From the NCBI GenBank assembly GCA_005888095.1, contig VBKF01000089.1:101898-165897 (forward strand): 64,000 nt of DNA, written 5' to 3'. Below the pieces are notes generated by a model. It saw only the letters and a program-made list of their open reading frames with translations. It ran no database searches and was not told the DNA's origin. This document shows, piece by piece, positions 1 to 64,000 of the stretch. Position numbers and translations under genes: made by a program. The number at the start of each line of letters is the position of its first letter. Position 1 is the stretch's first letter. Origin of the DNA: Deltaproteobacteria bacterium. Its GTDB lineage: Bacteria; Desulfobacterota; Binatia; DP-6.

Positions 1-1233
1 GTCTACCTCGATGCGACGGGCGTCACCCACCTCGTCGCCAGCGAGGCCGCGCTCGCGACGGCGCTCGTCGCTCGCGCGGCCCGCGTGGACCTCGCGGCCC
101 GCGTGGGTATCGGCGCCAGCATGACGGTGGCGCGGCTCGCGGCCGAGCACGGCGACGGGACGGAGGTGGTCTCCGCCGGCGTTGAGCGGGGGTTCCTCGC
201 CCGTCTGCCGCTCGCCTGCCTCGCCCCGGCGCCCGACATCGCGGCCACGCTCCAGCGCTGGGGCATTCACCGGCTCGGCGACCTCGCCCGCCTGCCCGTC
301 GCCGAGGTGGCCACCCGGCTCGGGCCGGCGGGGGCGGCGCTCATTCGGGCGGCGCGCGGCGAGGACGAGCGGCCGCTCGCGCCCGAGCCGCTGCCCGCCG
401 CGGTGGAGGAGGCGGTGGCGCTCGAGTACGCGCTCGACAGCCTCGAGCCGCTCCTCTTCGTGCTGCGCGGGCTGGTCGAGCGAGCGGTCGCCCGGCTCGG
501 CCTCGCCGGCATCGGCTGTGCGCGCGTCGCGCTCGCGCTCGGCCTCGACGACCGCGGCCGCGAAGCCCGCGCACTGCCCCTCGCCGCGCCGACGCGCGAC
601 GTGAAGGCGATCCTCGGCTGTCTCAGGGCGGAGCTCGAGGCGCACCCGCCGCGCGCCGCCATCGTGCACGTCGCGCTCACGGCCGTGCCCGAGGCGGTGC
701 GGGCGATGCAGATGGGCCTCTTCGTCCCGCCCGGACCCGCGCCCGAGCGACTGGCGACGACGCTCGCCCGGCTCTCGGCGCTCTGCGGGCCGGACCGCGT
801 CGGCGCGCCCGCCGTCGTCGACTCGCACCGCCCGGGCGCCGCCCGGACGGCGCCCTTCGCGCTCCCACCAGCGGAGCAGCCGGACCGCCCGCCGGCGGAC
901 AGCGTGTGCCGGCTGGTCGTCCGCGCGCTCAGGCCGCCGCGTCCGGTGGAGGTGTTCACCGAGCGCGGCGAGCCGGTCTTCGTACGCGGCGAGGGTCTCG
1001 GCGGGCGCGTGGTCGGCGCGGCCGGGCCGTGGCGGGTCGTCGCCGAATGGTGGAGCGAGGACGGGGTGGCGCGCGATTACTACGACCTGGAGCTCACCGA
1101 CGGCGGCGTCTACCGCTGCTACCGCGAGCACGGCGGCCCGCCGCCGCCCGCGGAGCGCCGCGGGTCACCCGCGGAGCGCGAAGCGCGGAGCGGGTCATTG
1201 GACCGCTGGTATCTCGATGGCGTCTACGACTGA
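1..1233 (+). CDS. imuB: ImuB-type Y-family DNA polymerase-like protein (5' partial)
   Basis: The open frame runs in from the left edge, so the N-terminal half is missing. The visible part reads like the palm/fingers end, helix-hairpin-helix region (LQRWGIHRLGDLARLP, typical of ImuB/DinB-family proteins) and C-terminal domain of ImuB. ImuB is a Y-family relative that usually lacks polymerase activity and acts as an adaptor linking the beta clamp to DnaE2 in SOS mutagenesis. The stop overlaps the start of dnaE2 by 17 bp, the usual imuB-dnaE2 arrangement, and imuA would be expected just upstream outside the window. The C-terminus carries a low-complexity stretch (PPPPAERRGSPAEREARSGS) encoded by palindromic DNA. 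Family assignment is strong; absence of catalytic residues cannot be judged because that region is off-window. Confidence 0.9.
   Translation, partial: VYLDATGVTHLVASEAALATALVARAARVDLAARVGIGASMTVARLAAEHGDGTEVVSAGVERGFLARLPLACLAPAPDIAATLQRWGIHRLGDLARLPVAEVATRLGPAGAALIRAARGEDERPLAPEPLPAAVEEAVALEYALDSLEPLLFVLRGLVERAVARLGLAGIGCARVALALGLDDRGREARALPLAAPTRDVKAILGCLRAELEAHPPRAAIVHVALTAVPEAVRAMQMGLFVPPGPAPERLATTLARLSALCGPDRVGAPAVVDSHRPGAARTAPFALPPAEQPDRPPADSVCRLVVRALRPPRPVEVFTERGEPVFVRGEGLGGRVVGAAGPWRVVAEWWSEDGVARDYYDLELTDGGVYRCYREHGGPPPPAERRGSPAEREARSGSLDRWYLDGVYD
1158..1174. repeat. Perfect palindrome inside the imuB C-terminus
   Basis: CCGCGGGT-C-ACCCGCGG is an 8-1-8 inverted repeat, embedded in GCGGAGCG-rich DNA (about 1150-1195) that codes for a low-complexity linker. 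It resembles a REP-type element captured in frame. I see it directly; its origin is inference. Confidence 0.45.
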
Positions 1234-4200
1234 CTACGTCGAGCTGCGCTGCCGGAGCGCCTTCAGCTTCCTCGCCGGCGCCTCGCTGCCCGAGGACCTG
1301 ATCGATCAGGCGGCGGCGCTCGGCTACGATGCGCTCGCGCTCGCGGACCGCGGCGGCGTCTACGGCGCGCCGCGCTTCTTCACGGCCGCGCGCCGCGCGG
1401 GCATCCGACCGCTGGTCGGGGCAGAGGTGCCGGTCGAGGGCGCTGGCCTTCTCTGGCTCCTCGTCGAGGACCGCGACGGCTACCGGAACCTCTGTCGGCT
1501 GATCACGGCGGGCGCGCTCGGGCGGCCGAAGGGCGAGGCGCGCGTCGGCTGGGAGCAGGTGGAAGCGCATGCGCGCGGCCTCCACTGCCTCGCCGGCGGG
1601 AGCGACGGGCCGCTCGCGGGGGCGGACGCCGCCGCCAACCTCGGGCGGCTGCGCGCCATCTTCGGCGAGCGCTTGGCCGTCGACGTCCACCGCCACCACG
1701 AGCGCGCGGGCGAGCGGCTCGCGCGCCGCCTCGCCGACCTCGCCGGGGCCCACGGCGTCCCGGTCGTCGCCACCAACGACGTCCGCCACGCCCGGCCCGC
1801 AGGCCGGGCGCTGCTCGACGTCCTCACCTGCATCCGGCTCGGCACGACGCTCGACGCGGCCGGCCGCCGGCTCCTCCAGAACGCCGAGCGCCACCTGAAA
1901 TCCCCCGCCGAGATGGCGGCGCTCTTCCACGACTCGCCCGACGCGATCCGCCAGAGCCGGCGCATCGCCGAGCGCTGCGCCTTCACGCTCGCCGATCTCG
2001 GCTACCGCTTCCCGGAGTTCCCGCTGCCGCCGGGCGAGACGCCGATGGGCCATCTCCGCGGGCTCACGTGCACGGGCGCCCGGGAGCGCTACCGGGCGAT
2101 CACGCCGCGCATCCGCCGCCAGCTCGAGCACGAGCTCGGCATGATCGAGCGGCTCGACCTCGCCGGCTACTTCCTGATCGTGTGGGACATCGTCCGCTTC
2201 GCCCGCGAGCGCGGCATCCTCTGCCAGGGACGCGGCTCGGCCGCCAACAGCGCCGTCTGCTACGCGCTCGGCATCACGGCGGTCGACCCGATCGGCATGG
2301 ACCTCCTCTTCGAGCGCTTCCTCTCCGAGGAGCGCGGCGAGTGGCCGGACATCGACCTCGACCTCCCGAGCGGGGACCGGCGAGAGGAGGTCATCCAGTA
2401 CGTCTACCGCCGCTACGGCGAGCGCGGCGCCGCCATGACGGCGACGGTCATCACCTACCGCACGCGGAGCGCGGTGCGCGAGGCGGGAAAGGCGCTCGGC
2501 CTCTCGCTCGAGCAGGTCGACCGCCTCGCCAAGCTGCTGCGCGCGCACGGCTGGAGCGACGAGCACGACGAGCTCGCCGCCCAGCTCCGGAACGGCGGCG
2601 TCGACCCGGAGTCGCCGCGCATCCCGCTGCTCGTCTCTCTCGTGCGGCAGATGCAGGGCCTGCCGCGGCACCTGGGGCAGCACACCGGCGGCATGGTGAT
2701 CGCCGCCGGCCGGCTCGACGAGGTCGTGCCGCTCGAGCCCGCCGCCATGCCGGGCCGGAACGTCGTCCAGTGGGACAAGGACGACTGCGCGGACCTCGGG
2801 CTCATCAAGGTCGACCTCCTCGGCCTCGGCATGCTCGCGGCGCTCGAGGAGGCGATCCCGCTGGTGCGCGCGCACGAGGGGGTGGAGGTCGACCTCGCCC
2901 ACCTCCCGCCCGACGACCCGCAGGTCTACGCGATGCTCCGGAAGGCCGACACGATCGGCGTCTTCCAGGTGGAGAGCCGCGCCCAGATGGCAACCCTGCC
3001 GCGCATGAAGCCCGAGCGCTTCTACGACCTGGTGGTCGAGGTGGCGATCATCCGCCCGGGACCGATCGTCGGGCAGATGGTGCACCCCTACCTCGCCCGT
3101 CGTGCGGGGCGGGAGCCCGTCCACTACGCCCACCCGGCGCTCGAGCCGATCCTCCGGCGCACCCTCGGCGTGCCGCTTTTCCAGGAGCAGCTCCTCCGCA
3201 TGGCGATGGCGGTCGCGGGCTTCACGGCGGGCGAGGCCGAGGAGCTCCGCCGGGCGATGGGCTTCAAGCGCTCCGAGGCGCGCATGCAGGCGATCGAGGC
3301 CAAGCTCCGCGCCGGCATGGACGCGCAGGGCATCAGCGGGCGCGTGCAGGACGAGATCGTCCAGCAGATCACGTCGTTCGCGCTCTACGGCTTCCCCGAG
3401 TCGCACTCGGCGAGCTTCGCGCTCATCGCCTACGCGTCGGCCTATCTCAAGGCGCATCACCCCGCGGCCTTCTTCTGCGCGCTGCTCGACGCGTGGCCGA
3501 TGGGCTTCTATCACCCAGCGACGCTGGTGAAGGACGGCCAGCGCCACGGCGTCGAGTTCCGGCCGATCGACGTCACACGGTCGGACTGGAGGTGCACCAT
3601 TGAAGACGGCGCGGTGCGCCTCGGGATGCGCTACGTGCTCGGGCTCGGCGAGGAGGCGGCGCGGCGGCTGGTGGCGGGGCGGCCGCTCGCGTCGGTGGCC
3701 GAGGCGGCGCAGCGAGGCTCGCTCCGCAAGGACGAGGTCGAGGCGCTCGCGCATGCCGGGGCGTTCGCCGCCTTCGGACTCACGCGGCGCGAAGCGCTCT
3801 GGCAGGCGGCGGCCGCCGAGCGCGACCCGGCGTCGCTCCTCGCCCGCGTGCGTCCGCCCGCGGCTGCGGCGCCGCTGCCGCCCATGACGCCCTTCGAGGA
3901 GACGGCGGCCGACTACGCGGCGACGCACCTGACGCCGGGACCGCACGTGATGGCGTACCTGCGCGACGGTCTGCGGGCGGCCGGCGTGCGCGCGGCGCGT
4001 GAGCTCGACGCCGTGCCGCACGGCGCCCCGGTGCGCGTCGCCGGCCACGTGATCGTCCGCCAGCGGCCGGGGACGGCGAAGGGCTTCTGCTTCCTCACGC
4101 TCGAGGACGAGACCGGGACGGCGAACGCCGTCGTGACGCCGCCGCGCTACGAGCGCTGGCGGGTCGTGCTCAACACCTCACCGCTCCTCGAGGTCGAGGG

Positions 4201-4300
4201 ACGGCTCGAGCGAGTGGACGGCGTCACGCACGTGCGGGCGGCGTCGTTCCGCCGGCTCGAGGTGCCGGCGGAGATGCCCGAAGGGCACGACTACTGGTGA
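1217..4300 (+). CDS. dnaE2: Error-prone DNA polymerase III alpha subunit DnaE2 (ImuC)
   Basis: A 1027-residue protein, the usual DnaE2 length and shorter than replicative DnaE. It opens with the PHP domain (YVELRCRSAFSFLAGASLPE), continues into the C-family polymerase core with the PDIDLDLPSG catalytic-aspartate motif, the thumb/fingers segment around GMVIAAGRLDEVVPLEP, and a C-terminal OB-fold (VAGHVIVRQRPGTAKGFCF). It performs translesion synthesis and damage-induced mutagenesis together with ImuB. The ATG at 1217 lies inside the end of imuB, so translation is probably coupled. No LexA box can be expected here because the operon promoter is upstream of the window. Confidence 0.96.
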   Translation: MASTTDYVELRCRSAFSFLAGASLPEDLIDQAAALGYDALALADRGGVYGAPRFFTAARRAGIRPLVGAEVPVEGAGLLWLLVEDRDGYRNLCRLITAGALGRPKGEARVGWEQVEAHARGLHCLAGGSDGPLAGADAAANLGRLRAIFGERLAVDVHRHHERAGERLARRLADLAGAHGVPVVATNDVRHARPAGRALLDVLTCIRLGTTLDAAGRRLLQNAERHLKSPAEMAALFHDSPDAIRQSRRIAERCAFTLADLGYRFPEFPLPPGETPMGHLRGLTCTGARERYRAITPRIRRQLEHELGMIERLDLAGYFLIVWDIVRFARERGILCQGRGSAANSAVCYALGITAVDPIGMDLLFERFLSEERGEWPDIDLDLPSGDRREEVIQYVYRRYGERGAAMTATVITYRTRSAVREAGKALGLSLEQVDRLAKLLRAHGWSDEHDELAAQLRNGGVDPESPRIPLLVSLVRQMQGLPRHLGQHTGGMVIAAGRLDEVVPLEPAAMPGRNVVQWDKDDCADLGLIKVDLLGLGMLAALEEAIPLVRAHEGVEVDLAHLPPDDPQVYAMLRKADTIGVFQVESRAQMATLPRMKPERFYDLVVEVAIIRPGPIVGQMVHPYLARRAGREPVHYAHPALEPILRRTLGVPLFQEQLLRMAMAVAGFTAGEAEELRRAMGFKRSEARMQAIEAKLRAGMDAQGISGRVQDEIVQQITSFALYGFPESHSASFALIAYASAYLKAHHPAAFFCALLDAWPMGFYHPATLVKDGQRHGVEFRPIDVTRSDWRCTIEDGAVRLGMRYVLGLGEEAARRLVAGRPLASVAEAAQRGSLRKDEVEALAHAGAFAAFGLTRREALWQAAAAERDPASLLARVRPPAAAAPLPPMTPFEETAADYAATHLTPGPHVMAYLRDGLRAAGVRAARELDAVPHGAPVRVAGHVIVRQRPGTAKGFCFLTLEDETGTANAVVTPPRYERWRVVLNTSPLLEVEGRLERVDGVTHVRAASFRRLEVPAEMPEGHDYW

Positions 4301-4305
4301 GGTGC

Positions 4306-4791
4306 TCAGAAGTGGCAGCACAGGACGTCAGCCGCCGGGAACATGTCACCCGTTGCCCCGCAGGCATGAACGAGGCCGGTCTTGGTGTCGTTCAGAAACT
4401 CGGCGACGCAGAACATCATCAGGTCGGCGCAGACGCTGTCCCCGCTCGCCGTCGACAGCGCGGGGAGCTTCGCCTTCAAGCAGACGAATGGTTGCGCCGG
4501 GCCCGAAACGGCCGGGTCGCCCGGCGGTCCGGGGTCGCCTTGGGGTCCGGGGTCGCCTTGGGGCCCAGGGTCGCCCGCCAGTCCGGGATCGCCCGGAGGC
4601 CCCGGGTCGCCCGGTGGCCCCTGCAACCCCAGCTCCACGGGGTCGACCTGCATCTCACGGCTGGTGCACGTCTCGCGCACCTTCAAGGTCCCCGCACCGG
4701 TCCGCCCGGTACACAGGACCATCGCGCCCGCCGGCGAGCAGAGCCCTGCCAGGAGGCCCGCCGTCACGAGTCGAAGCGTCAAGCCGGTCAT
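4306..4791 (-). CDS. Secreted collagen-like protein
   Basis: 161 residues if started at the ATG at 4791, which has a GAGGAG ribosome site about 8 nt upstream and gives a good signal peptide ([18 protein letters not shown]). After a short Cys-containing segment come 13 Gly-X-Y triplets dominated by GDP, GPP and GPQ, then a 70-residue C-terminal domain with five cysteines. Gly-X-Y runs fold as a collagen triple helix, so the protein is probably a trimeric extracellular or surface stalk. It lies convergent to dnaE2 with 5 bp between stops, and 139 bp beyond the end of the HDOD gene. A longer reading frame upstream to 4929 exists but would hide the signal peptide. Function unknown. Confidence 0.75.
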
Positions 4792-4930
4792 CGTGCAACT
4801 CTCCTCGTCGTCATCGACGGTCGTACGGTAGCCACGAACGTGCCGGCCAGAGACGCCCGCGTGGCGGGGAGTCACCGGCTGCCGTGTGCCAGATCTGACA
4901 CGCCCTGGCACGGTCGCCGAGCTCGCCATC

Positions 4931-5773
4931 TCAACCGCGCAGGCCGGAGGCCGTTCGCGTCCCGTCTTCGCCGAGCCGAGCGAGCGTGGCCTCCCAGACC
5001 TCTCGGGTGAGGCCCTGCGCGCTCGTCAGCTCGAGCAGCTCGCGCGCCCGCGGGCCGATTTCGCCGCTGGCCAGGTCGCTGCACGCCACGAGCCGGTCCG
5101 TGACCGCGAGGATCGCCGGCCCGGCAAGCCGCCGTGCCTCGTCGTGGTGGAGGCGGACGCCTTCGACGATTCCGGGCGGCAGCGCCCACGCGTCCAGCAT
5201 CCAGGCGCCCACCTCGGGATGCCCCACGCCGAAGGCCTCGCGCTCCACGGCGTCCATGTCCTCCGTCTCCGCCACTCCGCCGACGACCTTCCAGTACTCG
5301 TCGCGGAAGCGCACGGCCAGGGCCAGGCGCCCGACGTCGAGCAGCAGGCCGGCCGTGAAGGCCTCGTCCGGATCGCCCGCCTGCAGCCGAACGGTGAGCT
5401 CCCTGGCCGCCACCGCGCAGGCGACCGAGTGCGTCCACAGCTCCTCCAAGCGGGGACGCGCGACGCCGCTACCGAGCGCGTCCCAGACCTTCACGCCCAG
5501 CGTGAGGTTCCGCACGGTGGTGAAGCCGAGCAGGACGACCGCGCGCGGGATGGTCGCGACGCGGCGGCTCTGGCCGAAGCAGGCGCTGTTGGCGAGCCGG
5601 AGCAACTTGCCGGTCAGCGCCTGGTCCCTCTCGATGACCGCGATCAAGTCGTTGGTGTTCGCGTCGACCCCGTCGCAGAGCTGGAGGATCCTGGCAAGGA
5701 CGGGGGGGATCGTCGGCAGGTTCCTGCGCGCGATCACCTCCGCCCGAAGCTGCCGCACCTCCTGCTCCGTCAT
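4931..5773 (-). CDS. HDOD domain signalling protein
   Basis: 280 residues. The N-terminal half fits an HDOD domain: [17 protein letters not shown], then [20 protein letters not shown] and the ACFG...[18 protein letters not shown] segment. HDOD proteins are catalytically inactive HD-domain relatives used as signalling scaffolds. The start codon overlaps the stop of the upstream AAA ATPase by 4 bp (ATGA), so the two are translationally coupled and probably act together. No receiver, GGDEF or EAL domain is attached. The family call is firm; the pathway is not known. Confidence 0.88.
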
Positions 5774-6654
5774 CGCCCTTGCGCACTTTCTCCGGCCTTC
5801 AGAGCAACCCGGTCGACGTGCGCGAGCTCCACCGACCGCCCCGAATGCATTGCCTCGCGAGCCGCCAAGAGGCCGAGCAAGTGCGCGTAATAGGGCAACC
5901 CTGCCGCGAGGTCGGCGATCCGCTCGACGGCATCGTTGCTGATCGTCATGTCCGCCCTCCGCACGCCGAAACGGACGATCGCCGCAAGCTCCGCGGGCGA
6001 CATCCTGGGGACACGGATCGGCATCAATGCGCGGTCGATGGATCGGTGCTCACCGAGCAGCTCGCCGGTATTCTCCGCCACACCGACGACGATGATGGTC
6101 ACGAGGACGAGATGGTCGGAAAGCGACTTGATCGTGTCGGCAAAGAGCATCTTCGTCCGGGCGTCCTCGAGGCGGTCGAACTCATCGAGGACGAGGAGGA
6201 TCGGCGCTGCGCGGCTGAGAACCTGGAGCGCCTGCCGTACCACGTCGACCGTGAGGTGGCCCGCGCCGAGCAGCGAAGCGGCCCGCTCGGTCGCCTCGTC
6301 CAGGAGATCCCGGATACCGACCGCCGGCGGCAGGGCGCGCGTGAGTTGCACCTCCCGCAGGACCTTTTGCCAGATCGACAGGAAATGGTCGGTGCCATCG
6401 CAGTTCACTCGCAGGGGAAGGGTCCGGTTGTCGATGAGGTCACCACTCGCAACGACGGCCAGGGAGGTCTTTCCGACGCCCCGTTCGCCGTACAGGAGGG
6501 CATGCTGTCCACGCTGAGCAACGACGTCGGCGATCTGCGCCAGGTGCTCGGCTCGCCCGGCAAACGACTCCCGGTGCGCGATGGGCGCCGCAGGGCTGAA
6601 GGCCTCCCGAACTCGTTCGACGAGCGGCATGCCCCGTTCAAGGTCATGGGCCAT
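5770..6654 (-). CDS. AAA/Orc1-Cdc6-like ATPase
   Basis: 294 residues. Walker A is GERGVGKTS at about residues 56-64 and Walker B is ILLVLDEFD at 152-160; a sensor-like stretch (LVTIIVVGVAENT) and a C-terminal helical lid follow. This layout matches small Orc1/Cdc6-like or STAND-type P-loop ATPases that bind ATP to switch partner proteins. The gene is coupled to the downstream HDOD gene by a 4-bp overlap, and a small ORF overlaps its 5' end by 11 bp, giving a three-gene unit. What it acts on cannot be read from sequence. Confidence 0.82.
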   Translation of the reverse strand: MAHDLERGMPLVERVREAFSPAAPIAHRESFAGRAEHLAQIADVVAQRGQHALLYGERGVGKTSLAVVASGDLIDNRTLPLRVNCDGTDHFLSIWQKVLREVQLTRALPPAVGIRDLLDEATERAASLLGAGHLTVDVVRQALQVLSRAAPILLVLDEFDRLEDARTKMLFADTIKSLSDHLVLVTIIVVGVAENTGELLGEHRSIDRALMPIRVPRMSPAELAAIVRFGVRRADMTISNDAVERIADLAAGLPYYAHLLGLLAAREAMHSGRSVELAHVDRVALKAGESAQGR

Positions 6655-6823
6655 CGTGAAGCTCCCGGACTGCCTTCGCCCGTGTCCCGCCTCCGTTCAC
6701 CGCTTGCAGCGCGTCGAGGATCGCTGACGCGGCCACGAAGTGGAGCGCGGCCATGGTGAAGAGCGCGATGACGCGAGCCATGCCTGACAGCTTCGCCAGT
6801 TGCTGACCTCGGTGTCGCCACAT
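6644..6823 (-). CDS. Small hypothetical protein with one hydrophobic segment
   Basis: 59 residues from the ATG at 6823. The middle (VIALFTMAALHFVAASAIL) is a hydrophobic helix of about 20 residues, followed by a short basic tail. Its stop overlaps the start of the AAA ATPase by 11 bp, which suggests coupled expression. There is no clear ribosome-binding site, so it could be a chance ORF in the leader of the ATPase gene. No family recognised. Confidence 0.35.
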   Translation of the reverse strand: MWRHRGQQLAKLSGMARVIALFTMAALHFVAASAILDALQAVNGGGTRAKAVRELHDGP

Positions 6824-7224
6824 GGTGGAACTGTTTAGCAACGGCGATGCCAGGTAGGTGTCAGCACGCTTTCCGCACCGCCCGAGCGTCATCACCACGT
6901 CGCGGAAGGGAGGCTCGCCCGGCAGGTGCCGCACCGGACGTTCAAGCACCGCACACGACCTCGGTCATGGTCGCCTCGCCGGACAGGGGCGTACGGCATC
7001 TGCATGCTAGCTTTCATCGAGACATTGTCGGTCGTCATCATTGCGACACCCGCCTCGAGACTTCCGCAGACGGGCGGGAGGATACGTCTGCTCCGGCGAT
7101 GCCTGGCGTGGGGGTACGAGACGTCGGTCGCGGCGAGAACGGTCCTGGGCCGGACGCGCACGCGGCTGACGCGGCGGTCACCCGGCCGGTCCCTGATGGC
7201 GACCGACCGGGCTGTCAACGCGCC
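6824..7224. other. Intergenic region, about 400 bp
   Basis: Lies between the 5' end of the AAA/HDOD unit and the 3' end of the TadG-like gene. It must hold the promoter for the AAA/HDOD operon, but I see no convincing -35/-10 pair. Short overlapping frames on both strands show no recognisable product. Confidence 0.4.
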
Positions 7225-7240
7225 GCCGCGGGGCCGCGGC
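7225..7240 (-). terminator. Possible terminator hairpin after the TadG-like gene
   Basis: GCCGCGG-GG-CCGCGGC is a perfect 7-bp stem with a 2-nt loop, beginning 10 nt past the stop codon. There is no T-tract, so it is either a Rho-assisted or stalling hairpin or chance in GC-rich DNA. Confidence 0.35.
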
Positions 7241-7249
7241 CGCAAGCGC

Positions 7250-8293
7250 TCAGTTCACGAGGAAGGACCGGCAGTCGGTGCCGAAGCACTCGGCGATCGT
7301 GTTCGGATCGGTCGAGCCGGTATTGTTGGGGACGACGGTGGTGTCGATGAACTTGGGATCGGAGGTGTCCTGGACGAAGTCCACCCTCAGGGTGGTGAAC
7401 CCGACGACGGTGCCCCGCGCGATGCCGGGGTCGAAGATACACACGGGGATGAGAATGCGGGTGCCCGGGGGATAGTCGGCCTTCATGGCGTGATAGTCCG
7501 CGGTCTGGTTGGCGTTCGTGATGTTGATGACGTCGCCGACCTTGAGCTGGGGGATGGTCGACGGGTCGGTCTCGAAGCTCTTGACGGCCGAGGCGTTCGT
7601 GGCCCCGAAGAACCCGGTCCAGGCCATGTCGGTGAGGTTCTTCGTCGAGAGGTAGAGGTCGTCCGGCGGCAGGAACCCCTTGGCCTTGCCGGTGAAGACG
7701 TCCCGGTTGACCGCCACCGGGGCCGTGGGCTTCTGCTTGCTGGTCGCGCCGATGACCGACATCGCGGTGCGGACGGTGTCGAACGACGTCGCCCCGAACA
7801 CCGCGGCGAAGGCCAGCGGGAGCGCGCGCGCCGCCTGCGAGAGGCGCGCGTTCACCTGCACGGCGTTCACGGTGCTGATGTCGACGGGGGTCGGCGCCAG
7901 GGTGAACGTGGATGTGGTGAAGTCGTAGGTACCGAGGACGACGTCGCCGCCCGCCGCATTGCTCGAGTTGTGCTTGAGCTTGACGCCGTTGCCGCCCTGG
8001 GCGTTCTTGTCGAGCGAGGGGAGCGGGTTGGCGGCGGCCAGGTCCAGGGCGGCCTTGCGGACCGAGCTCGCCGAGGGGCTCGCGGCCGTGAGGGCCTGCG
8101 CCCCCGCCAGGGCGGCCGCGTCCACGGCGTGGCCCAGCTCCTGGCGGACGTTGATCATGTTGCTGATGTCGAAGGAAAGCGAGGCGGCCGCCAGCAGGAC
8201 GAGGAGGAAGACGGTGGCCAGGACGACAGCGTATCCGGACTCGGACCTCCGGTGCCGCCTCCCTGGCGATCTCTGCGCGCGCAGCGTGCTCAT
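7250..8293 (-). CDS. TadG-like pilus-assembly protein with a duplicated C-terminal domain
   Basis: 347 residues. The N-terminus has a basic stretch, a transmembrane helix at about 20-42 (YAVVLATVFLLVLLAAASLS), then ELGHAVDAAALAGAQAL, the hallmark of TadG/TadE-type proteins of Flp pili. From about residue 189 comes a domain (TAPVAVNRDVFTGKAKGFLP) that is also found alone, behind signal peptides, in the genes at 9007 and 10157. The ATG at 8293 is used because the frame upstream only overlaps the Cys-rich gene. It follows that gene by 29 bp. A role in an extracytoplasmic pilus or surface structure is inferred; no Tad ATPase or secretin gene is visible here. Confidence 0.75.
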   Translation of the reverse strand: MSTLRAQRSPGRRHRRSESGYAVVLATVFLLVLLAAASLSFDISNMINVRQELGHAVDAAALAGAQALTAASPSASSVRKAALDLAAANPLPSLDKNAQGGNGVKLKHNSSNAAGGDVVLGTYDFTTSTFTLAPTPVDISTVNAVQVNARLSQAARALPLAFAAVFGATSFDTVRTAMSVIGATSKQKPTAPVAVNRDVFTGKAKGFLPPDDLYLSTKNLTDMAWTGFFGATNASAVKSFETDPSTIPQLKVGDVINITNANQTADYHAMKADYPPGTRILIPVCIFDPGIARGTVVGFTTLRVDFVQDTSDPKFIDTTVVPNNTGSTDPNTIAECFGTDCRSFLVN

Positions 8294-8322
8294 GGCATCT
8301 CCGTCTTCAGCGGCGACCGTCG

Positions 8323-8826
8323 TCACCAGGTGCAGGGGTTGTAGTAGCAGCTGCCCGTGCCGCGGTTCTCGGCCCACTTGCGGAGGACGGTGAAGTTGCA
8401 GTTCGTAGGCGCCATCACCGCGCAGCTGCCCATCGACCCATAGACGAGCTTGCTCCACGTGCAGCAGAGGATGTTCGTGGTCCCGCACGTCGACTTCTGC
8501 GCGTGCGAGAGGACGTTGGTCTTCTGCGTCTTCGTGAGGGTGTGGGCGAGATAGAGCTGGTTGGCCAGGTTGGTCACGCAGTTGACGTAGGCCGTGTGGT
8601 TGGCCCAGGCCCCGCCGGAAGCCGGCCCCTCGCACGGGCACAGGCTACAGCCCGAGGTGCTGACGAGCTCCAGGGCAGGCGTGGTCGGGCACAGGTCGAA
8701 GGCGTCGAGGACGCCGTCACAGCCGGCGTCGCCGGAACACGCCCCGAATGCCGGGGCGGCGGCCGTGAGGGTCAGGGCGCCGACGATGACGAGGCACCAG
8801 GCGGACAGGCTTCTGAAACGGGTCAT
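8323..8826 (-). CDS. Secreted Cys-rich protein, copy A
   Basis: 167 residues with a clear signal peptide (LVIVGALTLTAAAPAFG). The mature start resembles a calcium-binding TSP3-like turn (CDGVLDAFDLCPTTP), followed by a Cys-rich body (CSLCPCEG, STCGTTNILCCTWSK) ending CYYNPCTW. It has roughly a dozen cysteines, implying an extracytoplasmic, disulphide-bonded protein. A paralogue at 9597 differs at only about five residues. An AGGAAAT ribosome site precedes the ATG. No characterised family recognised; its constant pairing with TadG-C-type proteins suggests a joint role. Confidence 0.8.
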   Translation of the reverse strand: MTRFRSLSAWCLVIVGALTLTAAAPAFGACSGDAGCDGVLDAFDLCPTTPALELVSTSGCSLCPCEGPASGGAWANHTAYVNCVTNLANQLYLAHTLTKTQKTNVLSHAQKSTCGTTNILCCTWSKLVYGSMGSCAVMAPTNCNFTVLRKWAENRGTGSCYYNPCTW

Positions 8827-8842
8827 GGTCTATTTCCTTTCT

Positions 8843-8874
8843 GCGGAAGGATCACTGGCGAGTGTCGCTTCCGC
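8843..8874 (-). promoter_or_regulatory. Conserved leader hairpin, copy A
   Basis: GCGGAAG / CTTCCGC inverted repeat (7 bp stem, 18-nt loop) in the 5' leader about 17 nt before the start codon. The same stem with a shorter loop precedes copy B. It could be a translational control or RNA-stability element. Confidence 0.45.
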
Positions 8875-9006
8875 CAAACGCGAGAGGGACGTAGCAGGCC
8901 TCGTGCCGCCGAAAGCCCGCCTAGCGGCGCGGCCGAGCCCGCTCGGGAGTGCCATTGTGTGCCACGGGCGGCACGCAGCGAGTCATTCGTGCTCTCCATG
9001 CCCCGC

Positions 9007-9522
9007 TCACTGCCCGAGCGTCGGTGGGTCGAGGGCAACGACCCGCGCATCGATGTATTTGAGGTTGCCTCGGGACTCCGCCTTGTCGATGCGCAGGGTC
9101 GCAAAACCGCGGACGGTCCCCAGCCGCGCGTGCGCCTCGAACGCGACCACGGGTGCGACGATGACGGAGCCGGCGGGCCATTTTGCTCCGATCGCGGCAT
9201 AGGTGCGGCCGGCGCGAAGGCGGCCGAGTTTGATGACGTCGCCCGTCTGGAGGCTCGGGATGTCCGCCGGGTCCGACACGTAGCCTGCCACGGCGGAGGC
9301 GCCGGCCGACCTGAAGAAGCCGGTGAAGGCCGCGCTCGAGAGCTTCGTGGCGAGAAGCACTTCGTCGGGGGGGAGAAAGCCCTTTACCGTGCCGTTGAAG
9401 ACGTCCTCGTTGATGGCGATGGGAGCGGTCGGCTGGGCGCTCTGCGCGACAGCGGGCACAGTGGTTGCGAGGACTACCGCGATGACAAACCCACGAGCCC
9501 GTCGTATCCAATGAAGACTCAT
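9007..9522 (-). CDS. Secreted protein of the TadG C-terminal domain type, copy 2
   Basis: 171 residues. The ATG at 9522 gives a signal peptide (RGFVIAVVLATTVPAVAQS); an upstream frame exists but only overlaps the neighbour. The mature part is one domain (PIAINEDVFNGTVKGFLPPD, then AFTGFF and a final IDARVVALDP) homologous to residues 189-347 of the TadG-like protein at 7250 and roughly two-thirds identical to the protein at 10157. It contains no cysteine in the mature domain, unlike its partner. It sits between Cys-rich copy B (74 bp upstream) and copy A. Function unknown; probably an exported structural or binding domain. Confidence 0.75.
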   Translation of the reverse strand: MSLHWIRRARGFVIAVVLATTVPAVAQSAQPTAPIAINEDVFNGTVKGFLPPDEVLLATKLSSAAFTGFFRSAGASAVAGYVSDPADIPSLQTGDVIKLGRLRAGRTYAAIGAKWPAGSVIVAPVVAFEAHARLGTVRGFATLRIDKAESRGNLKYIDARVVALDPPTLGQ

Positions 9523-9596
9523 CAGTAGCTCCTTCCGCCCTGGACGGTTCCGCTCCGGGCGAGCACCACTCAGGCCGTCCCAGCAGGACAGGCGGG

Positions 9597-10100
9597 TCAC
9601 CAGGTGCAGGGGTTGTAGTAGCAGCTGCCCGTGCCGCGGTTCTCGGCCCACTTGCGGAGGACGGTGAAGTTGCAGTTCGTAGGCGCCATCACCGCGCAGC
9701 TGCCCATCGACCCGTAGACCAGCTTGCTCCACGTGCAGCAGAGGATGTTCGTGGTGCCGCACGTCGACTTCTGCGCGTGCGAGAGGACGTTGGTCTTCTG
9801 CGTCTTCGTGAGGGTGTGGGCGAGATAGAGCTGGTTGGCCACGGCGGTCACGCAGTTGACGTAGGCCGTGTGGTTGGCCCAGGCCCCGCCGGAAGCCGGC
9901 CCCTCGCACGGGCACAGGCTACAGCCCGAGGTGCTGACGAGCTCCAGGGCAGGCGTGGTCGGGCACAGGTCGAAGGCGTCGAGGACGCCGTCACAGTCGG
10001 CGTCGCCGGAGCACCCCCCGAATGCCGGGGCGGCGGCCGCGAGGGTCAGGGCGCCGACGATGACCAGGCACCAAGCGGACAGGCTTCTGAAACGGGTCAT
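9597..10100 (-). CDS. Secreted Cys-rich protein, copy B
   Basis: 167 residues, the same length as copy A, with the same signal peptide and cysteine pattern. Visible differences are few (for example TNLANQ in A and TAVANQ in B; GACSGDAGC in A and GGCSGDADC in B). Synonymous positions are also nearly all conserved, so the duplication or a gene-conversion event is recent. It lies 56 bp downstream of the secreted protein at 10157 and 74 bp upstream of the one at 9007. A leader hairpin and AGGAAAT site are shared with copy A. Confidence 0.8.
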   Translation of the reverse strand: MTRFRSLSAWCLVIVGALTLAAAAPAFGGCSGDADCDGVLDAFDLCPTTPALELVSTSGCSLCPCEGPASGGAWANHTAYVNCVTAVANQLYLAHTLTKTQKTNVLSHAQKSTCGTTNILCCTWSKLVYGSMGSCAVMAPTNCNFTVLRKWAENRGTGSCYYNPCTW

Positions 10101-10116
10101 GATCTATTTCCTTTCT

Positions 10117-10145
10117 GCGGAAGGACCGTCGAGTGTCGCTTCCGC
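10117..10145 (-). promoter_or_regulatory. Conserved leader hairpin, copy B
   Basis: GCGGAAG / CTTCCGC inverted repeat with a 15-nt loop ahead of copy B. Stem identical to copy A, loop three bases shorter and different in sequence, which favours selection on the stem. Confidence 0.45.
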
Positions 10146-10156
10146 CAACGCGCCAG

Positions 10157-10672
10157 TCACTGCGCGAGCGTCGCCGGGTCGAGAGCGACCAGCCTCGCGT
10201 CGATGAACTTGGGATTGCTTCTCGAATCCACCTCGACTATGCGCACCGTCGCGAAACCGCAGACGGTGCCCTGCTGAGCGCCCGCGTCGAACGCGACCAC
10301 GGCGGCGACGATGACGGAGCCGGCGGGCCATTTCGTTCCCATTGCGTCATACACGCTGGCCGCCGTGCTGCTCGCCAGGTTGACGGCGTCGCCGAGCTGC
10401 AGGCTCGGGATGCTCGCCGGGTCGTACACGTAGCCTGCCACGGCGGAGGCGCTGGCCGACCCGAAGAAGCCGGTGAAGGCCGCGTCGGACAGCTTCGTGT
10501 TGAGGATCAGCTCGTCGGGGGCGAGAAAGCCCTTCACCGTGCCGTTGAAGACGTCCTTGTTGATGGCGATGGGGACGGTCGGCTGGACGCTCTGGGCGGC
10601 AGCGGGCACAGCGGCTCCGAGAAGCAGCGCGACGGCAAACCCGCGAGCACGCCAAATGGAATGAACACGCAT
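10157..10672 (-). CDS. Secreted protein of the TadG C-terminal domain type, copy 1
   Basis: 171 residues from the ATG at 10672, with a signal peptide (RGFAVALLLGAAVPAAAQS). The mature domain (PIAINKDVFNGTVKGFLAPD ... IDARLVALDPATLAQ) matches copy 2 and the C-terminus of the TadG-like protein. It has one cysteine in the mature part (GTVCGFATV), absent in copy 2. It is the first gene in the array's reading direction, followed 56 bp later by Cys-rich copy B. Exported location is well supported; function is unknown. Confidence 0.75.
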   Translation of the reverse strand: MRVHSIWRARGFAVALLLGAAVPAAAQSVQPTVPIAINKDVFNGTVKGFLAPDELILNTKLSDAAFTGFFGSASASAVAGYVYDPASIPSLQLGDAVNLASSTAASVYDAMGTKWPAGSVIVAAVVAFDAGAQQGTVCGFATVRIVEVDSRSNPKFIDARLVALDPATLAQ

Positions 10673-10832
10673 CAGTGACTCCCTTCTGAAGTGGGTGGTT
10701 CGGCCCCCACGAGCAGCATTCGTACCGCCGGAGCGAGCCCGGAATTGCAGGCCTCGGCTCCTCGAAGTGTGCCGCCCATGCGCCACGAGCGTCACACAGT
10801 TGTGCCTGGCAGCGGCCCCGCCTCGGCGAGAC

Positions 10833-10935
10833 GGAATCTCCGCGCGCGCCGCGCGCGCGGCCGAGCGCAGCGAGCGGGGAGTGAGGACGGGCTCCGCCCG
10901 ACGGGGCGAGGGGCGAGAGCCCCTCGCTGATCTAG
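10833..10935 (-). repeat. Gene-end palindromic element, copy A
   Basis: Read on the reverse strand it begins CTAGATCAGCGAGGGGCTC and ends GCGCGCGGAGATTCC, with nested hairpins in between. It matches the elements at 49767-49874 and 55771-55878. The TAG in its first four bases is the stop codon of the epimerase gene at 10932. It carries a small internal deletion relative to the others (the CCCGCCGGG arm is shortened). Confidence 0.85.
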
Positions 10936-11978
10936 TACGCGCCGCGCAGCGACGGGTGCAGCGTGAGCGCCCGCTGCCGCCGCTCGCTCACGAAGCCGCG
11001 ATCGACGAGCCACGCGACCGTCCGCCGCACCACCTCCCGCGCCGGGCGCCAGGTGTAGCCCAGCTCGCGTGCGGCCTTGGTCGAGTGCATGAAGCCGTAG
11101 CGGCCGGCAAACTCGTCGGCCATGCTGCGATCCATGAGCGGTCGCGTGCCCGTGATCTTGCCCGCGAGCTCGAGCACCGTGGCGAGGGTGCGGACCACCG
11201 GCACCGGCGCCCTCAGCGCCGGCGCGCGCATGCCCGTGAACTCGGCGATCAGCTCGTAGAGCCGAAGCACGGTGACGTTCTCGCCCCCGACGATGTAGCG
11301 CTCCCCGGCGCGTCCCTTTTCGAGCGCAAGGATCGCCCCCTGCGCGACGTCCTCGACGTCGACCACCGGGAAGCCGCCGTCGAAGTAGAAGGGCATGCCG
11401 CGGTTGACGAAGTCGGCCACCTGGCGGACCGACTCCGAGAGCTTGAAGAAGCGCGGCCCGAGGATGAAGCCCGGGTTGATCGCCATGACGGGCAGGATCT
11501 CCCGTGCGCCGATCGCGAACGCTTCCTTCTCGGCCGCCACCTTGCCGCGGAAGTAGTGGGTGTGCGGCGTGGCGGTGTGGTAGGTCTCGTCGAGGATCAC
11601 GTCGGGCGAGTCGGTGAAGCCGATCGTCCCGCCGGTGCTGACGTAGAGCACCTTCTCGACGCCGGCGCGGGCTGCGGCGCCGACGACGTTGCGTGTCCCC
11701 TCCACGCTGGCCGCGATGATGTCGCGCTCGGGGTCGCGCGACCACATGAGGAAGCCCGCGGCGGTGTGGTAGACGCGCCCGCAGCCGGCGACGGCGCGGG
11801 CCGTCGCCTCGGCGTCACGGACGTCGCCGTGCACGACCTCGACGTCGAGGCCGGCGAGTGCCGCCGGGTCGGCGCTGGCGCGGACCATGGCGCGCACGCG
11901 TTCGCCGCGCGCGAGGAGCAGCCGGCAGAGGTTGTTGCCGACGTGGCCGTTGGCGCCGGTGACGAGCGTGGGCTGCAT
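10932..11978 (-). CDS. Extended SDR NAD-dependent epimerase/reductase (HpnA/DFR-like)
   Basis: 348 residues from the ATG at 11978. The Rossmann glycine motif is TGANGHVG at the N-terminus and the catalytic YxxxK is YFRGK. The pattern of VVHGDVRDAEA, YHTAAGF and NVVGAAARAGVEKVLYVST fits the dihydroflavonol-reductase-like extended SDRs that include hopanoid-associated HpnA. It should reduce or epimerise a sugar- or lipid-linked substrate using NAD(P)H; the substrate is not predictable. The stop codon is donated by a dispersed palindromic repeat. No hpn genes are adjacent, so I do not assign hpnA. Confidence 0.85.
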   Translation of the reverse strand: MQPTLVTGANGHVGNNLCRLLLARGERVRAMVRASADPAALAGLDVEVVHGDVRDAEATARAVAGCGRVYHTAAGFLMWSRDPERDIIAASVEGTRNVVGAAARAGVEKVLYVSTGGTIGFTDSPDVILDETYHTATPHTHYFRGKVAAEKEAFAIGAREILPVMAINPGFILGPRFFKLSESVRQVADFVNRGMPFYFDGGFPVVDVEDVAQGAILALEKGRAGERYIVGGENVTVLRLYELIAEFTGMRAPALRAPVPVVRTLATVLELAGKITGTRPLMDRSMADEFAGRYGFMHSTKAARELGYTWRPAREVVRRTVAWLVDRGFVSERRQRALTLHPSLRGAY

Positions 11979-12310
11979 GCGCCCGCCTCTACCTCGCCCG
12001 ACTCGCCGTCGCCAGGGGGTGCAGCTGATTTCTTCTTTGCTCTCACGGCCACCGCGAGGGCGCGGGTCCGGGGGTGGCTCCCTCGAGTTCTGGCACCCCG
12101 GATGCCCCCTCGAGCGGCTCGGGAGTCCCCGCGGCGCGCGGCAGCCGCTTGCAGGCCTTTCGGGCGGGTCCGGACTGCACCCGCGCACGCTTTGCCGGAT
12201 TGCGGCATGACGGACAGGACGGGCGTCGGTCATCGTTTCAGCGACCGGGGGCATAGAGTTTGCTGTGCCGGCGGTGGTTGGAAACGACGCGATCCATAGG
12301 TGCGCGGCCC
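11979..12310. other. Divergent intergenic region, about 330 bp
   Basis: Separates the epimerase from the 38-repeat protein gene and should contain promoters for both. A T-rich stretch (TTTCTTCTTTG near 12030) stands out in otherwise GC-rich DNA. No clear promoter boxes or small genes seen. Confidence 0.4.
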
Positions 12311-15300
12311 ATGGCCCTGCTGGTCCTGGCCCTGGCGTCCGTCCTCATACCGACAGCGGCCAGCGCGCTCGTCTGCGGCGACGGTATCCTCGATCTGCTC
12401 GAGGAGTGCGATCTGGGAGCGGCGAACGGGGCGAGCGACTCCTGCTGCACGTCGAGCTGCATGTTCCGCCCGGCAGGAGAGGCCTGTCGGCCCGCCGCAG
12501 GCGCGTGCGACGCCGTCGAGAGCTGCACCGGACTGGCGGATGTGTGTCCGCCCGATCTCAAGAGCATCGGGGTCTGCCGTCCCGCGGCCGACGTGTGCGA
12601 CGTCGCGGAGCTCTGCGACGGGGTGAGCAACGACTGCCCGCCCGACGACTTCGCGCCGTCGATCGTGGTGTGTCGTCCTTCGGCCGGGGCCTGCGATCCA
12701 GCCGAGAGCTGCACCGGAGCCGGTCCGAGCTGCCCGGCGGACACGAAGAGCACGGCGGTCTGCCGTCCCGCGGCCGACGCGTGCGACGTCGCGGAGAGCT
12801 GCGACGGGGTGAGCAACGACTGCCCGCCCGACGACGTCGCGCCGTCGGGCACCGTGTGCCGGCCGTCGGCGGGCGTCTGCGATCCGGCCGAGAGCTGTAC
12901 GGGGACGAGCCCCTCGTGTCCCGCCGATGCCAAGAGCACGGCGGTCTGCCGCCCGTCGGCAGGCGCCTGCGACGTCGCCGAGAGCTGCGACGGGCAGGGG
13001 AACGACTGTCCCGTCGACGACTTCGTCGCCGCCGGGACCGTCTGCCGCCCCTCCGTCGGCGGCTGCGACCCACCTGAGACGTGCACCGGCGTCAACGCCC
13101 TCTGCCCGCCGGACGTGAAGAGCAGCGGCGTCTGCCGCCCGGCCGTCGGGCCCTGCGACGTCGCCGAGCTGTGCGACGGGCTCACCGATACCTGCCCGCC
13201 CGATGCCTTGGTGCCCGCCGGGATCGAGTGCCGTCCCTCGGCCGGTGTTTGCGATCCCGCGGAAACGTGCAGCGGCACGAGCGCCTTCTGTCCCGGCAAC
13301 GCGAAGAGCACGGCGGCCTGCCGCCCGTCGGCGGGCGCGTGCGACGTCGCCGAGAGCTGCGACGGCATCGGGAATGACTGCCCGCCCGACGACTTCGCGC
13401 CAGCGGGTACGCTGTGCCGGCCGTTGGCGGGCGTCTGCGACCTGGCCGAGAGCTGCACGGGAAGCAGCCCGGCCTGTCCGCCCGACGCCAAGAGCACGGC
13501 CGCCTGTCGCCCCTCGGCGGGCCCGTGCGACGTCGCCGAGAGCTGCGATGGGCAGGGGAACGACTGCCCGGCCGACGACTTCGTCGCCGCGGGCACCGTC
13601 TGTCGGGCCTCGGTCGGCGGCTGCGATCCACCGGAGACGTGCAGCGGCACGAACGCCCTCTGCCCGCCGGACGTGAAGAGCAGCGGGGTCTGCCGCCCGG
13701 CCGTCGGGCCCTGCGACGTCGCCGAGCTGTGCGACGGCGTCACCGACACCTGCCCGCCCGACACCTTCGTGCCCGCAGGGCTGGAGTGCCGTCCCGCCCT
13801 CGGCCCCTGCGACGTGCCGGAGACGTGCAGCGGCACGAGCGGCACGTGCCCGGCCGACGCCTTCGTGCCCGCCGGGACCGAGTGCCGCCCCGCGCTCGGC
13901 GTCTGCGACGTGGCGGAGACCTGCACCGGCACGAGCGCCGCGTGCCCGCCCAACGCCCTGGCGCCGGCAGGGATCGAGTGCCGTCCCGCGCTGGGCGCCT
14001 GCGACGTGGCGGAGACCTGCAACGGCTTGAGCGCCACCTGCCCGGCCGACACCGTGTTGCCCGCAGGAACCCTGTGCCGTCCCCCGGTGGGCGCGTGCGA
14101 CGTGGCGGAGACCTGCGCGGGCACGAGCGCCGCGTGCCCGCCGGACGCCTTCGTGGCCGCGGGGACCGAGTGCCGTCCCTCACTCGGCGTCTGCGACGTG
14201 GCGGAGACGTGCTCGGGCTCGAGCGGCGCATGCCCACCCGATGCCTTCGTGGCCGCGGGAACCGTCTGTCGCGCGTCGGCGGGCGGTTGCGACGTGGCGG
14301 AGACGTGCACGGGCTCGGGTGCCGCATGTCCGCCCGACACCCTCGTCACCGCGGGGAGCGTGTGCCGCCCCGCGGTGGGTCCTTGCGACGTGGCGGAGAC
14401 GTGCACCGGCGCGGGCGGCACGTGCCCGCCCGACGCCTTCGTGGCCGCGGGCACGCTCTGCCGCGCCGCGGCGGGCCTCTGCGACGTGGCGGAAACCTGC
14501 ACCGGCACGAGCGGCACGTGTCCGGGCGACACCTTCGTGCCGCCGGGGACCGTCTGCCGTCCGGCGGTAGGCCTCTGCGACGCGGCCGAGACGTGCACGG
14601 GCGCGAGCCCCGCGTGCCCGGTCGACGCCCTCGCGACCGCGGGCACCGTGTGCCGTCCGGCGGCGGGAATCTGCGACACGGCCGAGACGTGCGCCGGGAC
14701 GACCACCACCTGCCCCGCCGACGCCTTCGTGGCGGCGGGGACCGTGTGCCGCACGGCCGTGGGCACCTGCGACGTGGCGGAGACGTGCACCGGCGCCAGC
14801 GCCGCCTGTCCGCCCGACACCTTCGTGGCCGGAGCGACCGTCTGCCGTCCCTCGGCGGGCGTCTGCGACGTGACCGAGACGTGCACGGGCACGAACGGCA
14901 CCTGTCCGCCCGACGCGTTCGTGGCCGCGGGGACCGTCTGCCGTCCCTCGGTCGGCGTCTGCGATGTTGCGGAGACGTGCACGGGCACGACCGGCACCTG
15001 TCCCCCAGACCTCCTGGCGCCCGCCGGGAGCGAGTGCCGCCCCTCGGTGGCCCCTTGCGACGCGGCGGAGACGTGCACGGGCACGGGCACCACGTGTCCC
15101 CCCGACGCCATGGCGGTCGCCGGGACCGTCTGCCGTCCCCCGGTAGGCCCCTGCGACGCGGCCGAGAGGTGCAACGGCATCACCACCACGTGCCCCCCCG
15201 ATGCCCTGGCTCCCGCAGGGTTCGTGTGCCGCGCGCCGGCAGGCGCTTGTGACGTGGCGGAGACGTGCACGGGTACGAGCATCACGTGCCCGCCCGACGC

Positions 15301-16744
15301 GCTGCGGCCTGCGGGCGCCGTCTGTCGCGCGTCGCTCGGGCCCTGCGACGTGGCCGAGACCTGCGCCGGCACGAGCGCCACGTGCCCGCCGGATGCCTTC
15401 CAGCCGGCCGCCACCGTGTGCCGTCCCGCGGCAGGCGCCTGCGACGTGGCCGAGAACTGCACGGGCACGAGCGCCCTCTGCCCGGCCGATGCCTTCGTCG
15501 CCGGCGGGACCCTGTGCCGGGCGGCGGCGGGCGTCTGCGACGTGGCGGAGACGTGCACGGGCACGAGCCCCGGATGCCCGACCGACGGCTTCAGCCAGAC
15601 GAATGCGGTGTGTCGGCCATCGACGGGACCTTGCGACCCGGCCGAAGCCTGCACCGGAAGCAGCGCCCTCTGTCCGCCCGATGCCTTGAGCGCGGCGGAC
15701 ACGGTCTGCCGCCCGTCGGCAGCCCCCTGTGATGCGGCGGAGCGCTGTACGGGCACCAGCGCTGCCTGCCCGCCCGACGCGCTCAGTCCGGCGGGCACGG
15801 TTTGCCGTCCGGCCACGGGGGCCTGCGATGTCGCCGAAACCTGCACCGGGACGAGCGGCGCGTGCCCGTCGGACGTCAAGGTTCCGGGCGGGACGGTCTG
15901 TCGTCCAGCGGCCGGCGTCTGCGACGTCGCGGAAGTCTGTGACGGCACGAGCGGGAGCTGCCCGTTCGATCGGGTGTTCACCTCGGCCGTGCAGTGCCGG
16001 GCGGCGGCCGGCGGCTGCGACGTGGCCGAGTTCTGCACCGGGACCGGGCCGACCTGCCCCCCGGACAGCACCGGCGACCTCGACGGGGACGGCGTCTGCG
16101 ATGCGCAGGACAATTGCCTCGCCACCGCGAACCCCGACCAGAGCGACCGCGACGGGAACGGCGTCGGCGACGCCTGCGAGCCGTGCACCAACGTCGCCGG
16201 CGTCTTCATGACCAACGTGCGGATGGTCATCGGCAGGCTCAACACCCCTCCGGGCGACGACAAGCTCCTCTTCCAGGGCGAGATGGTCATACCGTTCCCG
16301 TATTCTCCGCCGCTCGACCCGGTGGCGAACGGCGTCCGCGTGCTCGTCAACGATGCCACGGGGGCCACCGTCGTGGACGCGACCATCCCGGGTGGCGCGT
16401 TCGACGCGGCCACCGGCGTCGGCTGGGCCGCGGATGGAACGGGGACGGCCTGGAGGTACAAGAACACGGGCGCAGCCGTCCCCCCGATCGGCGGCATCAA
16501 GCGGATCCTGCTGAGAGACGTCTCGAATGCGGTCGGCAACCGGACCCCGGGGCACCTCAAGTTCGTCGTGATGGGCAGGAGCGGCAGCTATCAGATGGAC
16601 CGCGCGGGGATGCCCATCCAGGCGACCCTGGTGCTCGATCCCCCGACCGCCGCGAGCGGAGAGTGCGGCGAGGCGGTCTTCCCGGGACCGCCGCGGGCCA
16701 GCTGCTCGTTCAACAGCGTGGGGAGTACTTTGCGCTGTCTGTGA
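12311..16744 (+). CDS. Giant secreted Cys-rich protein with 38 disintegrin-like repeats
   Basis: 1477 residues from the ATG at 12311, which gives a signal peptide (MALLVLALASVLIPTAASA); an in-frame ATG at 12260 would bury it. After a short Cys segment come 38 repeats of 30 or 32 residues with the consensus CRPSAGVCDVAETCTGTS, then CPPDAFVAAGTV. Each has four cysteines (C-x6-C-x5-C-x6-C). The motif closely resembles part of eukaryotic ADAM/snake-venom disintegrin domains (CDLPExCxGxSxxCPPD). The array ends in a TSP3-type calcium motif (DRDGNGVGDACEPC) and a C-terminal domain of about 180 residues, probably beta-rich. It is probably a rigid, disulphide-stapled, extracellular rod. Adhesion or a structural role is inference. 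Confidence 0.85.
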   Translation: MALLVLALASVLIPTAASALVCGDGILDLLEECDLGAANGASDSCCTSSCMFRPAGEACRPAAGACDAVESCTGLADVCPPDLKSIGVCRPAADVCDVAELCDGVSNDCPPDDFAPSIVVCRPSAGACDPAESCTGAGPSCPADTKSTAVCRPAADACDVAESCDGVSNDCPPDDVAPSGTVCRPSAGVCDPAESCTGTSPSCPADAKSTAVCRPSAGACDVAESCDGQGNDCPVDDFVAAGTVCRPSVGGCDPPETCTGVNALCPPDVKSSGVCRPAVGPCDVAELCDGLTDTCPPDALVPAGIECRPSAGVCDPAETCSGTSAFCPGNAKSTAACRPSAGACDVAESCDGIGNDCPPDDFAPAGTLCRPLAGVCDLAESCTGSSPACPPDAKSTAACRPSAGPCDVAESCDGQGNDCPADDFVAAGTVCRASVGGCDPPETCSGTNALCPPDVKSSGVCRPAVGPCDVAELCDGVTDTCPPDTFVPAGLECRPALGPCDVPETCSGTSGTCPADAFVPAGTECRPALGVCDVAETCTGTSAACPPNALAPAGIECRPALGACDVAETCNGLSATCPADTVLPAGTLCRPPVGACDVAETCAGTSAACPPDAFVAAGTECRPSLGVCDVAETCSGSSGACPPDAFVAAGTVCRASAGGCDVAETCTGSGAACPPDTLVTAGSVCRPAVGPCDVAETCTGAGGTCPPDAFVAAGTLCRAAAGLCDVAETCTGTSGTCPGDTFVPPGTVCRPAVGLCDAAETCTGASPACPVDALATAGTVCRPAAGICDTAETCAGTTTTCPADAFVAAGTVCRTAVGTCDVAETCTGASAACPPDTFVAGATVCRPSAGVCDVTETCTGTNGTCPPDAFVAAGTVCRPSVGVCDVAETCTGTTGTCPPDLLAPAGSECRPSVAPCDAAETCTGTGTTCPPDAMAVAGTVCRPPVGPCDAAERCNGITTTCPPDALAPAGFVCRAPAGACDVAETCTGTSITCPPDALRPAGAVCRASLGPCDVAETCAGTSATCPPDAFQPAATVCRPAAGACDVAENCTGTSALCPADAFVAGGTLCRAAAGVCDVAETCTGTSPGCPTDGFSQTNAVCRPSTGPCDPAEACTGSSALCPPDALSAADTVCRPSAAPCDAAERCTGTSAACPPDALSPAGTVCRPATGACDVAETCTGTSGACPSDVKVPGGTVCRPAAGVCDVAEVCDGTSGSCPFDRVFTSAVQCRAAAGGCDVAEFCTGTGPTCPPDSTGDLDGDGVCDAQDNCLATANPDQSDRDGNGVGDACEPCTNVAGVFMTNVRMVIGRLNTPPGDDKLLFQGEMVIPFPYSPPLDPVANGVRVLVNDATGATVVDATIPGGAFDAATGVGWAADGTGTAWRYKNTGAAVPPIGGIKRILLRDVSNAVGNRTPGHLKFVVMGRSGSYQMDRAGMPIQATLVLDPPTAASGECGEAVFPGPPRASCSFNSVGSTLRCL
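12485..16069 (+). repeat. Array of 38 coding tandem repeats (90 or 96 bp)
   Basis: Units 1-14 alternate strictly between 30 and 32 codons; units 15-37 are all 32. The four-unit blocks 12857-13228 (units 5-8) and 13415-13786 (units 11-14) are near-copies, showing higher-order duplication. Confidence 0.9.
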
Positions 16745-17193
16745 ACGACCGGGTAGCTAGCTGATCCGCTGTCTTACCACCTCGTCGCCGGTCCGCGCTC
16801 CCTGATCGCGTGGTCAGCTCCACGCTGCCGCAGCGTACCCGTGCAGGCTGGTCGTGTTCCCACCCCTCGTCCGCCTCGGGACGGGTCGCGCGCTCGACTG
16901 CGACCGAACCGGCGGGATTCCCGTAGCCGGGTCGGCACCGAGGAGCCGCGACCCTCACGTGCCGGTGCCGAGGTGAGCGCCTCCCGGGCGGCGGTCGCCC
17001 CGGGTCCGCCCCCTTGCGTGGCTGCGGACCTTGCACCCGCGCGATGGGGGCGAAGACCATAGTCTGGTCCCTGTGCAAGCCCGCAGGCAAAAGGTCCAGT
17101 CGCGAAACACCGCATCCGCGGGCACTTCGCTGCGCGGGTCACGGGCGGGGGGCAGCGCCCCCCGGGGTATGCTTCCTGCTTGGTCGCAGTTGC
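16745..17193. other. Intergenic region, about 450 bp
   Basis: Lies between the 38-repeat gene and the beta-propeller/Cys-repeat gene, both rightward. Expected to contain a terminator and promoter; no T-tract hairpin or convincing promoter boxes seen, and no supportable small ORF. Confidence 0.4.
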
Positions 17194-20100
17194 ATGACGG
17201 GAGCCTTGGTACGCCTGCTTCCCGCCGGGCGCCGTCTCGCGGTCATTCTCGCGATCCTGGCCGCCTGTCCTGCCTTCGCGCTCCATCGGGAGAGCCCCCC
17301 GGCCATCCGTCTGACGAGCGGCGGTCCAAACTTCGTCCCCCAGACGCGGTCGTGGGCCTTCAGCCTCATCTTCTCCTCGACCGACGACCTCCTCGCCAAC
17401 GGCAGCACCGGGCGGCAGATCTACTACTTCACCCTCTTCGACTACGACTGCCAGCGAGGGGTGATCCCCCCCATCCAGGTGACCTGTCCGGAGCCACCTC
17501 ATCCGTTTCTCGTGCAGCTCACGTCCGGGCCGGGCGATCCCGACAACCCCACCATCGACGGGTCGGGCAACCGCATCGCCTTCGATGCGGACGGCTCGTA
17601 CGGCGGCGGCCAGGGCGCCGGGCACCGGCAGATCTTCGAGCTGGACCTGGATACGGGCGAGCTCCTCCAGGTCACCGCCGCCACCGACGGTGACAGCGTC
17701 CGGCCGTCCATCAACTTCCCGGGCGGGGTCGTCGTCTTCGAGTCGACGGCGGCGCTGAAGGGAGGCACGAGCGGCGTCCCGCAGGTCTTCGCCTTCTTCC
17801 GCACCGCCATCGAGCGGGTCCCGGTCACCGTGCTCTTACAGATCACCAACGGCGCCGGCCCGAGCACGCGGCCGATGCTCGACTACCTCGGCAAGTTCAT
17901 CTCGTTCGAGTCGACCGCCGACCTCCTCGGCGACGGGCACGACACCGGCGTCTCGCAGATCTTCGCGAGCGAGCTCGAGCACGGCAAACCTCCCTTCAGC
18001 AGCCGGCTCATCCAGATCACGCGCGGCGACGCGCCGAGCCATCACCCCTGGATCGCGGAGAAGGATCATTTCGTGCTCTTCGACTCGGCCGCGACCGACC
18101 TGCCCGGGGCCGCCGGCGGCGGAGGGACCGAGATCTACGCCGCCCCCATCGACGCCGGCAACTCGCCGACGGTGGTGCAGTACACGACGGCGAATCCCTT
18201 CGGCAATTGCACGTTTCCGACCTTCTCGCCCGGCACGACGCGGTTCGCCTTCCTGTGTACCGGCGACGCATTCGCGAACGGGACTGCCGGGAACCGCGTC
18301 TTCGCGTTCGACGCGGGCGCCAACCAGCTCTTCCAGATCACGGGCCGCGGCGACGTCGTCGGGCCCATCAGCGCCGCGGTCGGGCTCAACTTCGTGGCGA
18401 TCTCGGACAACACGGACGTCAGCGGCGGGGACGCCTGCGACTACCAGATCTACATCATCGACTACTTCCCGTTCCCGGGGCACTGGATCCCTGCGACGCG
18501 GCCGGGCCAACTCCCATACGACCTGAGTCCGCCGCCGCCGCCCGGTCCCAACTCGAACCTCATCGGCACCCGCACCCTCTCGATCCTGCCCGCCGACCCG
18601 GCGGCCGGGGGGGGCAGCCAGGCGACGCTGACGACGCAGGCCGGAACGTGGGCGGTCGGGGTCGATCCTGGCTACGTGCGGCTCGACATCGCCGCCCGCG
18701 ATGTCAACCAGGAGGCCCGCATCGGCGTCCCGGGAGACACCGTCATCCTGCCGCCCATATCGTTCCCGGGCTTCGGCACCTTCTGCATCGCCGCCTCCGG
18801 CGACGGCGCCGGCGCCCTGGACTGCAACGGCGGACGCGCCGGGGGAGACCTCGACAGCTTCCGGGACCACAACATCGACGATACCGACCCGGCGTGCGTG
18901 ACGGGCTGCCGTGAAGACGGGCACTGCCAGGGATCGCTCCCCGGGCCCCACCACGACCCGGCGCTCGCCAACCCGCCCTCCCCACCCCCTGCCGTGTGCA
19001 ACGGGCCGCCCATCAACGACCGGACCGGCACGTACGGCGCCGGGGGGATGCAGCTCGAGGTCCCCGTGAAGGTCACCCTCTCCGCGTATTGGGGGGTGGA
19101 CGGCGTCCCCTGCACGGCGGACGACACCTACTTCTTCCGGGACGCGCCGAGCACGCTCGCCCTGACCACCGGCAGCGCGACCGGTGCGATCCTCGACGCC
19201 GGCAACGTCCTCGGGGCCACGCTCGAGGCCACCGACGGCGGGGCGCCGTTCGACTGCGCCCGCGTCAAGACGGGCGACCTCACCGGCGGGGAGCTCGTCG
19301 GCACGCTGTCGCTGCTCGACGTCCCCAACCTGGGCCAGCTGACGGATGTGGTCCTCGGCCTGCATCTCGTCGCCGCGCCGGACATCTGCATCAACTGCAC
19401 GTGCAGCAGCGCGACAACCTGCGGCGCCGCCGCCGACTGCGCCGACGCCGATGTCTGCAACGGCACCGAGCAATGCCAGAATCTCACCTGCGTGGCCGGC
19501 AACCCGCTCCCGTGCGACGACGGGAACCCGTGCACGGACGACAGCTGCGACCCGACGGCGGGCTGCGTTCACACCAACAACACCGGGCCGTGCGACGACG
19601 GGAACCCGTGCACCACGTCCGACACCTGTCAGTCCGGCACCTGCGTCGGCGTGGCCGGGGCCAACGGCGGCGCCTGCGACGACGGCAATGGCTGCACGCT
19701 CGGCGACGTCTGCCAGGCGGGCACCTGCACCGGAAGCCCGGCACCGGACGGCTCGCTGTGTGACGACGGGAACCCGTGCACCACCGGCGACTCCTGTCTC
19801 ACCGGCGCCTGTACGGGCGGGCCGGCGGTGCCGGACAACACGCCCTGCTCCGATGGCTCCGTCTGCAACGGGCTCGAGACCTGCGTCGGCGGGGTCTGCA
19901 CGCCCGGCACTGCGCTCAATTGCGACGACGGCAATTCGTGCACCGCGGACTCCTGCGACCCGATCACCGGATGCGCGCACACCACCTCCCCGGACGGGAC
20001 GCCGTGCTACGACGGCAACGGGTGCACGCCGACCGACGTCTGCCAGGGAGGCGCCTGCGTCGGCTCGGGCTCGGTCGCCTGTCCGGCCGCCCCGTGCTCC

Positions 20101-20892
20101 CAGGCGATCTGCGATCCCAGCAACGGGACCTGCTCGACGACGCAGCTGCCGGACGGAGCCGCCTGCGAAGACGGCGACGCCTGCACGACGGGCGACACGT
20201 GTCAGGGCGGCACCTGCGTCGGCGGGGGCCCCGTCGCCTGCGCGCCGCTCGACAGCTGTCACCTCGCGGGAGTCTGCGATCCGGCGAACGGCTGCTCGAA
20301 TCCGGCGAAGGTCAACGGCACGGGGTGCGACGACGGCAGCGCCTGCACGCTGGGTGACGTCTGCCTCAACGGGGTCTGCAGCGGCGTCGTCGTGTCCTGC
20401 GACGACGGCGACCCGTGCAACGGGACCGAGACCTGCGATCCGGCCTCCGGCGGCTGCGTGACGGGGCCCCTGCCCAACTGTGACGACGGCGACCCGTGCA
20501 CGACCGACAGCTGCGTCGCGTTCACGGGGTGCACACACCAGGCGGCCGGTGCATTCGCCTGCGGCCTGAGCGGGATCGAGCAGACGTTCCTCCTGCTCCA
20601 GCAGGATGTCCAGGCGGCTCCGGTCACCGCCCTGGGCGGTCAGAGCCGGCAAACACGTCTGCTCGACCTGGTCGCCCGGGGCCTCGCCAGAGTCGAGAGC
20701 GCACGCAGCGGCCCGGCGCGGCTCCGTGCGCACCAGCTCCAGTTCATTCAGTCGAAGCTGAAGTTCATCACCAATGTCATCGACGCCGGGATGCGCCGGC
20801 TGAAGATCGACCCGAGGCTGGGAGGGACGCTCCGCAGCCTCGCGGTGGGGGCAATGCGAGACGTGCAGTCGCTCCGCGCGAGCATCGCGTAG
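17194..20892 (+). CDS. Secreted protein: PD40/TolB-type propeller plus CDDGNxC Cys-rich repeats
   Basis: 1232 residues from the ATG at 17194, giving a signal peptide ([16 protein letters not shown]). Residues up to about 450 contain repeated blades with [26 protein letters not shown] character, as in TolB/WD40-like propellers. A middle domain (about 460-750) is unrecognised. From about 750 come roughly a dozen Cys-rich repeats of the form [18 protein letters not shown], common in slime-mould and myxobacterial secreted proteins. The last 110 residues are helical and Arg/Leu-rich. It is followed 16 bp later by the TSP3 gene, so the two form an operon. Extracellular binding or matrix function is inferred. 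Confidence 0.82.
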
Positions 20893-20908
20893 CTCACAAG
20901 GGGAACCC

Positions 20909-22201
20909 ATGAGGGAGCGTGTCGAAAACCCATCGAAGAGGCTCAGCGGTGCTTGCGCCGCGGCCCTCGTGCTCTTGCTCTGCCTCGCAGTCCGCACCGC
21001 CTCGGGCGCCGACGAGGCGGGCCTCTACCTGCGCGCGGCGTTGGGCGCGGGCCCGCACCCGAAGAGTCAAGAGTTGCTGCTCAGCCCGGAGGCGCCTGCC
21101 GGTGAGACCCAGCGCCTGCTCGAGACGGGGGTGCGGGTGTCGGACACGCAGGAGCTCGGCCAGTTTCGTTCAACTGCCACGCAGCTCCAGGCGATCGATG
21201 CAGCTCCGACGAAGGCCGTTCTCTACCTCGCGAAGGGACAAACCCAGCCGGTCGAGAACTGCGCCGTGGTCACCGTCGACGTCGTTCGTGAGCGCTCGGC
21301 CACGCGCGAGCTGCTCGCCACCGGGAGCCTGAGGACGAGCCTCTTCTCGATGAGGGAGGGCGCGCTCACGGATCCCAAGACCGTCACGCTGCAAGCGGGG
21401 GACGTCCCCTGGGGGCTCGCCGACGGCGACGCCCTCGTGACGGACGTCCGGGTGCGGAACGATTGCGGCGACGGCAGCCGGACGGTCGGGCTCATCTACG
21501 ATGCCGCCAGCCAGGCGAGTCGTCTCGTCTTCGTGGCCGATGACTCGAGCAGCCCCGCATTCGTCGACAACTGCCCGCTGGTACCCAACCCGGAGCAGAC
21601 CGACCGGGACGGCGACGGCCTCGGCGACGCGTGCGACAACTGCCCAAAGGTCGCGAACCCCGACCAGCAGGACAGCGACCACGACACGGTCGGAGACGCC
21701 TGCGACAACTGTGCGCTCGCCAACCCGGACCAGCTCGACACGGATCAGGACGGGATCGGCGACGCGTGTCAGACGCCGCCGCCCCCGACGCCTTGCACGA
21801 CATGCCCCTGCGGCCCGACCTGCGCCGACACGAACTCGTGTGGCTTCGTCGGCGCGCCGTCCCTCGACGCCCTCGAGTGCTGGCTGCGGGCCTTTCAGAC
21901 GATCCTGACGACGGCGCCACCGGCCGACGTCTCGCCGCAGATCACGCGGCCCCGCTCGCCGATCATGCGCACGCTCGGGCGCGCCACGCGCCGGGTCAGC
22001 AGGCTCCGCGCGCTCCTCACGCGCGGCGTGCGTCCGCGGCGTGCCGGAAGGGGCGTCTCGCGCGTCGAGGGGCAGCTCACGCGCCTCTCGTCACTCGTCC
22101 AGCGGGCCACCAGGGCGGGCCGCATCACTCAGCGGTTGCACGACACGCTGATCGGCGTCGTACACCAGGCGACCTTCACGGCAGAGGGACTCCGGCGCTG
22201 A
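20909..22201 (+). CDS. Secreted protein with thrombospondin type-3 repeats
   Basis: 430 residues with an AAGGGG ribosome site and signal peptide ([19 protein letters not shown]). Residues 40-210 form an unrecognised domain. Then three TSP3 calcium-binding repeats ([54 protein letters not shown]), a Cys cluster ([17 protein letters not shown]) and an Arg-rich helical C-terminus similar in layout to that of the preceding gene product. It is co-transcribed with that gene. The last 26 bp overlap the convergent hybrid kinase gene. Calcium binding at the cell surface is likely; the partner is unknown. Confidence 0.82.
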
Positions 22202-23816
22202 GCGCCGCGTTGGTGCCGTCCCGCGCGCGGTCCGAGCCCTCCGGGGTCACGTGGGCGAGGTCGGCGACGACGGCGACCAGCTCCGCCGGGTCGACGGGCT
22301 TGGCGAGATGCGCCCGGAAGCCGGCGGCGAGGGCGCGACTGCGGTCCTCCGACGCCGCGTACGCGGTGAGCGCCGCGGCCGGAATCTCCCTGCCGCGCAG
22401 CCGCGCCCGTGCCCTCCCGAGCAGCGTGTAGCCGTCCACCCCCGGCATGGCGATGTCGCTCAGCAGGACGTCGCTCGGCTCGTGCTCCAGGCTCTCCACC
22501 GCATCGCCGGCGGATTCCACCGCCCGCACGGTCGCCCCGGCCTGCTCGAGGACCGCGGCCACCGACTCGCGTGCATCCCGATCGTCGTCCACGACGAGCA
22601 CCCGCACGCCCCGCAGGGTCGGGGCGGCAGGAGGCCGTTCCCCCTGGAGGGCCGGCGGCGCCGTGACGCGCCTCGCCTCCGGGCCCCCCGCGAGCGGGAG
22701 TCTCACCGTGAACGTCGCCCCCTGCCCCCTGCCGTTGCTCTCCGCCGCCACGGCGCCTCCGTGCAGCGCGACGAGGTCGCGTACGATGGCGAGGCCAAGC
22801 CCGAGCCCGCCGTGCGTCCGGGTGCGCGTGCTGTCGGCCTGGCGGAAGCGCTCGAAGACGTGCGGCAGAAATTCGGCCTCGATGCCCTCGCCCTCGTCGC
22901 GAACGGAGACGACGGCCTCGGAGCCGGCGCGCGAGACGCGGAGGACGATGCGGCCGCCCGCTGCCGAGAACTTCACGGCGTTGGAGAGGAGATTCCACAC
23001 CACCTGCTGAAGACGGGCGGGGTCGCCCTCGACCTGGTTCCCCGTCAGCTCGAGCACCTGCTCCAGCCTGACCCCCTTGGCCTCGGCCGCGCCACGAACC
23101 GCGTCGAGCGCCGCTTCGGCGACGTCGGTGAGATTGACCGGACCGACATCGAGGACGAGCTTCCCGCTCACGATGCGAGACACGTCCAGGAGGTCTTCGA
23201 TGAGCTTCGCCTGCGTCACCGCGCTCCGCTCGATCGCCTCGAGCGCGCGCGCCCTCCGCTCCGGGTCGAGCTTGCCGGTCCGCAGGAGGCTCGCCCACAT
23301 GCGGATGGCGCCGAGCGGCGACCGCAGCTCGTGCGACAGCATGGCCAGGAACTGGTCCTTCACCTCGCTCGCCTTGCGCAGCTCGCGCGTGCGCTCCTCC
23401 ACGGTCCGCTCGAGGGTGGATCGCTGCTCGTCGAGCTGGCGGCGGAGGTGCCGCGTCTCGATCGCACGCGCCAGCGAAGCGACGAAGTAGTCACGCTCGA
23501 TGGGCTTCGGAATGAAGTCGTAGGCCCCGCCGCGCAAGGCTTGCACGACGAGGTCGTGCTGCCCGTGGCCCGTGATGAGCAAGGTCGGCGTATCCGGCCG
23601 GAGCGACCGAATCTCCGCGAGCAGCACCAGGCCGTCCATTCCCGGCATCTTGATGTCGCTGACGACGGCATCATAGTCCGTGGCCGCGATCAGGCGGAGC
23701 GCATCCGCCGCCGAGTCGCAGGTGTCCACCGCCGCGTCCGCGAGGCGCAGCCGCAGGGCTTCGGGGAGCGCCCGCAGCAGGGCCGCATCGTCGTCGACGA
23801 TGAGGATGCGGCTCAT
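22176..23816 (-). CDS. REC-HisKA-HATPase-REC hybrid histidine kinase
   Basis: 546 residues. The N-terminal receiver has LIVDDD and phospho-acceptor D54 ([10 protein letters not shown]) with K104; a coiled coil leads to the H-box [10 protein letters not shown] (H162), the N-box [11 protein letters not shown]1 DEGEGI and G2 GGLGLGLAI, and a second receiver carries D454 ([10 protein letters not shown]). A receiver-first kinase usually takes phosphate from an upstream kinase and relays it onward. It overlaps the sensor kinase gene by 4 bp (ATGA), so that kinase is the obvious donor. No DNA-binding output domain is attached. Confidence 0.93.
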
Positions 23817-24985
23817 GTCGTCACCCGGGACGGCCAGGCTCCGGCGTAGAGCGGGAGCTCGATCCGGAAGGTGGCGCCGCTTGCTTCGCCGGTCCCTTCC
23901 CGGACCAGCGCGATCGAGCCCTCGTGCTCGCGGATGATGCCGTGCGCGATGGAGAGACCGAGACCGGTACCGGCGCCCACGTCCTTGGTGGTGAAGAAGG
24001 GGTGGAAGATGCGCTCCTCCAATCCCGGCGGGACGCCGGGACCGGTATCGCGGAACCGGAGCTGCACCATCCCTTCCCTGATGCTGGAGTCGATGTGGAT
24101 GAGCCTGGCAGCGGAAGTCGACAGCGCGTCACGGGCGTTGGTCAGGAGGTTGATGAAGACCTGCTCGAGCTGGATGGAATTGCCGAGGACGAGCGGATCT
24201 TCGGGGCAGAGGTCCAGCCGCACATCGATCTGGCGGAGGAGGAGCTGGTGCTGCAAGAGCGCGAGGGAGCGTCTGACGACGTCGTTGACCCGCAGCGGCT
24301 CCCGGCTGACGGGGGCCGGCCGGCCGAACGCGCGAATGTGCGAGATGATCTGGGTCGCCTTCCGCACCTGCTCCATGGCGTGGCGCAGGTCTTCGAGGAG
24401 ACGGGTGTTTTCGGCGCCGCCGAGCTCGAGGTAGTCGACGGCGTTCCCGACGAAGAGCCCGATGTTGTTGAGGGGATTGTTCAGCTCGTGAGCGATCCCG
24501 GTCGTCAGCTCGCCGACCGTCGCGAGCTTGCCGGCCTGCACCAGCTGCTCCTGCTTCTCACGCACCTCCTGCTCACGGCGCTGGACCTCGCGGGTGGTCT
24601 CGCGCAGGTCGCCCATGATGTGGATCATGGCCTTGCGACCGTTCTCGAGGCGCAGGCTGGACCGCCGAAAGTCCTCGAGGATGTGCATGAGCGCCCGCCG
24701 CGAGTTGCCGAGCCGCTCGGTCTGTGCCGCGAGCCGGCGGCGGTCCTGCTCGCAATCGACCAGGACGTGCAGCAAGGCCTTGCGCTGCCGGGCGAGCCGC
24801 CGGTTGAGCTCGTTCATGTCGCCCACGATGTGGAGCAGCGCGCGGTGTCGCTCCTCGGCCTTGCGCACACGCTCCTCGAGGCGTCGCACCTGGGCGAGCA
24901 AGCGCGCCTCCTCCTCCGGGAACGGTTCGGTGCCCGTCTCGGCCGCCGGCTCGGGGCGGAGGACGGCGGTCGACTCGCCGCTCAT
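23813..24985 (-). CDS. Soluble sensor histidine kinase with a four-fold His-repeat coiled coil
   Basis: 390 residues. The kinase half has the H-box GIAHELNNPLNNI (H166), N-box NLLTNARDAL, G1 DTGPGV and G2 GTGLGLSIAHG. There is no transmembrane segment. The N-terminal 150 residues are predicted coiled coil containing four copies of [RK]-A-[LM]-[LMI]-H-[IV]-x-x-D with histidines at 52, 73, 101 and 122, spaced 21, 28 and 21 residues, all multiples of seven. The gene overlaps both neighbours by 4 bp, making a PAS protein, kinase, hybrid kinase unit. It probably receives its signal from the PAS protein through coiled-coil contact. Confidence 0.92.
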   Translation of the reverse strand: MSGESTAVLRPEPAAETGTEPFPEEEARLLAQVRRLEERVRKAEERHRALLHIVGDMNELNRRLARQRKALLHVLVDCEQDRRRLAAQTERLGNSRRALMHILEDFRRSSLRLENGRKAMIHIMGDLRETTREVQRREQEVREKQEQLVQAGKLATVGELTTGIAHELNNPLNNIGLFVGNAVDYLELGGAENTRLLEDLRHAMEQVRKATQIISHIRAFGRPAPVSREPLRVNDVVRRSLALLQHQLLLRQIDVRLDLCPEDPLVLGNSIQLEQVFINLLTNARDALSTSAARLIHIDSSIREGMVQLRFRDTGPGVPPGLEERIFHPFFTTKDVGAGTGLGLSIAHGIIREHEGSIALVREGTGEASGATFRIELPLYAGAWPSRVTT

Positions 24986-25935
24986 GGGTGGGTCCTCTCC
25001 GGCTTGGTCCGCTCCAGCTGCTGCCGGAGGGTCTCCACCTCCTTCTCGAGGGCGATCATCTTGAGCTCGCGGCCCACGACGACCTCCTCGAACTTCTCGA
25101 GATCGAGGATCTTCTCCTGCAGCTCGGCCTGCGACGCCCGGAGGTCGCGTACGACGCGGTCGTATGCCCGCACGTCACGCAGGATGCCGATGGCGCCGAT
25201 CACCTTGCCGCTGGAATCGCGCAGCGCCGAGGCGTTGAGCGTCGCCGGAATGATCTCGCCCGAGGCGCTGCGGGTATTCAGGCGCGCGTTCCGCGTCACT
25301 CCGCGCTCGACCACCTCGCGCAACGCGGCCATCAACTCGCGGGTCTCTTCCGGAGGGAGGAAGCGCGACAGCGACTGCTCGAGCACCTCGTTGCGGTGCA
25401 GGCCGAGCAGCTCCGACACGGCGTCGTTGGCCTGCAGGATCTTGCCCGACAGGTCGGAGACGAACACCGGGTCGGGCGCGTGCTTGATCAAGCTCTCCGC
25501 GTACCACCGCGCCTTGTCGAGCTCGCGCATGTCGCGGAGGATGCCGATCGCCCCGATCACCTTGCCGTCGGGCCCGCGCAGGGCGGAAGCGTTCAGGGCG
25601 GTCGGAATGACCTCACCGCTCGCGCTCCGCGGGTTGAGCCGAGCGTTGCGCGTGACGCCGCGCTCCACGACCTCGTCGAGGGCGGCCATGAATTCCCGGC
25701 TCTCGTCCGGGCTGATGAAGCGCGACAGCGACTGCGCGAGCAGCTCGTCCTGACGGAAACCGAGCAGCTCCGACACCGCCGCGTTCGCCTGGAGGATCCG
25801 ACCCTCGAGGTCCGAGACGAACACCGGATCGGGGGCGTTGGCAATGATGAGCTGGGCGTCGAGCACGCCGCGTGACGTCGCTTCCCCCTTGGCCGCCCGC
25901 TCGGTGCCCAGCGACCGCATGCCGGTTGCAGCCAT
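24982..25935 (-). CDS. Tandem-PAS sensory protein with C-terminal signalling helix
   Basis: 317 residues from the ATG at 25935, preceded by a strong GGAGGGAGGG site; a longer frame to 26016 exists but lacks this. Two PAS domains follow each other (APDPVFVSDLEGRILQAN and APDPVFVSDLSGKILQAN), near-copies of one another, each ending with GKVIGAIGILRD. The C-terminus is a coiled coil with EEVVVGRELKMIALEKEVE, a signalling helix often seen just before a kinase domain. Here the kinase is a separate gene overlapping by 4 bp, so the sensor seems split from its kinase. Ligand unknown; no heme or flavin motif is obvious. Confidence 0.9.
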   Translation of the reverse strand: MAATGMRSLGTERAAKGEATSRGVLDAQLIIANAPDPVFVSDLEGRILQANAAVSELLGFRQDELLAQSLSRFISPDESREFMAALDEVVERGVTRNARLNPRSASGEVIPTALNASALRGPDGKVIGAIGILRDMRELDKARWYAESLIKHAPDPVFVSDLSGKILQANDAVSELLGLHRNEVLEQSLSRFLPPEETRELMAALREVVERGVTRNARLNTRSASGEIIPATLNASALRDSSGKVIGAIGILRDVRAYDRVVRDLRASQAELQEKILDLEKFEEVVVGRELKMIALEKEVETLRQQLERTKPERTHP

Positions 25936-26292
25936 CTCGCAATCCCTCCCTCCCACCTGGCAGTCGAAGCGCAGCGTGCGATGCAGTCGGGGCGGTCTTG
26001 GTGATTGCGAGAACACTTAACTACGCCTTTCGGCCGGGCGTGGCAGTCACCCGATGGTGTGACCAGCATCCCCCCTTTTCCCCCATCCCTCTCCCATGCT
26101 CGAGGACGGTGGCAGAACCACGCGGACGGCTCGGGGCTCGTGAACGTGTCCAGCGTTCAGCGGCAGCGTTGGCCTCCAAACCACGCGCTGTGGTAGGGAC
26201 TGCGCGCACCGACAAGCAGTGACGCGGCACGAGGCCTGGCGGGGGGCCTGGGTCGAGAGTCCGTGGGGATGGCCTCTCGTGCGCGAGGTTGC
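25936..26292. other. Divergent intergenic region, about 350 bp
   Basis: Lies between the PAS/kinase operon and the membrane hybrid kinase, both reading outward. It is less GC-rich near 26010-26035 (AACACTTAACTACG), a plausible promoter area for the leftward operon. No ORF or RNA gene recognised. Confidence 0.4.
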
Positions 26293-28791
26293 ATGGCCAC
26301 GGACGAAGAGGCCCTAGGGGCACCGGAAGACGACGCCTTCCGCGCGGCGTACGAGAGCGAGACCCGCAGGAGCTGTCTGCGTGGCGCGAGCGCGTACTGC
26401 CTGCTCACCGGGCTCGTGATCCTGGCGACGATCCCGCTCGACCACGTCCGCTTCCCCGCGCTCGCCGGCCGGTTGCTCCCCATGCGCTTCGCCGGCGTCG
26501 GCGCGATGGCCGTCATCCTGGCCCTGCTCCGCATCCCGTATGGACGCCGCCAGCCGCGGGCACTCGGCTTGCTGCCGCCGCTCGCGGGCGGCGCGCTGGT
26601 GCAGACGATCGCCTTCGCGAGCGGCGGGCACGCGAGCCCCGTCAACGTCGACACCATCTTCACCATCCTCGGCGTCGCGGTGCTCATCCCGTGGACCCCG
26701 CTCTGGTCCGCGCTCGCCTGTCTCCTCATCGTCGGCGAGTACGTGGCCGCGACGGCCACCGCGGGCACGCTCGGCGAGCCGCCCTTCGGCGACAACCTCC
26801 TGGTCTTCATCGCCGCGAGCAGCCTGGCGATCGTCACCACAGCGGTGCGAGAGCGCTGGCGGCGGCGGGAGTTCGGCCGTCGGTGGATGCTCGCCGCCGC
26901 GGAGCGCAACGCGCGGGCCGCCGCGGAGCGCTATCGGTCGCTGGTCGAGACCGCCGGCAGCGTCATCATCGTCCTCTCCCGCGACGGCCGGATCGGCGAG
27001 TTCAACCGGGAAGCGGTGCGGGTGCTCGGGTTGCCGCCCCGGGAGGCGATCGGGCAGGACTATCTCGGGCTCTGCGTGCCGGCTTCCTGCCGCGGGGCGG
27101 TCGGCGCCGCCATCGCGCGCGCCCGCGGGGGCGAGGCGGTGCAAGGGCTCGAGGCGCGCATGGTGACCCGGGGCGGCGGGGAGCGCGTCTTCGTGTGCCA
27201 GGTGAGTCGGCTCGCCGACGGCGGCGTGATCCTGTGCGGACAGGACATCACCGACCGCAAGAGCGTCGAGGAAGCCTTGCAGGCGAGCGAGGCGCGTCTC
27301 CGAAGCGTGATGACCGGGGCGCCGGTCATCCTCTTCACGCTGGACCACGCCGGCATCTGCACGCTCTCCGAGGGACGGGGGCTTGCGCGCCTCGGCCTCA
27401 AGCCCGGCCAGGTGGTCGGTATGCACTTCTCCGAGGTCCTGGCGGCATACATCAACGACCCCGACCGGTCCGCGGAGTACTTCCGGCGTGCGGTCGCCGG
27501 CGAGCCCGCCACCTGGCTCGGCTCGGCGGGCGATATGATCTTCGAGTGCCGCCTGACCCCCGTCCGCGACGCGGAAGGAAACGTGAGCGGCGTGATCGGC
27601 GTCGCGATCGATGTCACGGAGCGCGAGCGGGCGGAGAACACGCGCCTCGACCTCGAGCGCAAGCTCCTCGAGGCGAAGCGGCTCGAGAGCCTCGGGGTGC
27701 TCGCGGGCGGCGTCGCGCACGACTTCAACAACCTCCTGCTGAGCGTGCTCGGCAACGCCTCCGTGGCGGCGTCGAAGCTGCCCGCGGACTCGCCGGCGTG
27801 CGAGAGTCTCCGGCGGATCGAGGCCGCCGCGCGACGAGGGTCGGACCTCACCAGGCAGATGCTCGCCTATGCCGGCAAGGAACCCGTCTCGCTCCAGCCC
27901 GTGGACGTGAACACCGTCGTCGAGGAGACGATGGACCTCCTGCAGGTGTCGATCCCCGCGTGGGTCCTGATACGGCAGGAGCTCGGCCGAGATCTCCCCG
28001 AGGTGGCGGGTGACCCCAGCCAGATGCGTCAGGTGTTGATGAACCTGCTGATCAATGCCGCCGAGGCGATCGGCGACGCCGACGGCGTCATCACCGTGCG
28101 GACCGCCGCCGTCCAGCTCGACGAGACGGACCTGCAGCAGATGCACCGCGGGTCAGAGGTATCTGCCGGGCCGCACGTCTGCCTGGAGGTCACCGACAGC
28201 GGCGCCGGCATGAACCCGGCCACCGTGTCGAAGATCTTCGACCCCTTCTTCTCGACGAAGTTCACGGGGCGGGGGCTCGGGCTCGCGACCGTGCTCGGCG
28301 TCGTCCGCGGACACCACGGGGGGCTGGCTGTGCAGACAGAGTCCGGGCAAGGCACGACCTTCCGCGTCTTCCTGCCCGCCGGAGCCCGGATGGAGCCCGC
28401 CCGGCCGGCCGAGTCGAGCACGCGAACCGTGCTCGTCGTCGACGATGAGGAGGACGTGCGCGCCGTCACGGCGCACATGCTCGAGCGGCTCGGCTGCAGC
28501 GTGCTCGTCGCCGCCGACGGCCGAGAGGGGGTAGAGGTCTTCCGCGCCAACGCGCCGGTCATCGACGCCGTGCTGATCGATCTCACGCTGCCCCGCCTGA
28601 GCGGCGAGGGCGCGTGCCGCGAGATCCGGACCATCCGGTCCGACGCCCGCGTGATCCTCATGAGCGGCTACAGCGACGAGGACGCGACCGGGCGGCTGAC
28701 CGCGGCGGGGGCCGCGGGCTTCCTCCGGAAGCCTTTCTCCGTGGCCGATCTGCGCTCGACGATGGACCGCGCGCTCGCCATGCATCCCTAG
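26293..28791 (+). CDS. Membrane-bound PAS-PAS hybrid histidine kinase with receiver
   Basis: 832 residues from the ATG at 26293 (GAGG 4 nt upstream); in-frame GTG 26263 and ATG 26269 are alternatives. About six transmembrane helices occupy the first 190 residues, then PAS domain 1 (YRSLVETAGSVIIVLSRDG), PAS domain 2 (LRSVMTGAPVILFTLDHAG), an H-box GGVAHDFNNLL, N-box NLLINAAEAIG, G1 DSGAGM, G2 GRGLGLATVLG, and a C-terminal receiver with DLTLPRLSG. This is a classic hybrid kinase that would pass phosphate His to Asp. It is divergent from the PAS/kinase operon, so cross-talk is possible but unproven. Confidence 0.92.
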   Translation: MATDEEALGAPEDDAFRAAYESETRRSCLRGASAYCLLTGLVILATIPLDHVRFPALAGRLLPMRFAGVGAMAVILALLRIPYGRRQPRALGLLPPLAGGALVQTIAFASGGHASPVNVDTIFTILGVAVLIPWTPLWSALACLLIVGEYVAATATAGTLGEPPFGDNLLVFIAASSLAIVTTAVRERWRRREFGRRWMLAAAERNARAAAERYRSLVETAGSVIIVLSRDGRIGEFNREAVRVLGLPPREAIGQDYLGLCVPASCRGAVGAAIARARGGEAVQGLEARMVTRGGGERVFVCQVSRLADGGVILCGQDITDRKSVEEALQASEARLRSVMTGAPVILFTLDHAGICTLSEGRGLARLGLKPGQVVGMHFSEVLAAYINDPDRSAEYFRRAVAGEPATWLGSAGDMIFECRLTPVRDAEGNVSGVIGVAIDVTERERAENTRLDLERKLLEAKRLESLGVLAGGVAHDFNNLLLSVLGNASVAASKLPADSPACESLRRIEAAARRGSDLTRQMLAYAGKEPVSLQPVDVNTVVEETMDLLQVSIPAWVLIRQELGRDLPEVAGDPSQMRQVLMNLLINAAEAIGDADGVITVRTAAVQLDETDLQQMHRGSEVSAGPHVCLEVTDSGAGMNPATVSKIFDPFFSTKFTGRGLGLATVLGVVRGHHGGLAVQTESGQGTTFRVFLPAGARMEPARPAESSTRTVLVVDDEEDVRAVTAHMLERLGCSVLVAADGREGVEVFRANAPVIDAVLIDLTLPRLSGEGACREIRTIRSDARVILMSGYSDEDATGRLTAAGAAGFLRKPFSVADLRSTMDRALAMHP

Positions 28792-28949
28792 GTACGGCAT
28801 TCGCTGCGGCGTCCCGGCCGCGCGCTCCGCGCGGCACACATGTGTCACGCTCGGCCTGTTGGACGCCACGGCCGGACGAACCCTCAAGCAGGACGCGCGC
28901 CGTCCGGCGGTCCGCCACTTGCACCCTCCCCCCGCCCGGAGGCGTCGCC

Positions 28950-30629
28950 ATGCGGGTGAGTAGGGCAGGAAGCCGATGGGGAACGAGCGCGACCGCGCTC
29001 GTCACGGTCATGGTCGTGGGGCTGGCCCGGAACGCGGCCGCCGGGTGCGGGTGCCAGAAGCCGCCGCCGCCCGTCGCGGAGGTCCGGCCGAACGTCACCT
29101 ACGCCGGGGCGCCGGTGACGCTCTTCGGCGCCTCGCTCGTCGAGGGCGAGGACTACGACGTCACCTTCACATCGAGCGCCACCGGTGACGACACCACGGT
29201 CAGTGCGCGGGTCGTCAACCGCCGCGACCTGGGTGACGGCGTCTTCAAAAACCAGCTGGTCGTGCCCGTTCCCGAGCTGCCGCTCGGTCCGGCCGCCATC
29301 GTCGCCCGGCTGGCCGGTCGGACGTCTCCCGCGATCAATATCCAGGACGCCGACTTCACGGTCGCGCCGGCGCCCGTCGCCGTCCCGTCCCAATACGGTG
29401 AGTGGCGCGTTCCCGGCTACCGCGCGGCCGTCGGCAAGGACGGGGTCGTCTACGTCACCCTCGACCTGACGGGCACCACCGAGCCGCTGGTCTTCGAGGC
29501 CCGGGCGCTCGGCTACCCGCTCCGCTTCACGAACCAGGACATCATCTTCCGCAACGCCCAGGGCTTCCTCATGCAGCTGCTGGTCGGGGTCGACGGGGAG
29601 CCGGTGCCCGGGATGTTCGTCGTGCCGGCGTCGGACCCGAGCTCGTCCGACAGCGACACGCTCCGCTACTCGCGGCACGAGTTCAGCACCTACTTCCTGC
29701 AGCACGCCGAGCGGCAGCCCCACGCCGTCGATCCCACCGACCCGAACTGGCACCTGGACGGCAGCCGTCACGTCGACCACAACCATCTCATCCTCGCCAT
29801 CGCCGGCCAGCTCGGACACCAGCGGCCCGACCCGGGCACCACCCCGGCCTTCGACCTCGGGGTCACGACCTACTCGCTCTTCCATCAGGGGCTGGTGGGG
29901 GTCTCGTCGGTCACCATGAGCGGCCGGGCCTTGACCGACGGGTACGACACCGCGGGAAGCCCTCCGACCCCCGATGGCGACGTGTTCAGCAACGGGATGG
30001 TGAGCGTCCACGACCACGCGAAGATCGAGGGCGACGCCACCGGAGCCGGGTTCGACGTCGCGCGGGACGCGGCGGTGAGCGGCAGCCGGACGATCGGGAC
30101 GCCCCTGTCCTTCATGGAGATCAAGGTGCCGGCGGGCATCCCAGACCTCGGGAAGCTCACCGTTGAGCCGGGCTCGCCGGAGGTTGCGGACCGGGCACCG
30201 CACCGGAGCAAGGGGGGCAAGGGGACGAAACGGAGCGGCGGCCCCAAGGGTCGCCGGCAGCGGACGCTCGTCGGACCGGGGAGCTTCCTCGTTTCGGACC
30301 TGACGATCGCCGGGCGATCCACGCTGTTCGTCGACAACTCTGCCGGACCGGTGACGCTCTACGTGACCGGCCGCGTGACGGTGAAGGGCACCGGACGCAT
30401 CGTGGTGGCGGATCCGAACCCCGAGAAGTTCGCGGTGTACGTCGCCAGCGACCAGCCGGTCACCTTCGGAGGCTCGGCCGCGACGCGCTTCTACGGCGTG
30501 CTCTACGCGCCGCGGTCGACGGTCGACATCATGGGCGGCGGCCAGTGGTACGGAGCGTTCGTCGGCAATGCGTTGCGCGCGGCGGGGCGCTCGAACGTGC
30601 ACTACTACCGGGCACTCAAGGGTCGATGA
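28950..30629 (+). CDS. Exported protein with IPT-like and DUF7305-like domains
   Basis: 559 residues from the ATG at 28950, with GGAGG 7 nt upstream and a signal peptide (SATALVTVMVVGLARNAAA). Residues about 45-125 (NVTYAGAPVTLFGASLVEGE) look like an IPT/TIG beta-sandwich. The C-terminal 180 residues (LTIAGRSTLFVDNSAGPVTL ... ATRFYGVLYAPRSTVDIMG, QWYGAFVGNAL) match the style of the DUF7305 beta-helix-like domain found in PilX-type pilus-associated proteins. A basic linker (KGGKGTKRSGGPKGRRQR) separates the parts. The last 10 codons lie inside a perfect 177-bp tandem duplication. Surface location is well supported; function is not. Confidence 0.78.
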   Translation: MRVSRAGSRWGTSATALVTVMVVGLARNAAAGCGCQKPPPPVAEVRPNVTYAGAPVTLFGASLVEGEDYDVTFTSSATGDDTTVSARVVNRRDLGDGVFKNQLVVPVPELPLGPAAIVARLAGRTSPAINIQDADFTVAPAPVAVPSQYGEWRVPGYRAAVGKDGVVYVTLDLTGTTEPLVFEARALGYPLRFTNQDIIFRNAQGFLMQLLVGVDGEPVPGMFVVPASDPSSSDSDTLRYSRHEFSTYFLQHAERQPHAVDPTDPNWHLDGSRHVDHNHLILAIAGQLGHQRPDPGTTPAFDLGVTTYSLFHQGLVGVSSVTMSGRALTDGYDTAGSPPTPDGDVFSNGMVSVHDHAKIEGDATGAGFDVARDAAVSGSRTIGTPLSFMEIKVPAGIPDLGKLTVEPGSPEVADRAPHRSKGGKGTKRSGGPKGRRQRTLVGPGSFLVSDLTIAGRSTLFVDNSAGPVTLYVTGRVTVKGTGRIVVADPNPEKFAVYVASDQPVTFGGSAATRFYGVLYAPRSTVDIMGGGQWYGAFVGNALRAAGRSNVHYYRALKGR

Positions 30630-30953
30630 GGATGGCGCTGAGGATGGGCCGCTTGACAGGGGCTTCCGCGACCGCCTAGGAAGACGAGCTGGCCGCCCCG
30701 CCCATGGCGCCCCCCGTCCTCTGGCAGTTCAGGTTCTCGCACTTCAACGAGAAGGCGCGCTGGGCGCTCGATTTCACACTACTACCGGGCACTCAAGGGT
30801 CGATGAGGATGGCGCTGAGGATGGGCCGCTTGACAGGGGCTTCCGCGACCGCCTAGGAAGACGAGCTGGCCGCCCCGCCCATGGCGCCCCCCGTCCTCTG
30901 GCAGTTCAGGTTCTCGCACTTCAACGAGAAGGCGCGCTGGGCGCTCGATTTCA
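30600..30953. repeat. Perfect 177-bp tandem direct duplication
   Basis: 30600-30776 and 30777-30953 are identical over all 177 bases. The unit spans the last codons of the exported-protein gene, the intergenic spacer and the first 24 codons of the GST gene. 177 is divisible by three, so frames are kept across the junction. Confidence 0.95.
30704..30856 (+). pseudogene. Truncated duplicate of the GST gene 5' end
   Basis: Starts with the same ATG and 24 codons as the intact GST gene (MAPPVLWQFRFSHFNEKARW), then runs into the second copy of the duplication and stops at TAG after 50 codons. It is a by-product of the 177-bp duplication and cannot make a folded GST. Confidence 0.8.
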
Positions 30954-31636
30954 AGGGCATCCCGCACGTGCGGCGGTCGCTCGTCCCGGGGCTGCACGTG
31001 CCGCGCGTCCTCTGGCTGAGCGGCCAGAAGTCGCTGCCCGTCCTCGAACTCAACGGCGAGACGATCGTCGACTCGACGCGCATCATCGCGACCCTCGAGC
31101 GGGTGAAGCCGGACCCGCCGCTCTACCCGCGTAACGAGCGGGAGCGCGCCCTCGCCCTCGAGGACTTCTTCGACGAGGAGCTCGGCCCTTACATCCGCCG
31201 CGCGCTCTTCCACGAGCTCCTCCCGGACGGTGACTACTGCGCCGCGCTGTTCAGCGAGGGCTCCGGCTCCGCCGCCCGGACGGCCTATCGTGCCGCCTTC
31301 CCGGTGATCCGCGTTCTCATGAAGCTGGACATGAAGATCGATGCCGCGGGCGCGGCCAAGGCGCGGGCCCGCGTGGCCGCCGCCCTCGACCGCCTCGACG
31401 GGGAGCTGCAGCCGAGCGGCTACCTCGTCGGCGAGCGCTTCAGCGTCGCCGATCTCGCTGCCGCCGCGCTCCTCGCGCCGCTCGTCTTTCCGCCCGAGTG
31501 GCCCTACCCCCTGCCCGGTCCGCTGCCGGCGCGGGCCGCGGCGCTGAGCGACGCGTTCGCCGCGCACCCCGGCGTGCGATGGGTCCGCGAGATGTACCGC
31601 CGGCACCGCGGGACGTCGGCGGCGCTCGCCGCATAG
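30881..31636 (+). CDS. Glutathione S-transferase family protein
   Basis: 251 residues. The N-terminal thioredoxin-like domain (FRFSHFNEKARWALDFKGIP) has a Ser in the position where bacterial GSTs bind glutathione, and GETIVDSTRIIATLE supplies the usual ES/DS-type glutathione contact. The C-terminal helical domain contains LVGERFSVADLAAAALLAP, the conserved N-capping box region. It probably conjugates or reduces electrophiles. It is convergent with the LLM oxidoreductase (4 bp apart). Its 5' end is intact in the second copy of the tandem duplication, so expression could start from either copy. Confidence 0.88.
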   Translation: MAPPVLWQFRFSHFNEKARWALDFKGIPHVRRSLVPGLHVPRVLWLSGQKSLPVLELNGETIVDSTRIIATLERVKPDPPLYPRNERERALALEDFFDEELGPYIRRALFHELLPDGDYCAALFSEGSGSAARTAYRAAFPVIRVLMKLDMKIDAAGAAKARARVAAALDRLDGELQPSGYLVGERFSVADLAAAALLAPLVFPPEWPYPLPGPLPARAAALSDAFAAHPGVRWVREMYRRHRGTSAALAA

Positions 31637-31640
31637 CGGA

Positions 31641-32567
31641 TCAGGCTCTCGCGGCCCGGCGCGCGAGCAGCGCGCGGGTGCGGGCGACGGCGCCCTCGTC
31701 GCCGTCGACGCGGAAGGGGATGCCGAGGAAGTCCGTGGCGCCCGCCTCGGCCAGGCGGTCGAGCTCCTCCCCGACCGCGCTCTCGTCGCCCACGATGGCC
31801 ACGTCGTCCGGTCCTGCCGCGCCCTCGAGGTCGAGCATCCGCCGGTAGGAGGGCAGCGCCCCGTAGATCTGGAAGCCGCGGGCCGCCGACGCCCGTGCCG
31901 CGGCGACGTCTCGGGTGACCGCAACCGGGAGCCCGACGACCACACGCGGCGCCGGGCGGCCCGCCGCCGCGGCCGCCTCGCGGATGCGCGGCACCGTGTG
32001 CTCGCGGACCGTGCGCAGGCCGGTCATCCAGGTGATCGTCCCGTCGGCTTCCCGGCCGGCGAGCGCGAGCATCTTCGGGGCGAGCGCGGCGACCAGGATC
32101 GGGCACGGCGTGGCGCCCGGGACGGCGAGCTGCGCGTTCACGCGGTACTCCTCGCCCGCATGGCTGACGCTGCCCGTGCGGATGAGGGGCCCCAGCACCG
32201 CGAGGTACTCCTTCATGTGGCTGTAGGGCTTCGCGAAGGAAAGGCCGAACATTCCCTCGATGACGATCTGATGCGAGAGGCCGATGCCGAGCGTGAACCG
32301 GCCGCGCGCCACCGCCTGCGCCGAGAGCGCCTGCTGCGCCATGGCCAGCGGATGACGCGGGAAGGTCGGCACGACGGCCGTGCCGAGCTCGAGGCGCGTC
32401 GTCTCGCGCGCGCAGAGCGCCGCGGCGAGGATCGCATCCATGCCGAAGATGTTGGCGAACCAGCCGCTCGCAAAGCCTTCGGCCTCCGCCCGCTTCGCCT
32501 GAGCAACGAGGCCGTCGACGTCCGCCGGCGTTCCGCCGATGTCACCGATGCCGATGCCGATCTTCAT
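31641..32567 (-). CDS. LLM-class flavin/F420-dependent oxidoreductase
   Basis: 308 residues from the ATG at 32567. The TIM-barrel pattern (MKIGIGIGDIGGTPADVDGL, GTAVVPTFPRHPLAMAQQAL, GRFTLGIGLSHQIVIEGMFG) is that of luciferase-like monooxygenases of the F420-dependent reductase type. It should use FMN or F420 for oxidation or hydride transfer on an unknown small molecule. It is divergent from the CoA-transferase pair, which hints at a shared catabolic theme. Which cofactor it uses cannot be told from sequence alone. Confidence 0.88.
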   Translation of the reverse strand: MKIGIGIGDIGGTPADVDGLVAQAKRAEAEGFASGWFANIFGMDAILAAALCARETTRLELGTAVVPTFPRHPLAMAQQALSAQAVARGRFTLGIGLSHQIVIEGMFGLSFAKPYSHMKEYLAVLGPLIRTGSVSHAGEEYRVNAQLAVPGATPCPILVAALAPKMLALAGREADGTITWMTGLRTVREHTVPRIREAAAAAGRPAPRVVVGLPVAVTRDVAAARASAARGFQIYGALPSYRRMLDLEGAAGPDDVAIVGDESAVGEELDRLAEAGATDFLGIPFRVDGDEGAVARTRALLARRAARA

Positions 32568-32678
32568 GGTGCGGGTCTTAGCGCACCCGCGCCCTCCGGC
32601 GGAAGGCCCACCACGGCGGCTCGGCGCCGGCCACTCACCTTGACACCCCGCGCGACGCGCGGGTAGCGTCGGGGCCCG

Positions 32679-33911
32679 TTGAGCGACGCCCTCTCCGGCA
32701 TCCGCATCCTCGACCTCACGGCAGAGCCCGGCTTCTTCGCCGGCAAGGTCCTCGGGGACCTCGGCGCGGACGTCGTGAAGGTCGAGCCGCCGGCGGGCGA
32801 TCCGGCGCGCCGGCGGCCGCCCTTCTGGGGCGGGGTCGCCGATCCCGGCCGGTCGCTCCTCTGGCTCGCGCTCAACACGTCGAAGCGCGGCATCACCCTC
32901 GCGCTCGACCGGCCGCGCGGGCGCGAGCTGTTCCTCGCGCTCGCCGAGCAGGCCGACGTCGTCCTCCAGACCGAGCCGGCGGGGAGCCTGGCGGCGCGCG
33001 GCCTCGGCTGGGAGACCCTGCACGCGCGGAACCCCCGTCTGATCCTCTGCTCGATCACGCCGTTCGGGCAGACCGGGCCGCGCGCCGCGTGGCGCGGCTC
33101 GGACCTCACGGTGGTCGCCGCCAGCGGCAACCTCTACGCGACGGGCGATCCCGACCGCCCGCCCGTCCGCTGCTCCCTGCCCGTGTCGCACTACCACGGC
33201 GGCCTCGAGGCCGCGGTCGGCGTCGTCTTCGCCCTCCTCGCCCGCGAGCAGACGGGCGAGGGCCAGCAGGTCGACGTCGCGCTCCAGGCCGCCATGGTCA
33301 TGCCGAGCATCGGCACGGCCGCGATGTTCCGGATGACGGGCCAGCGCGGGGCGCGGGTCGGCGCCTTCATGAGCGCCGGCCGGACCGTCCAGCGCGAGAT
33401 CTGGCCCTGCAAGGACGGCTTCGTGTCCTTCGCGCTGCGCGGCGGACCGGCGCGGGTGCCGGGGCTGATCGCCATGGTGGCGTACATGGACGAGCACGGG
33501 ATGGCGTCGGAGCGCCTGAAGGCGACCGACTGGAAGACCTACAACCACAACCTGCTGACGCAGGCCGAGGTGGACGCGCTCACCCGGGAGTTCGGCGCCT
33601 TCTTCGCCACCAAGACCATGGCGGAGCTCTACCGGGCCGCCTGCGAGCGGAACCTCATGCTCGCCCCGGTCAACACGGCGCGCGAGATCGTGGCCTCCGA
33701 GCAGCTCGCCGCACGCCGCTTCTTCGTCGACGTCGAGCACCCCGGCCGCGGCCACCTGCGCTATCCGGGCGCCTTCGCGATCACGAGCGACGCGAGCGTC
33801 GCGATCCGCAGACCTGCACCCCATCTCGGCGAGCACACGGCCGAGGTCCTCGCCGAGCTCGGGCTCGACGCGCGGGACGTCGAGCGGCTCCGCGCCGGGG
33901 CCATCATATGA
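32679..33911 (+). CDS. CaiB/BaiF family class III CoA-transferase, subunit 1
   Basis: 410 residues, starting at a TTG because no ATG or GTG lies near the conserved N-terminus (IRILDLTAEPGFFAGKVLGD LGADVVKVE). NTSKRGITLALD and TGEGQQVDVAL are family landmarks. Class III enzymes move CoA between acids through aspartyl-CoA. In formyl-CoA transferase the stretch after VxVxx is Q-D-A, the catalytic Asp; here it reads Q-A-A, so the active-site Asp may be missing. It overlaps the next gene by 4 bp (ATGA), suggesting a two-subunit enzyme. Confidence 0.87.
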   Translation: MSDALSGIRILDLTAEPGFFAGKVLGDLGADVVKVEPPAGDPARRRPPFWGGVADPGRSLLWLALNTSKRGITLALDRPRGRELFLALAEQADVVLQTEPAGSLAARGLGWETLHARNPRLILCSITPFGQTGPRAAWRGSDLTVVAASGNLYATGDPDRPPVRCSLPVSHYHGGLEAAVGVVFALLAREQTGEGQQVDVALQAAMVMPSIGTAAMFRMTGQRGARVGAFMSAGRTVQREIWPCKDGFVSFALRGGPARVPGLIAMVAYMDEHGMASERLKATDWKTYNHNLLTQAEVDALTREFGAFFATKTMAELYRAACERNLMLAPVNTAREIVASEQLAARRFFVDVEHPGRGHLRYPGAFAITSDASVAIRRPAPHLGEHTAEVLAELGLDARDVERLRAGAII

Positions 33912-35128
33912 AGCCGCTCTTCAGCGGCACGACGATCGTCGAGTTCGGCGGCGGCGCCGCGGGGCCGATCGCCACGCGCTACTTCGCCGACCACGGCGCG
34001 ACGGTCATCCGCGTCGAGTCGCGGCGCCGCCCGGACTTCCTGCGCATCCTGCGCCTCACGCCGACGACCCCGGGCGGGCTCGACGGCTCGGCGCACTTCG
34101 CCGTGCTCAACGTGAACAAGCTCTCGGTCGCGCTCGACCTCTCGCGGCCCGAGGGGGTCGCGGTCGCGCGCCGGCTGGCGCTCTGGGCCGACGCCGTCGC
34201 CGAGAACTTCGCGCCGGGCGCGATGGCGAAGTGGGGTCTCGACTACACCGCGCTCGTCCGGGAGCGTCCGGACCTGGTGATGATCAGCACGTGCCTCAAC
34301 GGGCAGACGGGCCCCGACCGCCAGTATCCCGGCTTCGGGGGGCAGGGCTCGGCGCTCGCCGGCTTCAACCACCTGACCGGCTGGCCCGATCGCGAGCCCG
34401 TGGGCCCGTTCGGCACCATCACCGACTCGCTGTCACCGCGCTTCGCGGCCCTCCTGCTCGCCGCCGCCCTGCTCGACCGCCGGCGCACCGGCCGGGGGCG
34501 GCACATCGACCTCTCGCAGGTGGAGGCCGGGATCGTCTGCCTCACCGAGTCGATCCTCACCTACACGGCCAACGGGGAGATCCTGACGCGCATGGGCAAC
34601 CGCTCCCGCCACGCGGCGCCGCACGGCGTCTTCCGCTGCGCCGACGAGGACGGACGCGACCGCTGGGTGGCCATCGCGGTGCACGACGACGAGGACTGGC
34701 GGCGGCTCGTGAACGCTCTCGGCCGCCCGGCCTGGGCCGCCCGTCCGGCGCTGGCAACGCTCGCCCGCCGCCAGCAGCACGTCGACGAGATCGAAACGCG
34801 GATCGAGGAATGGACGCGGGAGCAGACGGCGGCGCACGTCGCCGCCCGCCTCCAGGCCGCCGGCGTCGAGGCCGCGCCGGTCGAGGACTTCGGCGACCTC
34901 CACGAGGATCCGCAGCTCGCGCATCGGCGCCATTTCCGGACCGTCGAGCACGCCGTCCTCGGGCGCCATCCGGCCGAGACGCACGCCATCCGCTTCTCCG
35001 CGGCAGAACCGCGCCTCGAGTCGCCCGCGCCGCGGCTCGGCGAGCACACCCGATACGTGCTCCGCGAGCTGCTCGGGATGGATACGGAGGAATTCGACCG
35101 GCTGCACGCGGCCGGGGTGTTCGAGTAG
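33908..35128 (+). CDS. CaiB/BaiF family class III CoA-transferase, subunit 2
   Basis: 406 residues from the ATG at 33908, translationally coupled to the preceding homologue. Landmarks: GGAAGPIATRYFADHGATVI, NVNKLSVALDLSRPEG, and TGRGRHIDLSQVEAGIV. At the place where formyl-CoA transferase has its catalytic Asp this protein reads V-E-A, i.e. Glu. Two adjacent, diverged CaiB-type proteins often form a heteromer, as in the benzylsuccinate CoA-transferase BbsEF. Substrate unknown. Confidence 0.87.
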   Translation: MKPLFSGTTIVEFGGGAAGPIATRYFADHGATVIRVESRRRPDFLRILRLTPTTPGGLDGSAHFAVLNVNKLSVALDLSRPEGVAVARRLALWADAVAENFAPGAMAKWGLDYTALVRERPDLVMISTCLNGQTGPDRQYPGFGGQGSALAGFNHLTGWPDREPVGPFGTITDSLSPRFAALLLAAALLDRRRTGRGRHIDLSQVEAGIVCLTESILTYTANGEILTRMGNRSRHAAPHGVFRCADEDGRDRWVAIAVHDDEDWRRLVNALGRPAWAARPALATLARRQQHVDEIETRIEEWTREQTAAHVAARLQAAGVEAAPVEDFGDLHEDPQLAHRRHFRTVEHAVLGRHPAETHAIRFSAAEPRLESPAPRLGEHTRYVLRELLGMDTEEFDRLHAAGVFE

Positions 35129-35363
35129 CGGGATCCCTCCGCGCAGGCCGCCAGTGCGCGATCGCGTCGGGGCGCAACGCCGCACCGCTGGGCGCCGATG
35201 CACTCCCGCAGAATTGGTCTTGACGGCCTCTCCGGCTGGCGTACCTAGGAATCTAGGACGCTCGCTGAGCCTACGCATCCCGAGAACGTCGGAGAGGAGG
35301 CCGATAGCCGACGGTTCGGTTGCGCGTTCGTCGGACTATCGCGAGACGAACCTGAACCTCTGC

Positions 35364-36278
35364 GTGATTGTCGATAATCCCGAGACGACGACCCACCCGG
35401 TGATCGCGGTGGTCCTGCATCAGCTCCGTGCCAGACACACGCTCCGGCTGCTCGATGTCCTGGGACTCACGGGGCCGGCCGCCATCGCCCGGGAAGCGGC
35501 ACATGCACCCGCTGACCTGTACCTGCTGAAGTCCCACGCGCAGCAGGCCCTCGAGCTCGCCTACCACCTCGAGCAGCGCGGTGCCATGGTGGTCAACCCG
35601 TGGGCGGCAGCCGTGGCCTGCTGGGACCGCCTGCTGATGACCGAGCGCATGCGCCAGGCGCATCTGCCATGGCCGCAGACGTGGAGCTTTGCCACCCCCG
35701 GACACCTGCTCGCGCAACTCGACCTGCTCGTTGCCTTGCCCTTCCCCCTCATGCTCAAAAGCCGCTACAGCCGGCGCGGCGACCTGGTAGCCAAGCTGCT
35801 CGACGTCGACCAGCTGCAGGCCCTGGCGGGCCCCGGCGGGGAGCCGTGGCATCAGGAGCCGATCATCGTGCAGGAGTTCGCGGCGGGCGACGGCTGGGAG
35901 ATCCGGCTCTCGGTGATCGATGAGGAACTCTTCGCGACCCGGCCGCGCAGTCCCCTGGACGTGGAGGCCTCGCGTGAAGACCGTGCGCCGACGGCCGTCG
36001 ATCTGCGCGATGAGTGGGCCCGTCTGGCGCGGGAGGTCGGCCGCGTGTTCAATCTGCGCGTCTACGCCCTCGATCTGCTGCTGACCGAGCGCGGACCTCT
36101 CGTCATCGACGTGGATGTATTTCCCGGGTTTCGCGATGTGCCGGGAGCTGACCGCGCCCTGGTGGCGCTGGTGGACCGCCTTGCGGGAACGAGTCGGACC
36201 CGCACTATCGCGTCCGGGCGGGAACCGGCTGGCCGCGAATCCGGTAGTGCACCTTGGTATCGTCGCTGCCGGCGTTGA
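35364..36278 (+). CDS. RimK-like ATP-grasp protein
   Basis: About 304 residues if begun at GTG 35364; the open frame extends upstream to 35154 and the true start is uncertain. It has the ATP-grasp layout: a Rossmann-like start (VIVDNPETTTHPVIAVVLHQ), a central lid (LPFPLMLKSRYSRRGDLVAK LL), VQEFAAGDGWEIRLSVIDEE, and metal-binding acidic residues in YALDLLL...VIDVDVFPGF. Such enzymes ligate an amino acid or peptide to a carboxylate with ATP. Its last 74 bp overlap the convergent secreted-protein gene. No peptide precursor is visible next door. Confidence 0.75.
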   Translation: MIVDNPETTTHPVIAVVLHQLRARHTLRLLDVLGLTGPAAIAREAAHAPADLYLLKSHAQQALELAYHLEQRGAMVVNPWAAAVACWDRLLMTERMRQAHLPWPQTWSFATPGHLLAQLDLLVALPFPLMLKSRYSRRGDLVAKLLDVDQLQALAGPGGEPWHQEPIIVQEFAAGDGWEIRLSVIDEELFATRPRSPLDVEASREDRAPTAVDLRDEWARLAREVGRVFNLRVYALDLLLTERGPLVIDVDVFPGFRDVPGADRALVALVDRLAGTSRTRTIASGREPAGRESGSAPWYRRCRR

Positions 36279-37680
36279 AGGTCTGGACGGTCCACACGTC
36301 CTGGAGCCGTGCCGCCTCCGGGAAGACGTTGCGCACCGGCACCGGCTTGTTGATCAGGTCCACCGAGCCGCCAACGGGGACGACGATGGCCGGCGTCTCG
36401 AGCACCTGGATGCAGGTCTCGTCCTCCTTGCAGGTGGGACAGCTCGCCTGCGCGCAGTCGGAGTCGTGCTGGCAGGGCCGCGAGAGGGTCGCCGAGCAGT
36501 GCGACTGCGTGAGACACGTCTCACCCTCTCCGCACCCCTGGCAGAAGAGCGGGTTGCAGTCGGCGTCCCGCGTGCAGCCCTGGGTCGTGGTGTCCGAGCA
36601 GTGCTGGAGGTCGAAACTCGTCTTCTTCGTCTGCGCCACCTCGCGGACGCTGGCCCCCTCCTCGCAGGTGAGCACGCCCCCTCCGATGAGAAGAATGCCG
36701 CTGCCGCCTACGCGCGGGCTCGCGTTCAGCAGGCGCACGCGCAGGTTGACGGAGTCTCCGGACGTGTACGTCGGCCGCCGAGGCGTCAGCTCGACGACCA
36801 GCCGCGGGATGATGGTCGCGCTCAGGATGCGAACGCCGACGCTGTCACAGAGCGCGCTGCCGTCCATGAACTTCTCGGCGACGGAGGCGACGAACCGTCC
36901 CGCGGATTGGTAGAGAAAGTCCGTCTTGCAGGCGTCGAAGACGCGGTTCGAGCCCCCGGTCGTGCAGGAGCCGGGATCCACCGACGACGACTCTCCAGTA
37001 CCCGTGCCGAAGTCGAACTTGTTCGGCGCGGGCAGCGTCTGGCCGTTCGGGCTGACGAGGGCGCCGAACTGGGGGTTGATGTCCGACGGGATGCCACCGC
37101 GGTCGCCGACACCGTCGTCGCCGTCGGCGTAGAGCGTGATCGAGGCGGTGTGCCCGAACCCGATCTTCGCCGACGCCTTGCCGAGACGGCGGGCGCCGGC
37201 CCGGGCCTCGACCACGACGCGCGAGATGCCGCCGCGGAACGGCCGGAACGGCGTCTTCGGCAGGATGTCGCAGGTCGGCGCCACCCAGAGGATCGTCGGC
37301 CGCGTGTAGAAGGCCAGCTTGTCGGGGGTGAGAATGCAGGCGTCGCCGAACTCCGCGCAGAGCCCCGCCACCGCCGCCCCCTGCGCCGTGGGACCGAGGT
37401 CGAGGTCGGCCACCAGCAGCCCGACGGCGGGCGCGCGCATCGACCAGTGGTAGACGATCTGATCGGCCGGCGCGCCGTCGGCCTCGGCCCGCAGCCGCAC
37501 GACGTGCAGGGGAAGCCCGTCGTCGGCGAGCTTGCTCAGCTTCGAGCAGTCGGGCATCGCGTCGGCCGCATACAACGTCTCCGCACGCGTCGCCGCGAGC
37601 CGCACCGCCGCACCGAGCGGCGCGGCGAACGGCACCTCGAGCAGAAGCAGGACGAAGAGAAAACGGCGCGCCGAGCCCAT
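36205..37680 (-). CDS. Secreted protein with Cys-rich tail, unknown function
   Basis: 491 residues with a signal peptide (RRFLFVLLLLEVPFAAPLGA). The body has no family I recognise; it contains a calcium-like acidic loop (YADGDDGVGDRGG). A C-terminal section has two copies of a Cys motif (CSDTTTQGCTRDADC ... CGEGETC and CSATLSRPCQHDSDC ... CKEDETC). Exported Cys-rich proteins are abundant in this window and this is another. It is convergent with the ATP-grasp gene, overlapping by 74 bp, so one of the two 3' ends may be misread; both frames look real. Confidence 0.72.
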   Translation of the reverse strand: MGSARRFLFVLLLLEVPFAAPLGAAVRLAATRAETLYAADAMPDCSKLSKLADDGLPLHVVRLRAEADGAPADQIVYHWSMRAPAVGLLVADLDLGPTAQGAAVAGLCAEFGDACILTPDKLAFYTRPTILWVAPTCDILPKTPFRPFRGGISRVVVEARAGARRLGKASAKIGFGHTASITLYADGDDGVGDRGGIPSDINPQFGALVSPNGQTLPAPNKFDFGTGTGESSSVDPGSCTTGGSNRVFDACKTDFLYQSAGRFVASVAEKFMDGSALCDSVGVRILSATIIPRLVVELTPRRPTYTSGDSVNLRVRLLNASPRVGGSGILLIGGGVLTCEEGASVREVAQTKKTSFDLQHCSDTTTQGCTRDADCNPLFCQGCGEGETCLTQSHCSATLSRPCQHDSDCAQASCPTCKEDETCIQVLETPAIVVPVGGSVDLINKPVPVRNVFPEAARLQDVWTVQTFNAGSDDTKVHYRIRGQPVPARTR

Positions 37681-37794
37681 CCTCCACCTCCACCCCGGGC
37701 GCGCTCATATCACGGCCGCGATGGGCGGGCCAGCGAGAGCGGCGTCGCCCCGTTGACACGCCCGCGGCCGTGCCGTTTAACTTCGAGCCGGCGC

Positions 37795-38136
37795 ATGGTG
37801 GAGAATCGGCAGGAAGCGCGCCGCATCATCGGCGAGCTGGCGCGCACCGTCGACCGGAAGCTGGCGGTCGAGGTGCGCGACGTGCCCGGCCAGGAGCGGC
37901 TCCAGGTGAGCCTCACCCACGGTACCCACCAGTCCCACATCGAGCTGGCGATTCCCGCCGTGCTCGCCGCCAGCGAAGACGCGGTGGCGCGGAACGAGCT
38001 GCGGCTGCGGATCAAGCGCGCCACCGACACCATGCTCTTCCGGCCCATGCCGGACCATCGCATCACCGTGAAGCCGGTCGCGCCGCCGGGCGGGCAAACG
38101 ACGTTCCGCGCGCCGCGCGGGCGCGGGCGCCGCTGA
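37795..38136 (+). CDS. Small hypothetical protein
   Basis: 113 residues from the ATG at 37795. Composition is balanced and not low-complexity (MVENRQEARRIIGELARTVD, then LQVSLTHGTHQSHIELAIPA), with a basic, Pro-rich tail. It is divergent from the secreted-protein gene and convergent to the ABC-F gene, 43 bp away. The N-terminal helix plus beta pattern suggest a folded cytoplasmic protein. No family recognised and no strong ribosome site. Confidence 0.6.
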   Translation: MVENRQEARRIIGELARTVDRKLAVEVRDVPGQERLQVSLTHGTHQSHIELAIPAVLAASEDAVARNELRLRIKRATDTMLFRPMPDHRITVKPVAPPGGQTTFRAPRGRGRR

Positions 38137-38179
38137 ACTGCGGGAGCGCCGCCGGCACGACCGTGCCGGCGGGCGCAGG

Positions 38180-39838
38180 CTACCGCGCCCGCGCGGCGCG
38201 GGGCGGTTTCGCGGCGAGCGGCGGGGCGGCGGCGCGGGCCTTGGCGGCGAGGTAGTCCTCGTAGTGGCCGAGGTAGCGGGCGGCCTGGCCGTCGCCGACC
38301 TCGATCACCTGCGTCGGGAGCCGGTCGAGGAGGTAGCGGTCGTGGGCCACGATGACGAGCGTGCCGCCGTAGGCGAGGAGCGCCTCCAGCAGGACCTCCT
38401 TCGCCGTCAGGTCGAGGTGGTTGGTGGGCTCGTCCAGCAGGAGGCAGTTGGCCGGCTCGAGCAGGAGCTTGGCGAGCGCGAGACGGCTCCGCTCGCCGCC
38501 GGAGAGGACGCTCACGCGCTTGTCGACGGCGTCGCCCGAGAAGAGAAAGGCGCCCAGCAGCCCCCGCACGTGCGGCGCCGCCTCGACCGACGCGGCGCCC
38601 ATCACCTCTTCGAGGACGGTGTGCCCTGCGTCGAGCATCTCGGCGTGGTCCTGAGCGAAGTAGCCGAGCCGGACGTTGTGGCCGACGCGGCGAGTCCCCG
38701 CGTCGAGCGGCACCACCCCGCCGAGCAGCTTGAGCAGCGTCGTCTTCCCCGCGCCGTTCGGCCCGACCAGCGCCACGCGCTGCCCCCGCTCGATCAGCAC
38801 GTCGGCGCCGTCGTAGACGCGCACGTCGCCGTATCGCTTGCGCGCCGCCGCGAGCTCGAGCACCGCGCGGCCGCTGCGCGGCGCCTCGGGCAGCCGGATC
38901 TTGAGCACCCGGTCGTGACCGTCGGGCGGCCGCAGACGCTCCATCTTCTCGAGCTGCTTCACGCGGCTCTGGACGAGCGCCGCCTTCGAGGCCTGGTAGC
39001 GGAAGCGGTGGACGAACGCCTCGATGCGCTCGATCTCGGCCTTCTGCTCCTCGTAGGCCTGGCGGGCGAGCTCGAGACGTTGCTCCCGCTCCTCGAGGTA
39101 GCGGCTGTAGCCCATCGGGTAGTCGGTGACCCGGCCGTGCAGCACCTCGGCGATGCGGTCGACCGTGACGTCGAGGAAATAGCGGTCGTGGGCGACCATG
39201 ATGACGGTGCCCGGGTAGGCGGTGAGGAACTCCTCGAGCCACGTCCGCGCCTCGAGGTCCAGGTAGTTGGTCGGCTCGTCGAGCAGCAGGATGTCCGGCC
39301 GCCGGAGGAGAAGCTGCGCGAGGGCGGCGCGCATCTGCCAGCCGCCGGAGAGCTCCGCGCAGTCCCGGTCGAGGTCGTCGGCGCGGAACCCGAGCCCGCG
39401 CAGCACGGCTTCCGCCTCCGACTCGGTGTCGTACCGTCCGTGGTGGTCCCACTCCTCGCAGACGGCCATGTAGCGCTCCATGACGCGCGGGTACTCGTCG
39501 CTCCCGGGATCGACGGTGGCGAGCGCCTGCTCGAGGGCGGTGCGCCGGGCCTCGAGCGCGTGGAGCTCCGCGAAGGCCCAGAGCGCGTGCGCACGCACGG
39601 TGACGCCGCACGTGCCGAGGATGTGCTGGGGAAGGTAGCCGACCGTGGCGCCGCGCGGCAGCGCCACCGCGCCGGCGTCGGGCTCCACCTGCCCGGCGAT
39701 GATGCGCAGCAGGGTCGACTTGCCGGCCCCGTTGGGGCCCGTGAGCCCGATCCGGGCGCCATCGGGGATGCCCCAGGTGACGTCCGCGAGGACGACCTGC
39801 CCACCATATCGCTTGGCGATGCCGGAGACATTGAGCAT
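38180..39838 (-). CDS. ABC-F family ATPase (translation/ribosome-associated)
   Basis: 552 residues, two ABC cassettes without membrane domains. Cassette 1: Walker A GPNGAGKST, signature LSGGWQMRAAL, Walker B ILLLDEPTNYLD. Cassette 2: GPNGAGKTT, LSGGERSRLAL, CLLLDEPTNHLD. A charged linker (ERIEAFVHRFRYQASKAALV) between them is the ABC-F PtIM region that contacts the ribosomal E site. Members rescue stalled ribosomes or give antibiotic resistance; the exact subfamily (Uup, EttA, YbiT) cannot be fixed. Confidence 0.93.
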   Translation of the reverse strand: MLNVSGIAKRYGGQVVLADVTWGIPDGARIGLTGPNGAGKSTLLRIIAGQVEPDAGAVALPRGATVGYLPQHILGTCGVTVRAHALWAFAELHALEARRTALEQALATVDPGSDEYPRVMERYMAVCEEWDHHGRYDTESEAEAVLRGLGFRADDLDRDCAELSGGWQMRAALAQLLLRRPDILLLDEPTNYLDLEARTWLEEFLTAYPGTVIMVAHDRYFLDVTVDRIAEVLHGRVTDYPMGYSRYLEEREQRLELARQAYEEQKAEIERIEAFVHRFRYQASKAALVQSRVKQLEKMERLRPPDGHDRVLKIRLPEAPRSGRAVLELAAARKRYGDVRVYDGADVLIERGQRVALVGPNGAGKTTLLKLLGGVVPLDAGTRRVGHNVRLGYFAQDHAEMLDAGHTVLEEVMGAASVEAAPHVRGLLGAFLFSGDAVDKRVSVLSGGERSRLALAKLLLEPANCLLLDEPTNHLDLTAKEVLLEALLAYGGTLVIVAHDRYLLDRLPTQVIEVGDGQAARYLGHYEDYLAAKARAAAPPLAAKPPRAARAR

Positions 39839-39880
39839 GAATCAACCAAGATGCCCGCGCCCACGCGCGGGAGCAAGCGG

Positions 39881-41158
39881 CTACGCTCGGCGCGCTCGGG
39901 AGCCCGCGGCGGCGCCGGCCACGAGCAGCGTCAGGTAGGGTTGCAGCGGCTCGCTGAGACGCGATTCGGCGTGCGTCGCGGCGTGGACGAGCGTGCAGTA
40001 GACGAGCAGCGCGTAGACCGGCAGGAGCTGGCGCCAGCGGTCGCGGAGGGCGAGGACGGCACCGAGCGCCACGATGGGCAGGACGATCCCGGGCGTGAAC
40101 GCCGCCGTCCAGGCTCCGCCGAACGCGAGGACGAGGACGTGAAAGTCGAACACGTGCGAGCCGCCCCAGTCGGCCTCGGGATCGCCCACCCAGTAGGTCG
40201 CGAGCTTCTCGGCAGCGTAGCGCAGGTAGACGAACGGCTCCGCGGCGATCGACCGCGCGGCCCGGGCATTCCAGTAGCGCTCGCCGGCGAGGGACGAGGG
40301 GTCGGGCACCGGCGAGCCGGGCGCGTAGAGCACATCGGTCCACACCTGCATGTAGGAGTACCCGCGGTCGCGGACCAGGTGATAGTACTCCGGGCTTCCC
40401 TGCCAGAGCAGCGCATTGCTCAGCGCGAGCGGGAAGACCGCGTGGTAGCGGACGTAGTTGCGCACGAGCCAGGGCGCCACGACGAGCGCCGCCCCGAGCG
40501 CGTACACGAGGCCGTGCCGCGCCGCGCGCCGAGCGCTCTCGCGCCCCGCGAACGCGAGCGGTGCGACGAGAGGGAAGAAGAGCAGCGTCGGACGGACGAG
40601 GTCGGCGACGCCCACGGCGGCGCCGGCCAGCGCGACCCGCCATCCCGCCGGCTCCCGCGTCGCGTCCCAGAGGAGCAGCATGGCGAGCAGCACGACGGGC
40701 GTGAACAGCACCTCGCTCATGAGCGGCCGGACCTCCAGGACGAGCTGGCAGCTGAGCGCCACCCCGAGCGCCGTGAGCAGGCCGGCCGGGTGGCCGAACA
40801 CGCGCCGTCCGAGCAGGTACGCCACCGGGATCGCCGTCGCGCCGAGGAAGGCCTGCGCGATCGGCACCGCGCGGTAGGATCCCCCCGACGCCGCATACAC
40901 GGCGGCGAGCCAGAGCGGGTACAACGGCACCCGGCCGGGCCAGTCGATCCCGTGGCCGGCGAGGAAGGCGCGGGCGAGCCGATCGTAGGCCGGCTCGTCA
41001 CCGTCCAGGCGCGCGGGGCCGTCCACGTGCGTCAGGTTCCAGCACCAGGCCGCGTAGAGCCGCAGGGCGAGCCCGACGGTCGTGATCGCGGCGATCGTCC
41101 ACGCTGCCGAGCGCTCGTCGCAGACCAAGCGGACGAGCGTACGCCCGCGGACCGGCAC
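39881..41158 (-). CDS. Membrane glycosyltransferase (ArnT/PMT_2-like, GT39/83 type)
   Basis: 425 residues with about ten transmembrane helices. The first periplasmic loop contains LDGDEPAYDRLARAF, with the acidic D-E motif that is catalytic in the GT-C family, and PLYPLWLAAVYA follows as in PMT_2 domains. Such enzymes use polyprenyl-phosphate sugars to glycosylate lipids or proteins outside the inner membrane. It lies 42 bp beyond the ABC-F gene on the same strand and upstream of it in transcription. Target unknown. Confidence 0.82.
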   Translation of the reverse strand: MPVRGRTLVRLVCDERSAAWTIAAITTVGLALRLYAAWCWNLTHVDGPARLDGDEPAYDRLARAFLAGHGIDWPGRVPLYPLWLAAVYAASGGSYRAVPIAQAFLGATAIPVAYLLGRRVFGHPAGLLTALGVALSCQLVLEVRPLMSEVLFTPVVLLAMLLLWDATREPAGWRVALAGAAVGVADLVRPTLLFFPLVAPLAFAGRESARRAARHGLVYALGAALVVAPWLVRNYVRYHAVFPLALSNALLWQGSPEYYHLVRDRGYSYMQVWTDVLYAPGSPVPDPSSLAGERYWNARAARSIAAEPFVYLRYAAEKLATYWVGDPEADWGGSHVFDFHVLVLAFGGAWTAAFTPGIVLPIVALGAVLALRDRWRQLLPVYALLVYCTLVHAATHAESRLSEPLQPYLTLLVAGAAAGSRARRA

Positions 41159-41239
41159 CGGCGCATTCTACGCGTGCTCCGCCGCCCGCGACAACGAAGA
41201 GGCGTTCGCGTACCTCAAGCGGGCGCCGAGAGCTACCCC

Positions 41240-41273
41240 TTGACGCTTGGTTATACGCGCGTAAAACACCAGC
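41240..41273 (+). promoter_or_regulatory. Promoter/operator of the toxin-antitoxin operon
   Basis: TTGACG at 41240 is a plausible -35. The palindrome TACGCGCGTA (41254-41263) sits where an AbrB-type antitoxin would bind, and TAAAAC (41262-41267) is a weak -10 with a 16-bp spacer. The GTG start of the antitoxin follows at 41274, so the leader would be very short. Confidence 0.45.
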
Positions 41274-41540
41274 GTGACCCTTCGTCGGCGGGTGAGGCGG
41301 ATCGGCGGCAGCCTGGGGGTCCTGATCCCGCGGGACTTCGCGGAGGCCATGAACGTCACCGACGGCAGCGAGGTGCGGCTGACGCTGGTGGGACGTCAGG
41401 TGGTGGTGGAGCCGGCCGACGACACGGTGGACGACGGAGCCTTCCGGCGCGCCCTCGGCGCCGTGCTGCGCCGTCACGGCCGGGCATTCGAGTTGCTCGC
41501 CGCCTACGACCGTGGCGAGTGGCGGCCGCCTCGGCGGTGA
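41274..41540 (+). CDS. AbrB/MazE-type antitoxin
   Basis: 88 residues with a GTG start. The N-terminus is a SpoVT-AbrB swapped-hairpin domain (RRIGGSLGVLIPRDFAEAMNVTDG), which binds DNA as a dimer. The C-terminus (FRRALGAVLRRHGRAFELLA) is a helix likely to mask the toxin. The stop overlaps the toxin start by 4 bp (GTGA). A palindromic operator immediately upstream fits autoregulation. Pairing of AbrB-type antitoxins with Doc toxins is known in other bacteria. Confidence 0.88.
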   Translation: MTLRRRVRRIGGSLGVLIPRDFAEAMNVTDGSEVRLTLVGRQVVVEPADDTVDDGAFRRALGAVLRRHGRAFELLAAYDRGEWRPPRR

Positions 41541-41968
41541 AGCGCAGCCTCCGCTTCCTCTCCGCCGAGCAGGTCGTGGCGGTGCACGACACGCTTCTCA
41601 CACGCTACGGAGGCCGTATGGGCGGCGGCCCCCGCGGACAGGCGTACGAGGGCGTCGACGCGGCGGTCCAGGCCGTCAAGAACTCCTACTACGAGACGGT
41701 CGAGGAGCTGGCCGCGGCCTACGCGGTGTACATCGTGCAGGGGCATGTCTTCGCGGACGGGAACAAGCGGACTGGCGCGGCCGCAATGCTCACTTTCCTC
41801 GAAGTGAACCGGATGCCTGTGCGGATCGCTGCCGAGGAGCTGGCGGCGATGATGATCGATCTACAGCGGCGGGCCGAGGCCGGCCAGCCGGTGTCAGACC
41901 TCGTGCGCTGGATCGCGCGCGCCATCGCCGCGCGCCGCGCCAGCCGCCGGCGTCGCCGGGGTCGCTGA
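41537..41968 (+). CDS. doc: Doc-type (Fic fold) toxin
   Basis: 143 residues from the overlapping GTG at 41537. It carries HVFADGNKRTG, the Doc form of the Fic motif, with catalytic His and phosphate-binding Asn-Lys-Arg. Doc phosphorylates elongation factor Tu and stops translation. The preceding helix (YETVEELAAAYAVYIVQG) is standard for death-on-curing proteins. A very basic tail (RRASRRRRRGR) is unusual. Antitoxin is the AbrB-type protein just upstream. Confidence 0.9.
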   Translation: MKRSLRFLSAEQVVAVHDTLLTRYGGRMGGGPRGQAYEGVDAAVQAVKNSYYETVEELAAAYAVYIVQGHVFADGNKRTGAAAMLTFLEVNRMPVRIAAEELAAMMIDLQRRAEAGQPVSDLVRWIARAIAARRASRRRRRGR

Positions 41969-42002
41969 GCGGCCGGTACCGCAGCTCGACCCGGCCCGGT
42001 CC

Positions 42003-42476
42003 TCAATAGTCTTCGCCGAGTTCGAGCTCCATGAAGCGGGCGCCCTCGATCGGGTTCGGACGGTACGGCGCGATCTCCTCGAAGCCGAGGGAGCGGTAGA
42101 GCGCGATCGCCGCGGTCATCGACGGCACCGTGTCGAGCCGCATCCGCCGGTAGCCCCTGCGCCGCGCCTCCTCGATGACGGCCGTCGCGAGCGCCCGGCC
42201 GATTCCCCGTCCGCGGCATTCCGGTCGCACGTAGAGGCGCTTCATCTCGCAGACGTCGCCTTCGAGCCTCCGGAGCGCGACGCACCCCGCCGCCGTCGTG
42301 CCCTCCGTCGCGAGCAGCAGGCAGCCCTCGGGAGGAGCGTACTCCCACGGCAGGGCGTCGAGCTCCTCGGAAAAGCCCTGAAAGGAAAGGTCGAACCCGA
42401 GCGAGGCCGCATATTCCACGAAGAGCGTGCGGACGGCCTCGAGGGCTTCTCCGCCGTCGGCCGGCACCACCCTCAC
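42003..42476 (-). CDS. GNAT family N-acetyltransferase
   Basis: 157 residues from the GTG at 42476, overlapping the Hsp70-like gene stop by 4 bp. Acetyl-CoA binding motif A is [20 protein letters not shown] and motif B is [14 protein letters not shown]. The MKRLYVRPE context matches small-molecule or amino-acid acetyltransferases of the YitI/PhnO kind. It is last in a tight five-gene operon. Substrate unknown. Confidence 0.87.
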
Positions 42477-45217
42477 ACGTCGCCCCGGAGCCGGAGTCCC
42501 GCCGGCAGCGCCTCGTCCAGGAGCCGCGTCTCCTCGCGCGCCTCGAGCGCCACCGGCTCGCGCACGAGCCGCGCCGCGCGTTCGCCGTGCGGGGCGGTCT
42601 CGAGCCGGCGCGCGAGCCGCTCGCGCAGCTCGAGATCGAGGTCGCGCCCGCGGTCGCCCGTCGCGCGCGCGAGCTGGGCGAGGGCGAAGGCATAGGCCTC
42701 GGGGCGCGGCCACTCGGCGGCGAGGAGGCGCTCCGTCCACGCCGCCGCCGCGTCGCGCGCGACGACGCAGTTGAGCGGCCCGTAGACCGGCACGCGCGCG
42801 CCGAGCCGGGCGAGCGCCCAGAGCTCGGGCTCGGTCGCGGGCCCGCGTTCGGCCTCGGCCACGAGCACGCCGCCGAGCTCGGCGCGGGCCGCCGCCGGCA
42901 GGCGCTCGCAGCTGCCGACCGCCTGCCACATCTCGCGCCGCTCCTGCGGCGCCGGGCGGGGCCCTCTCGGCTTGCCGCGGCGGAGCAGCGCCGGGCCGAC
43001 GAGCTCGAGGAGGTGCTGCTGCTGGCGGGCCGTCAGCCCGCCCGCGATCCGCTTCCAGAGGTTCCACCATTCCGCCCGGCACTGGACGGCGCGCGGATGG
43101 CGCAGCTCGCCCGACAGCACGCGCCAGAGGCGGCCGACGCGCACCTCGTCGCCGGCGTCGCCGAAGCCCGGCCGGAGAAGGAATCCGGCCAGGTTCAGCC
43201 ACCGTGCCTCGTGCTCGGCCGATCGCGCGCGCGCCGGCTCGAGCGGCCAGAGCGCGTCCCACAGCGTCCGGATCGCCGCGAGCGGCCAGGCGTCCCGCCC
43301 GGCGTCGAGCGCCGCCTCGAGGCGGCGCGTGAGGGTCACCGGGTCGTCGCCGCTCTCGAAGGCGGCGCGCAGCAGGGCCGACGCCTCGTCGAGCCGGGCC
43401 GGCTCGACGACGAGCGCGGCGTCGCCGGCGGCGGCCGGCTCCGCCGCGGGGCTCACGATGTCGCGCAGCCGGAACTCGAGCCGCCAGCGATGCTCGGTCT
43501 CGAGCGAGCGACACCAGAGCTCGAGCGTCCCGATCTCGGTCAGCCGGACCTCGAGGTGCACGGGCAGCGCGCGCTCGGCGAGCTTCCGCCCGAAGCGCAC
43601 GACGGTGCGCAGCGGCGGCAGGGGCGAGAGCGCGTCCGGAGCGGCTCGCACCAGCTCGCCGGCGCGCTCGCCGCTCCGATCCGTGGCAGTGTAGAGCGGG
43701 AAGGCGACGGGCCGGTTGGCCAGCAGCTCGAGCTCGCGGTCGGCGATCTCCACCGACTCGCCCTCCTCCATGCCGCGCGGCACGATGCAGAGCGCGGTCG
43801 CCGGCTCGCCCCCCAGGCCGAGGTAGTACGTGCGCGCCGCGCCGCCGCCGATGCGCACGCCGAGACCGCGCCGGACGAGGCCGAAGTAGGCCGCGCCGCG
43901 CGCCACCGCGAGCTGGAGCGACTCGGCCTCCAGCTCGGCCGGCCGCCAGTCGCCGCCCGGTGCGTGCCACGACCCGACCACCTCGCAGAGCCGCTCGCGC
44001 ACGACCCGGGGCTCGAGCGCACCGCCGTTGAACAAGATCGCGTCGGGCCGCGCGAGCGGCAGGTCGGGCTGGCCGGCAGGCTCGCGCTGCCGGGCGAGGA
44101 ACTCCGCCACGTGCCGCGTCACCTCCGGCTCGGCGGCGAAGGGGAGGCCCCATTCGCGCGACGCGAGGCCGGCCGCCTGCCTCGGCCGGGCTTCCCCACC
44201 GACAGGCGGAAAGAAGCCGTCGAGCACGACCGCCTCGACCTCGGTGCGGCTGAGCGTCGCGGCGAGCGCACCGCCGACGACCCCCGCCCCGCGCCCGGGC
44301 ACCGAGATGCGGACGTCGGTGAGCGAGGCGTCGGCCAGCAGCTCCTCCTTGGCCGCCCGGCAGCGGCTGACGAGCGCGTGGAAGCGCGGCGAGTCGAGCG
44401 GCCGGCCGGGACTCAGACGCGGCTCGACCGCGCGCGCGAGCGCGATGTCCATGTTGTCGCCGCCGAGGAGCAGGTGCTCGCCGACGGCGACACGCTCGAG
44501 GCCCAGCTCGCCACGGCTCGCCCGCGCCGCGATCAGCGAGAGGTCGGTCGTGCCGCCGCCGACGTCGATCACGAGGACGAGCGGATGCCTCGCCACGCGC
44601 GGCCGCCATTCCTGCTCGTGCGCCACGAGCCAGGCGTAGAAGGCGGCCTGCGGCTCCTCGACGAGGACGACGTCCGGGAAGCCGGCCTCGCGTGCCGCGG
44701 CGAGCGTCAGCTCGCGCGCCACCTCGTCGAACGAGGCCGGCACGGTGAGCACGACCTGCTGCGCGGCGAGCGGCTCGGCGAAGCTCGCGTCCCACCCCTC
44801 GCGCAGGTGGCGGAGGATGCGCGCCGAGGCCTCCACCGGCGAGATGCGCGGCACCCCCTCGCCGCCGCCCCACGGGAGGATCGCGGCCGTCCGGTCGACG
44901 CCTCCATGACAGAGCCACGACTTGGCCGAGGCGACGAGCCGGCCCGGCACGCGCCCGCCCTGCTCGCGGGCGAGGAGCCCCACGCAGAAGTCTCGGCCGG
45001 CCGTCCAGGACAGATCGAGGCTGCCGGGAGGCAGGTCGTGCGGCCCGGCCAGGTAGACGAACGATGGCAGCGTCGGGCGGGCGCCCATCTCGCCCGGCGC
45101 GACGAGCTGCGGCACCTCGAAGACGCGGATCGCCCGGCCCGCGTGCGTGTCGACCCAGGCGCAGGCGGTGTTCGTCGTGCCGAGGTCGACGCCGACGACG
45201 AAGCGGGGCGCCGCCAT
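42473..45217 (-). CDS. Hsp70-like protein with DUF3731-type C-terminus
   Basis: 914 residues from the ATG at 45217, much longer than DnaK. The actin-fold ATPase has phosphate 1 motif [16 protein letters not shown] and phosphate 2 motif [15 protein letters not shown], plus [16 protein letters not shown]. The DnaK beta-sandwich is replaced by a long C-terminal helical domain (about residues 550-914) typical of DUF3731-containing Hsp70 relatives. The neighbour, DUF2760, is the usual genomic partner. It may act as a chaperone or ATP-gated scaffold; no DnaJ or GrpE is nearby. Confidence 0.88.
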
Positions 45218-45222
45218 GCGGG

Positions 45223-45804
45223 CTACGAGATCTCCACCTCCGCGGGAGCGATGACGTGCGGGTTCTGCCCGCGGCGCGCCGGCAGCGTCACCGTCTTCAC
45301 GCGCCAGCCGGCGTGGCGCAGCACGCCGCGGAACGGCGGCGCGCCGGTGACGTTGCCCGTGAGCCGGATCGCGGCCGGGTCGAAGCCCGCCTCGACCGTC
45401 ACCGATTCCCCCTCGGCGCCCGCCAGCACGGGCTCGAGCGTCACGCGGTCGCGGAGCGCGCGCCGGCAGCCGTCGTGAATGTCGCGGGCGGCGCCGCCGA
45501 CCTGCTCGTCGCCGTACGGGCCCAGGTCCTCCTCGAGGAAGTCGACGAGACGGCCGTCCGCCTGGAGCGCCGCGAGGAGGCCGAGGGCTCCTTGCTCGGC
45601 CGCGTCCGCCGCCGGCACGGCGGCCACCGGGCTCGGCGCTTCGGGCGCCGCCACCCGGGGCACGACGGCGAGGAGCAGCAGCGCGAGCACGAACGGGCCG
45701 CCCACCAGCCACGCCGTGCAGGAGATGCACGCCGGCTGCGCGGCCACGAGGTAGTTGCCCGCCGCCAGCGCGGCCGCGGGCACGAGCGCGATCAGGAGGT
45801 TCAT
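45223..45804 (-). CDS. DUF2760 domain membrane protein
   Basis: 193 residues. Two hydrophobic segments at the N-terminus ([18 protein letters not shown] and [18 protein letters not shown]) anchor a soluble domain with [32 protein letters not shown] and the ending [10 protein letters not shown], typical of DUF2760. Proteins of this family are encoded beside the long Hsp70-like protein, as here (5 bp apart), so they probably form a membrane-linked complex. Function not known experimentally as far as I can recall. Confidence 0.85.
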
Positions 45805-45817
45805 GGGGCCCCTGGTA

Positions 45818-47032
45818 TCATACGGCTTCCCGCCGACAAGGCGCCGAGCGCGCCCGCGACGGGCCGGTGGCGAGCAGCGCGCCGCCGGCGAGCGCGGCGG
45901 CGGCGGCCGCGACGGCGAGCGTCGGCGCGAGGCCGACGGTCGCCGTGCCGAGGCCGAGCAGCGCGACCACGGCGGCGAGGGCGAGGCGCGCCACCAGGCT
46001 CTGAAGCGACAGCATGGTCGCGCGCAGCCGCGAATCGACCAGACGGTTCATGTAGACGTTGAGCAGCGGCTGCCAGAGGCCGTCGAGCATGCCGCGCGTC
46101 AGGATGAGGGCGGCGCCCTCCGGCCGAGCGACGAGGCTCATGGCGCCGAGCCCGACCGCCGGCGCGGCGGCCATGACCGCCGTCGCACCGCGCGGCCCGA
46201 GGCGCGCGTCCACGCGATGTGCCGCGTTCGCAGTGAGCGCCGTCACGGCCTTGGTGGCGGCGAAGACCACGCCGAAGAGTGCCACCGGCAGTCCGATGGC
46301 GCGCAGGTAGGGCTGCTGGAGAAAGAAGTAGACGTGCGACGTGACGATGGCGAAGGCGGCGAGCGCGAGCACCCAGCGCACCCGCGCCGTCCGGACCGCG
46401 TGGCGAGCGGCGTCGAGCATGAGACGCGGTGCGCTCGTCCCGTCGCGGCCGGACACCTCCTTTCCGCCGAGCGCCCAGGCGACCAGCGCGGTCGCCACGG
46501 CCGCGATCCCCGTCGCGACGTACGGCAGACGGATGTCGAGGGCCGCGAGGAGGCCGCCGGCGATCGCGGTGGCCCCCGAGGAGAGCGATACGAGCGCCTG
46601 CCCGCGGCTCTCGGCGCGCGGGTAGAGGTGGAGCTCGTCCGCCGCCTGGAGGGCGTCGAAGAGGAACGCCGAGTCGGCGCCGCTCTTGAGCGCCGAGGCG
46701 ACGGCGAAGAGCGTCTCGGCGGCCCACACGACGCCGAGGGTGGGCCAGGCGAGGAGGCCGGCCGAGCCCGCGGCGAGGGCGAGCGCGCTCGCCACCAGGC
46801 AGGCGCGCCGCGAGTAGCGGTCGGCGACCGCGCCGAGCGGCAGGTCGAGCAGCGCCCGCACCGCCGTGTAGTACGACTGGATCCAGAGGATCGTCGCCAC
46901 GCCGAGGCCGGCACGCTCCTCGTAGTAGACGAAGAAGACGGGCGCGAAGAAGACGCAGCTCGCCGTCGCCTGATAGAGGTAGTACGACGCGAGCAGCGTC
47001 GCCGGCCGCGCGGCGGCGGTGGCGGGTCTCAC
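45818..47032 (-). CDS. MFS transporter
   Basis: 404 residues from the GTG at 47032, which overlaps the end of the DUF72 gene (GTGA). It has about twelve hydrophobic helices. The first cytoplasmic loop reads LDLPLGAVADRYSRRACL, the MFS G-x-x-x-D-R-x-x-R-R signature, and a related loop (HRVDARLGPRGATAVM) follows helix 8. Probably an efflux permease of the drug:proton antiporter type. Substrate unknown. Confidence 0.85.
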   Translation of the reverse strand: MRPATAAARPATLLASYYLYQATASCVFFAPVFFVYYEERAGLGVATILWIQSYYTAVRALLDLPLGAVADRYSRRACLVASALALAAGSAGLLAWPTLGVVWAAETLFAVASALKSGADSAFLFDALQAADELHLYPRAESRGQALVSLSSGATAIAGGLLAALDIRLPYVATGIAAVATALVAWALGGKEVSGRDGTSAPRLMLDAARHAVRTARVRWVLALAAFAIVTSHVYFFLQQPYLRAIGLPVALFGVVFAATKAVTALTANAAHRVDARLGPRGATAVMAAAPAVGLGAMSLVARPEGAALILTRGMLDGLWQPLLNVYMNRLVDSRLRATMLSLQSLVARLALAAVVALLGLGTATVGLAPTLAVAAAAAALAGGALLATGPSRARSAPCRREAV

Positions 47033-48006
47033 GCGGCGGCCAGCAGCCCCGCCAGGTCCTTGGCGTTCTCGACGCCATAGTGGCGGTAGCAGTTGTTCAT
47101 CAGCGCGTAGACCTGGCGGCTCTTCCCGGCGAGGTCCCGGATCCTGTCGACCCACTCCCGGAGCTCCTCGGGACGGTAGAGATAGCGGAATCGTTCCGTG
47201 GTACTCACTCCGGGTCTGGTCCACGTCTCGACGCGCCGCCCGTGAAAGCGGACCACCGACAGCGCCTCGGACGTCGCCGCCGCGACGGGCGGTACGCTGG
47301 CCGCCGTGCCCTGCGGCTCGTCGACGCCCACGTAGACGAGTCCCGTCCGGCGGAGGAAGTCGAGCGTGCGCGGCGCCCGGCGCTCCGTCATCCATCCCGA
47401 CTGCCGGAACTCGACCGCCACCTGGAAACCCGCGAGCCGCTCCGCCACCTGTTCGAGGTAGGTCGCGGACTCCCGGCTCGGGACGAACCAGCGCGGCATC
47501 TGGAAGAGCACGTAGCCGAGCTTCCCCGCGCTCGCGAGCGGCGCGAGGGCGCCCCGGAAGCGCAGCCAGATCTGATCGAGTATGCCCGGTGGCAGGTCGC
47601 GCGCGTAAACGCTCTTCGCGCCACGGAGCTTGTCGGGCAGGCTTTGTTGGATATCCTTGTCGAGCCGGAGCGGCTCGACGGGGTGCTGCGTGAGCGCAGC
47701 GTACGCCTTCACGCCGAAGACGAAGTCGGGCGGGGTGCGCTCTGCCCAGCGCCGGGCGTTCTCGAGCGATGGCAGGGCGTAGTAGGTGGCGTCGACCTCG
47801 ACCACCGGGAAGTGCCGGGTGTAATAGCGCAGGCGCTGCTCGGCGGTGGTCACGCCCGCCGGATAGAAGGCACGGCTCGCGACCAGCGTCTTCTCCGTCC
47901 ACGAGGCGGTGCCGACGAGCACGTTGCCGATCCGTGCCGGCTCCGGGCCGCGGCGCAGCGAGGGGAGCGGCGGCGGGGCGGCGAGCCAGCCGGTCGAGTC
48001 GCTCAT
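47029..48006 (-). CDS. DUF72 family TIM-barrel protein (YecE-like)
   Basis: 325 residues from the ATG at 48006. The pattern NVLVGTASWTEKTLVASRAF YPAG, FPVVEVDATYYALP, FVFGVKAYAALTQHP and VYALMNNCYRHYGVENA is that of DUF72 proteins, which form a TIM barrel of unknown reaction. It begins only 20 bp from the divergent glycosyltransferase start and is the first gene of the five-gene reverse operon. Confidence 0.88.
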   Translation of the reverse strand: MSDSTGWLAAPPPLPSLRRGPEPARIGNVLVGTASWTEKTLVASRAFYPAGVTTAEQRLRYYTRHFPVVEVDATYYALPSLENARRWAERTPPDFVFGVKAYAALTQHPVEPLRLDKDIQQSLPDKLRGAKSVYARDLPPGILDQIWLRFRGALAPLASAGKLGYVLFQMPRWFVPSRESATYLEQVAERLAGFQVAVEFRQSGWMTERRAPRTLDFLRRTGLVYVGVDEPQGTAASVPPVAAATSEALSVVRFHGRRVETWTRPGVSTTERFRYLYRPEELREWVDRIRDLAGKSRQVYALMNNCYRHYGVENAKDLAGLLAAA

Positions 48007-48026
48007 GGCCACGCCGGAGGCTCCAC

Positions 48027-49115
48027 GTGAAGATCCTGTACGGCGTCTGCGCGTGGGGCCTCGGGCACGCGACCCGCTCCCTGCCGGTCCTCCGCCGCCT
48101 GGCCGCCGAGCACGAGGTGCTCGTCTACTCCGACGGCGCGGCGCTCGCCTACCTCCGGCGCGAGCTCGGCGCCCGCGCCGCCTTCCTGCCCGCCACCATG
48201 CCCTACCCGAACATCTTCGCCGGCAGCGTGCTCGCGCTCCGCTTCTTCGCCCTCGCGCCGCGCCTCGTCGAAGCCATGCGCGCCGAGTACCGAGAAACGC
48301 AGCGCCTGGTCGCGGCCCACCACGTGGACCGCGTCGTCTCGGACAGCCGCTGGGGCGTGTCGTCGCCCCGCGTCCCATCGCTCTTCATCGCCCACCACCT
48401 GAAGCAACTCGCCCCGCCCCGCTTCGGCGTCGCCGAGCGGCTGACGGAGTGGGTCACCTGGCGCGCGATCCACCGGCGCTACCGCCGCATCCTCGTGCCC
48501 GACGCGGCGGAGGACGGCGGGCTCTCGGGCCGGCTCGCGCACGAGCTCCACTGCTGGGCGCCCTCGCAGCTGGTCTATCTCGGGCTGCTCTCCGACCTGA
48601 CGCCGGGGCAGCGTCCGGCCTCGGATGCCGGCACGAGCCTCGACACGCTGGTCGTGCTCGGCGGTCCCGAGCCGAGCCGCTCGCGCCTCGAGGCGCGCCT
48701 GCTGCCGGATCTTGCCCGCCTTCCCGGGCGGACCGTCGTGCTGCGGGGGCTCCCGGCGGGTGACGGGCCACCGTGGCCGATCGGCGGCGTCGAGGCCCTG
48801 CCGCATGCGAGCCGGGACGAGCGAGACCGCCTGTTCGGCGCCGCGCGCGTGATCGTCGGTCGCTCGGGGTACTCGACGCTCATGGACGTGGCGCAGGTCG
48901 GCGCACGGGCGCTCCTCGTGCCGATGCGCGGCCAGACGGAGCAGGAGTACCTGGCGGCCCGCCTCGCCCGCAAGGGCCTCGTCCATGCCGTCGCCGAGCG
49001 GGACGTCGACCTCGCGCGCGACGTGCCGCTCGCCCGAACGCGCCGGGGGCTCGACGGCTTCGTCCACCCCGGGACCGACGCCGCCGCGCGTGCCGTCGCG
49101 GAGATCCTCGCATGA
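48027..49115 (+). CDS. MurG-like (GT28 type) glycosyltransferase
   Basis: 362 residues from the GTG at 48027, with GGAGG 6 nt upstream. The start VKILYGVCAWGLGHATRSLP holds the GxGH motif of the GT-B acceptor domain. The C-terminal nucleotide-sugar domain contains VIVGRSGYSTLMDVAQVGAR and PMRGQTEQEYLAARLA, as in MurG/GT28 proteins. It overlaps the next glycosyltransferase by 4 bp (ATGA), so the two may build one glycan. Sugar and acceptor unknown. Confidence 0.85.
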   Translation: MKILYGVCAWGLGHATRSLPVLRRLAAEHEVLVYSDGAALAYLRRELGARAAFLPATMPYPNIFAGSVLALRFFALAPRLVEAMRAEYRETQRLVAAHHVDRVVSDSRWGVSSPRVPSLFIAHHLKQLAPPRFGVAERLTEWVTWRAIHRRYRRILVPDAAEDGGLSGRLAHELHCWAPSQLVYLGLLSDLTPGQRPASDAGTSLDTLVVLGGPEPSRSRLEARLLPDLARLPGRTVVLRGLPAGDGPPWPIGGVEALPHASRDERDRLFGAARVIVGRSGYSTLMDVAQVGARALLVPMRGQTEQEYLAARLARKGLVHAVAERDVDLARDVPLARTRRGLDGFVHPGTDAAARAVAEILA

Positions 49116-49762
49116 TCTCGGTCATCATCCCGGCGCACGACGAGGAACGCTACGTCGGCCCGACCATCGCGGCGCTGTGTGCCGCGACGCGGTTCGAGGT
49201 CCTGGTCGTGGCCAACGCCTGCAGCGACCGGACGGCCGAGGTCGCACGCGCGCACGGCGCGCGGGTCCTCTCGACGCCCGTCCGCGGCGTGTCCCACGCC
49301 CGCAACCTCGGCGCCCGCGCCAGCGGCGGCGAAGTGCTCGTCTTCCTCGACGCCGACACGGCGCTCCCGCCCGCCGCGCTCGACGCGATCGCGGCCGCGG
49401 TCCCGGCACGCGCCGACTACGGCACCTGCCGCATCCGTCCCGATCGAACGACCCTTCCCGCCGTCCTGACGGCCACCGTCCTCGCCTGGGGCCACCGCCT
49501 GGCGGGCACCTCGCTCGGCATCCTCTTCTGCACGCGCGCGCTCTTCGAACGGGCAGGCGCCTTCGACGAGCGCCTGCACGCCGGCGAGGACAACGACCTG
49601 AACGCCCGCTTCCGCCGCCTCGGGGCCCGGCGCATCTACCTCGGCCAGGTCGCCGCCTACACGTCGATGCGCCGCTTCGAGCGTCTCGGCTACGTCCGCG
49701 TCCACCTCGCCTGGCTCCGCGGCTACTTCCGCCCGCCCGCCGAGTACGAGGTGATCCGCTAG
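49112..49762 (+). CDS. Family 2 glycosyltransferase
   Basis: 216 residues from the ATG at 49112. The GT-A fold is clear: MISVIIPAHDEERYVGPTIA, VVANACSDRT, the DXD-type motif FLDADT, and the ED acceptor motif AGEDNDLNARF. No transmembrane helix, so a soluble or peripheral enzyme. It is coupled to the GT28-type gene and followed 4 bp after its stop by a dispersed palindromic repeat. Confidence 0.9.
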   Translation: MISVIIPAHDEERYVGPTIAALCAATRFEVLVVANACSDRTAEVARAHGARVLSTPVRGVSHARNLGARASGGEVLVFLDADTALPPAALDAIAAAVPARADYGTCRIRPDRTTLPAVLTATVLAWGHRLAGTSLGILFCTRALFERAGAFDERLHAGEDNDLNARFRRLGARRIYLGQVAAYTSMRRFERLGYVRVHLAWLRGYFRPPAEYEVIR

Positions 49763-49766
49763 CTGG

Positions 49767-49874
49767 CTAGATCAGCGAGGGGCTCCGCCCCTCGCCCCGG
49801 CGGGCAAAGCCCGCCGGGTCCTCACTCCCCGCTCGCTGCGCTCGGCCGCGCGCGCGGCGCGCGCGGAGATTCCA
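49767..49874 (+). repeat. Gene-end palindromic element, copy B
   Basis: Begins CTAGATCAGCGAGGGGCTCC and ends GAGATTCCA. Contains GCGAGGGGC-TCC-GCCCCTCGC and CGGCGGGC-AAA-GCCCGCCG hairpins, then a CG-alternating palindrome (CGCGCGCGGCGCGCGCG). Lies just after the GT2 stop codon. Confidence 0.88.
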
Positions 49875-49932
49875 GGTCGAGTCGAGCCGCTGCCGTTCGC
49901 GGGAGAGGGGCCACCCGGCTCCCGCCGCGGCA

Positions 49933-50904
49933 TCACGAGAACAGCCAGCGACGCTCCGCCGCGAGCTCGTCCATCATGTGCTGCATGATGCCCTCGACGT
50001 AACGGTAGCCCGCGTCGATCGGGTCATCGCCCGGGCCGGCCTGCGCGAGCAGCTCGTTCGGGCTGATCGGCTGCCCGTACACCGTCGTGATCTTCGAGGG
50101 ATAGAGCGGCGGAGTCGCGAGCAGGAGGAGCAGGAAGAGCCAGCCCGAGATCCAGTTCTCGCCGAACGCCATGCCCGCGAGCAGCCAGACGAGCGCTTGC
50201 AGCGGCAGCGGGATCGCCTCGAGGCCGAGGTACTTGCGCGCGCCCGTCACCGCGGCGAGGAAGTGCATGCCGGGCGGCAGGATCATGGTGGCATGGCTGC
50301 CGATGGTGACGAACGGCACGACCGGCGCGTTGTTGGCGAACGCCAGGCGGACGAACCCGCGCCGCCCGTGCAGCTCGACGCGGTAGCGGTCGGTGAACGG
50401 CCGCGTCGACTCGTGCTCGCCGCCCGGGAACAGCGTGAGCGCGTGGCCGGCGGCGAGCATCTGGCGGGCGTTCCGCCAGCTGGCGCGCACGCCGCCGATC
50501 TTGGGCACGACCACGCGCAGGAACGGCGTCGTGTACAGCCACTGATGCGCGAGACAGCAGGGCCGGCGCGTCGTGCCGAAGCGGCGGTACCAGGCGACGA
50601 GCAGCATGAGCAGCTCGGCGACGCCGAAACCGCTGTGGTTGCCGACCAGCACCGCCGCGGAGCCAGGAATGTTCTCGAAGCCGCGCACCTCCATACGGAA
50701 GTACCGCCGATACAGGCCGTCAAAGGCGCGGTTGAGGATCTCAATCAGGCGATAGTCCAGCGAGGCGTCCGACCAGTCGACTTGCCGGACCTCGCGCAGG
50801 TGGCGCAACGCCCAGAAGACGTCGACGAGCGCCGGCAGGCGCCGCACGCGCCGGTCCCGCCGGACGACCTCAGTCCACGCGGGAGCCGCACGCCACGGAC
50901 TCAT
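49933..50904 (-). CDS. Membrane-associated acyltransferase-like protein
   Basis: 323 residues from the ATG at 50904. AVLVGNHSGFGVAELLMLLV aligns with block I of PlsC-type acyltransferases and LTLFPGGEHES with block III. The usual H-x4-D has His but Val in place of Asp, so catalysis is doubtful or uses another residue. Two hydrophobic stretches (ALVWLLAGMAF, ISGWLFLLLLLA) suggest membrane contact. It ends a tight four-gene operon (2 bp after DUF6285). A role in lipid acylation is likely but unproven. Confidence 0.78.
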   Translation of the reverse strand: MSPWRAAPAWTEVVRRDRRVRRLPALVDVFWALRHLREVRQVDWSDASLDYRLIEILNRAFDGLYRRYFRMEVRGFENIPGSAAVLVGNHSGFGVAELLMLLVAWYRRFGTTRRPCCLAHQWLYTTPFLRVVVPKIGGVRASWRNARQMLAAGHALTLFPGGEHESTRPFTDRYRVELHGRRGFVRLAFANNAPVVPFVTIGSHATMILPPGMHFLAAVTGARKYLGLEAIPLPLQALVWLLAGMAFGENWISGWLFLLLLLATPPLYPSKITTVYGQPISPNELLAQAGPGDDPIDAGYRYVEGIMQHMMDELAAERRWLFS

Positions 50905-50906
50905 GT

Positions 50907-51299
50907 CTACCCCCCGAGATACCGCGGGTTCGCCACCCGGAGCTTCTCGCGCACGGTTTCCCGGACGTGCTCGCGGACGACGCGCCCGAACGGCTCTCGG
51001 TCTGCCTCCCCTTCCCGGATCCGTCCGACCAGCGTCTCTGTCAATCCCCGAACCGCGGTGCGCAGGGCCTCGAGACGCGGCGGAGGGGCTCCGGCGACGC
51101 CGAGGAGGCGCGCGAGCCGCTCCCACTCCGCGAGCAGGCTCTGCTCCTCGCCGGCGATCTCGCGCTCGACGATGGCGAGGACATTGGCCGCGACGCGCGC
51201 GTGAAAGCGCTTGACGCCGTCGAACTCCGGCACGACGTCGGCTTCGAGGAACTCGCGCACCGCCCCGAGCAGCTCCCGCGCCGTCGGCCGGTCCTGCAC
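50907..51299 (-). CDS. DUF6285 protein
   Basis: 130 residues, all helical. The pattern MQDRPTARELLGAVREFLEA, FHARVAANVLAIVERE and the C-terminal VREKLRVANPRYL fit DUF6285. Genes of this family usually sit directly after an aminoglycoside-phosphotransferase-like gene, as here (1 bp apart). It probably works with that kinase; the reaction is unknown. Confidence 0.83.
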   Translation of the reverse strand: MQDRPTARELLGAVREFLEADVVPEFDGVKRFHARVAANVLAIVEREIAGEEQSLLAEWERLARLLGVAGAPPPRLEALRTAVRGLTETLVGRIREGEADREPFGRVVREHVRETVREKLRVANPRYLGG

Positions 51300-51300
51300 C

Positions 51301-52302
51301 TCAGGCGCCCTCGGTCAGGTCGAGCAGCTCGAGCTCGGTCTCGGCCGTCCTCCGGCCGAGGCTCGCGAGCTCGACGCTCTTCACGCCCGCGAGGAAGGTC
51401 TGCATCTGCATGATGCAGATGATCCCCCACTTCAGGTTGCCGAAGACCTCCCACCAGCCGACCGCGGCCGGGTCGACGCGCCGGCCGCCGGCGCGCTCGT
51501 AAGCCGCAAAGAAGCGGGCGCGGTCCGCGAGCCCGCCGACGGGGTTGGCATCGGCACCGAAGCGCCAGGCGCGCACGCAGAGCCAGCCGAGGTCCTCCAT
51601 CGGGTCGCCGACGTGCACCATCTCCCAGTCGATCACCGCGCGCAGCCCCTCGGGGCCGAAGATGACGTTGCCCACCCGGTAATCCCCGTGTACCAGCGTC
51701 CGGCGGTCGGTCGCCGGGAGGCGAGCCGCGAGCCAGCGGAGCGCGAGCTCGAAGGCGGGGTGCGGCTCGGGGGCGAGGGCACGGAACAGCGACTCGTAGC
51801 GCGCGAGCTCGACGGCCGCGGGCGACGTCTCGTCCGGCAGCCGGGCGAGGAAGGCGAGGGCCGGCACGCCGAGGTCGATCGCGTGGACGCGGGCGAGGGC
51901 CGTGGCGAGCTGCTCGGGAAGCGCGGCGCGCGCCGGCGCGTACTCGGCGTCGCGCAGGAGACGGCGGGCGAGCGTCTCCCCCTCGACGTAGTCCATCACG
52001 AAGAAGGGCGCGCCGAGCGCGGCGGGGTCGTCCTCGCACCAGCGCACGCGCGGCACTGGCACGCCGGCGGCCGCCGCCGCCTGGAGCAGCAGGAACTCGT
52101 GGCGGCGGCTCGTCTCGATGACGTGGCCCGGCGGGTCGCGGCGGAGGACGAGGCGCTCGGCCGCCCCGTTGGGCGTCGCCAGCGTGAACAGCCAGGTCTC
52201 GCGCGAGGCGCCGCCCGGCAGGCGGCGGAGCCCGCTGACGCTCGCCGCGGCGCCGAGCTGTCCGGCCAGGTAGGCCGCGAGCGCGGCGGCGAGGTCAGTC
52301 AA
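51301..52302 (-). CDS. Phosphotransferase family protein (APH fold)
   Basis: About 333 residues if begun at TTG 52302, where the conserved N-terminus starts; GTG 52344 would add 14 residues inside the upstream gene. Motifs: LRRLPGGASRETWLF (nucleotide loop), catalytic LVHGDYRVGNVIF with Asp and Asn, and VIDWEMVHVGDPMEDLGWL for magnesium. This acyl-CoA-metabolism-associated APH group is typical of soil bacteria. It overlaps the CrtC-like gene by 8 bp. Confidence 0.87.
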   Translation of the reverse strand: MTDLAAALAAYLAGQLGAAASVSGLRRLPGGASRETWLFTLATPNGAAERLVLRRDPPGHVIETSRRHEFLLLQAAAAAGVPVPRVRWCEDDPAALGAPFFVMDYVEGETLARRLLRDAEYAPARAALPEQLATALARVHAIDLGVPALAFLARLPDETSPAAVELARYESLFRALAPEPHPAFELALRWLAARLPATDRRTLVHGDYRVGNVIFGPEGLRAVIDWEMVHVGDPMEDLGWLCVRAWRFGADANPVGGLADRARFFAAYERAGGRRVDPAAVGWWEVFGNLKWGIICIMQMQTFLAGVKSVELASLGRRTAETELELLDLTEGA

Positions 52303-53293
52303 GGTGATCGAGGTATTCGGACCAGCCGTAGCCGACCCGCTCACCCCAGCGCCACTCGGTGAGGCCCTCGGCGATCCGCGTGGTCACGCCGCCGCGGCGG
52401 TTGCGGAGCGGCACCATGTTGAGCACGCGTCCCTCGATCTCCTCGGCGGGGGCCCCGTCCGCCGGATGGAGCCGCGCGCGGAGGCGGGCGTGGAGCTTCT
52501 CGGGAGCCGCGTACTCGGTCTCGACCTCGACCCGGCCGATCGGCCGGTTGGGCTCGTCGCGGCGGAAGACGTACCCGCCGTGCATCTCCGTCCCGTCGCG
52601 CTGCACGGTGAGCGCACCGACCAGGCCGTGATCCGGGCCGAAGTTCATGGTGAGCCAGCGGTAGTACGCGGGCGCCTGCCAGTAGCGCGGGCCCCAGGAG
52701 CGATCGCGAAGCCCGAAGCCGTCGATCGGGTGGTACACGCCGTCGACGACGACGCGGCCGCGCGCGCGCCCGTGCTGCTCGAGGTGCCCGCGCGCGAACT
52801 CGTGACCGGCCCGCTCGTGCCGGACGCTCACCCAGCTCCCCTCCCGCCGCTCGCGCGGCTCGCCGCCGTACGCCGGCGAGATGCCTTCGTAGACCAGATC
52901 CACCTCGACGGCGCGCTGCGGGTTCTCGCTGAAGGCACGCTTCGGGTCGACGAGGTCGAGCGGCCGGCTGAGGAGCACAGCGGGGCCGTCGTACCGCACG
53001 CGGTGCTCGCGCATCGGTGTGCGGACCTCGAAGCGCATGCCGGCCGCGTCGAAGCGCGCGTTGTCGGCGATCTCGGGCCGCGCGAACATGAACGCGACCC
53101 GCCCGTCGGGCAGGTAGAGGCAGAGCGTCATCTCGGCGTGACGCTCGTTCGGCCGGTTGCCGATGCGGGCGAAGCCGCCGAGACGGCGCCCGGGGTCGTA
53201 GAAGTTGTAGTAGGCGCTCTCGTTGTAGTTCTCCTCGCCCGTGTTCGGATGCATCAGGTCATCGGCATCGAGGAGAACGAGCTGGGTGGTCAT
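52295..53293 (-). CDS. CrtC/DUF7064-type protein
   Basis: 332 residues. The stretch MTLCLYLPDGRVAFMFARPE, GFGLRDRSWGPRYWQAPAYY and the SWGPR motif resemble the AttH/CrtC lipocalin-like hydratase superfamily in its DUF7064/7065 form. No signal peptide. Members turn up in gene clusters for steroid or lipid breakdown. It leads the operon followed by phosphotransferase, DUF6285 and acyltransferase. Enzymatic activity is not established. Confidence 0.7.
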   Translation of the reverse strand: MTTQLVLLDADDLMHPNTGEENYNESAYYNFYDPGRRLGGFARIGNRPNERHAEMTLCLYLPDGRVAFMFARPEIADNARFDAAGMRFEVRTPMREHRVRYDGPAVLLSRPLDLVDPKRAFSENPQRAVEVDLVYEGISPAYGGEPRERREGSWVSVRHERAGHEFARGHLEQHGRARGRVVVDGVYHPIDGFGLRDRSWGPRYWQAPAYYRWLTMNFGPDHGLVGALTVQRDGTEMHGGYVFRRDEPNRPIGRVEVETEYAAPEKLHARLRARLHPADGAPAEEIEGRVLNMVPLRNRRGGVTTRIAEGLTEWRWGERVGYGWSEYLDHLD

Positions 53294-53376
53294 GGGCCCA
53301 AACTAGGCGGGCTCGCCCTGTGTTTTCAAGCCGCTCGTCCTTGGCAGTCGGCGGCCCGTGCGATAGATCACCGCGC

Positions 53377-53781
53377 ATGACTCCGCTCTCCGCCGAGGAT
53401 CGGCTCGCCATCGGCGAGCTGCTGGCCACCTACTGCTCCGCCATCGACCTGGGCCGCTGGGAGACGTTGCCCGAGCTCTTCACCGACGATTGCCGGCTCG
53501 ACTTCGGCGAGACGCTGGGGGTGCATGAGGGCCGCGAGGGGCTCCGCGCGTTCGCCGAGTCGCTGCGCTCGGCGGGCATCCGCATGCGGCACTACGTGAC
53601 CAACGTCGTCGTCTCCGGCGACGGCGACCGGGCCCGCGCGGAGTGCTACGTCCTCGCCTTCGTCGGCGAGCCCGGCAGCCTCAGCCAGACGACGGGGCGG
53701 TACGAGGACGAGCTCGTCAAGCGCGGCGGCCGCTGGGCCATCCGCGTGCGCCGCGCCGTCATCGAGCTGCCGCCCACCTAG
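53377..53781 (+). CDS. SnoaL-like (NTF2 fold) protein
   Basis: 134 residues from the ATG at 53377. LLATYCSAIDLGRWETLPEL FTDDC is the usual SnoaL_4 helix; GVHEGREGLRAFAESL, RMRHYVTN and RYEDELVKRGGRWAIRVRRA complete the cone-shaped NTF2 fold. Members are small hydratases, isomerases or dioxygenase subunits. It precedes the ClC gene by 10 bp and may be co-transcribed, though no functional link is clear. Confidence 0.85.
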   Translation: MTPLSAEDRLAIGELLATYCSAIDLGRWETLPELFTDDCRLDFGETLGVHEGREGLRAFAESLRSAGIRMRHYVTNVVVSGDGDRARAECYVLAFVGEPGSLSQTTGRYEDELVKRGGRWAIRVRRAVIELPPT

Positions 53782-53791
53782 CCGCCGCGTC

Positions 53792-55774
53792 ATGAAGGCC
53801 GTGCTCGGCCTGCGGGACGCCGTCGAGAGCGACGGCCGCCACGTCCGGCTCATCGGGCTCGCGGTCGTGACGGGCATCCTCGGGGCGGTGGGCAACGTCG
53901 TCTTCCGGGAGGCGATCAGAGGCGCCACCTGGCTCTTCCAGGGCCGGCTCGCACCGCTCGGGCGCCCGGGGATCCCGCTGGCGCTCGTTGCCGGCGGGCT
54001 CGCCCTCCTCTGCCTCGACCGGTTCTTCCCCGGCGAGGTGCTCGGCTACGGCTTCCCGCGCTTCCTCGAGATGCTCCACCTGCACGGGGCGAGCGTGAAG
54101 CGGCGGTGGATGGTCGTGAAGACGCTCGGGGCCGCGATCTCGCTCGGCGCCGGCGCCGCCGTCGGCCGCGAAGGACCGATCGCGCAGATCGGCGGCTCGA
54201 TCGGCGCGGCGGTCGCGCGCCTCGGACGCCTCGCCGCCGAAGAGCGCAAGGTGCTGATCGCCTGCGGCGCGGGCGCGGGCATCGCCACGACGTTCAACGC
54301 GCCGCTGGGCGGCCTGCTCTTCGCGCAGGAGATCGTGCTGCTCGGCGAGGCGCATCTCGCGAACTTCAGCCTGATCGTCGTCGCCACCACGACCGCCGTG
54401 ATCGTCGCGCGCGGGCTCCTCGGCAACGAGCCGGTCTTTCACGTCATGCCGTTCGAGCTCGACAGCTACTGGGAGTGTCTGACCTACGGCGTGCTCGGCG
54501 TGGTGCTCGGCCTGCTGGCGGTCGGCTACATCCGCTTCTTCCACGCGGTCGCCGCGCGTGTACGTCGGAGCCCATGGCCGCGACCGGTGCTCCTCCTGGT
54601 CGGGCTCGCGCTGGTCGGCCTCCTCGACGTGGCGGTGCCGGGGAACGTCTCGGACGGCTACCCGGTCGTCGACCAGGCGCTCGCCGGTCGCCTGGCGCCG
54701 GGTCACATGGCCGTGCTCGCGGCCGCGAAGGTCGCCGGCAGCAGCCTCTCGCTCGGCTGCGGCGCGCCGGGCGGCGTCTTCGGCCCCATCTTCTTCATCG
54801 GGGCGATGACCGGCGGCGCCTTCCGCGGGCTGTCGGCGCTCGTCCTGCCCGGACTCACCGGCCCGCGCGGGTCCTACGCGCTCGTCGGCCTGGGCGCCTT
54901 CCTCGCCGCCACCACGCACGCGCCGCTGACCGCCATCTTCCTGCTCTTCGAGATGACGCAGAACTACACGGTCACCGTCCCGGCGCTGATCACCGCGATC
55001 GTCGGGCTGACGGTCGCCACCCGGCTCGAGCCGGAGTCGATCGACACCCTGGGGCTCACCGCCGAGGGCAAGAGCCTGCACCCGACGACCGAGCGCCAGG
55101 TGCTCGACCGCATCCCCGTGGCCGCGGTGTACCACCGCGAGGCGGAGACGATCCCCGAGCGGGCGACGCTCCCGGAGGTGCTCCGCATCGTCGCCGGCAG
55201 CCGGAGCGCCACCTTCCCCGTGCTAGACGACGCGGGCGAGCTGGTGGGGGTGCTCGCCTTCGGCGCGCTGCGCTCGCTCCTGCTCGAGGAAGACCTCGGC
55301 CCGCTCGTGGTCGCTCGCGACCTCTGCGAGCCTCGCTTCGCCAAGCTCAGCCCGGAGGCGAGCCTCGGCGACGCGTTCCGGCTCCTCGAGGGCGAAGGAG
55401 TCGAGGAGCTGCCCGTCGTCGATCCCGCGAACCCGAGCCGGCTTCTCGGCCTCCTCTCCCGCGCCGACCTGATCGCCGCCTACAACCGGACCGTCGCGGC
55501 GCTCGGCGCGCTGCCGGCCTCCGCGCGTCCCGGGCCCCAGTGGGCGGACTCCTACCGGGTGCTGGTCGTCTCGGCGCCGCGCACCTGGGTGGGGCGGTCG
55601 CTGCGCGAGATCGACTGCCGCGCGCGCCACGGCGTCGCCGTCCTCGCGGTACAGCCGGGGGGACGGGTCGAGCCCGGGTACGAGCTGCCCGATCCGGACC
55701 GTCCGTTCGCCGCGCACGACACGGTGGTGCTCGCCGGGACGGCCGACGGGCTGCGCGCCGCGCAGGCTTTCTAG
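53792..55774 (+). CDS. ClC chloride channel/antiporter with CBS pair and TrkA-C domain
   Basis: 660 residues. The membrane part has AVGREGPIAQIGGSI with gating Glu127, CGAPGGVFGPIFFIG, and FLAATTHAPLTAIFLLFEMT, the ClC pore motifs. A CBS pair follows (about 455-585) and ends in a TrkA-C-like domain (about 590-660, VGRSLREIDCRARHGVAVLA). CBS and TrkA-C parts usually bind nucleotides and gate transport. The start ATG lies 10 bp after the SnoaL gene. The stop codon TAG belongs to a dispersed palindromic repeat. Confidence 0.93.
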   Translation: MKAVLGLRDAVESDGRHVRLIGLAVVTGILGAVGNVVFREAIRGATWLFQGRLAPLGRPGIPLALVAGGLALLCLDRFFPGEVLGYGFPRFLEMLHLHGASVKRRWMVVKTLGAAISLGAGAAVGREGPIAQIGGSIGAAVARLGRLAAEERKVLIACGAGAGIATTFNAPLGGLLFAQEIVLLGEAHLANFSLIVVATTTAVIVARGLLGNEPVFHVMPFELDSYWECLTYGVLGVVLGLLAVGYIRFFHAVAARVRRSPWPRPVLLLVGLALVGLLDVAVPGNVSDGYPVVDQALAGRLAPGHMAVLAAAKVAGSSLSLGCGAPGGVFGPIFFIGAMTGGAFRGLSALVLPGLTGPRGSYALVGLGAFLAATTHAPLTAIFLLFEMTQNYTVTVPALITAIVGLTVATRLEPESIDTLGLTAEGKSLHPTTERQVLDRIPVAAVYHREAETIPERATLPEVLRIVAGSRSATFPVLDDAGELVGVLAFGALRSLLLEEDLGPLVVARDLCEPRFAKLSPEASLGDAFRLLEGEGVEELPVVDPANPSRLLGLLSRADLIAAYNRTVAALGALPASARPGPQWADSYRVLVVSAPRTWVGRSLREIDCRARHGVAVLAVQPGGRVEPGYELPDPDRPFAAHDTVVLAGTADGLRAAQAF

Positions 55775-55878
55775 ATCAGCGAGGGGCTCCGCCCCTCGCC
55801 CCGTCGGGCGAAGCCCGCCGGGTCCTCACTCCCCGCTCGCTTCGCTCGGCCGCGCGCGCGGCGCGCGCGGAGATTCCA
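55771..55878 (+). repeat. Gene-end palindromic element, copy C
   Basis: Begins CTAGATCAGCGAGGGGCTCC, ends GAGATTCCA, with the same three hairpin blocks as copy B. The ClC stop codon is its TAG. Nearly identical to copy B over its full length. Confidence 0.88.
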
Positions 55879-55893
55879 TCTCGAGTGGAGCGC

Positions 55894-56094
55894 CTAGCTC
55901 GCCGCGGCGCGCTTGCGGTTCTTGGAGCCAGGAGGGCGGCCCGGGCCGCGCCGGCCGCGGCGCCGTCGCCGCCGCCGCGTGGCGGTCTTCCCGCCTCTGC
56001 CGCTCGCTCCGCCGAGAAGGCCCGCTATCGCGTGACTGATCTCCTGACGGACGAGGTCTCGGATCACGGTGATCAGACTCTTCTGGCGCGGCAT
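55894..56094 (-). CDS. Small basic AT-hook-like DNA-binding protein
   Basis: 66 residues. The ATG has an excellent AAGGAGGT ribosome site 6 nt upstream. The N-terminal half forms an amphipathic helix (LITVIRDLVRQEISHAIAGL), and the rest is Arg-rich with RRGPGRPPGSKNRKR, an AT-hook core (GRP flanked by basic residues) as in H1/HMGA-like bacterial proteins. It could be a nucleoid-associated protein, the helix giving dimerisation. Its 3' end is about 15 bp from repeat copy C. Confidence 0.75.
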   Translation of the reverse strand: MPRQKSLITVIRDLVRQEISHAIAGLLGGASGRGGKTATRRRRRRRGRRGPGRPPGSKNRKRAAAS

Positions 56095-56153
56095 ACCGCT
56101 ACCTCCTTGGGAAGAGGCCTGCTCCTACTCCAAGCTCTCCGCCGTGGCAAGAC

Positions 56154-56768
56154 TTATTTCCTGACTTCCGACGGCTCGCTCGGGTTTGAAACCTGTATTC
56201 CTTCGAGATGTAGCCCGCCCACGTCGACGAATTCCATGTCGGCAAGGCGGCGCCGCATTTCGACAACGCCTGGGAATGGCCCGCCAATACGCCCCGATGC
56301 GCGGTAAATGTAATCGTGCACCGGTGCATATAAATCCACTCCCCGCGCTTCCGGATGCACCTCTTCCGTCTCGGTCAGGTCTTCGACCCGCGTGGCTTCG
56401 GGTACGGAGGCGTGGAGCGCCTGCCGCAGGCCGTCCGCCAGCGCGCGGGAGAACATCTCGGCGTGGAACGTGAAGGCGGCCGCGCGCACCTCTCGCCGGC
56501 GCTCGAGCCTCATGCCGACGCCCGAGCCGCCTTCGACCAGCGCGTCCGCGAGGGCGCCCGCGGGCGGCTCCGGTGCGAGGAGAACCGCGTGGGAGCCCGC
56601 GACGAACAGCTCCTTCAGGCGCTCGCCGAGCGACTCCGGCTCCAGGTCGAGCTTGGAACCGCAGAGCACGAGCCCCTCGCGCTCGCCGCGCGCGGCGAGG
56701 AATCCCGCGACGAAGGCCCGGACGACATCCTCGCGCCCGTGCACCGCGATTTCGTACCAGCGCGTCAC
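56154..56768 (-). CDS. Hypothetical protein
   Basis: 204 residues from the GTG at 56768, starting 7 bp after the antiporter stop; an in-frame start at 56807 lies inside that gene. It begins VTRWYEIAVHGREDVVRAFV and has LGERLKELFVAGSHAVLLAP and TFHAEMFSRALADGLRQALH. No transmembrane segment or known motif. Placement suggests co-transcription with the antiporter. I do not recognise the family. Confidence 0.65.
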   Translation of the reverse strand: MTRWYEIAVHGREDVVRAFVAGFLAARGEREGLVLCGSKLDLEPESLGERLKELFVAGSHAVLLAPEPPAGALADALVEGGSGVGMRLERRREVRAAAFTFHAEMFSRALADGLRQALHASVPEATRVEDLTETEEVHPEARGVDLYAPVHDYIYRASGRIGGPFPGVVEMRRRLADMEFVDVGGLHLEGIQVSNPSEPSEVRK

Positions 56769-56775
56769 GGTCGAG

Positions 56776-58131
56776 TCATCCGAAGAACAGCCAGGTGACG
56801 AGCGCAAACACCGGGATCAGGACCGGCAACGAATAGCGGACGATGTAGCCGAAAAACGACGGCATGGATACCCCAGCTTCCTCTGCGATCGACTTGACCA
56901 TGAAATTCGGCGCGTTTCCGATGTATGTGTTCGCACCCATGAACACGGATCCGGTGGCGATCGCCTGCAAATAGGCGTGATGCTCCCCGATGAGCCGCGG
57001 AATCGCGGCGCCTTCGACGACACCCGGGTACAGCCGGCCGAGCGCGGTGGAGAGGAAGGTCAGATAGGTCGGCGCGTTGTCGAGGAACGAGGAGAGGATT
57101 CCGCTCGCCCAGAAGAAGTGGGCCGGCGCGCGCACCGCGCGCACGACGAAGGCCATTCCCCCATGCTCGCCGGCGCGCAGCATGGCGAGCGCGGGAATGA
57201 TCGTCGTGAAGATGGCGGCGAACAGGATCGCGACCTCGCGGATCGGCGCCCAGGAGTACTCGTTCTCCTGCCGGATGCGAGCCGAAGTGGTGAACCAGGA
57301 GCCCGCGAGCATCGCGAGCAGGACGGCGTCGCGCACCAGGTTCTGCACCTGCTGGCGCACGCCGAGGATGATCACGTCGCCGCCGGACCAGACTCCCGAC
57401 AGGATCACCGCACCGAGCACGCCGCCGAGGAGGAGAAGGTTGTGCCAGCCCTCGACCGCGAGCGGCTCGCGCGGGCCGTGCGGAGGCTCGCGGACCACCC
57501 AGTCCTCCCGCCGCCAGTAGTAGACGTCGTGGAGCGCGTAGACGCCGAGCACCACCAGCACCACCAGCGCCGTCTGCTTCCATACCGTGAACGTCCAGAA
57601 GAACGGCACCCCGTGCAGGAAGCCGAGGAACAGCGGCGGGTCGCCGAGCGGGGTCAGGGCGCCGCCGACGTTCGCCACCAGGAAGATGAAGAACACGATC
57701 GTGTGCGCCCGGTGCCGGCGCGCGCGGTTGGCGCGCAGCAGCGGGCGGATCATCAGCATCGCCGCGCCGGTCGTGCCAACCCACGACGCGAGCACGGTGC
57801 CGATCGCGATCAGCACGCAGTTGGTCACCGGGGATCCGCGGAGCGAGCCCCGCACGTAGATCCCCCCGCCGATGGTGAACAGGGTGGCGATCAGGATGAT
57901 GAAGGGGACGTAGTCGGCCACCGCCACGTGGGCGAGCTCGTGCACGGCCGGCTCGCCGTAGGCGAGCACGAACGGCACCACCAGCACCGCCGACCAGGCC
58001 GCCGACACCTTCGGGAAGTGATGGTGCCAGAAGACCGGCGCGAGGAGCGGGAAGAGCGCGATCGACAGGAGGACCCCGGCGAAGGGAATGGCGCTCCACA
58101 CCGGGAGGATCGCGCCGAGCTCCGTTTCCAT
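56776..58131 (-). CDS. NhaD-type sodium:proton antiporter
   Basis: 451 residues with about 12 membrane helices. Landmarks include GGGIYVRGSLRGSPVTNCVL, VGTTGAAMLMIRPLLRANR, and FFIFLVANVGGALTPLGDPP LFLGFL, the ion-transporter-superfamily signature of NhaD/ArsB-like proteins. It should exchange sodium for protons across the inner membrane. It follows the helix-hairpin-helix gene by 6 bp and is followed by the hypothetical at 56154. Confidence 0.88.
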   Translation of the reverse strand: METELGAILPVWSAIPFAGVLLSIALFPLLAPVFWHHHFPKVSAAWSAVLVVPFVLAYGEPAVHELAHVAVADYVPFIILIATLFTIGGGIYVRGSLRGSPVTNCVLIAIGTVLASWVGTTGAAMLMIRPLLRANRARRHRAHTIVFFIFLVANVGGALTPLGDPPLFLGFLHGVPFFWTFTVWKQTALVVLVVLGVYALHDVYYWRREDWVVREPPHGPREPLAVEGWHNLLLLGGVLGAVILSGVWSGGDVIILGVRQQVQNLVRDAVLLAMLAGSWFTTSARIRQENEYSWAPIREVAILFAAIFTTIIPALAMLRAGEHGGMAFVVRAVRAPAHFFWASGILSSFLDNAPTYLTFLSTALGRLYPGVVEGAAIPRLIGEHHAYLQAIATGSVFMGANTYIGNAPNFMVKSIAEEAGVSMPSFFGYIVRYSLPVLIPVFALVTWLFFG

Positions 58132-58137
58132 GTCCGC

Positions 58138-58428
58138 TCAGCGCCTGCGCCCGACGGTCACCCGGTCCGCGACCCTCTGAAACTCACGCTCCGTGAGGAT
58201 GCGCCGCTCGACGAGCTCGTGCGGCTCCTCGTAAGGCCGCCCCTCGACGACCCGCCGCGCCATGCTCGGCGTGATGCCCGGGAGCTTTTCGATCGCGCGC
58301 CGCGAGGCGGTGTTCAAATCGAGGGGACGCGGCGCCGGCGCATCGCGACGGCGGTGAACGAGCCCGCATGCGGGCCCGACGAAGGCTGCCGCCAGGCAGA
58401 CGGCCCGCAGCGCACGACTTCGCAGCAT
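58138..58428 (-). CDS. ComEA-like helix-hairpin-helix protein
   Basis: 96 residues. The N-terminus is a signal peptide or lipoprotein-like leader (AVCLAAAFVGPACG). The rest is one ComEA domain: LDLNTASRRAIEKLPGITPS MARRVVEG. This fold binds DNA without sequence preference; ComEA proteins take up DNA in the periplasm, but short versions occur in non-competent bacteria. It lies 32 bp after the PBP gene. Confidence 0.85.
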   Translation of the reverse strand: MLRSRALRAVCLAAAFVGPACGLVHRRRDAPAPRPLDLNTASRRAIEKLPGITPSMARRVVEGRPYEEPHELVERRILTEREFQRVADRVTVGRRR

Positions 58429-58460
58429 GAGCGCCGGAGCCTATACCCCGCACGCCCGGT

Positions 58461-60809
58461 TCAGCGGAAGAGCCGCCCGACCCAGCCGAACATCCGCCGC
58501 CCTCCCGCCCCGATGGCGCGCCCGCCGCCACGCAGCGCGTCCCCCAGCCCCTCGCCGACGGCGGTCCATACCGCGCGGTGCCGATCGCAGGGACGCTGGG
58601 GCTCGGTGCCGGCGAGGAACGGCTCACGCCGCACCTCGGGGCAGCCGGCCGTCGCGAGGAGTCCGGAGGAGGGGTCGACGTCCCGCCAGACGACGTCGTC
58701 GGGCACCTCGAACGGACGCCCCGCCCGGGGCCCGGCCGTCGCGCGCACGAAGTCGATCCAGATGGGCAGCGCGCCCTCGGCGCCGGTGAACCCGGTCGGC
58801 GCGCCGTCGTCGAAGCCCACCCAGACGCCGGCGATCACCTCGGGGGTGAAGCCGATGAACCAGGCGTCGCGGGTGTCGTCCGTCGTGCCGGTCTTGCCGG
58901 CCGCGGTGCCGTCGATCCCGGCGCGGCGGGCGGCGCGCGCGGTGCCGGTGTCCACGACACGCTCGAGGAGATGCGTGACCAGGTACGCGACGCCCGGGTC
59001 GAGCACTCGAGTCTCCTCGGCGCGCGCCGCGTACAGCGTCTCGCCGGCCGACGAGGTGATCGCCACCACCAGGTCCGCCGGCCGCTTGATGCCGCCGCTC
59101 GCGAACACGCCGTACGCCGCGGTGAGGTCGAGGAGCGAGGTCTCCGCGACCCCGAGGGCGAGGGACGGCACCATCGGCAGCGGCCCGGGGATACCCAGGT
59201 CGGCAGCGGCGCCGGCGACGGCGTCGAGACCGACGTCGAGCGCGAGGCGCGCGGTGGCGGCGTTGAGGGACTGGGCGAGCGCGTCCTCGAGCGGCAGGCT
59301 ACCGTGGAAGACGCCGTCGTAGTTCGCGGGCCGCCACACGTGGCCGCCCGCCGCCACCGCGAGCGGTGAGTCGTCGAGCGGTGAGACGACCGTGCGCGCG
59401 GACATGTCGGGGCGCCGGGCGGGATCGAGCGCGGCCAGGTAGACGAAGGGTTTGAACGCCGAGCCCGGCTGGCGGCGCGCCCGCACGGCGCGATCGAGCG
59501 GGCTCGACCCGTAGTCGTGCCCCCCGACGAGGGCGAGGATGCGGCCGCTGGTGGGGTCGAGCGCGACCAGCGCCGCCTGCAGGGGCCCCGGGTCGCGCCG
59601 GCGCCGTGCCCGCGCCCGATCGGACGACTCCAGCCGCCGCCGGACGGCGCGCTCGGCCTCGCGCTGCGCGTCGGCGTCGACGGCGGTGAAGACCGCAAGC
59701 CCCGGCGCGCGGGCCGCGTCCGGCGGCAGCAGGCGGCCGAGCTCGCGCGCGACCTCGTCGGCGACGTAGAGCGCGCCGACGGGCCGGGCATGAGGCGCCG
59801 CCAGACGCAGCGGCTCGCCCCGCGCCCGTTGCCCCGCGGCCTGGTCGAGCGCGCCGTCCTCGACCATCGCCGCCAGGACGCGGTTGCGCCGGGCGAGCGC
59901 CGCGGCCGCATGCTGGCGCGGCGCGAGTCCGTTCGGCGAGCGGATGATGCCGGCGAGGAGGGCGCACTCGGCGGGGCCGAGCTCGCCGAGCGGCTTCGCG
60001 AAGTAGGCGTCCGCCGCCTCGGCGAAGCCGTGGATCGGGACCGCGCCGTCCTCGCCGAGGTAGACCGAGGCGAGGTAGCGGCGGAGGATCTCCTCCTTGG
60101 TCGCGTGCGCCTCGAGCAGGAGCGCCAGCACGGCTTCGCGCGCCTTGCGCCCGAGCGTGCGGCGCGGCGTCAGGAAGACGTTCTTCGCGAGCTGCTGCGA
60201 GATCGTGCTGCCTCCCTGCCGTCGCCCCCCCGCGCGCAGGTCGGCGAGCAGCGCACGGGCGATGGCCGTCGGATCGATGCCGGGATGGTGGAAGAAGTGT
60301 CGGTCCTCGGCGGCGAGCACGGCGGCCCGGCAGGCGGGCGGCGCGGGATCGGCGCCGGCGTCGAGCGCGCCGCCGCTGCGGCCGAGCGTGGCCAGCACCT
60401 CGGGCTCGAGGTCGAGCGTGTCGAGCGGCGTGCCGTCGGCGGCGCGGATGTCCGCGACGCGCCGGCCCTGCACGGCGACGCGCGCCGGGCGCGGGGCGGG
60501 CGCCCACGGCGCAGGCGACGGGCGCGGCGCGATCTCCACCGCGCCGCCCGCCGCGCGGTAGGAGCCGGCCACGAGCGCGTCGCCCGCGGCCTGCCGGTAG
60601 CCGAGGCGGGCGAGCTTGCGCGCGAGCGAGCCGCCCGGCACCGGCGCGTCGCGGCGCAGCACGGTGGGTGCCGCATAGATGCGCACGGCGCCGAGCGCGG
60701 GGCCCGCGAGGTAAGCGCGCACCTGGCGGTCGAGCCGCGCGAGCGCGATTCCGCCGATTGCCGCGAGGGCCACGGCGACGAGCACCAGGACGCGGCGCAG
60801 GCGCGGCAT
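58461..60809 (-). CDS. Class A penicillin-binding protein (PBP1b-like)
   Basis: 782 residues from the ATG at 60809, with GGAGG 3 nt upstream. A membrane anchor (VLVLVAVALAAIGGIALA) precedes a UB2H-like region, the GT51 glycosyltransferase with the catalytic AAEDRHFFHHPGIDPTAI and GGSTISQQLAKN, and the transpeptidase with SxxK (PGSAFKPFVYLA), SLN (AQSLNAAT) and KTGTT. It polymerises and cross-links peptidoglycan. Upstream of a ComEA-like gene and an antiporter on the same strand. Confidence 0.94.
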   Translation of the reverse strand: MPRLRRVLVLVAVALAAIGGIALARLDRQVRAYLAGPALGAVRIYAAPTVLRRDAPVPGGSLARKLARLGYRQAAGDALVAGSYRAAGGAVEIAPRPSPAPWAPAPRPARVAVQGRRVADIRAADGTPLDTLDLEPEVLATLGRSGGALDAGADPAPPACRAAVLAAEDRHFFHHPGIDPTAIARALLADLRAGGRRQGGSTISQQLAKNVFLTPRRTLGRKAREAVLALLLEAHATKEEILRRYLASVYLGEDGAVPIHGFAEAADAYFAKPLGELGPAECALLAGIIRSPNGLAPRQHAAAALARRNRVLAAMVEDGALDQAAGQRARGEPLRLAAPHARPVGALYVADEVARELGRLLPPDAARAPGLAVFTAVDADAQREAERAVRRRLESSDRARARRRRDPGPLQAALVALDPTSGRILALVGGHDYGSSPLDRAVRARRQPGSAFKPFVYLAALDPARRPDMSARTVVSPLDDSPLAVAAGGHVWRPANYDGVFHGSLPLEDALAQSLNAATARLALDVGLDAVAGAAADLGIPGPLPMVPSLALGVAETSLLDLTAAYGVFASGGIKRPADLVVAITSSAGETLYAARAEETRVLDPGVAYLVTHLLERVVDTGTARAARRAGIDGTAAGKTGTTDDTRDAWFIGFTPEVIAGVWVGFDDGAPTGFTGAEGALPIWIDFVRATAGPRAGRPFEVPDDVVWRDVDPSSGLLATAGCPEVRREPFLAGTEPQRPCDRHRAVWTAVGEGLGDALRGGGRAIGAGGRRMFGWVGRLFR

Positions 60810-60911
60810 CGTCCTCCGATTCGTAGCACACGGTGGCGCGGCGTCCACCGCCGAGTTTTTTTCGTGTGGCCGACTTGTCAGCGCGGTCGCACGGCGCTAT
60901 GAGCCGAACGT

Positions 60912-61127
60912 ATGCAGGAAGTCATGCGCCGGCCGCATCCGGGCCCGCCGCAGAGTCAGACCGATCAGTTCGACGCGATGGTCCAGGGGCTGCGCGACAG
61001 CGCGGACCTCCTCGAGCGCCTCGGACGCGACGTCGCCGTGCGCTCGATCCTCGTCGACGTGCTCGCCGACCTGCTGAACGGCTCGATGGCGACCGTTCGC
61101 TTCGTGGCGAGCGCGCTGCTCGGCTGA
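60912..61127 (+). CDS. Small hypothetical protein
   Basis: 71 residues. Mostly helical (FDAMVQGLRDSADLLERLGR, then VRSILVDVLADLLNGSMATV) and ends FVASALLG. No clear ribosome site. It lies 70 bp before the acyl-CoA dehydrogenase and divergent from the PBP gene. Not recognised. Confidence 0.55.
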   Translation: MQEVMRRPHPGPPQSQTDQFDAMVQGLRDSADLLERLGRDVAVRSILVDVLADLLNGSMATVRFVASALLG

Positions 61128-61197
61128 GCCCCCGCGCGCGGGTTTGTCTCGGCGCCCTGGATCCTGGTAAGCGATCCGGAGGGAAGGAGGAGAGCCG

Positions 61198-62409
61198 GTG
61201 AACCTCGCCTACAGCGCAGAGTACGAACGCTTCCGCACCGAGGTGCGCCGCTTCCTCGTCGAGCACTGGAGCGAGCCGGGGGGCGAGCGAGCCGCCAGCC
61301 TCGCCGACCTGACCGGCGCGCACGTCCGGACCGACGCGCGCGCCACCGCGTTCCGCCTGCTGGCGATCGAGCGCGGCTACCTCTACCGCCACGTGCCGCG
61401 GCGCTACGGCGGCTCGGAGCAGCCCGCCGATCCGCTCAAGTCGGCGATCATCGCCGATGAGTTCCGTCGCGTCCGTGCGCCCTACGAGATCATGGGCCAG
61501 GGGCCGAGCATGCTCGTGCCCACGCTGCTCGAGCACGGCACCGAGGCGCAGAAGGAGCGCTTCATCCGCGACACCCTGCTCGGCACGCTCCGCTGGTGCC
61601 AGGGCTACAGCGAGCCGGGCGCGGGCAGCGATCTCGCCTCGCTCCGCACGCGGGCCATCCTCGACGACGGCCACTGGGTGGTGACCGGCCAGAAGATCTG
61701 GACCTCGAACGCGCAGGACGCCGAGTGGATGTTCGCCCTGGTGCGGACGGAGCCCGAGAAGCCGAAGCACGACGGCTTGAGCTACCTCCTGATCGACATG
61801 AAGACCCCCGGCATCGAGGTGCGTCCGCTCCGCCAGATGACGGGCGACGCCGACTTCAACGAGGTCTTCCTCGAGAACGCGCGCGTGCCCGAGGAGAACA
61901 TCGTCGGCAGGCGGGGTCAGGGCTGGGTGGTCAGTCGCTCGACGCTCAAGCACGAGCGGGCGCTGATCGGCGGCGCACACCTGACGCGGCGCACGTTCGA
62001 CGGGCTCGTGATGCTCGCGCGCGCGCTCGAGCGCGACGGCCGGCCCGCGATCCAGGATCCGGTCATCCGCAACCGCCTGGCCGAGCTCGAGGCACGGCTG
62101 CTCGCGGCCGAGTACCACGGCTACCGTCTCCTCACCATGAGCGCGCGTGGAACCGAGCCGGGGCTCGCCGCCCTGGTCACCAAGCTCTACTCGACGGTCC
62201 TCGGCTACGACATCGCGAAGCTCGCCATGGACGTCATGGCCGATCGCGGGCTGCTCGCCCCGGGCGAGGCGAACGCGCCCGCCATGGGCATGTTCGGCCT
62301 CGCCTACATGTGGTCGCTCGGCGTGCTGATCGCCGGGGGGGCCGCCAACATCCAGCGCAACATCGTCGCCGAGCGCGGCCTCGGGCTGCCGCGCGATCCC
62401 CGGAAGTAG
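61198..62409 (+). CDS. Acyl-CoA dehydrogenase
   Basis: 403 residues from the GTG at 61198, with a strong AAGGAGGAG site upstream. The flavin/substrate motifs are present: WCQGYSEPGAGSDLASLRTR and QKIWTSNAQDAEWMFALVR, then the C-terminal ANIQRNIVAERGLGLPR. It oxidises a CoA thioester with FAD. It is paired with a second, diverged homologue 63 bp downstream, a pattern common for heterotetrameric sterol side-chain dehydrogenases in soil bacteria; that role here is inference. Confidence 0.93.
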   Translation: MNLAYSAEYERFRTEVRRFLVEHWSEPGGERAASLADLTGAHVRTDARATAFRLLAIERGYLYRHVPRRYGGSEQPADPLKSAIIADEFRRVRAPYEIMGQGPSMLVPTLLEHGTEAQKERFIRDTLLGTLRWCQGYSEPGAGSDLASLRTRAILDDGHWVVTGQKIWTSNAQDAEWMFALVRTEPEKPKHDGLSYLLIDMKTPGIEVRPLRQMTGDADFNEVFLENARVPEENIVGRRGQGWVVSRSTLKHERALIGGAHLTRRTFDGLVMLARALERDGRPAIQDPVIRNRLAELEARLLAAEYHGYRLLTMSARGTEPGLAALVTKLYSTVLGYDIAKLAMDVMADRGLLAPGEANAPAMGMFGLAYMWSLGVLIAGGAANIQRNIVAERGLGLPRDPRK

Positions 62410-62472
62410 GCGGCGGCGGAGCGCCATCGCGGAGCGCGCCAGCGCGGAGCATGATTCAGAGCGGAGCGTGAT
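62410..62472. repeat. GCGGAGC-rich spacer between the dehydrogenase genes
   Basis: Four imperfect copies of (G)CGGAGC(G) occur within 63 bp, similar in style to the GCGGAGCG block in imuB near 1150-1195. May be a degraded REP-like element. Confidence 0.35.
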
Positions 62473-63561
62473 ATGGACTTCGGCCTCTCCGACGACCAGC
62501 TTCTCCTGAAGGACACGATCCGCCGCTACCTCGAGAGCGAGTGCCCGACGACGCGCGTCCGGGCGATCATGGAGAGCGAGACCGGACACGACCCCGCCCT
62601 CTGGCAGGGCCTTGCCGACCTCGGTGTCCCGGGGCTGGCCATCCCGACCGCCCACGGCGGCTCCGGGCTCGAGCTGCTCGACCTCGCGCTCGCCGCCGAG
62701 GAGCTCGGCTGGGCATGCACACCGGGGCCGTTCCTCGCCTGCGCGATGGCGGCGGGGGCGCTCGTCGCAAGCGACGACGCCGACGCCAGAGCCCGCTGGC
62801 TTCCCGCCGTTGCCGCCGGGCACGCGATCGTGACCCTGGCCCTCGGCGAGGACGGCGGGGTGTGGGACGCAGCGCGGCTCACGACGCGCGCGCGCGACGG
62901 CCGGCTCGACGGCCGCAAGCCCCTCGTCCCGGCGGCTGCGGTCGCCGACGCGATCCTGGTGGCGGCCGTGGATGACGACGGACCCGGCCTGTGGCTCGTC
63001 GAGCGGCGCGCTCCCGGAGTCGACGTCGCGCCGCTCCGTGGCACCGACATGACGCGTCGGGTGTCCGAGGTCACCCTCGCCGACGCCCCGGCAACGCAGG
63101 TGGCGGCGGGCCGGCGGGCGATCGACCGGGCGCGCGACGCCGGGCTCGTGCTGCTTGCCGCCGACGCCTACGGGGGAGCGCGCCGGTGTCTGGAGATGAC
63201 GGTTCGCTACGCGCTCGCGCGCGAGCAGTTCGGGCAGCCCATCGGCGCCTTCCAGGGGGTGAAGCACCAGCTCGCGGACCTCGCGACCGACCTCGAGCCG
63301 GCGCTCTCGCTCTGGTGGTACGCCGCGCACGCGCACGATCACATCCCGGATCGCGCCGAGCGGCATGCGGCGCTCGCCAAGGCGCACCTGACCGACCTCT
63401 ACGACCGCGCCGCCCGCGTCGCGACCGAGCTGCACGGCGGCATCGGCTTCACCTGGGAGTACGACCTCCACCTCTGGTTCCGCCGCGCGGTGTTCGACCG
63501 CGCCTTCCTGGGCGACGCCGAGTCTCACCGCCTGCGGGCGGCCGACCTCGCGGGCTGGTAG
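62473..63561 (+). CDS. Acyl-CoA dehydrogenase, second subunit type
   Basis: 362 residues. MDFGLSDDQLLLKDTIRRYL starts the N-terminal helical domain; the central domain is less conserved than in the preceding gene (no clear YSEPGAGSD motif). The C-terminal domain has LAREQFGQPIGAFQGVKHQL and ELHGGIGFTWEYDLHLWFRR. The weak middle domain suggests it is the partner subunit of a heteromeric dehydrogenase. Confidence 0.9.
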   Translation: MDFGLSDDQLLLKDTIRRYLESECPTTRVRAIMESETGHDPALWQGLADLGVPGLAIPTAHGGSGLELLDLALAAEELGWACTPGPFLACAMAAGALVASDDADARARWLPAVAAGHAIVTLALGEDGGVWDAARLTTRARDGRLDGRKPLVPAAAVADAILVAAVDDDGPGLWLVERRAPGVDVAPLRGTDMTRRVSEVTLADAPATQVAAGRRAIDRARDAGLVLLAADAYGGARRCLEMTVRYALAREQFGQPIGAFQGVKHQLADLATDLEPALSLWWYAAHAHDHIPDRAERHAALAKAHLTDLYDRAARVATELHGGIGFTWEYDLHLWFRRAVFDRAFLGDAESHRLRAADLAGW

Positions 63562-63565
63562 CGGC

Positions 63566-64000
63566 TCAGGCGGCCGGCGCGCCGACGACCACGCCGTCGT
63601 TCAGGGTGATGACGCGCGTGCCGAAGGTGGCCGCCCGGGGGTCGTGCGTGACCAGGACGACCGTGCACCCGCGTTCGGCATGGGCGCGGCGGATGAGCGA
63701 GAGGATCTGCTCCCCCGTGGCCGTGTCGAGATTGCCGGTGGGCTCGTCGGCGAGGATCAGGCGCGGCTCGATGACCAGGGCACGGGCGACGGCGGCGCGC
63801 TGCATCTCGCCGCCGGACAGCTCGTCGGGCCGGTGCCGCCGGCGGTGGGCGAGCCCCACCTGCTCGAGCGCCGCGAGCGCACGGGGGCGAGCGTCGCGCG
63901 CGCGAGCCCCGTCGAGGAGAAGCGGCAGTGCGACGTTCTCCTCGGCCGACAGCGTGGGGAGGAGGTTGAAGAACTGGAATACGATGCCGATCCTGCGCCG
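63566..64000 (-). CDS. LolD/MacB-type ABC transporter ATPase (5' partial)
   Basis: The frame continues off the right edge, so Walker A is missing. Visible are the Q-loop (IGIVFQFFNLLPTLSAEENV), signature LSGGEMQRAAVARAL, Walker B LILADEPTGNLD and the H-loop VVLVTHD. The NLLPTLSAEEN and EPTGNLD forms mark the LolD/MacB/FtsE group, which drive lipoprotein or mechano-transmission exporters. Its permease partner would be off-window or upstream. Confidence 0.9.
   Translation of the reverse strand, partial: RRRIGIVFQFFNLLPTLSAEENVALPLLLDGARARDARPRALAALEQVGLAHRRRHRPDELSGGEMQRAAVARALVIEPRLILADEPTGNLDTATGEQILSLIRRAHAERGCTVVLVTHDPRAATFGTRVITLNDGVVVGAPAA

Follow-up and report, generated by a model that had tools for sequence, protein, structure and literature searches.

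One account of REPs gives their usual number as more than 100 copies and mentions REPs very near, or directly downstream of, the stop codons of rayt genes (PMC2817692). A survey that covers GTAG REPs remarks that their termini often supply a TAG stop to flanking ORFs, and it also describes TIRYT/TIRtron systems, in which longer and sometimes self-complementary terminal repeats are tied to tyrosine transposases (PMC3733652). The enzymes known as TnpAREP have been reported to cleave at a CT dinucleotide beside hairpins, and one of them also at CA (PMC8266576). Among the titles and abstract openings that searches of the open-licence PMC literature listed, none reports elements that split a stop codon and rebuild it.

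The mobile hairpin element family described here, which sits at gene stops, is a variant among such REP/MITE-like repeats. It was recognized in a window of 64,000 nucleotides (the whole stretch of DNA that was analysed), where an earlier note had recorded three copies of a dispersed, apparently mobile palindrome at gene 3′ ends and in gene orientation. That description is supported, and relatives have sites without the element. The best explanation, and one that we consider reasonably probable, is a REP/MITE-like hairpin element whose left end in most copies lies inside a gene stop, most likely having inserted between the T and two purines, with the element's AG rebuilding TAG. Throughout, G000 denotes the window's own genome, that of a soil bacterium (5.46 Mb in 271 contigs), G003 and G004 are genomes of the same genus, and G001, G002, G005 and G006 are further genomes compared.

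Copies in the Window and Their Host Genes

All three copies recorded in the earlier note are present, and the gene identities that it proposed (epimerase, GT2 and ClC) are confirmed by Pfam matches. The copies, here assigned to family A, and their host genes are as follows.

53792..55774, + strand: ClC channel gene with CBS and TrkA_C domains (PF00654, Voltage_CLC; PF00571; PF02080), the last two stop bases of which belong to the element
55772-55774, + strand: TAG stop of the ClC gene, formed by the host T at 55772 and the element's AG
55773..55895, + strand: family A copy at the ClC gene, 5'-AGATCAGCG...GAGCGCCT-3'
48773..49762, + strand: family 2 glycosyltransferase (GT2) gene (PF00535, Glycos_transf_2); the gene caller has it start at 49112 and end at 49762
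49769..49891, + strand: family A copy past the GT2 gene, whose own TAG (49760-49762) lies 6 nt before the element
10932..11978, - strand: NAD-dependent epimerase gene (PF01370, Epimerase)
10817..10933, - strand: family A copy at the epimerase gene, splitting the TAG stop (10934-10932) as T/AG, where a slash here and below marks the edge of the element; its right end is eroded and 10817 is approximate

The claim that all three copies lie at a stop codon holds for the epimerase and ClC genes, where the stop itself is split, and fails for GT2, where the copy starts beyond the TAG. Element-free versions of the ClC and GT2 loci are found in G004 (L123) and G003 (L100), respectively.

Extent and Distribution of Family A

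A whole-genome search with the 108-bp sequence proposed earlier, in which 40 of 185 candidates were scored, found at least 32 family A copies in G000 with identities of 91-100%. When the copies were aligned with their flanks, the length of 108 bp proved too short: conservation continues beyond GAGATTCC up to ...GAGCTCCT, and therefore the ClC copy occupies 55773-55895 and the unit is about 123 bp. The unit ends are 5'-AGATCAGCGAGGGG ... GGAGATTCCATCTCGAGTCGAGCTCCT-3', and terminal inverted repeats are not evident. G003 and G004 carry related subfamilies that contribute 26 further placements (3 and 23, one short partial match among the 24 in G004 being left out), for a total of 58 with G000; the G004 subfamilies differ in the sequence that follows the boundary (AGATCAGCG, AGTCTACGCG or AGCTCACGAGGGG). 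At the G004 loci L133 and L138 there are two adjoining element copies, one pair inverted and one in tandem, which recall REP doublets.

Full-length family A was found only in the three same-genus genomes among the seven of its taxonomic family, and among the genomes searched, both family A and the family D introduced below are confined to that one family. An exact 21-base core pattern, run against a collection of 84,980 species from which the window's own genome may be absent, matched only two soil assemblies, both labelled Deltaproteobacteria, and Rfam gave no match in the window at its gathering score. Because the copies occur, with differing flanks, in three assemblies of the same genus, and because orthologous sites without the element exist, the assembly or adapter artefact against which the earlier note had cautioned is unlikely.

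Position of the Copies at Stop Codons

Gene ends were taken from a gene caller that relies on codon usage and was trained on the window, used in place of standard annotation. Where elements were taken out of their loci computationally, the right ends used were a few bases off. In G000, the stop of the left-hand gene is cut exactly at the element boundary in 22 of 32 copies and lies within 15 nt in 28 of 32. By a second criterion, which asks whether the left end splits the stop between its T and the next two bases, exact splits number 23 of 32 in G000, 1 of 3 in G003 and 15 of 23 in G004. Of all 58 placements, 39 have a T/AG or T/AA boundary that coincides exactly with a gene stop and 19 are not exact splits; a stop triplet T/NN is found at the boundary in 52 of 58, whether or not it ends the best-scoring frame. 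The 39 split stops consist of 28 TAG, 11 TAA and no TGA, as compared to 36 TAG, 67 TGA and 4 TAA among 107 called G000 genes (Fisher P 1.8e-13).

Family D and Reduced Forms

The standard form of a second family, D, measures 305 bp and is a near-perfect foldback. Its inverted ends read AGGAGCGCGACCCAAGA, both ends carry a hairpin, the terminal inverted repeats are perfect, and the flanks mostly read ct/../ag.

L244:786-1090 (G000:C70:17185-17489): family D copy, 305 bp, 5'-AG...CT-3' ends

Solo-hairpin forms of family D are about 36-43 bp long. Palindromes of 36-43 bp also stand directly between CTAG ends at L189 (G000:C94:55692-55729) and at L307, L308, L309 and L311 (G001), and these are possibly reduced D forms. 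The D end pattern has 55 matches in G000, 26 in G003 and 31 in G004, with none in the control. In these three genomes, 20 of 58 left ends are exactly at stops, as are 33 of 72 right ends, both denominators being inflated by internal hairpins. For G001, where 20 stretches were hand-chosen among 46 pattern matches, inspection by eye found the end tetramer to be a gene stop on at least one side in 18 of 21 elements and on both sides in four. A class-level search, scoring five candidates per genome, detected D-like sequence in 6 of 145 genomes, all from the taxonomic family of G000 (six of its seven members), and in none of the 138 others. Four gene ends occupied at L068, L089, L135 and L017 hold a different element, of family D, at the orthologous position in another species (L068/L185/L189, L089/L180, L135/L203 and L017/L105), which suggests recurrent insertion at the same gene ends.

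Orthologous Sites and the Probable Rebuilding of Stops

For 18 of the 32 G000 copies, the left flank was compared with G003 and G004, and 16 of 22 G004 flanks were compared with G000 and G003, yielding usable orthologs at 29 loci (16 from G000 and 13 from G004). The empty sites that the earlier note had suggested seeking in related genomes were found: at 22 of the 29 loci, the host protein and at least one ortholog, from a relative that lacks that element, terminate at the same codon. By this evidence, the element appears to be mobile. Among 51 ortholog pairs, 37 have the same end codon; this set includes L009 and L134, which were read in the wrong frame, L098, which carries the same insertion, and L105, L180, L185, L189 and L203, which hold D-type elements and are not empty sites. 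The L022 copy is common to G000 and G003, and in G003, L061 appears to correspond to L008.

The orthologs end in TAG (26), TGA (17) or TAA (8), and the occupied genes in TAG (23) or TAA (6) and never in TGA. At seven loci, with L134 left out of the count, every readable ortholog has TGA and the occupied gene has TAG or TAA; two of the seven, L018 and L133a, have one ortholog each, ending two and one codons further on. At L003, the element-free G003 site reads AACTAGCTTGC and the filled site AACT/AG...CGT/AGCTTGCC. The clearest case is L087 in G004, where the orthologs read GTG TGA and GTC TGA and the filled site reads GTCT/AG...CCT/GATGGCGC, such that the displaced GA of the old TGA stays beyond the element; the right flank GATGGCGC matches the GAATGGCCC of the G000 ortholog, the start of the next gene, save for one A and one substitution. 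Two loci agree with L087, namely L024, with TGA in both orthologs and CCT/GG on the right, and L019, with one TGA and one TAA ortholog and CCT/GA on the right. At L083 and L137, the right junctions of which are unreadable, both orthologs end in TGA and the occupied gene ends in TAA. The fit is poor at L026, where both orthologs have TGA and the occupied gene TAA and a right side of CCT/AG implies TAG at the time of insertion, and at L017, where the right side is CCT/GA and the orthologs have TAG and TAA. From these junctions, it appears likely that a copy jumped in after the first base of the stop, its own first two bases rebuilding the codon and leaving the protein unchanged. This split-and-rebuild rule rests on few decisive loci, L087 above all, with most others consistent.

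Predicted Hairpins

Folding of the ClC copy (55768-55900) gave an MFE of -74.2 kcal/mol, with a z of -3.16 relative to 200 shuffles, and three predicted hairpins.

55779..55799, + strand: hairpin 1, GCGAGGGGC-TCC-GCCCCTCGC, in the fold of the ClC copy
55800..55822, + strand: hairpin 2, CCCG.CGGGC-GAA-GCCCG.CGGG, in the single-copy fold only, the stretch being paired otherwise in the consensus fold
55850..55870, + strand: hairpin 3, the palindrome CCGCGCGCGCGGCGCGCGCGG, in both the single-copy and consensus folds

The earlier note had ascribed three hairpin blocks to each copy; they are predicted in the ClC copy, which is the one that was folded singly. In a consensus fold of 28 aligned placements of the 58, 6 of 29 pairs are changed on both sides, each in three sequences and all within hairpin 1, where the double changes could stem from differences between subfamilies or from a shift of register; covariation contributes little, -0.73 of -44.66 kcal/mol.

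Cut Site and Candidate Transposases

The element junctions are consistent with CT, and many targets read CTAG on both sides. Such targets fit a CT cut, a CTAG duplication or a TA duplication alike, and it is the few TGA-type sites that discriminate. Among 13 placements with T instead of C before the boundary T, nine keep T at the right end, and in seven of these nine that T is preceded by C; at L029 and L079 it is preceded by T, as expected from a longer duplication. A 4-bp CTAG duplication as a general rule is disfavoured by the right-hand C in those seven placements and by the TGA sites. It was also considered that the element might end in TGA(C), since L017, L019 and L061 all show CCT/GAC; the TGA orthologs of L087 speak against this, and CCT/GAC at L017 and L061 fits either an element end or a target TGA.

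Four transposase classes were tested in G000 (Y1, DDE_3, IS110-type and DDE_Tnp_1), and only Y1 was found, the other three having no match. Y1_Tnp, which covers IS200-like enzymes including RAYT, has seven matches in G000 (six of them above the Pfam cut-off), five in G003, six in G004, one in G002 and two in G006, with none in G001 and G005 even though both carry D-type copies; DDE_3 has one match in G003 and four in G004. Two sampled Y1 proteins score 40.7 and 35.4, under the NCBIfam RAYT cut-off of 80. RAYT-like Y1_Tnp matches without linked repeats are found in G000 at, for example, L160:1809-2486 and L165:1788-2489.

The search for a RAYT gene suggested earlier thus had a divided outcome, in that Y1 matches exist and neither element is found at 20 fetched Y1 loci of the family. 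At those loci, matches to family A do not exceed 36 nt (best E 0.002), and family D has one 37-nt match (E 0.005). End motifs at 15 of the 20 are scattered and inexact, apart from two bare AGCGAGGGG 9-mers, and flanking inverted repeats at 13 of them amount to 11-15 nt matches in seven. A RAYT physically linked to the element therefore receives no support from the 20 Y1 loci without A or D and the 13 without clear inverted repeats. Likewise, six DDE_3 loci of the relatives show no exact element end, only inexact motif matches, and no autonomous copy with D ends was seen by BLAST at four unpaired G000 end regions (L239, L241, L242 and L243) or in 20 G001 stretches. The leading candidate for the mover would nevertheless be a Y1 enzyme working in trans, because published TnpAREP enzymes cut CT beside hairpins, which fits the junctions. 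Against it speak the D copies in G001 and G005, two genomes without a Y1 match, unless these copies, which are diverged, represent relics, as they may.

Alternative Explanations

Several accounts of why the copies lie at gene ends can be envisioned. CTAG is about nine-fold rarer in the window than base composition predicts (17 versus 158 expected), and in 132.6 kb of G000 the 38 occurrences comprise 10 stops, 19 non-coding sites, 5 coding sites and 4 within elements. As 10 of the 29 non-coding or stop sites are stops, an element that prefers CTAG would be expected, once purifying selection had acted, at a stop in about one case in three. In addition, gaps between genes average from 86 nt (G000) to about 100 nt, and chance within the actual gaps would put 4.8-8.3 of 20 usable G000 loci at a stop, depending on the motif assumed. 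Purifying selection alone, with random insertion at CT or CTAG and survival of only the harmless copies, is thus a possibility to be taken seriously, if a doubtful one: the observed 23 of 32 exact copies are about two-fold above the CTAG-based expectation (P 1.8e-5, p = 10/29), and 14 of the same 20 loci are exact by the second criterion, in a partial control for which 12 of 32 G000 and 12 of 26 G003/G004 placements were unusable. Part of the gene-end bias is thus accounted for by the scarcity of CTAG, the tight gaps and purifying selection, and on these numbers a roughly two-fold excess remains. The earlier note's judgement that the arrangement exceeds chance is upheld. The gene-end location that it described is fixed to the base, after the T of the stop and before its RR, and is owed in part to the rarity of CTAG and to its lying mostly outside coding sequence. 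The element may act as a transcription terminator. It is, however, rather unlikely that it is kept at stops mainly as a (bidirectional) terminator between tight or convergent genes, with insertion itself unspecific. The strong hairpins predicted in single-copy and consensus folds, the stop of a convergent gene no more than 15 nt from the right end (13 of 32 G000 copies) and the occupation of the same gene ends by different families in different species are all in keeping with such a role, but termination would not require the cut in the stop codon to fall at one particular base, the L087 copy directly precedes the start of a downstream same-direction gene, and the U-tract pattern of a hairpin followed by a T run was absent from the one stretch scanned (55600-56100). 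More improbable still is that these are family-wide mobile hairpins whose machinery homes to stops (T^RR of TAG, TGA and TAA) and whose 5'-AG...CT-3' ends evolved to rebuild a stop on either strand; if homing were true, the element would have a self-made safe harbour in a compact genome.

Other accounts concern the chemistry of insertion. MITEs of the IS630 type duplicate TA within a CTAG target, and a DDE-type MITE, with either this TA duplication or a 4-bp CTAG duplication, would be found at gene ends simply because the rare CTAG is found there. The many targets with CTAG on both sides, the perfect terminal inverted repeats and mostly ct/../ag flanks of family D, the depletion of CTAG in the window and the T on both sides at L029 and L079 all suit such an element. 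We nonetheless regard it as unlikely, given the GA or GG right flanks at L087, L024 and L019, where at least one ortholog has TGA, the right-hand C in seven of nine left-T placements, and the lack of DDE_3 and DDE_Tnp_1 matches in G000. Site-specific recombination by a serine recombinase or an IS110-like enzyme can be built on a 2-bp core, and CT at both junctions with no longer duplication has the form that a CT core would give; by eye, however, the flanks show no similarity past the core, and IS110-type matches are absent from G000, so that this reading is very improbable.

Proposed Mechanism and Its Meaning

Returning to the favoured reading of a hairpin element that enters and rebuilds stops, insertion would occur at (C)T^RR, between the T of the stop and the two purines that follow, and the element's own first bases, AG, would rebuild a TAG stop. 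Cleavage would follow (C)T, and nothing of the target beyond CT would be duplicated. The element would be moved in trans, the most likely agents being the IS200-like Y1 (RAYT-like) transposases of the genus, which would cut single-stranded DNA beside hairpins. That copies are kept at gene ends could then be explained by CTAG-like sites that are rare and mostly non-coding, by short gaps, and by the fact that insertion is harmless because the stop is rebuilt.

This offers a base-level picture of how a repeat may multiply harmlessly where genes are densely packed: it enters a stop codon and then restores it. A published remark made in passing, that REP ends often supply TAG stops, becomes an insertion rule that can be tested with empty sites, and a sharp test is offered of whether location at stop codons comes from targeting or from selection. 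There is also a warning here, in that mobile DNA can set stop-codon use and 3′ ends in such genomes.

Comparison with Known Systems

The IS630-type MITEs share the preference for CTAG and, in family D, the terminal inverted repeats; they differ in that TGA-type targets here lack a TA duplication and G000 has no DDE_3 match. With the GTAG REPs and REPtrons, the element shares a dispersed palindromic nature and a location at gene 3′ ends and between convergent genes, as well as TAG stops derived from repeat termini, as far as these are described in the survey (PMC3733652), and its junctions are consistent with the CT cleavage reported for TnpAREP (PMC8266576). It departs from them in size, being 123 bp long with three hairpins, or 305 bp as a foldback, as opposed to a unit of 20-40 bp, in having a CTAG-type boundary in place of GTAG at one end, and, unlike REPtrons, in the lack of a RAYT flanked by elements at the 20 fetched Y1 loci. 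The terminal repeats of family D may be compared with the TIRtron repeats of the same survey (PMC3733652), in contrast to which no clear TIRs surround the 13 Y1 genes checked. The element is palindromic and mostly extragenic, at no fewer than 32 copies as against the >100 usual for REPs in the account cited above (PMC2817692), and family D is similar to REPINs (PMC3116915) in its inverted hairpin ends around a spacer.
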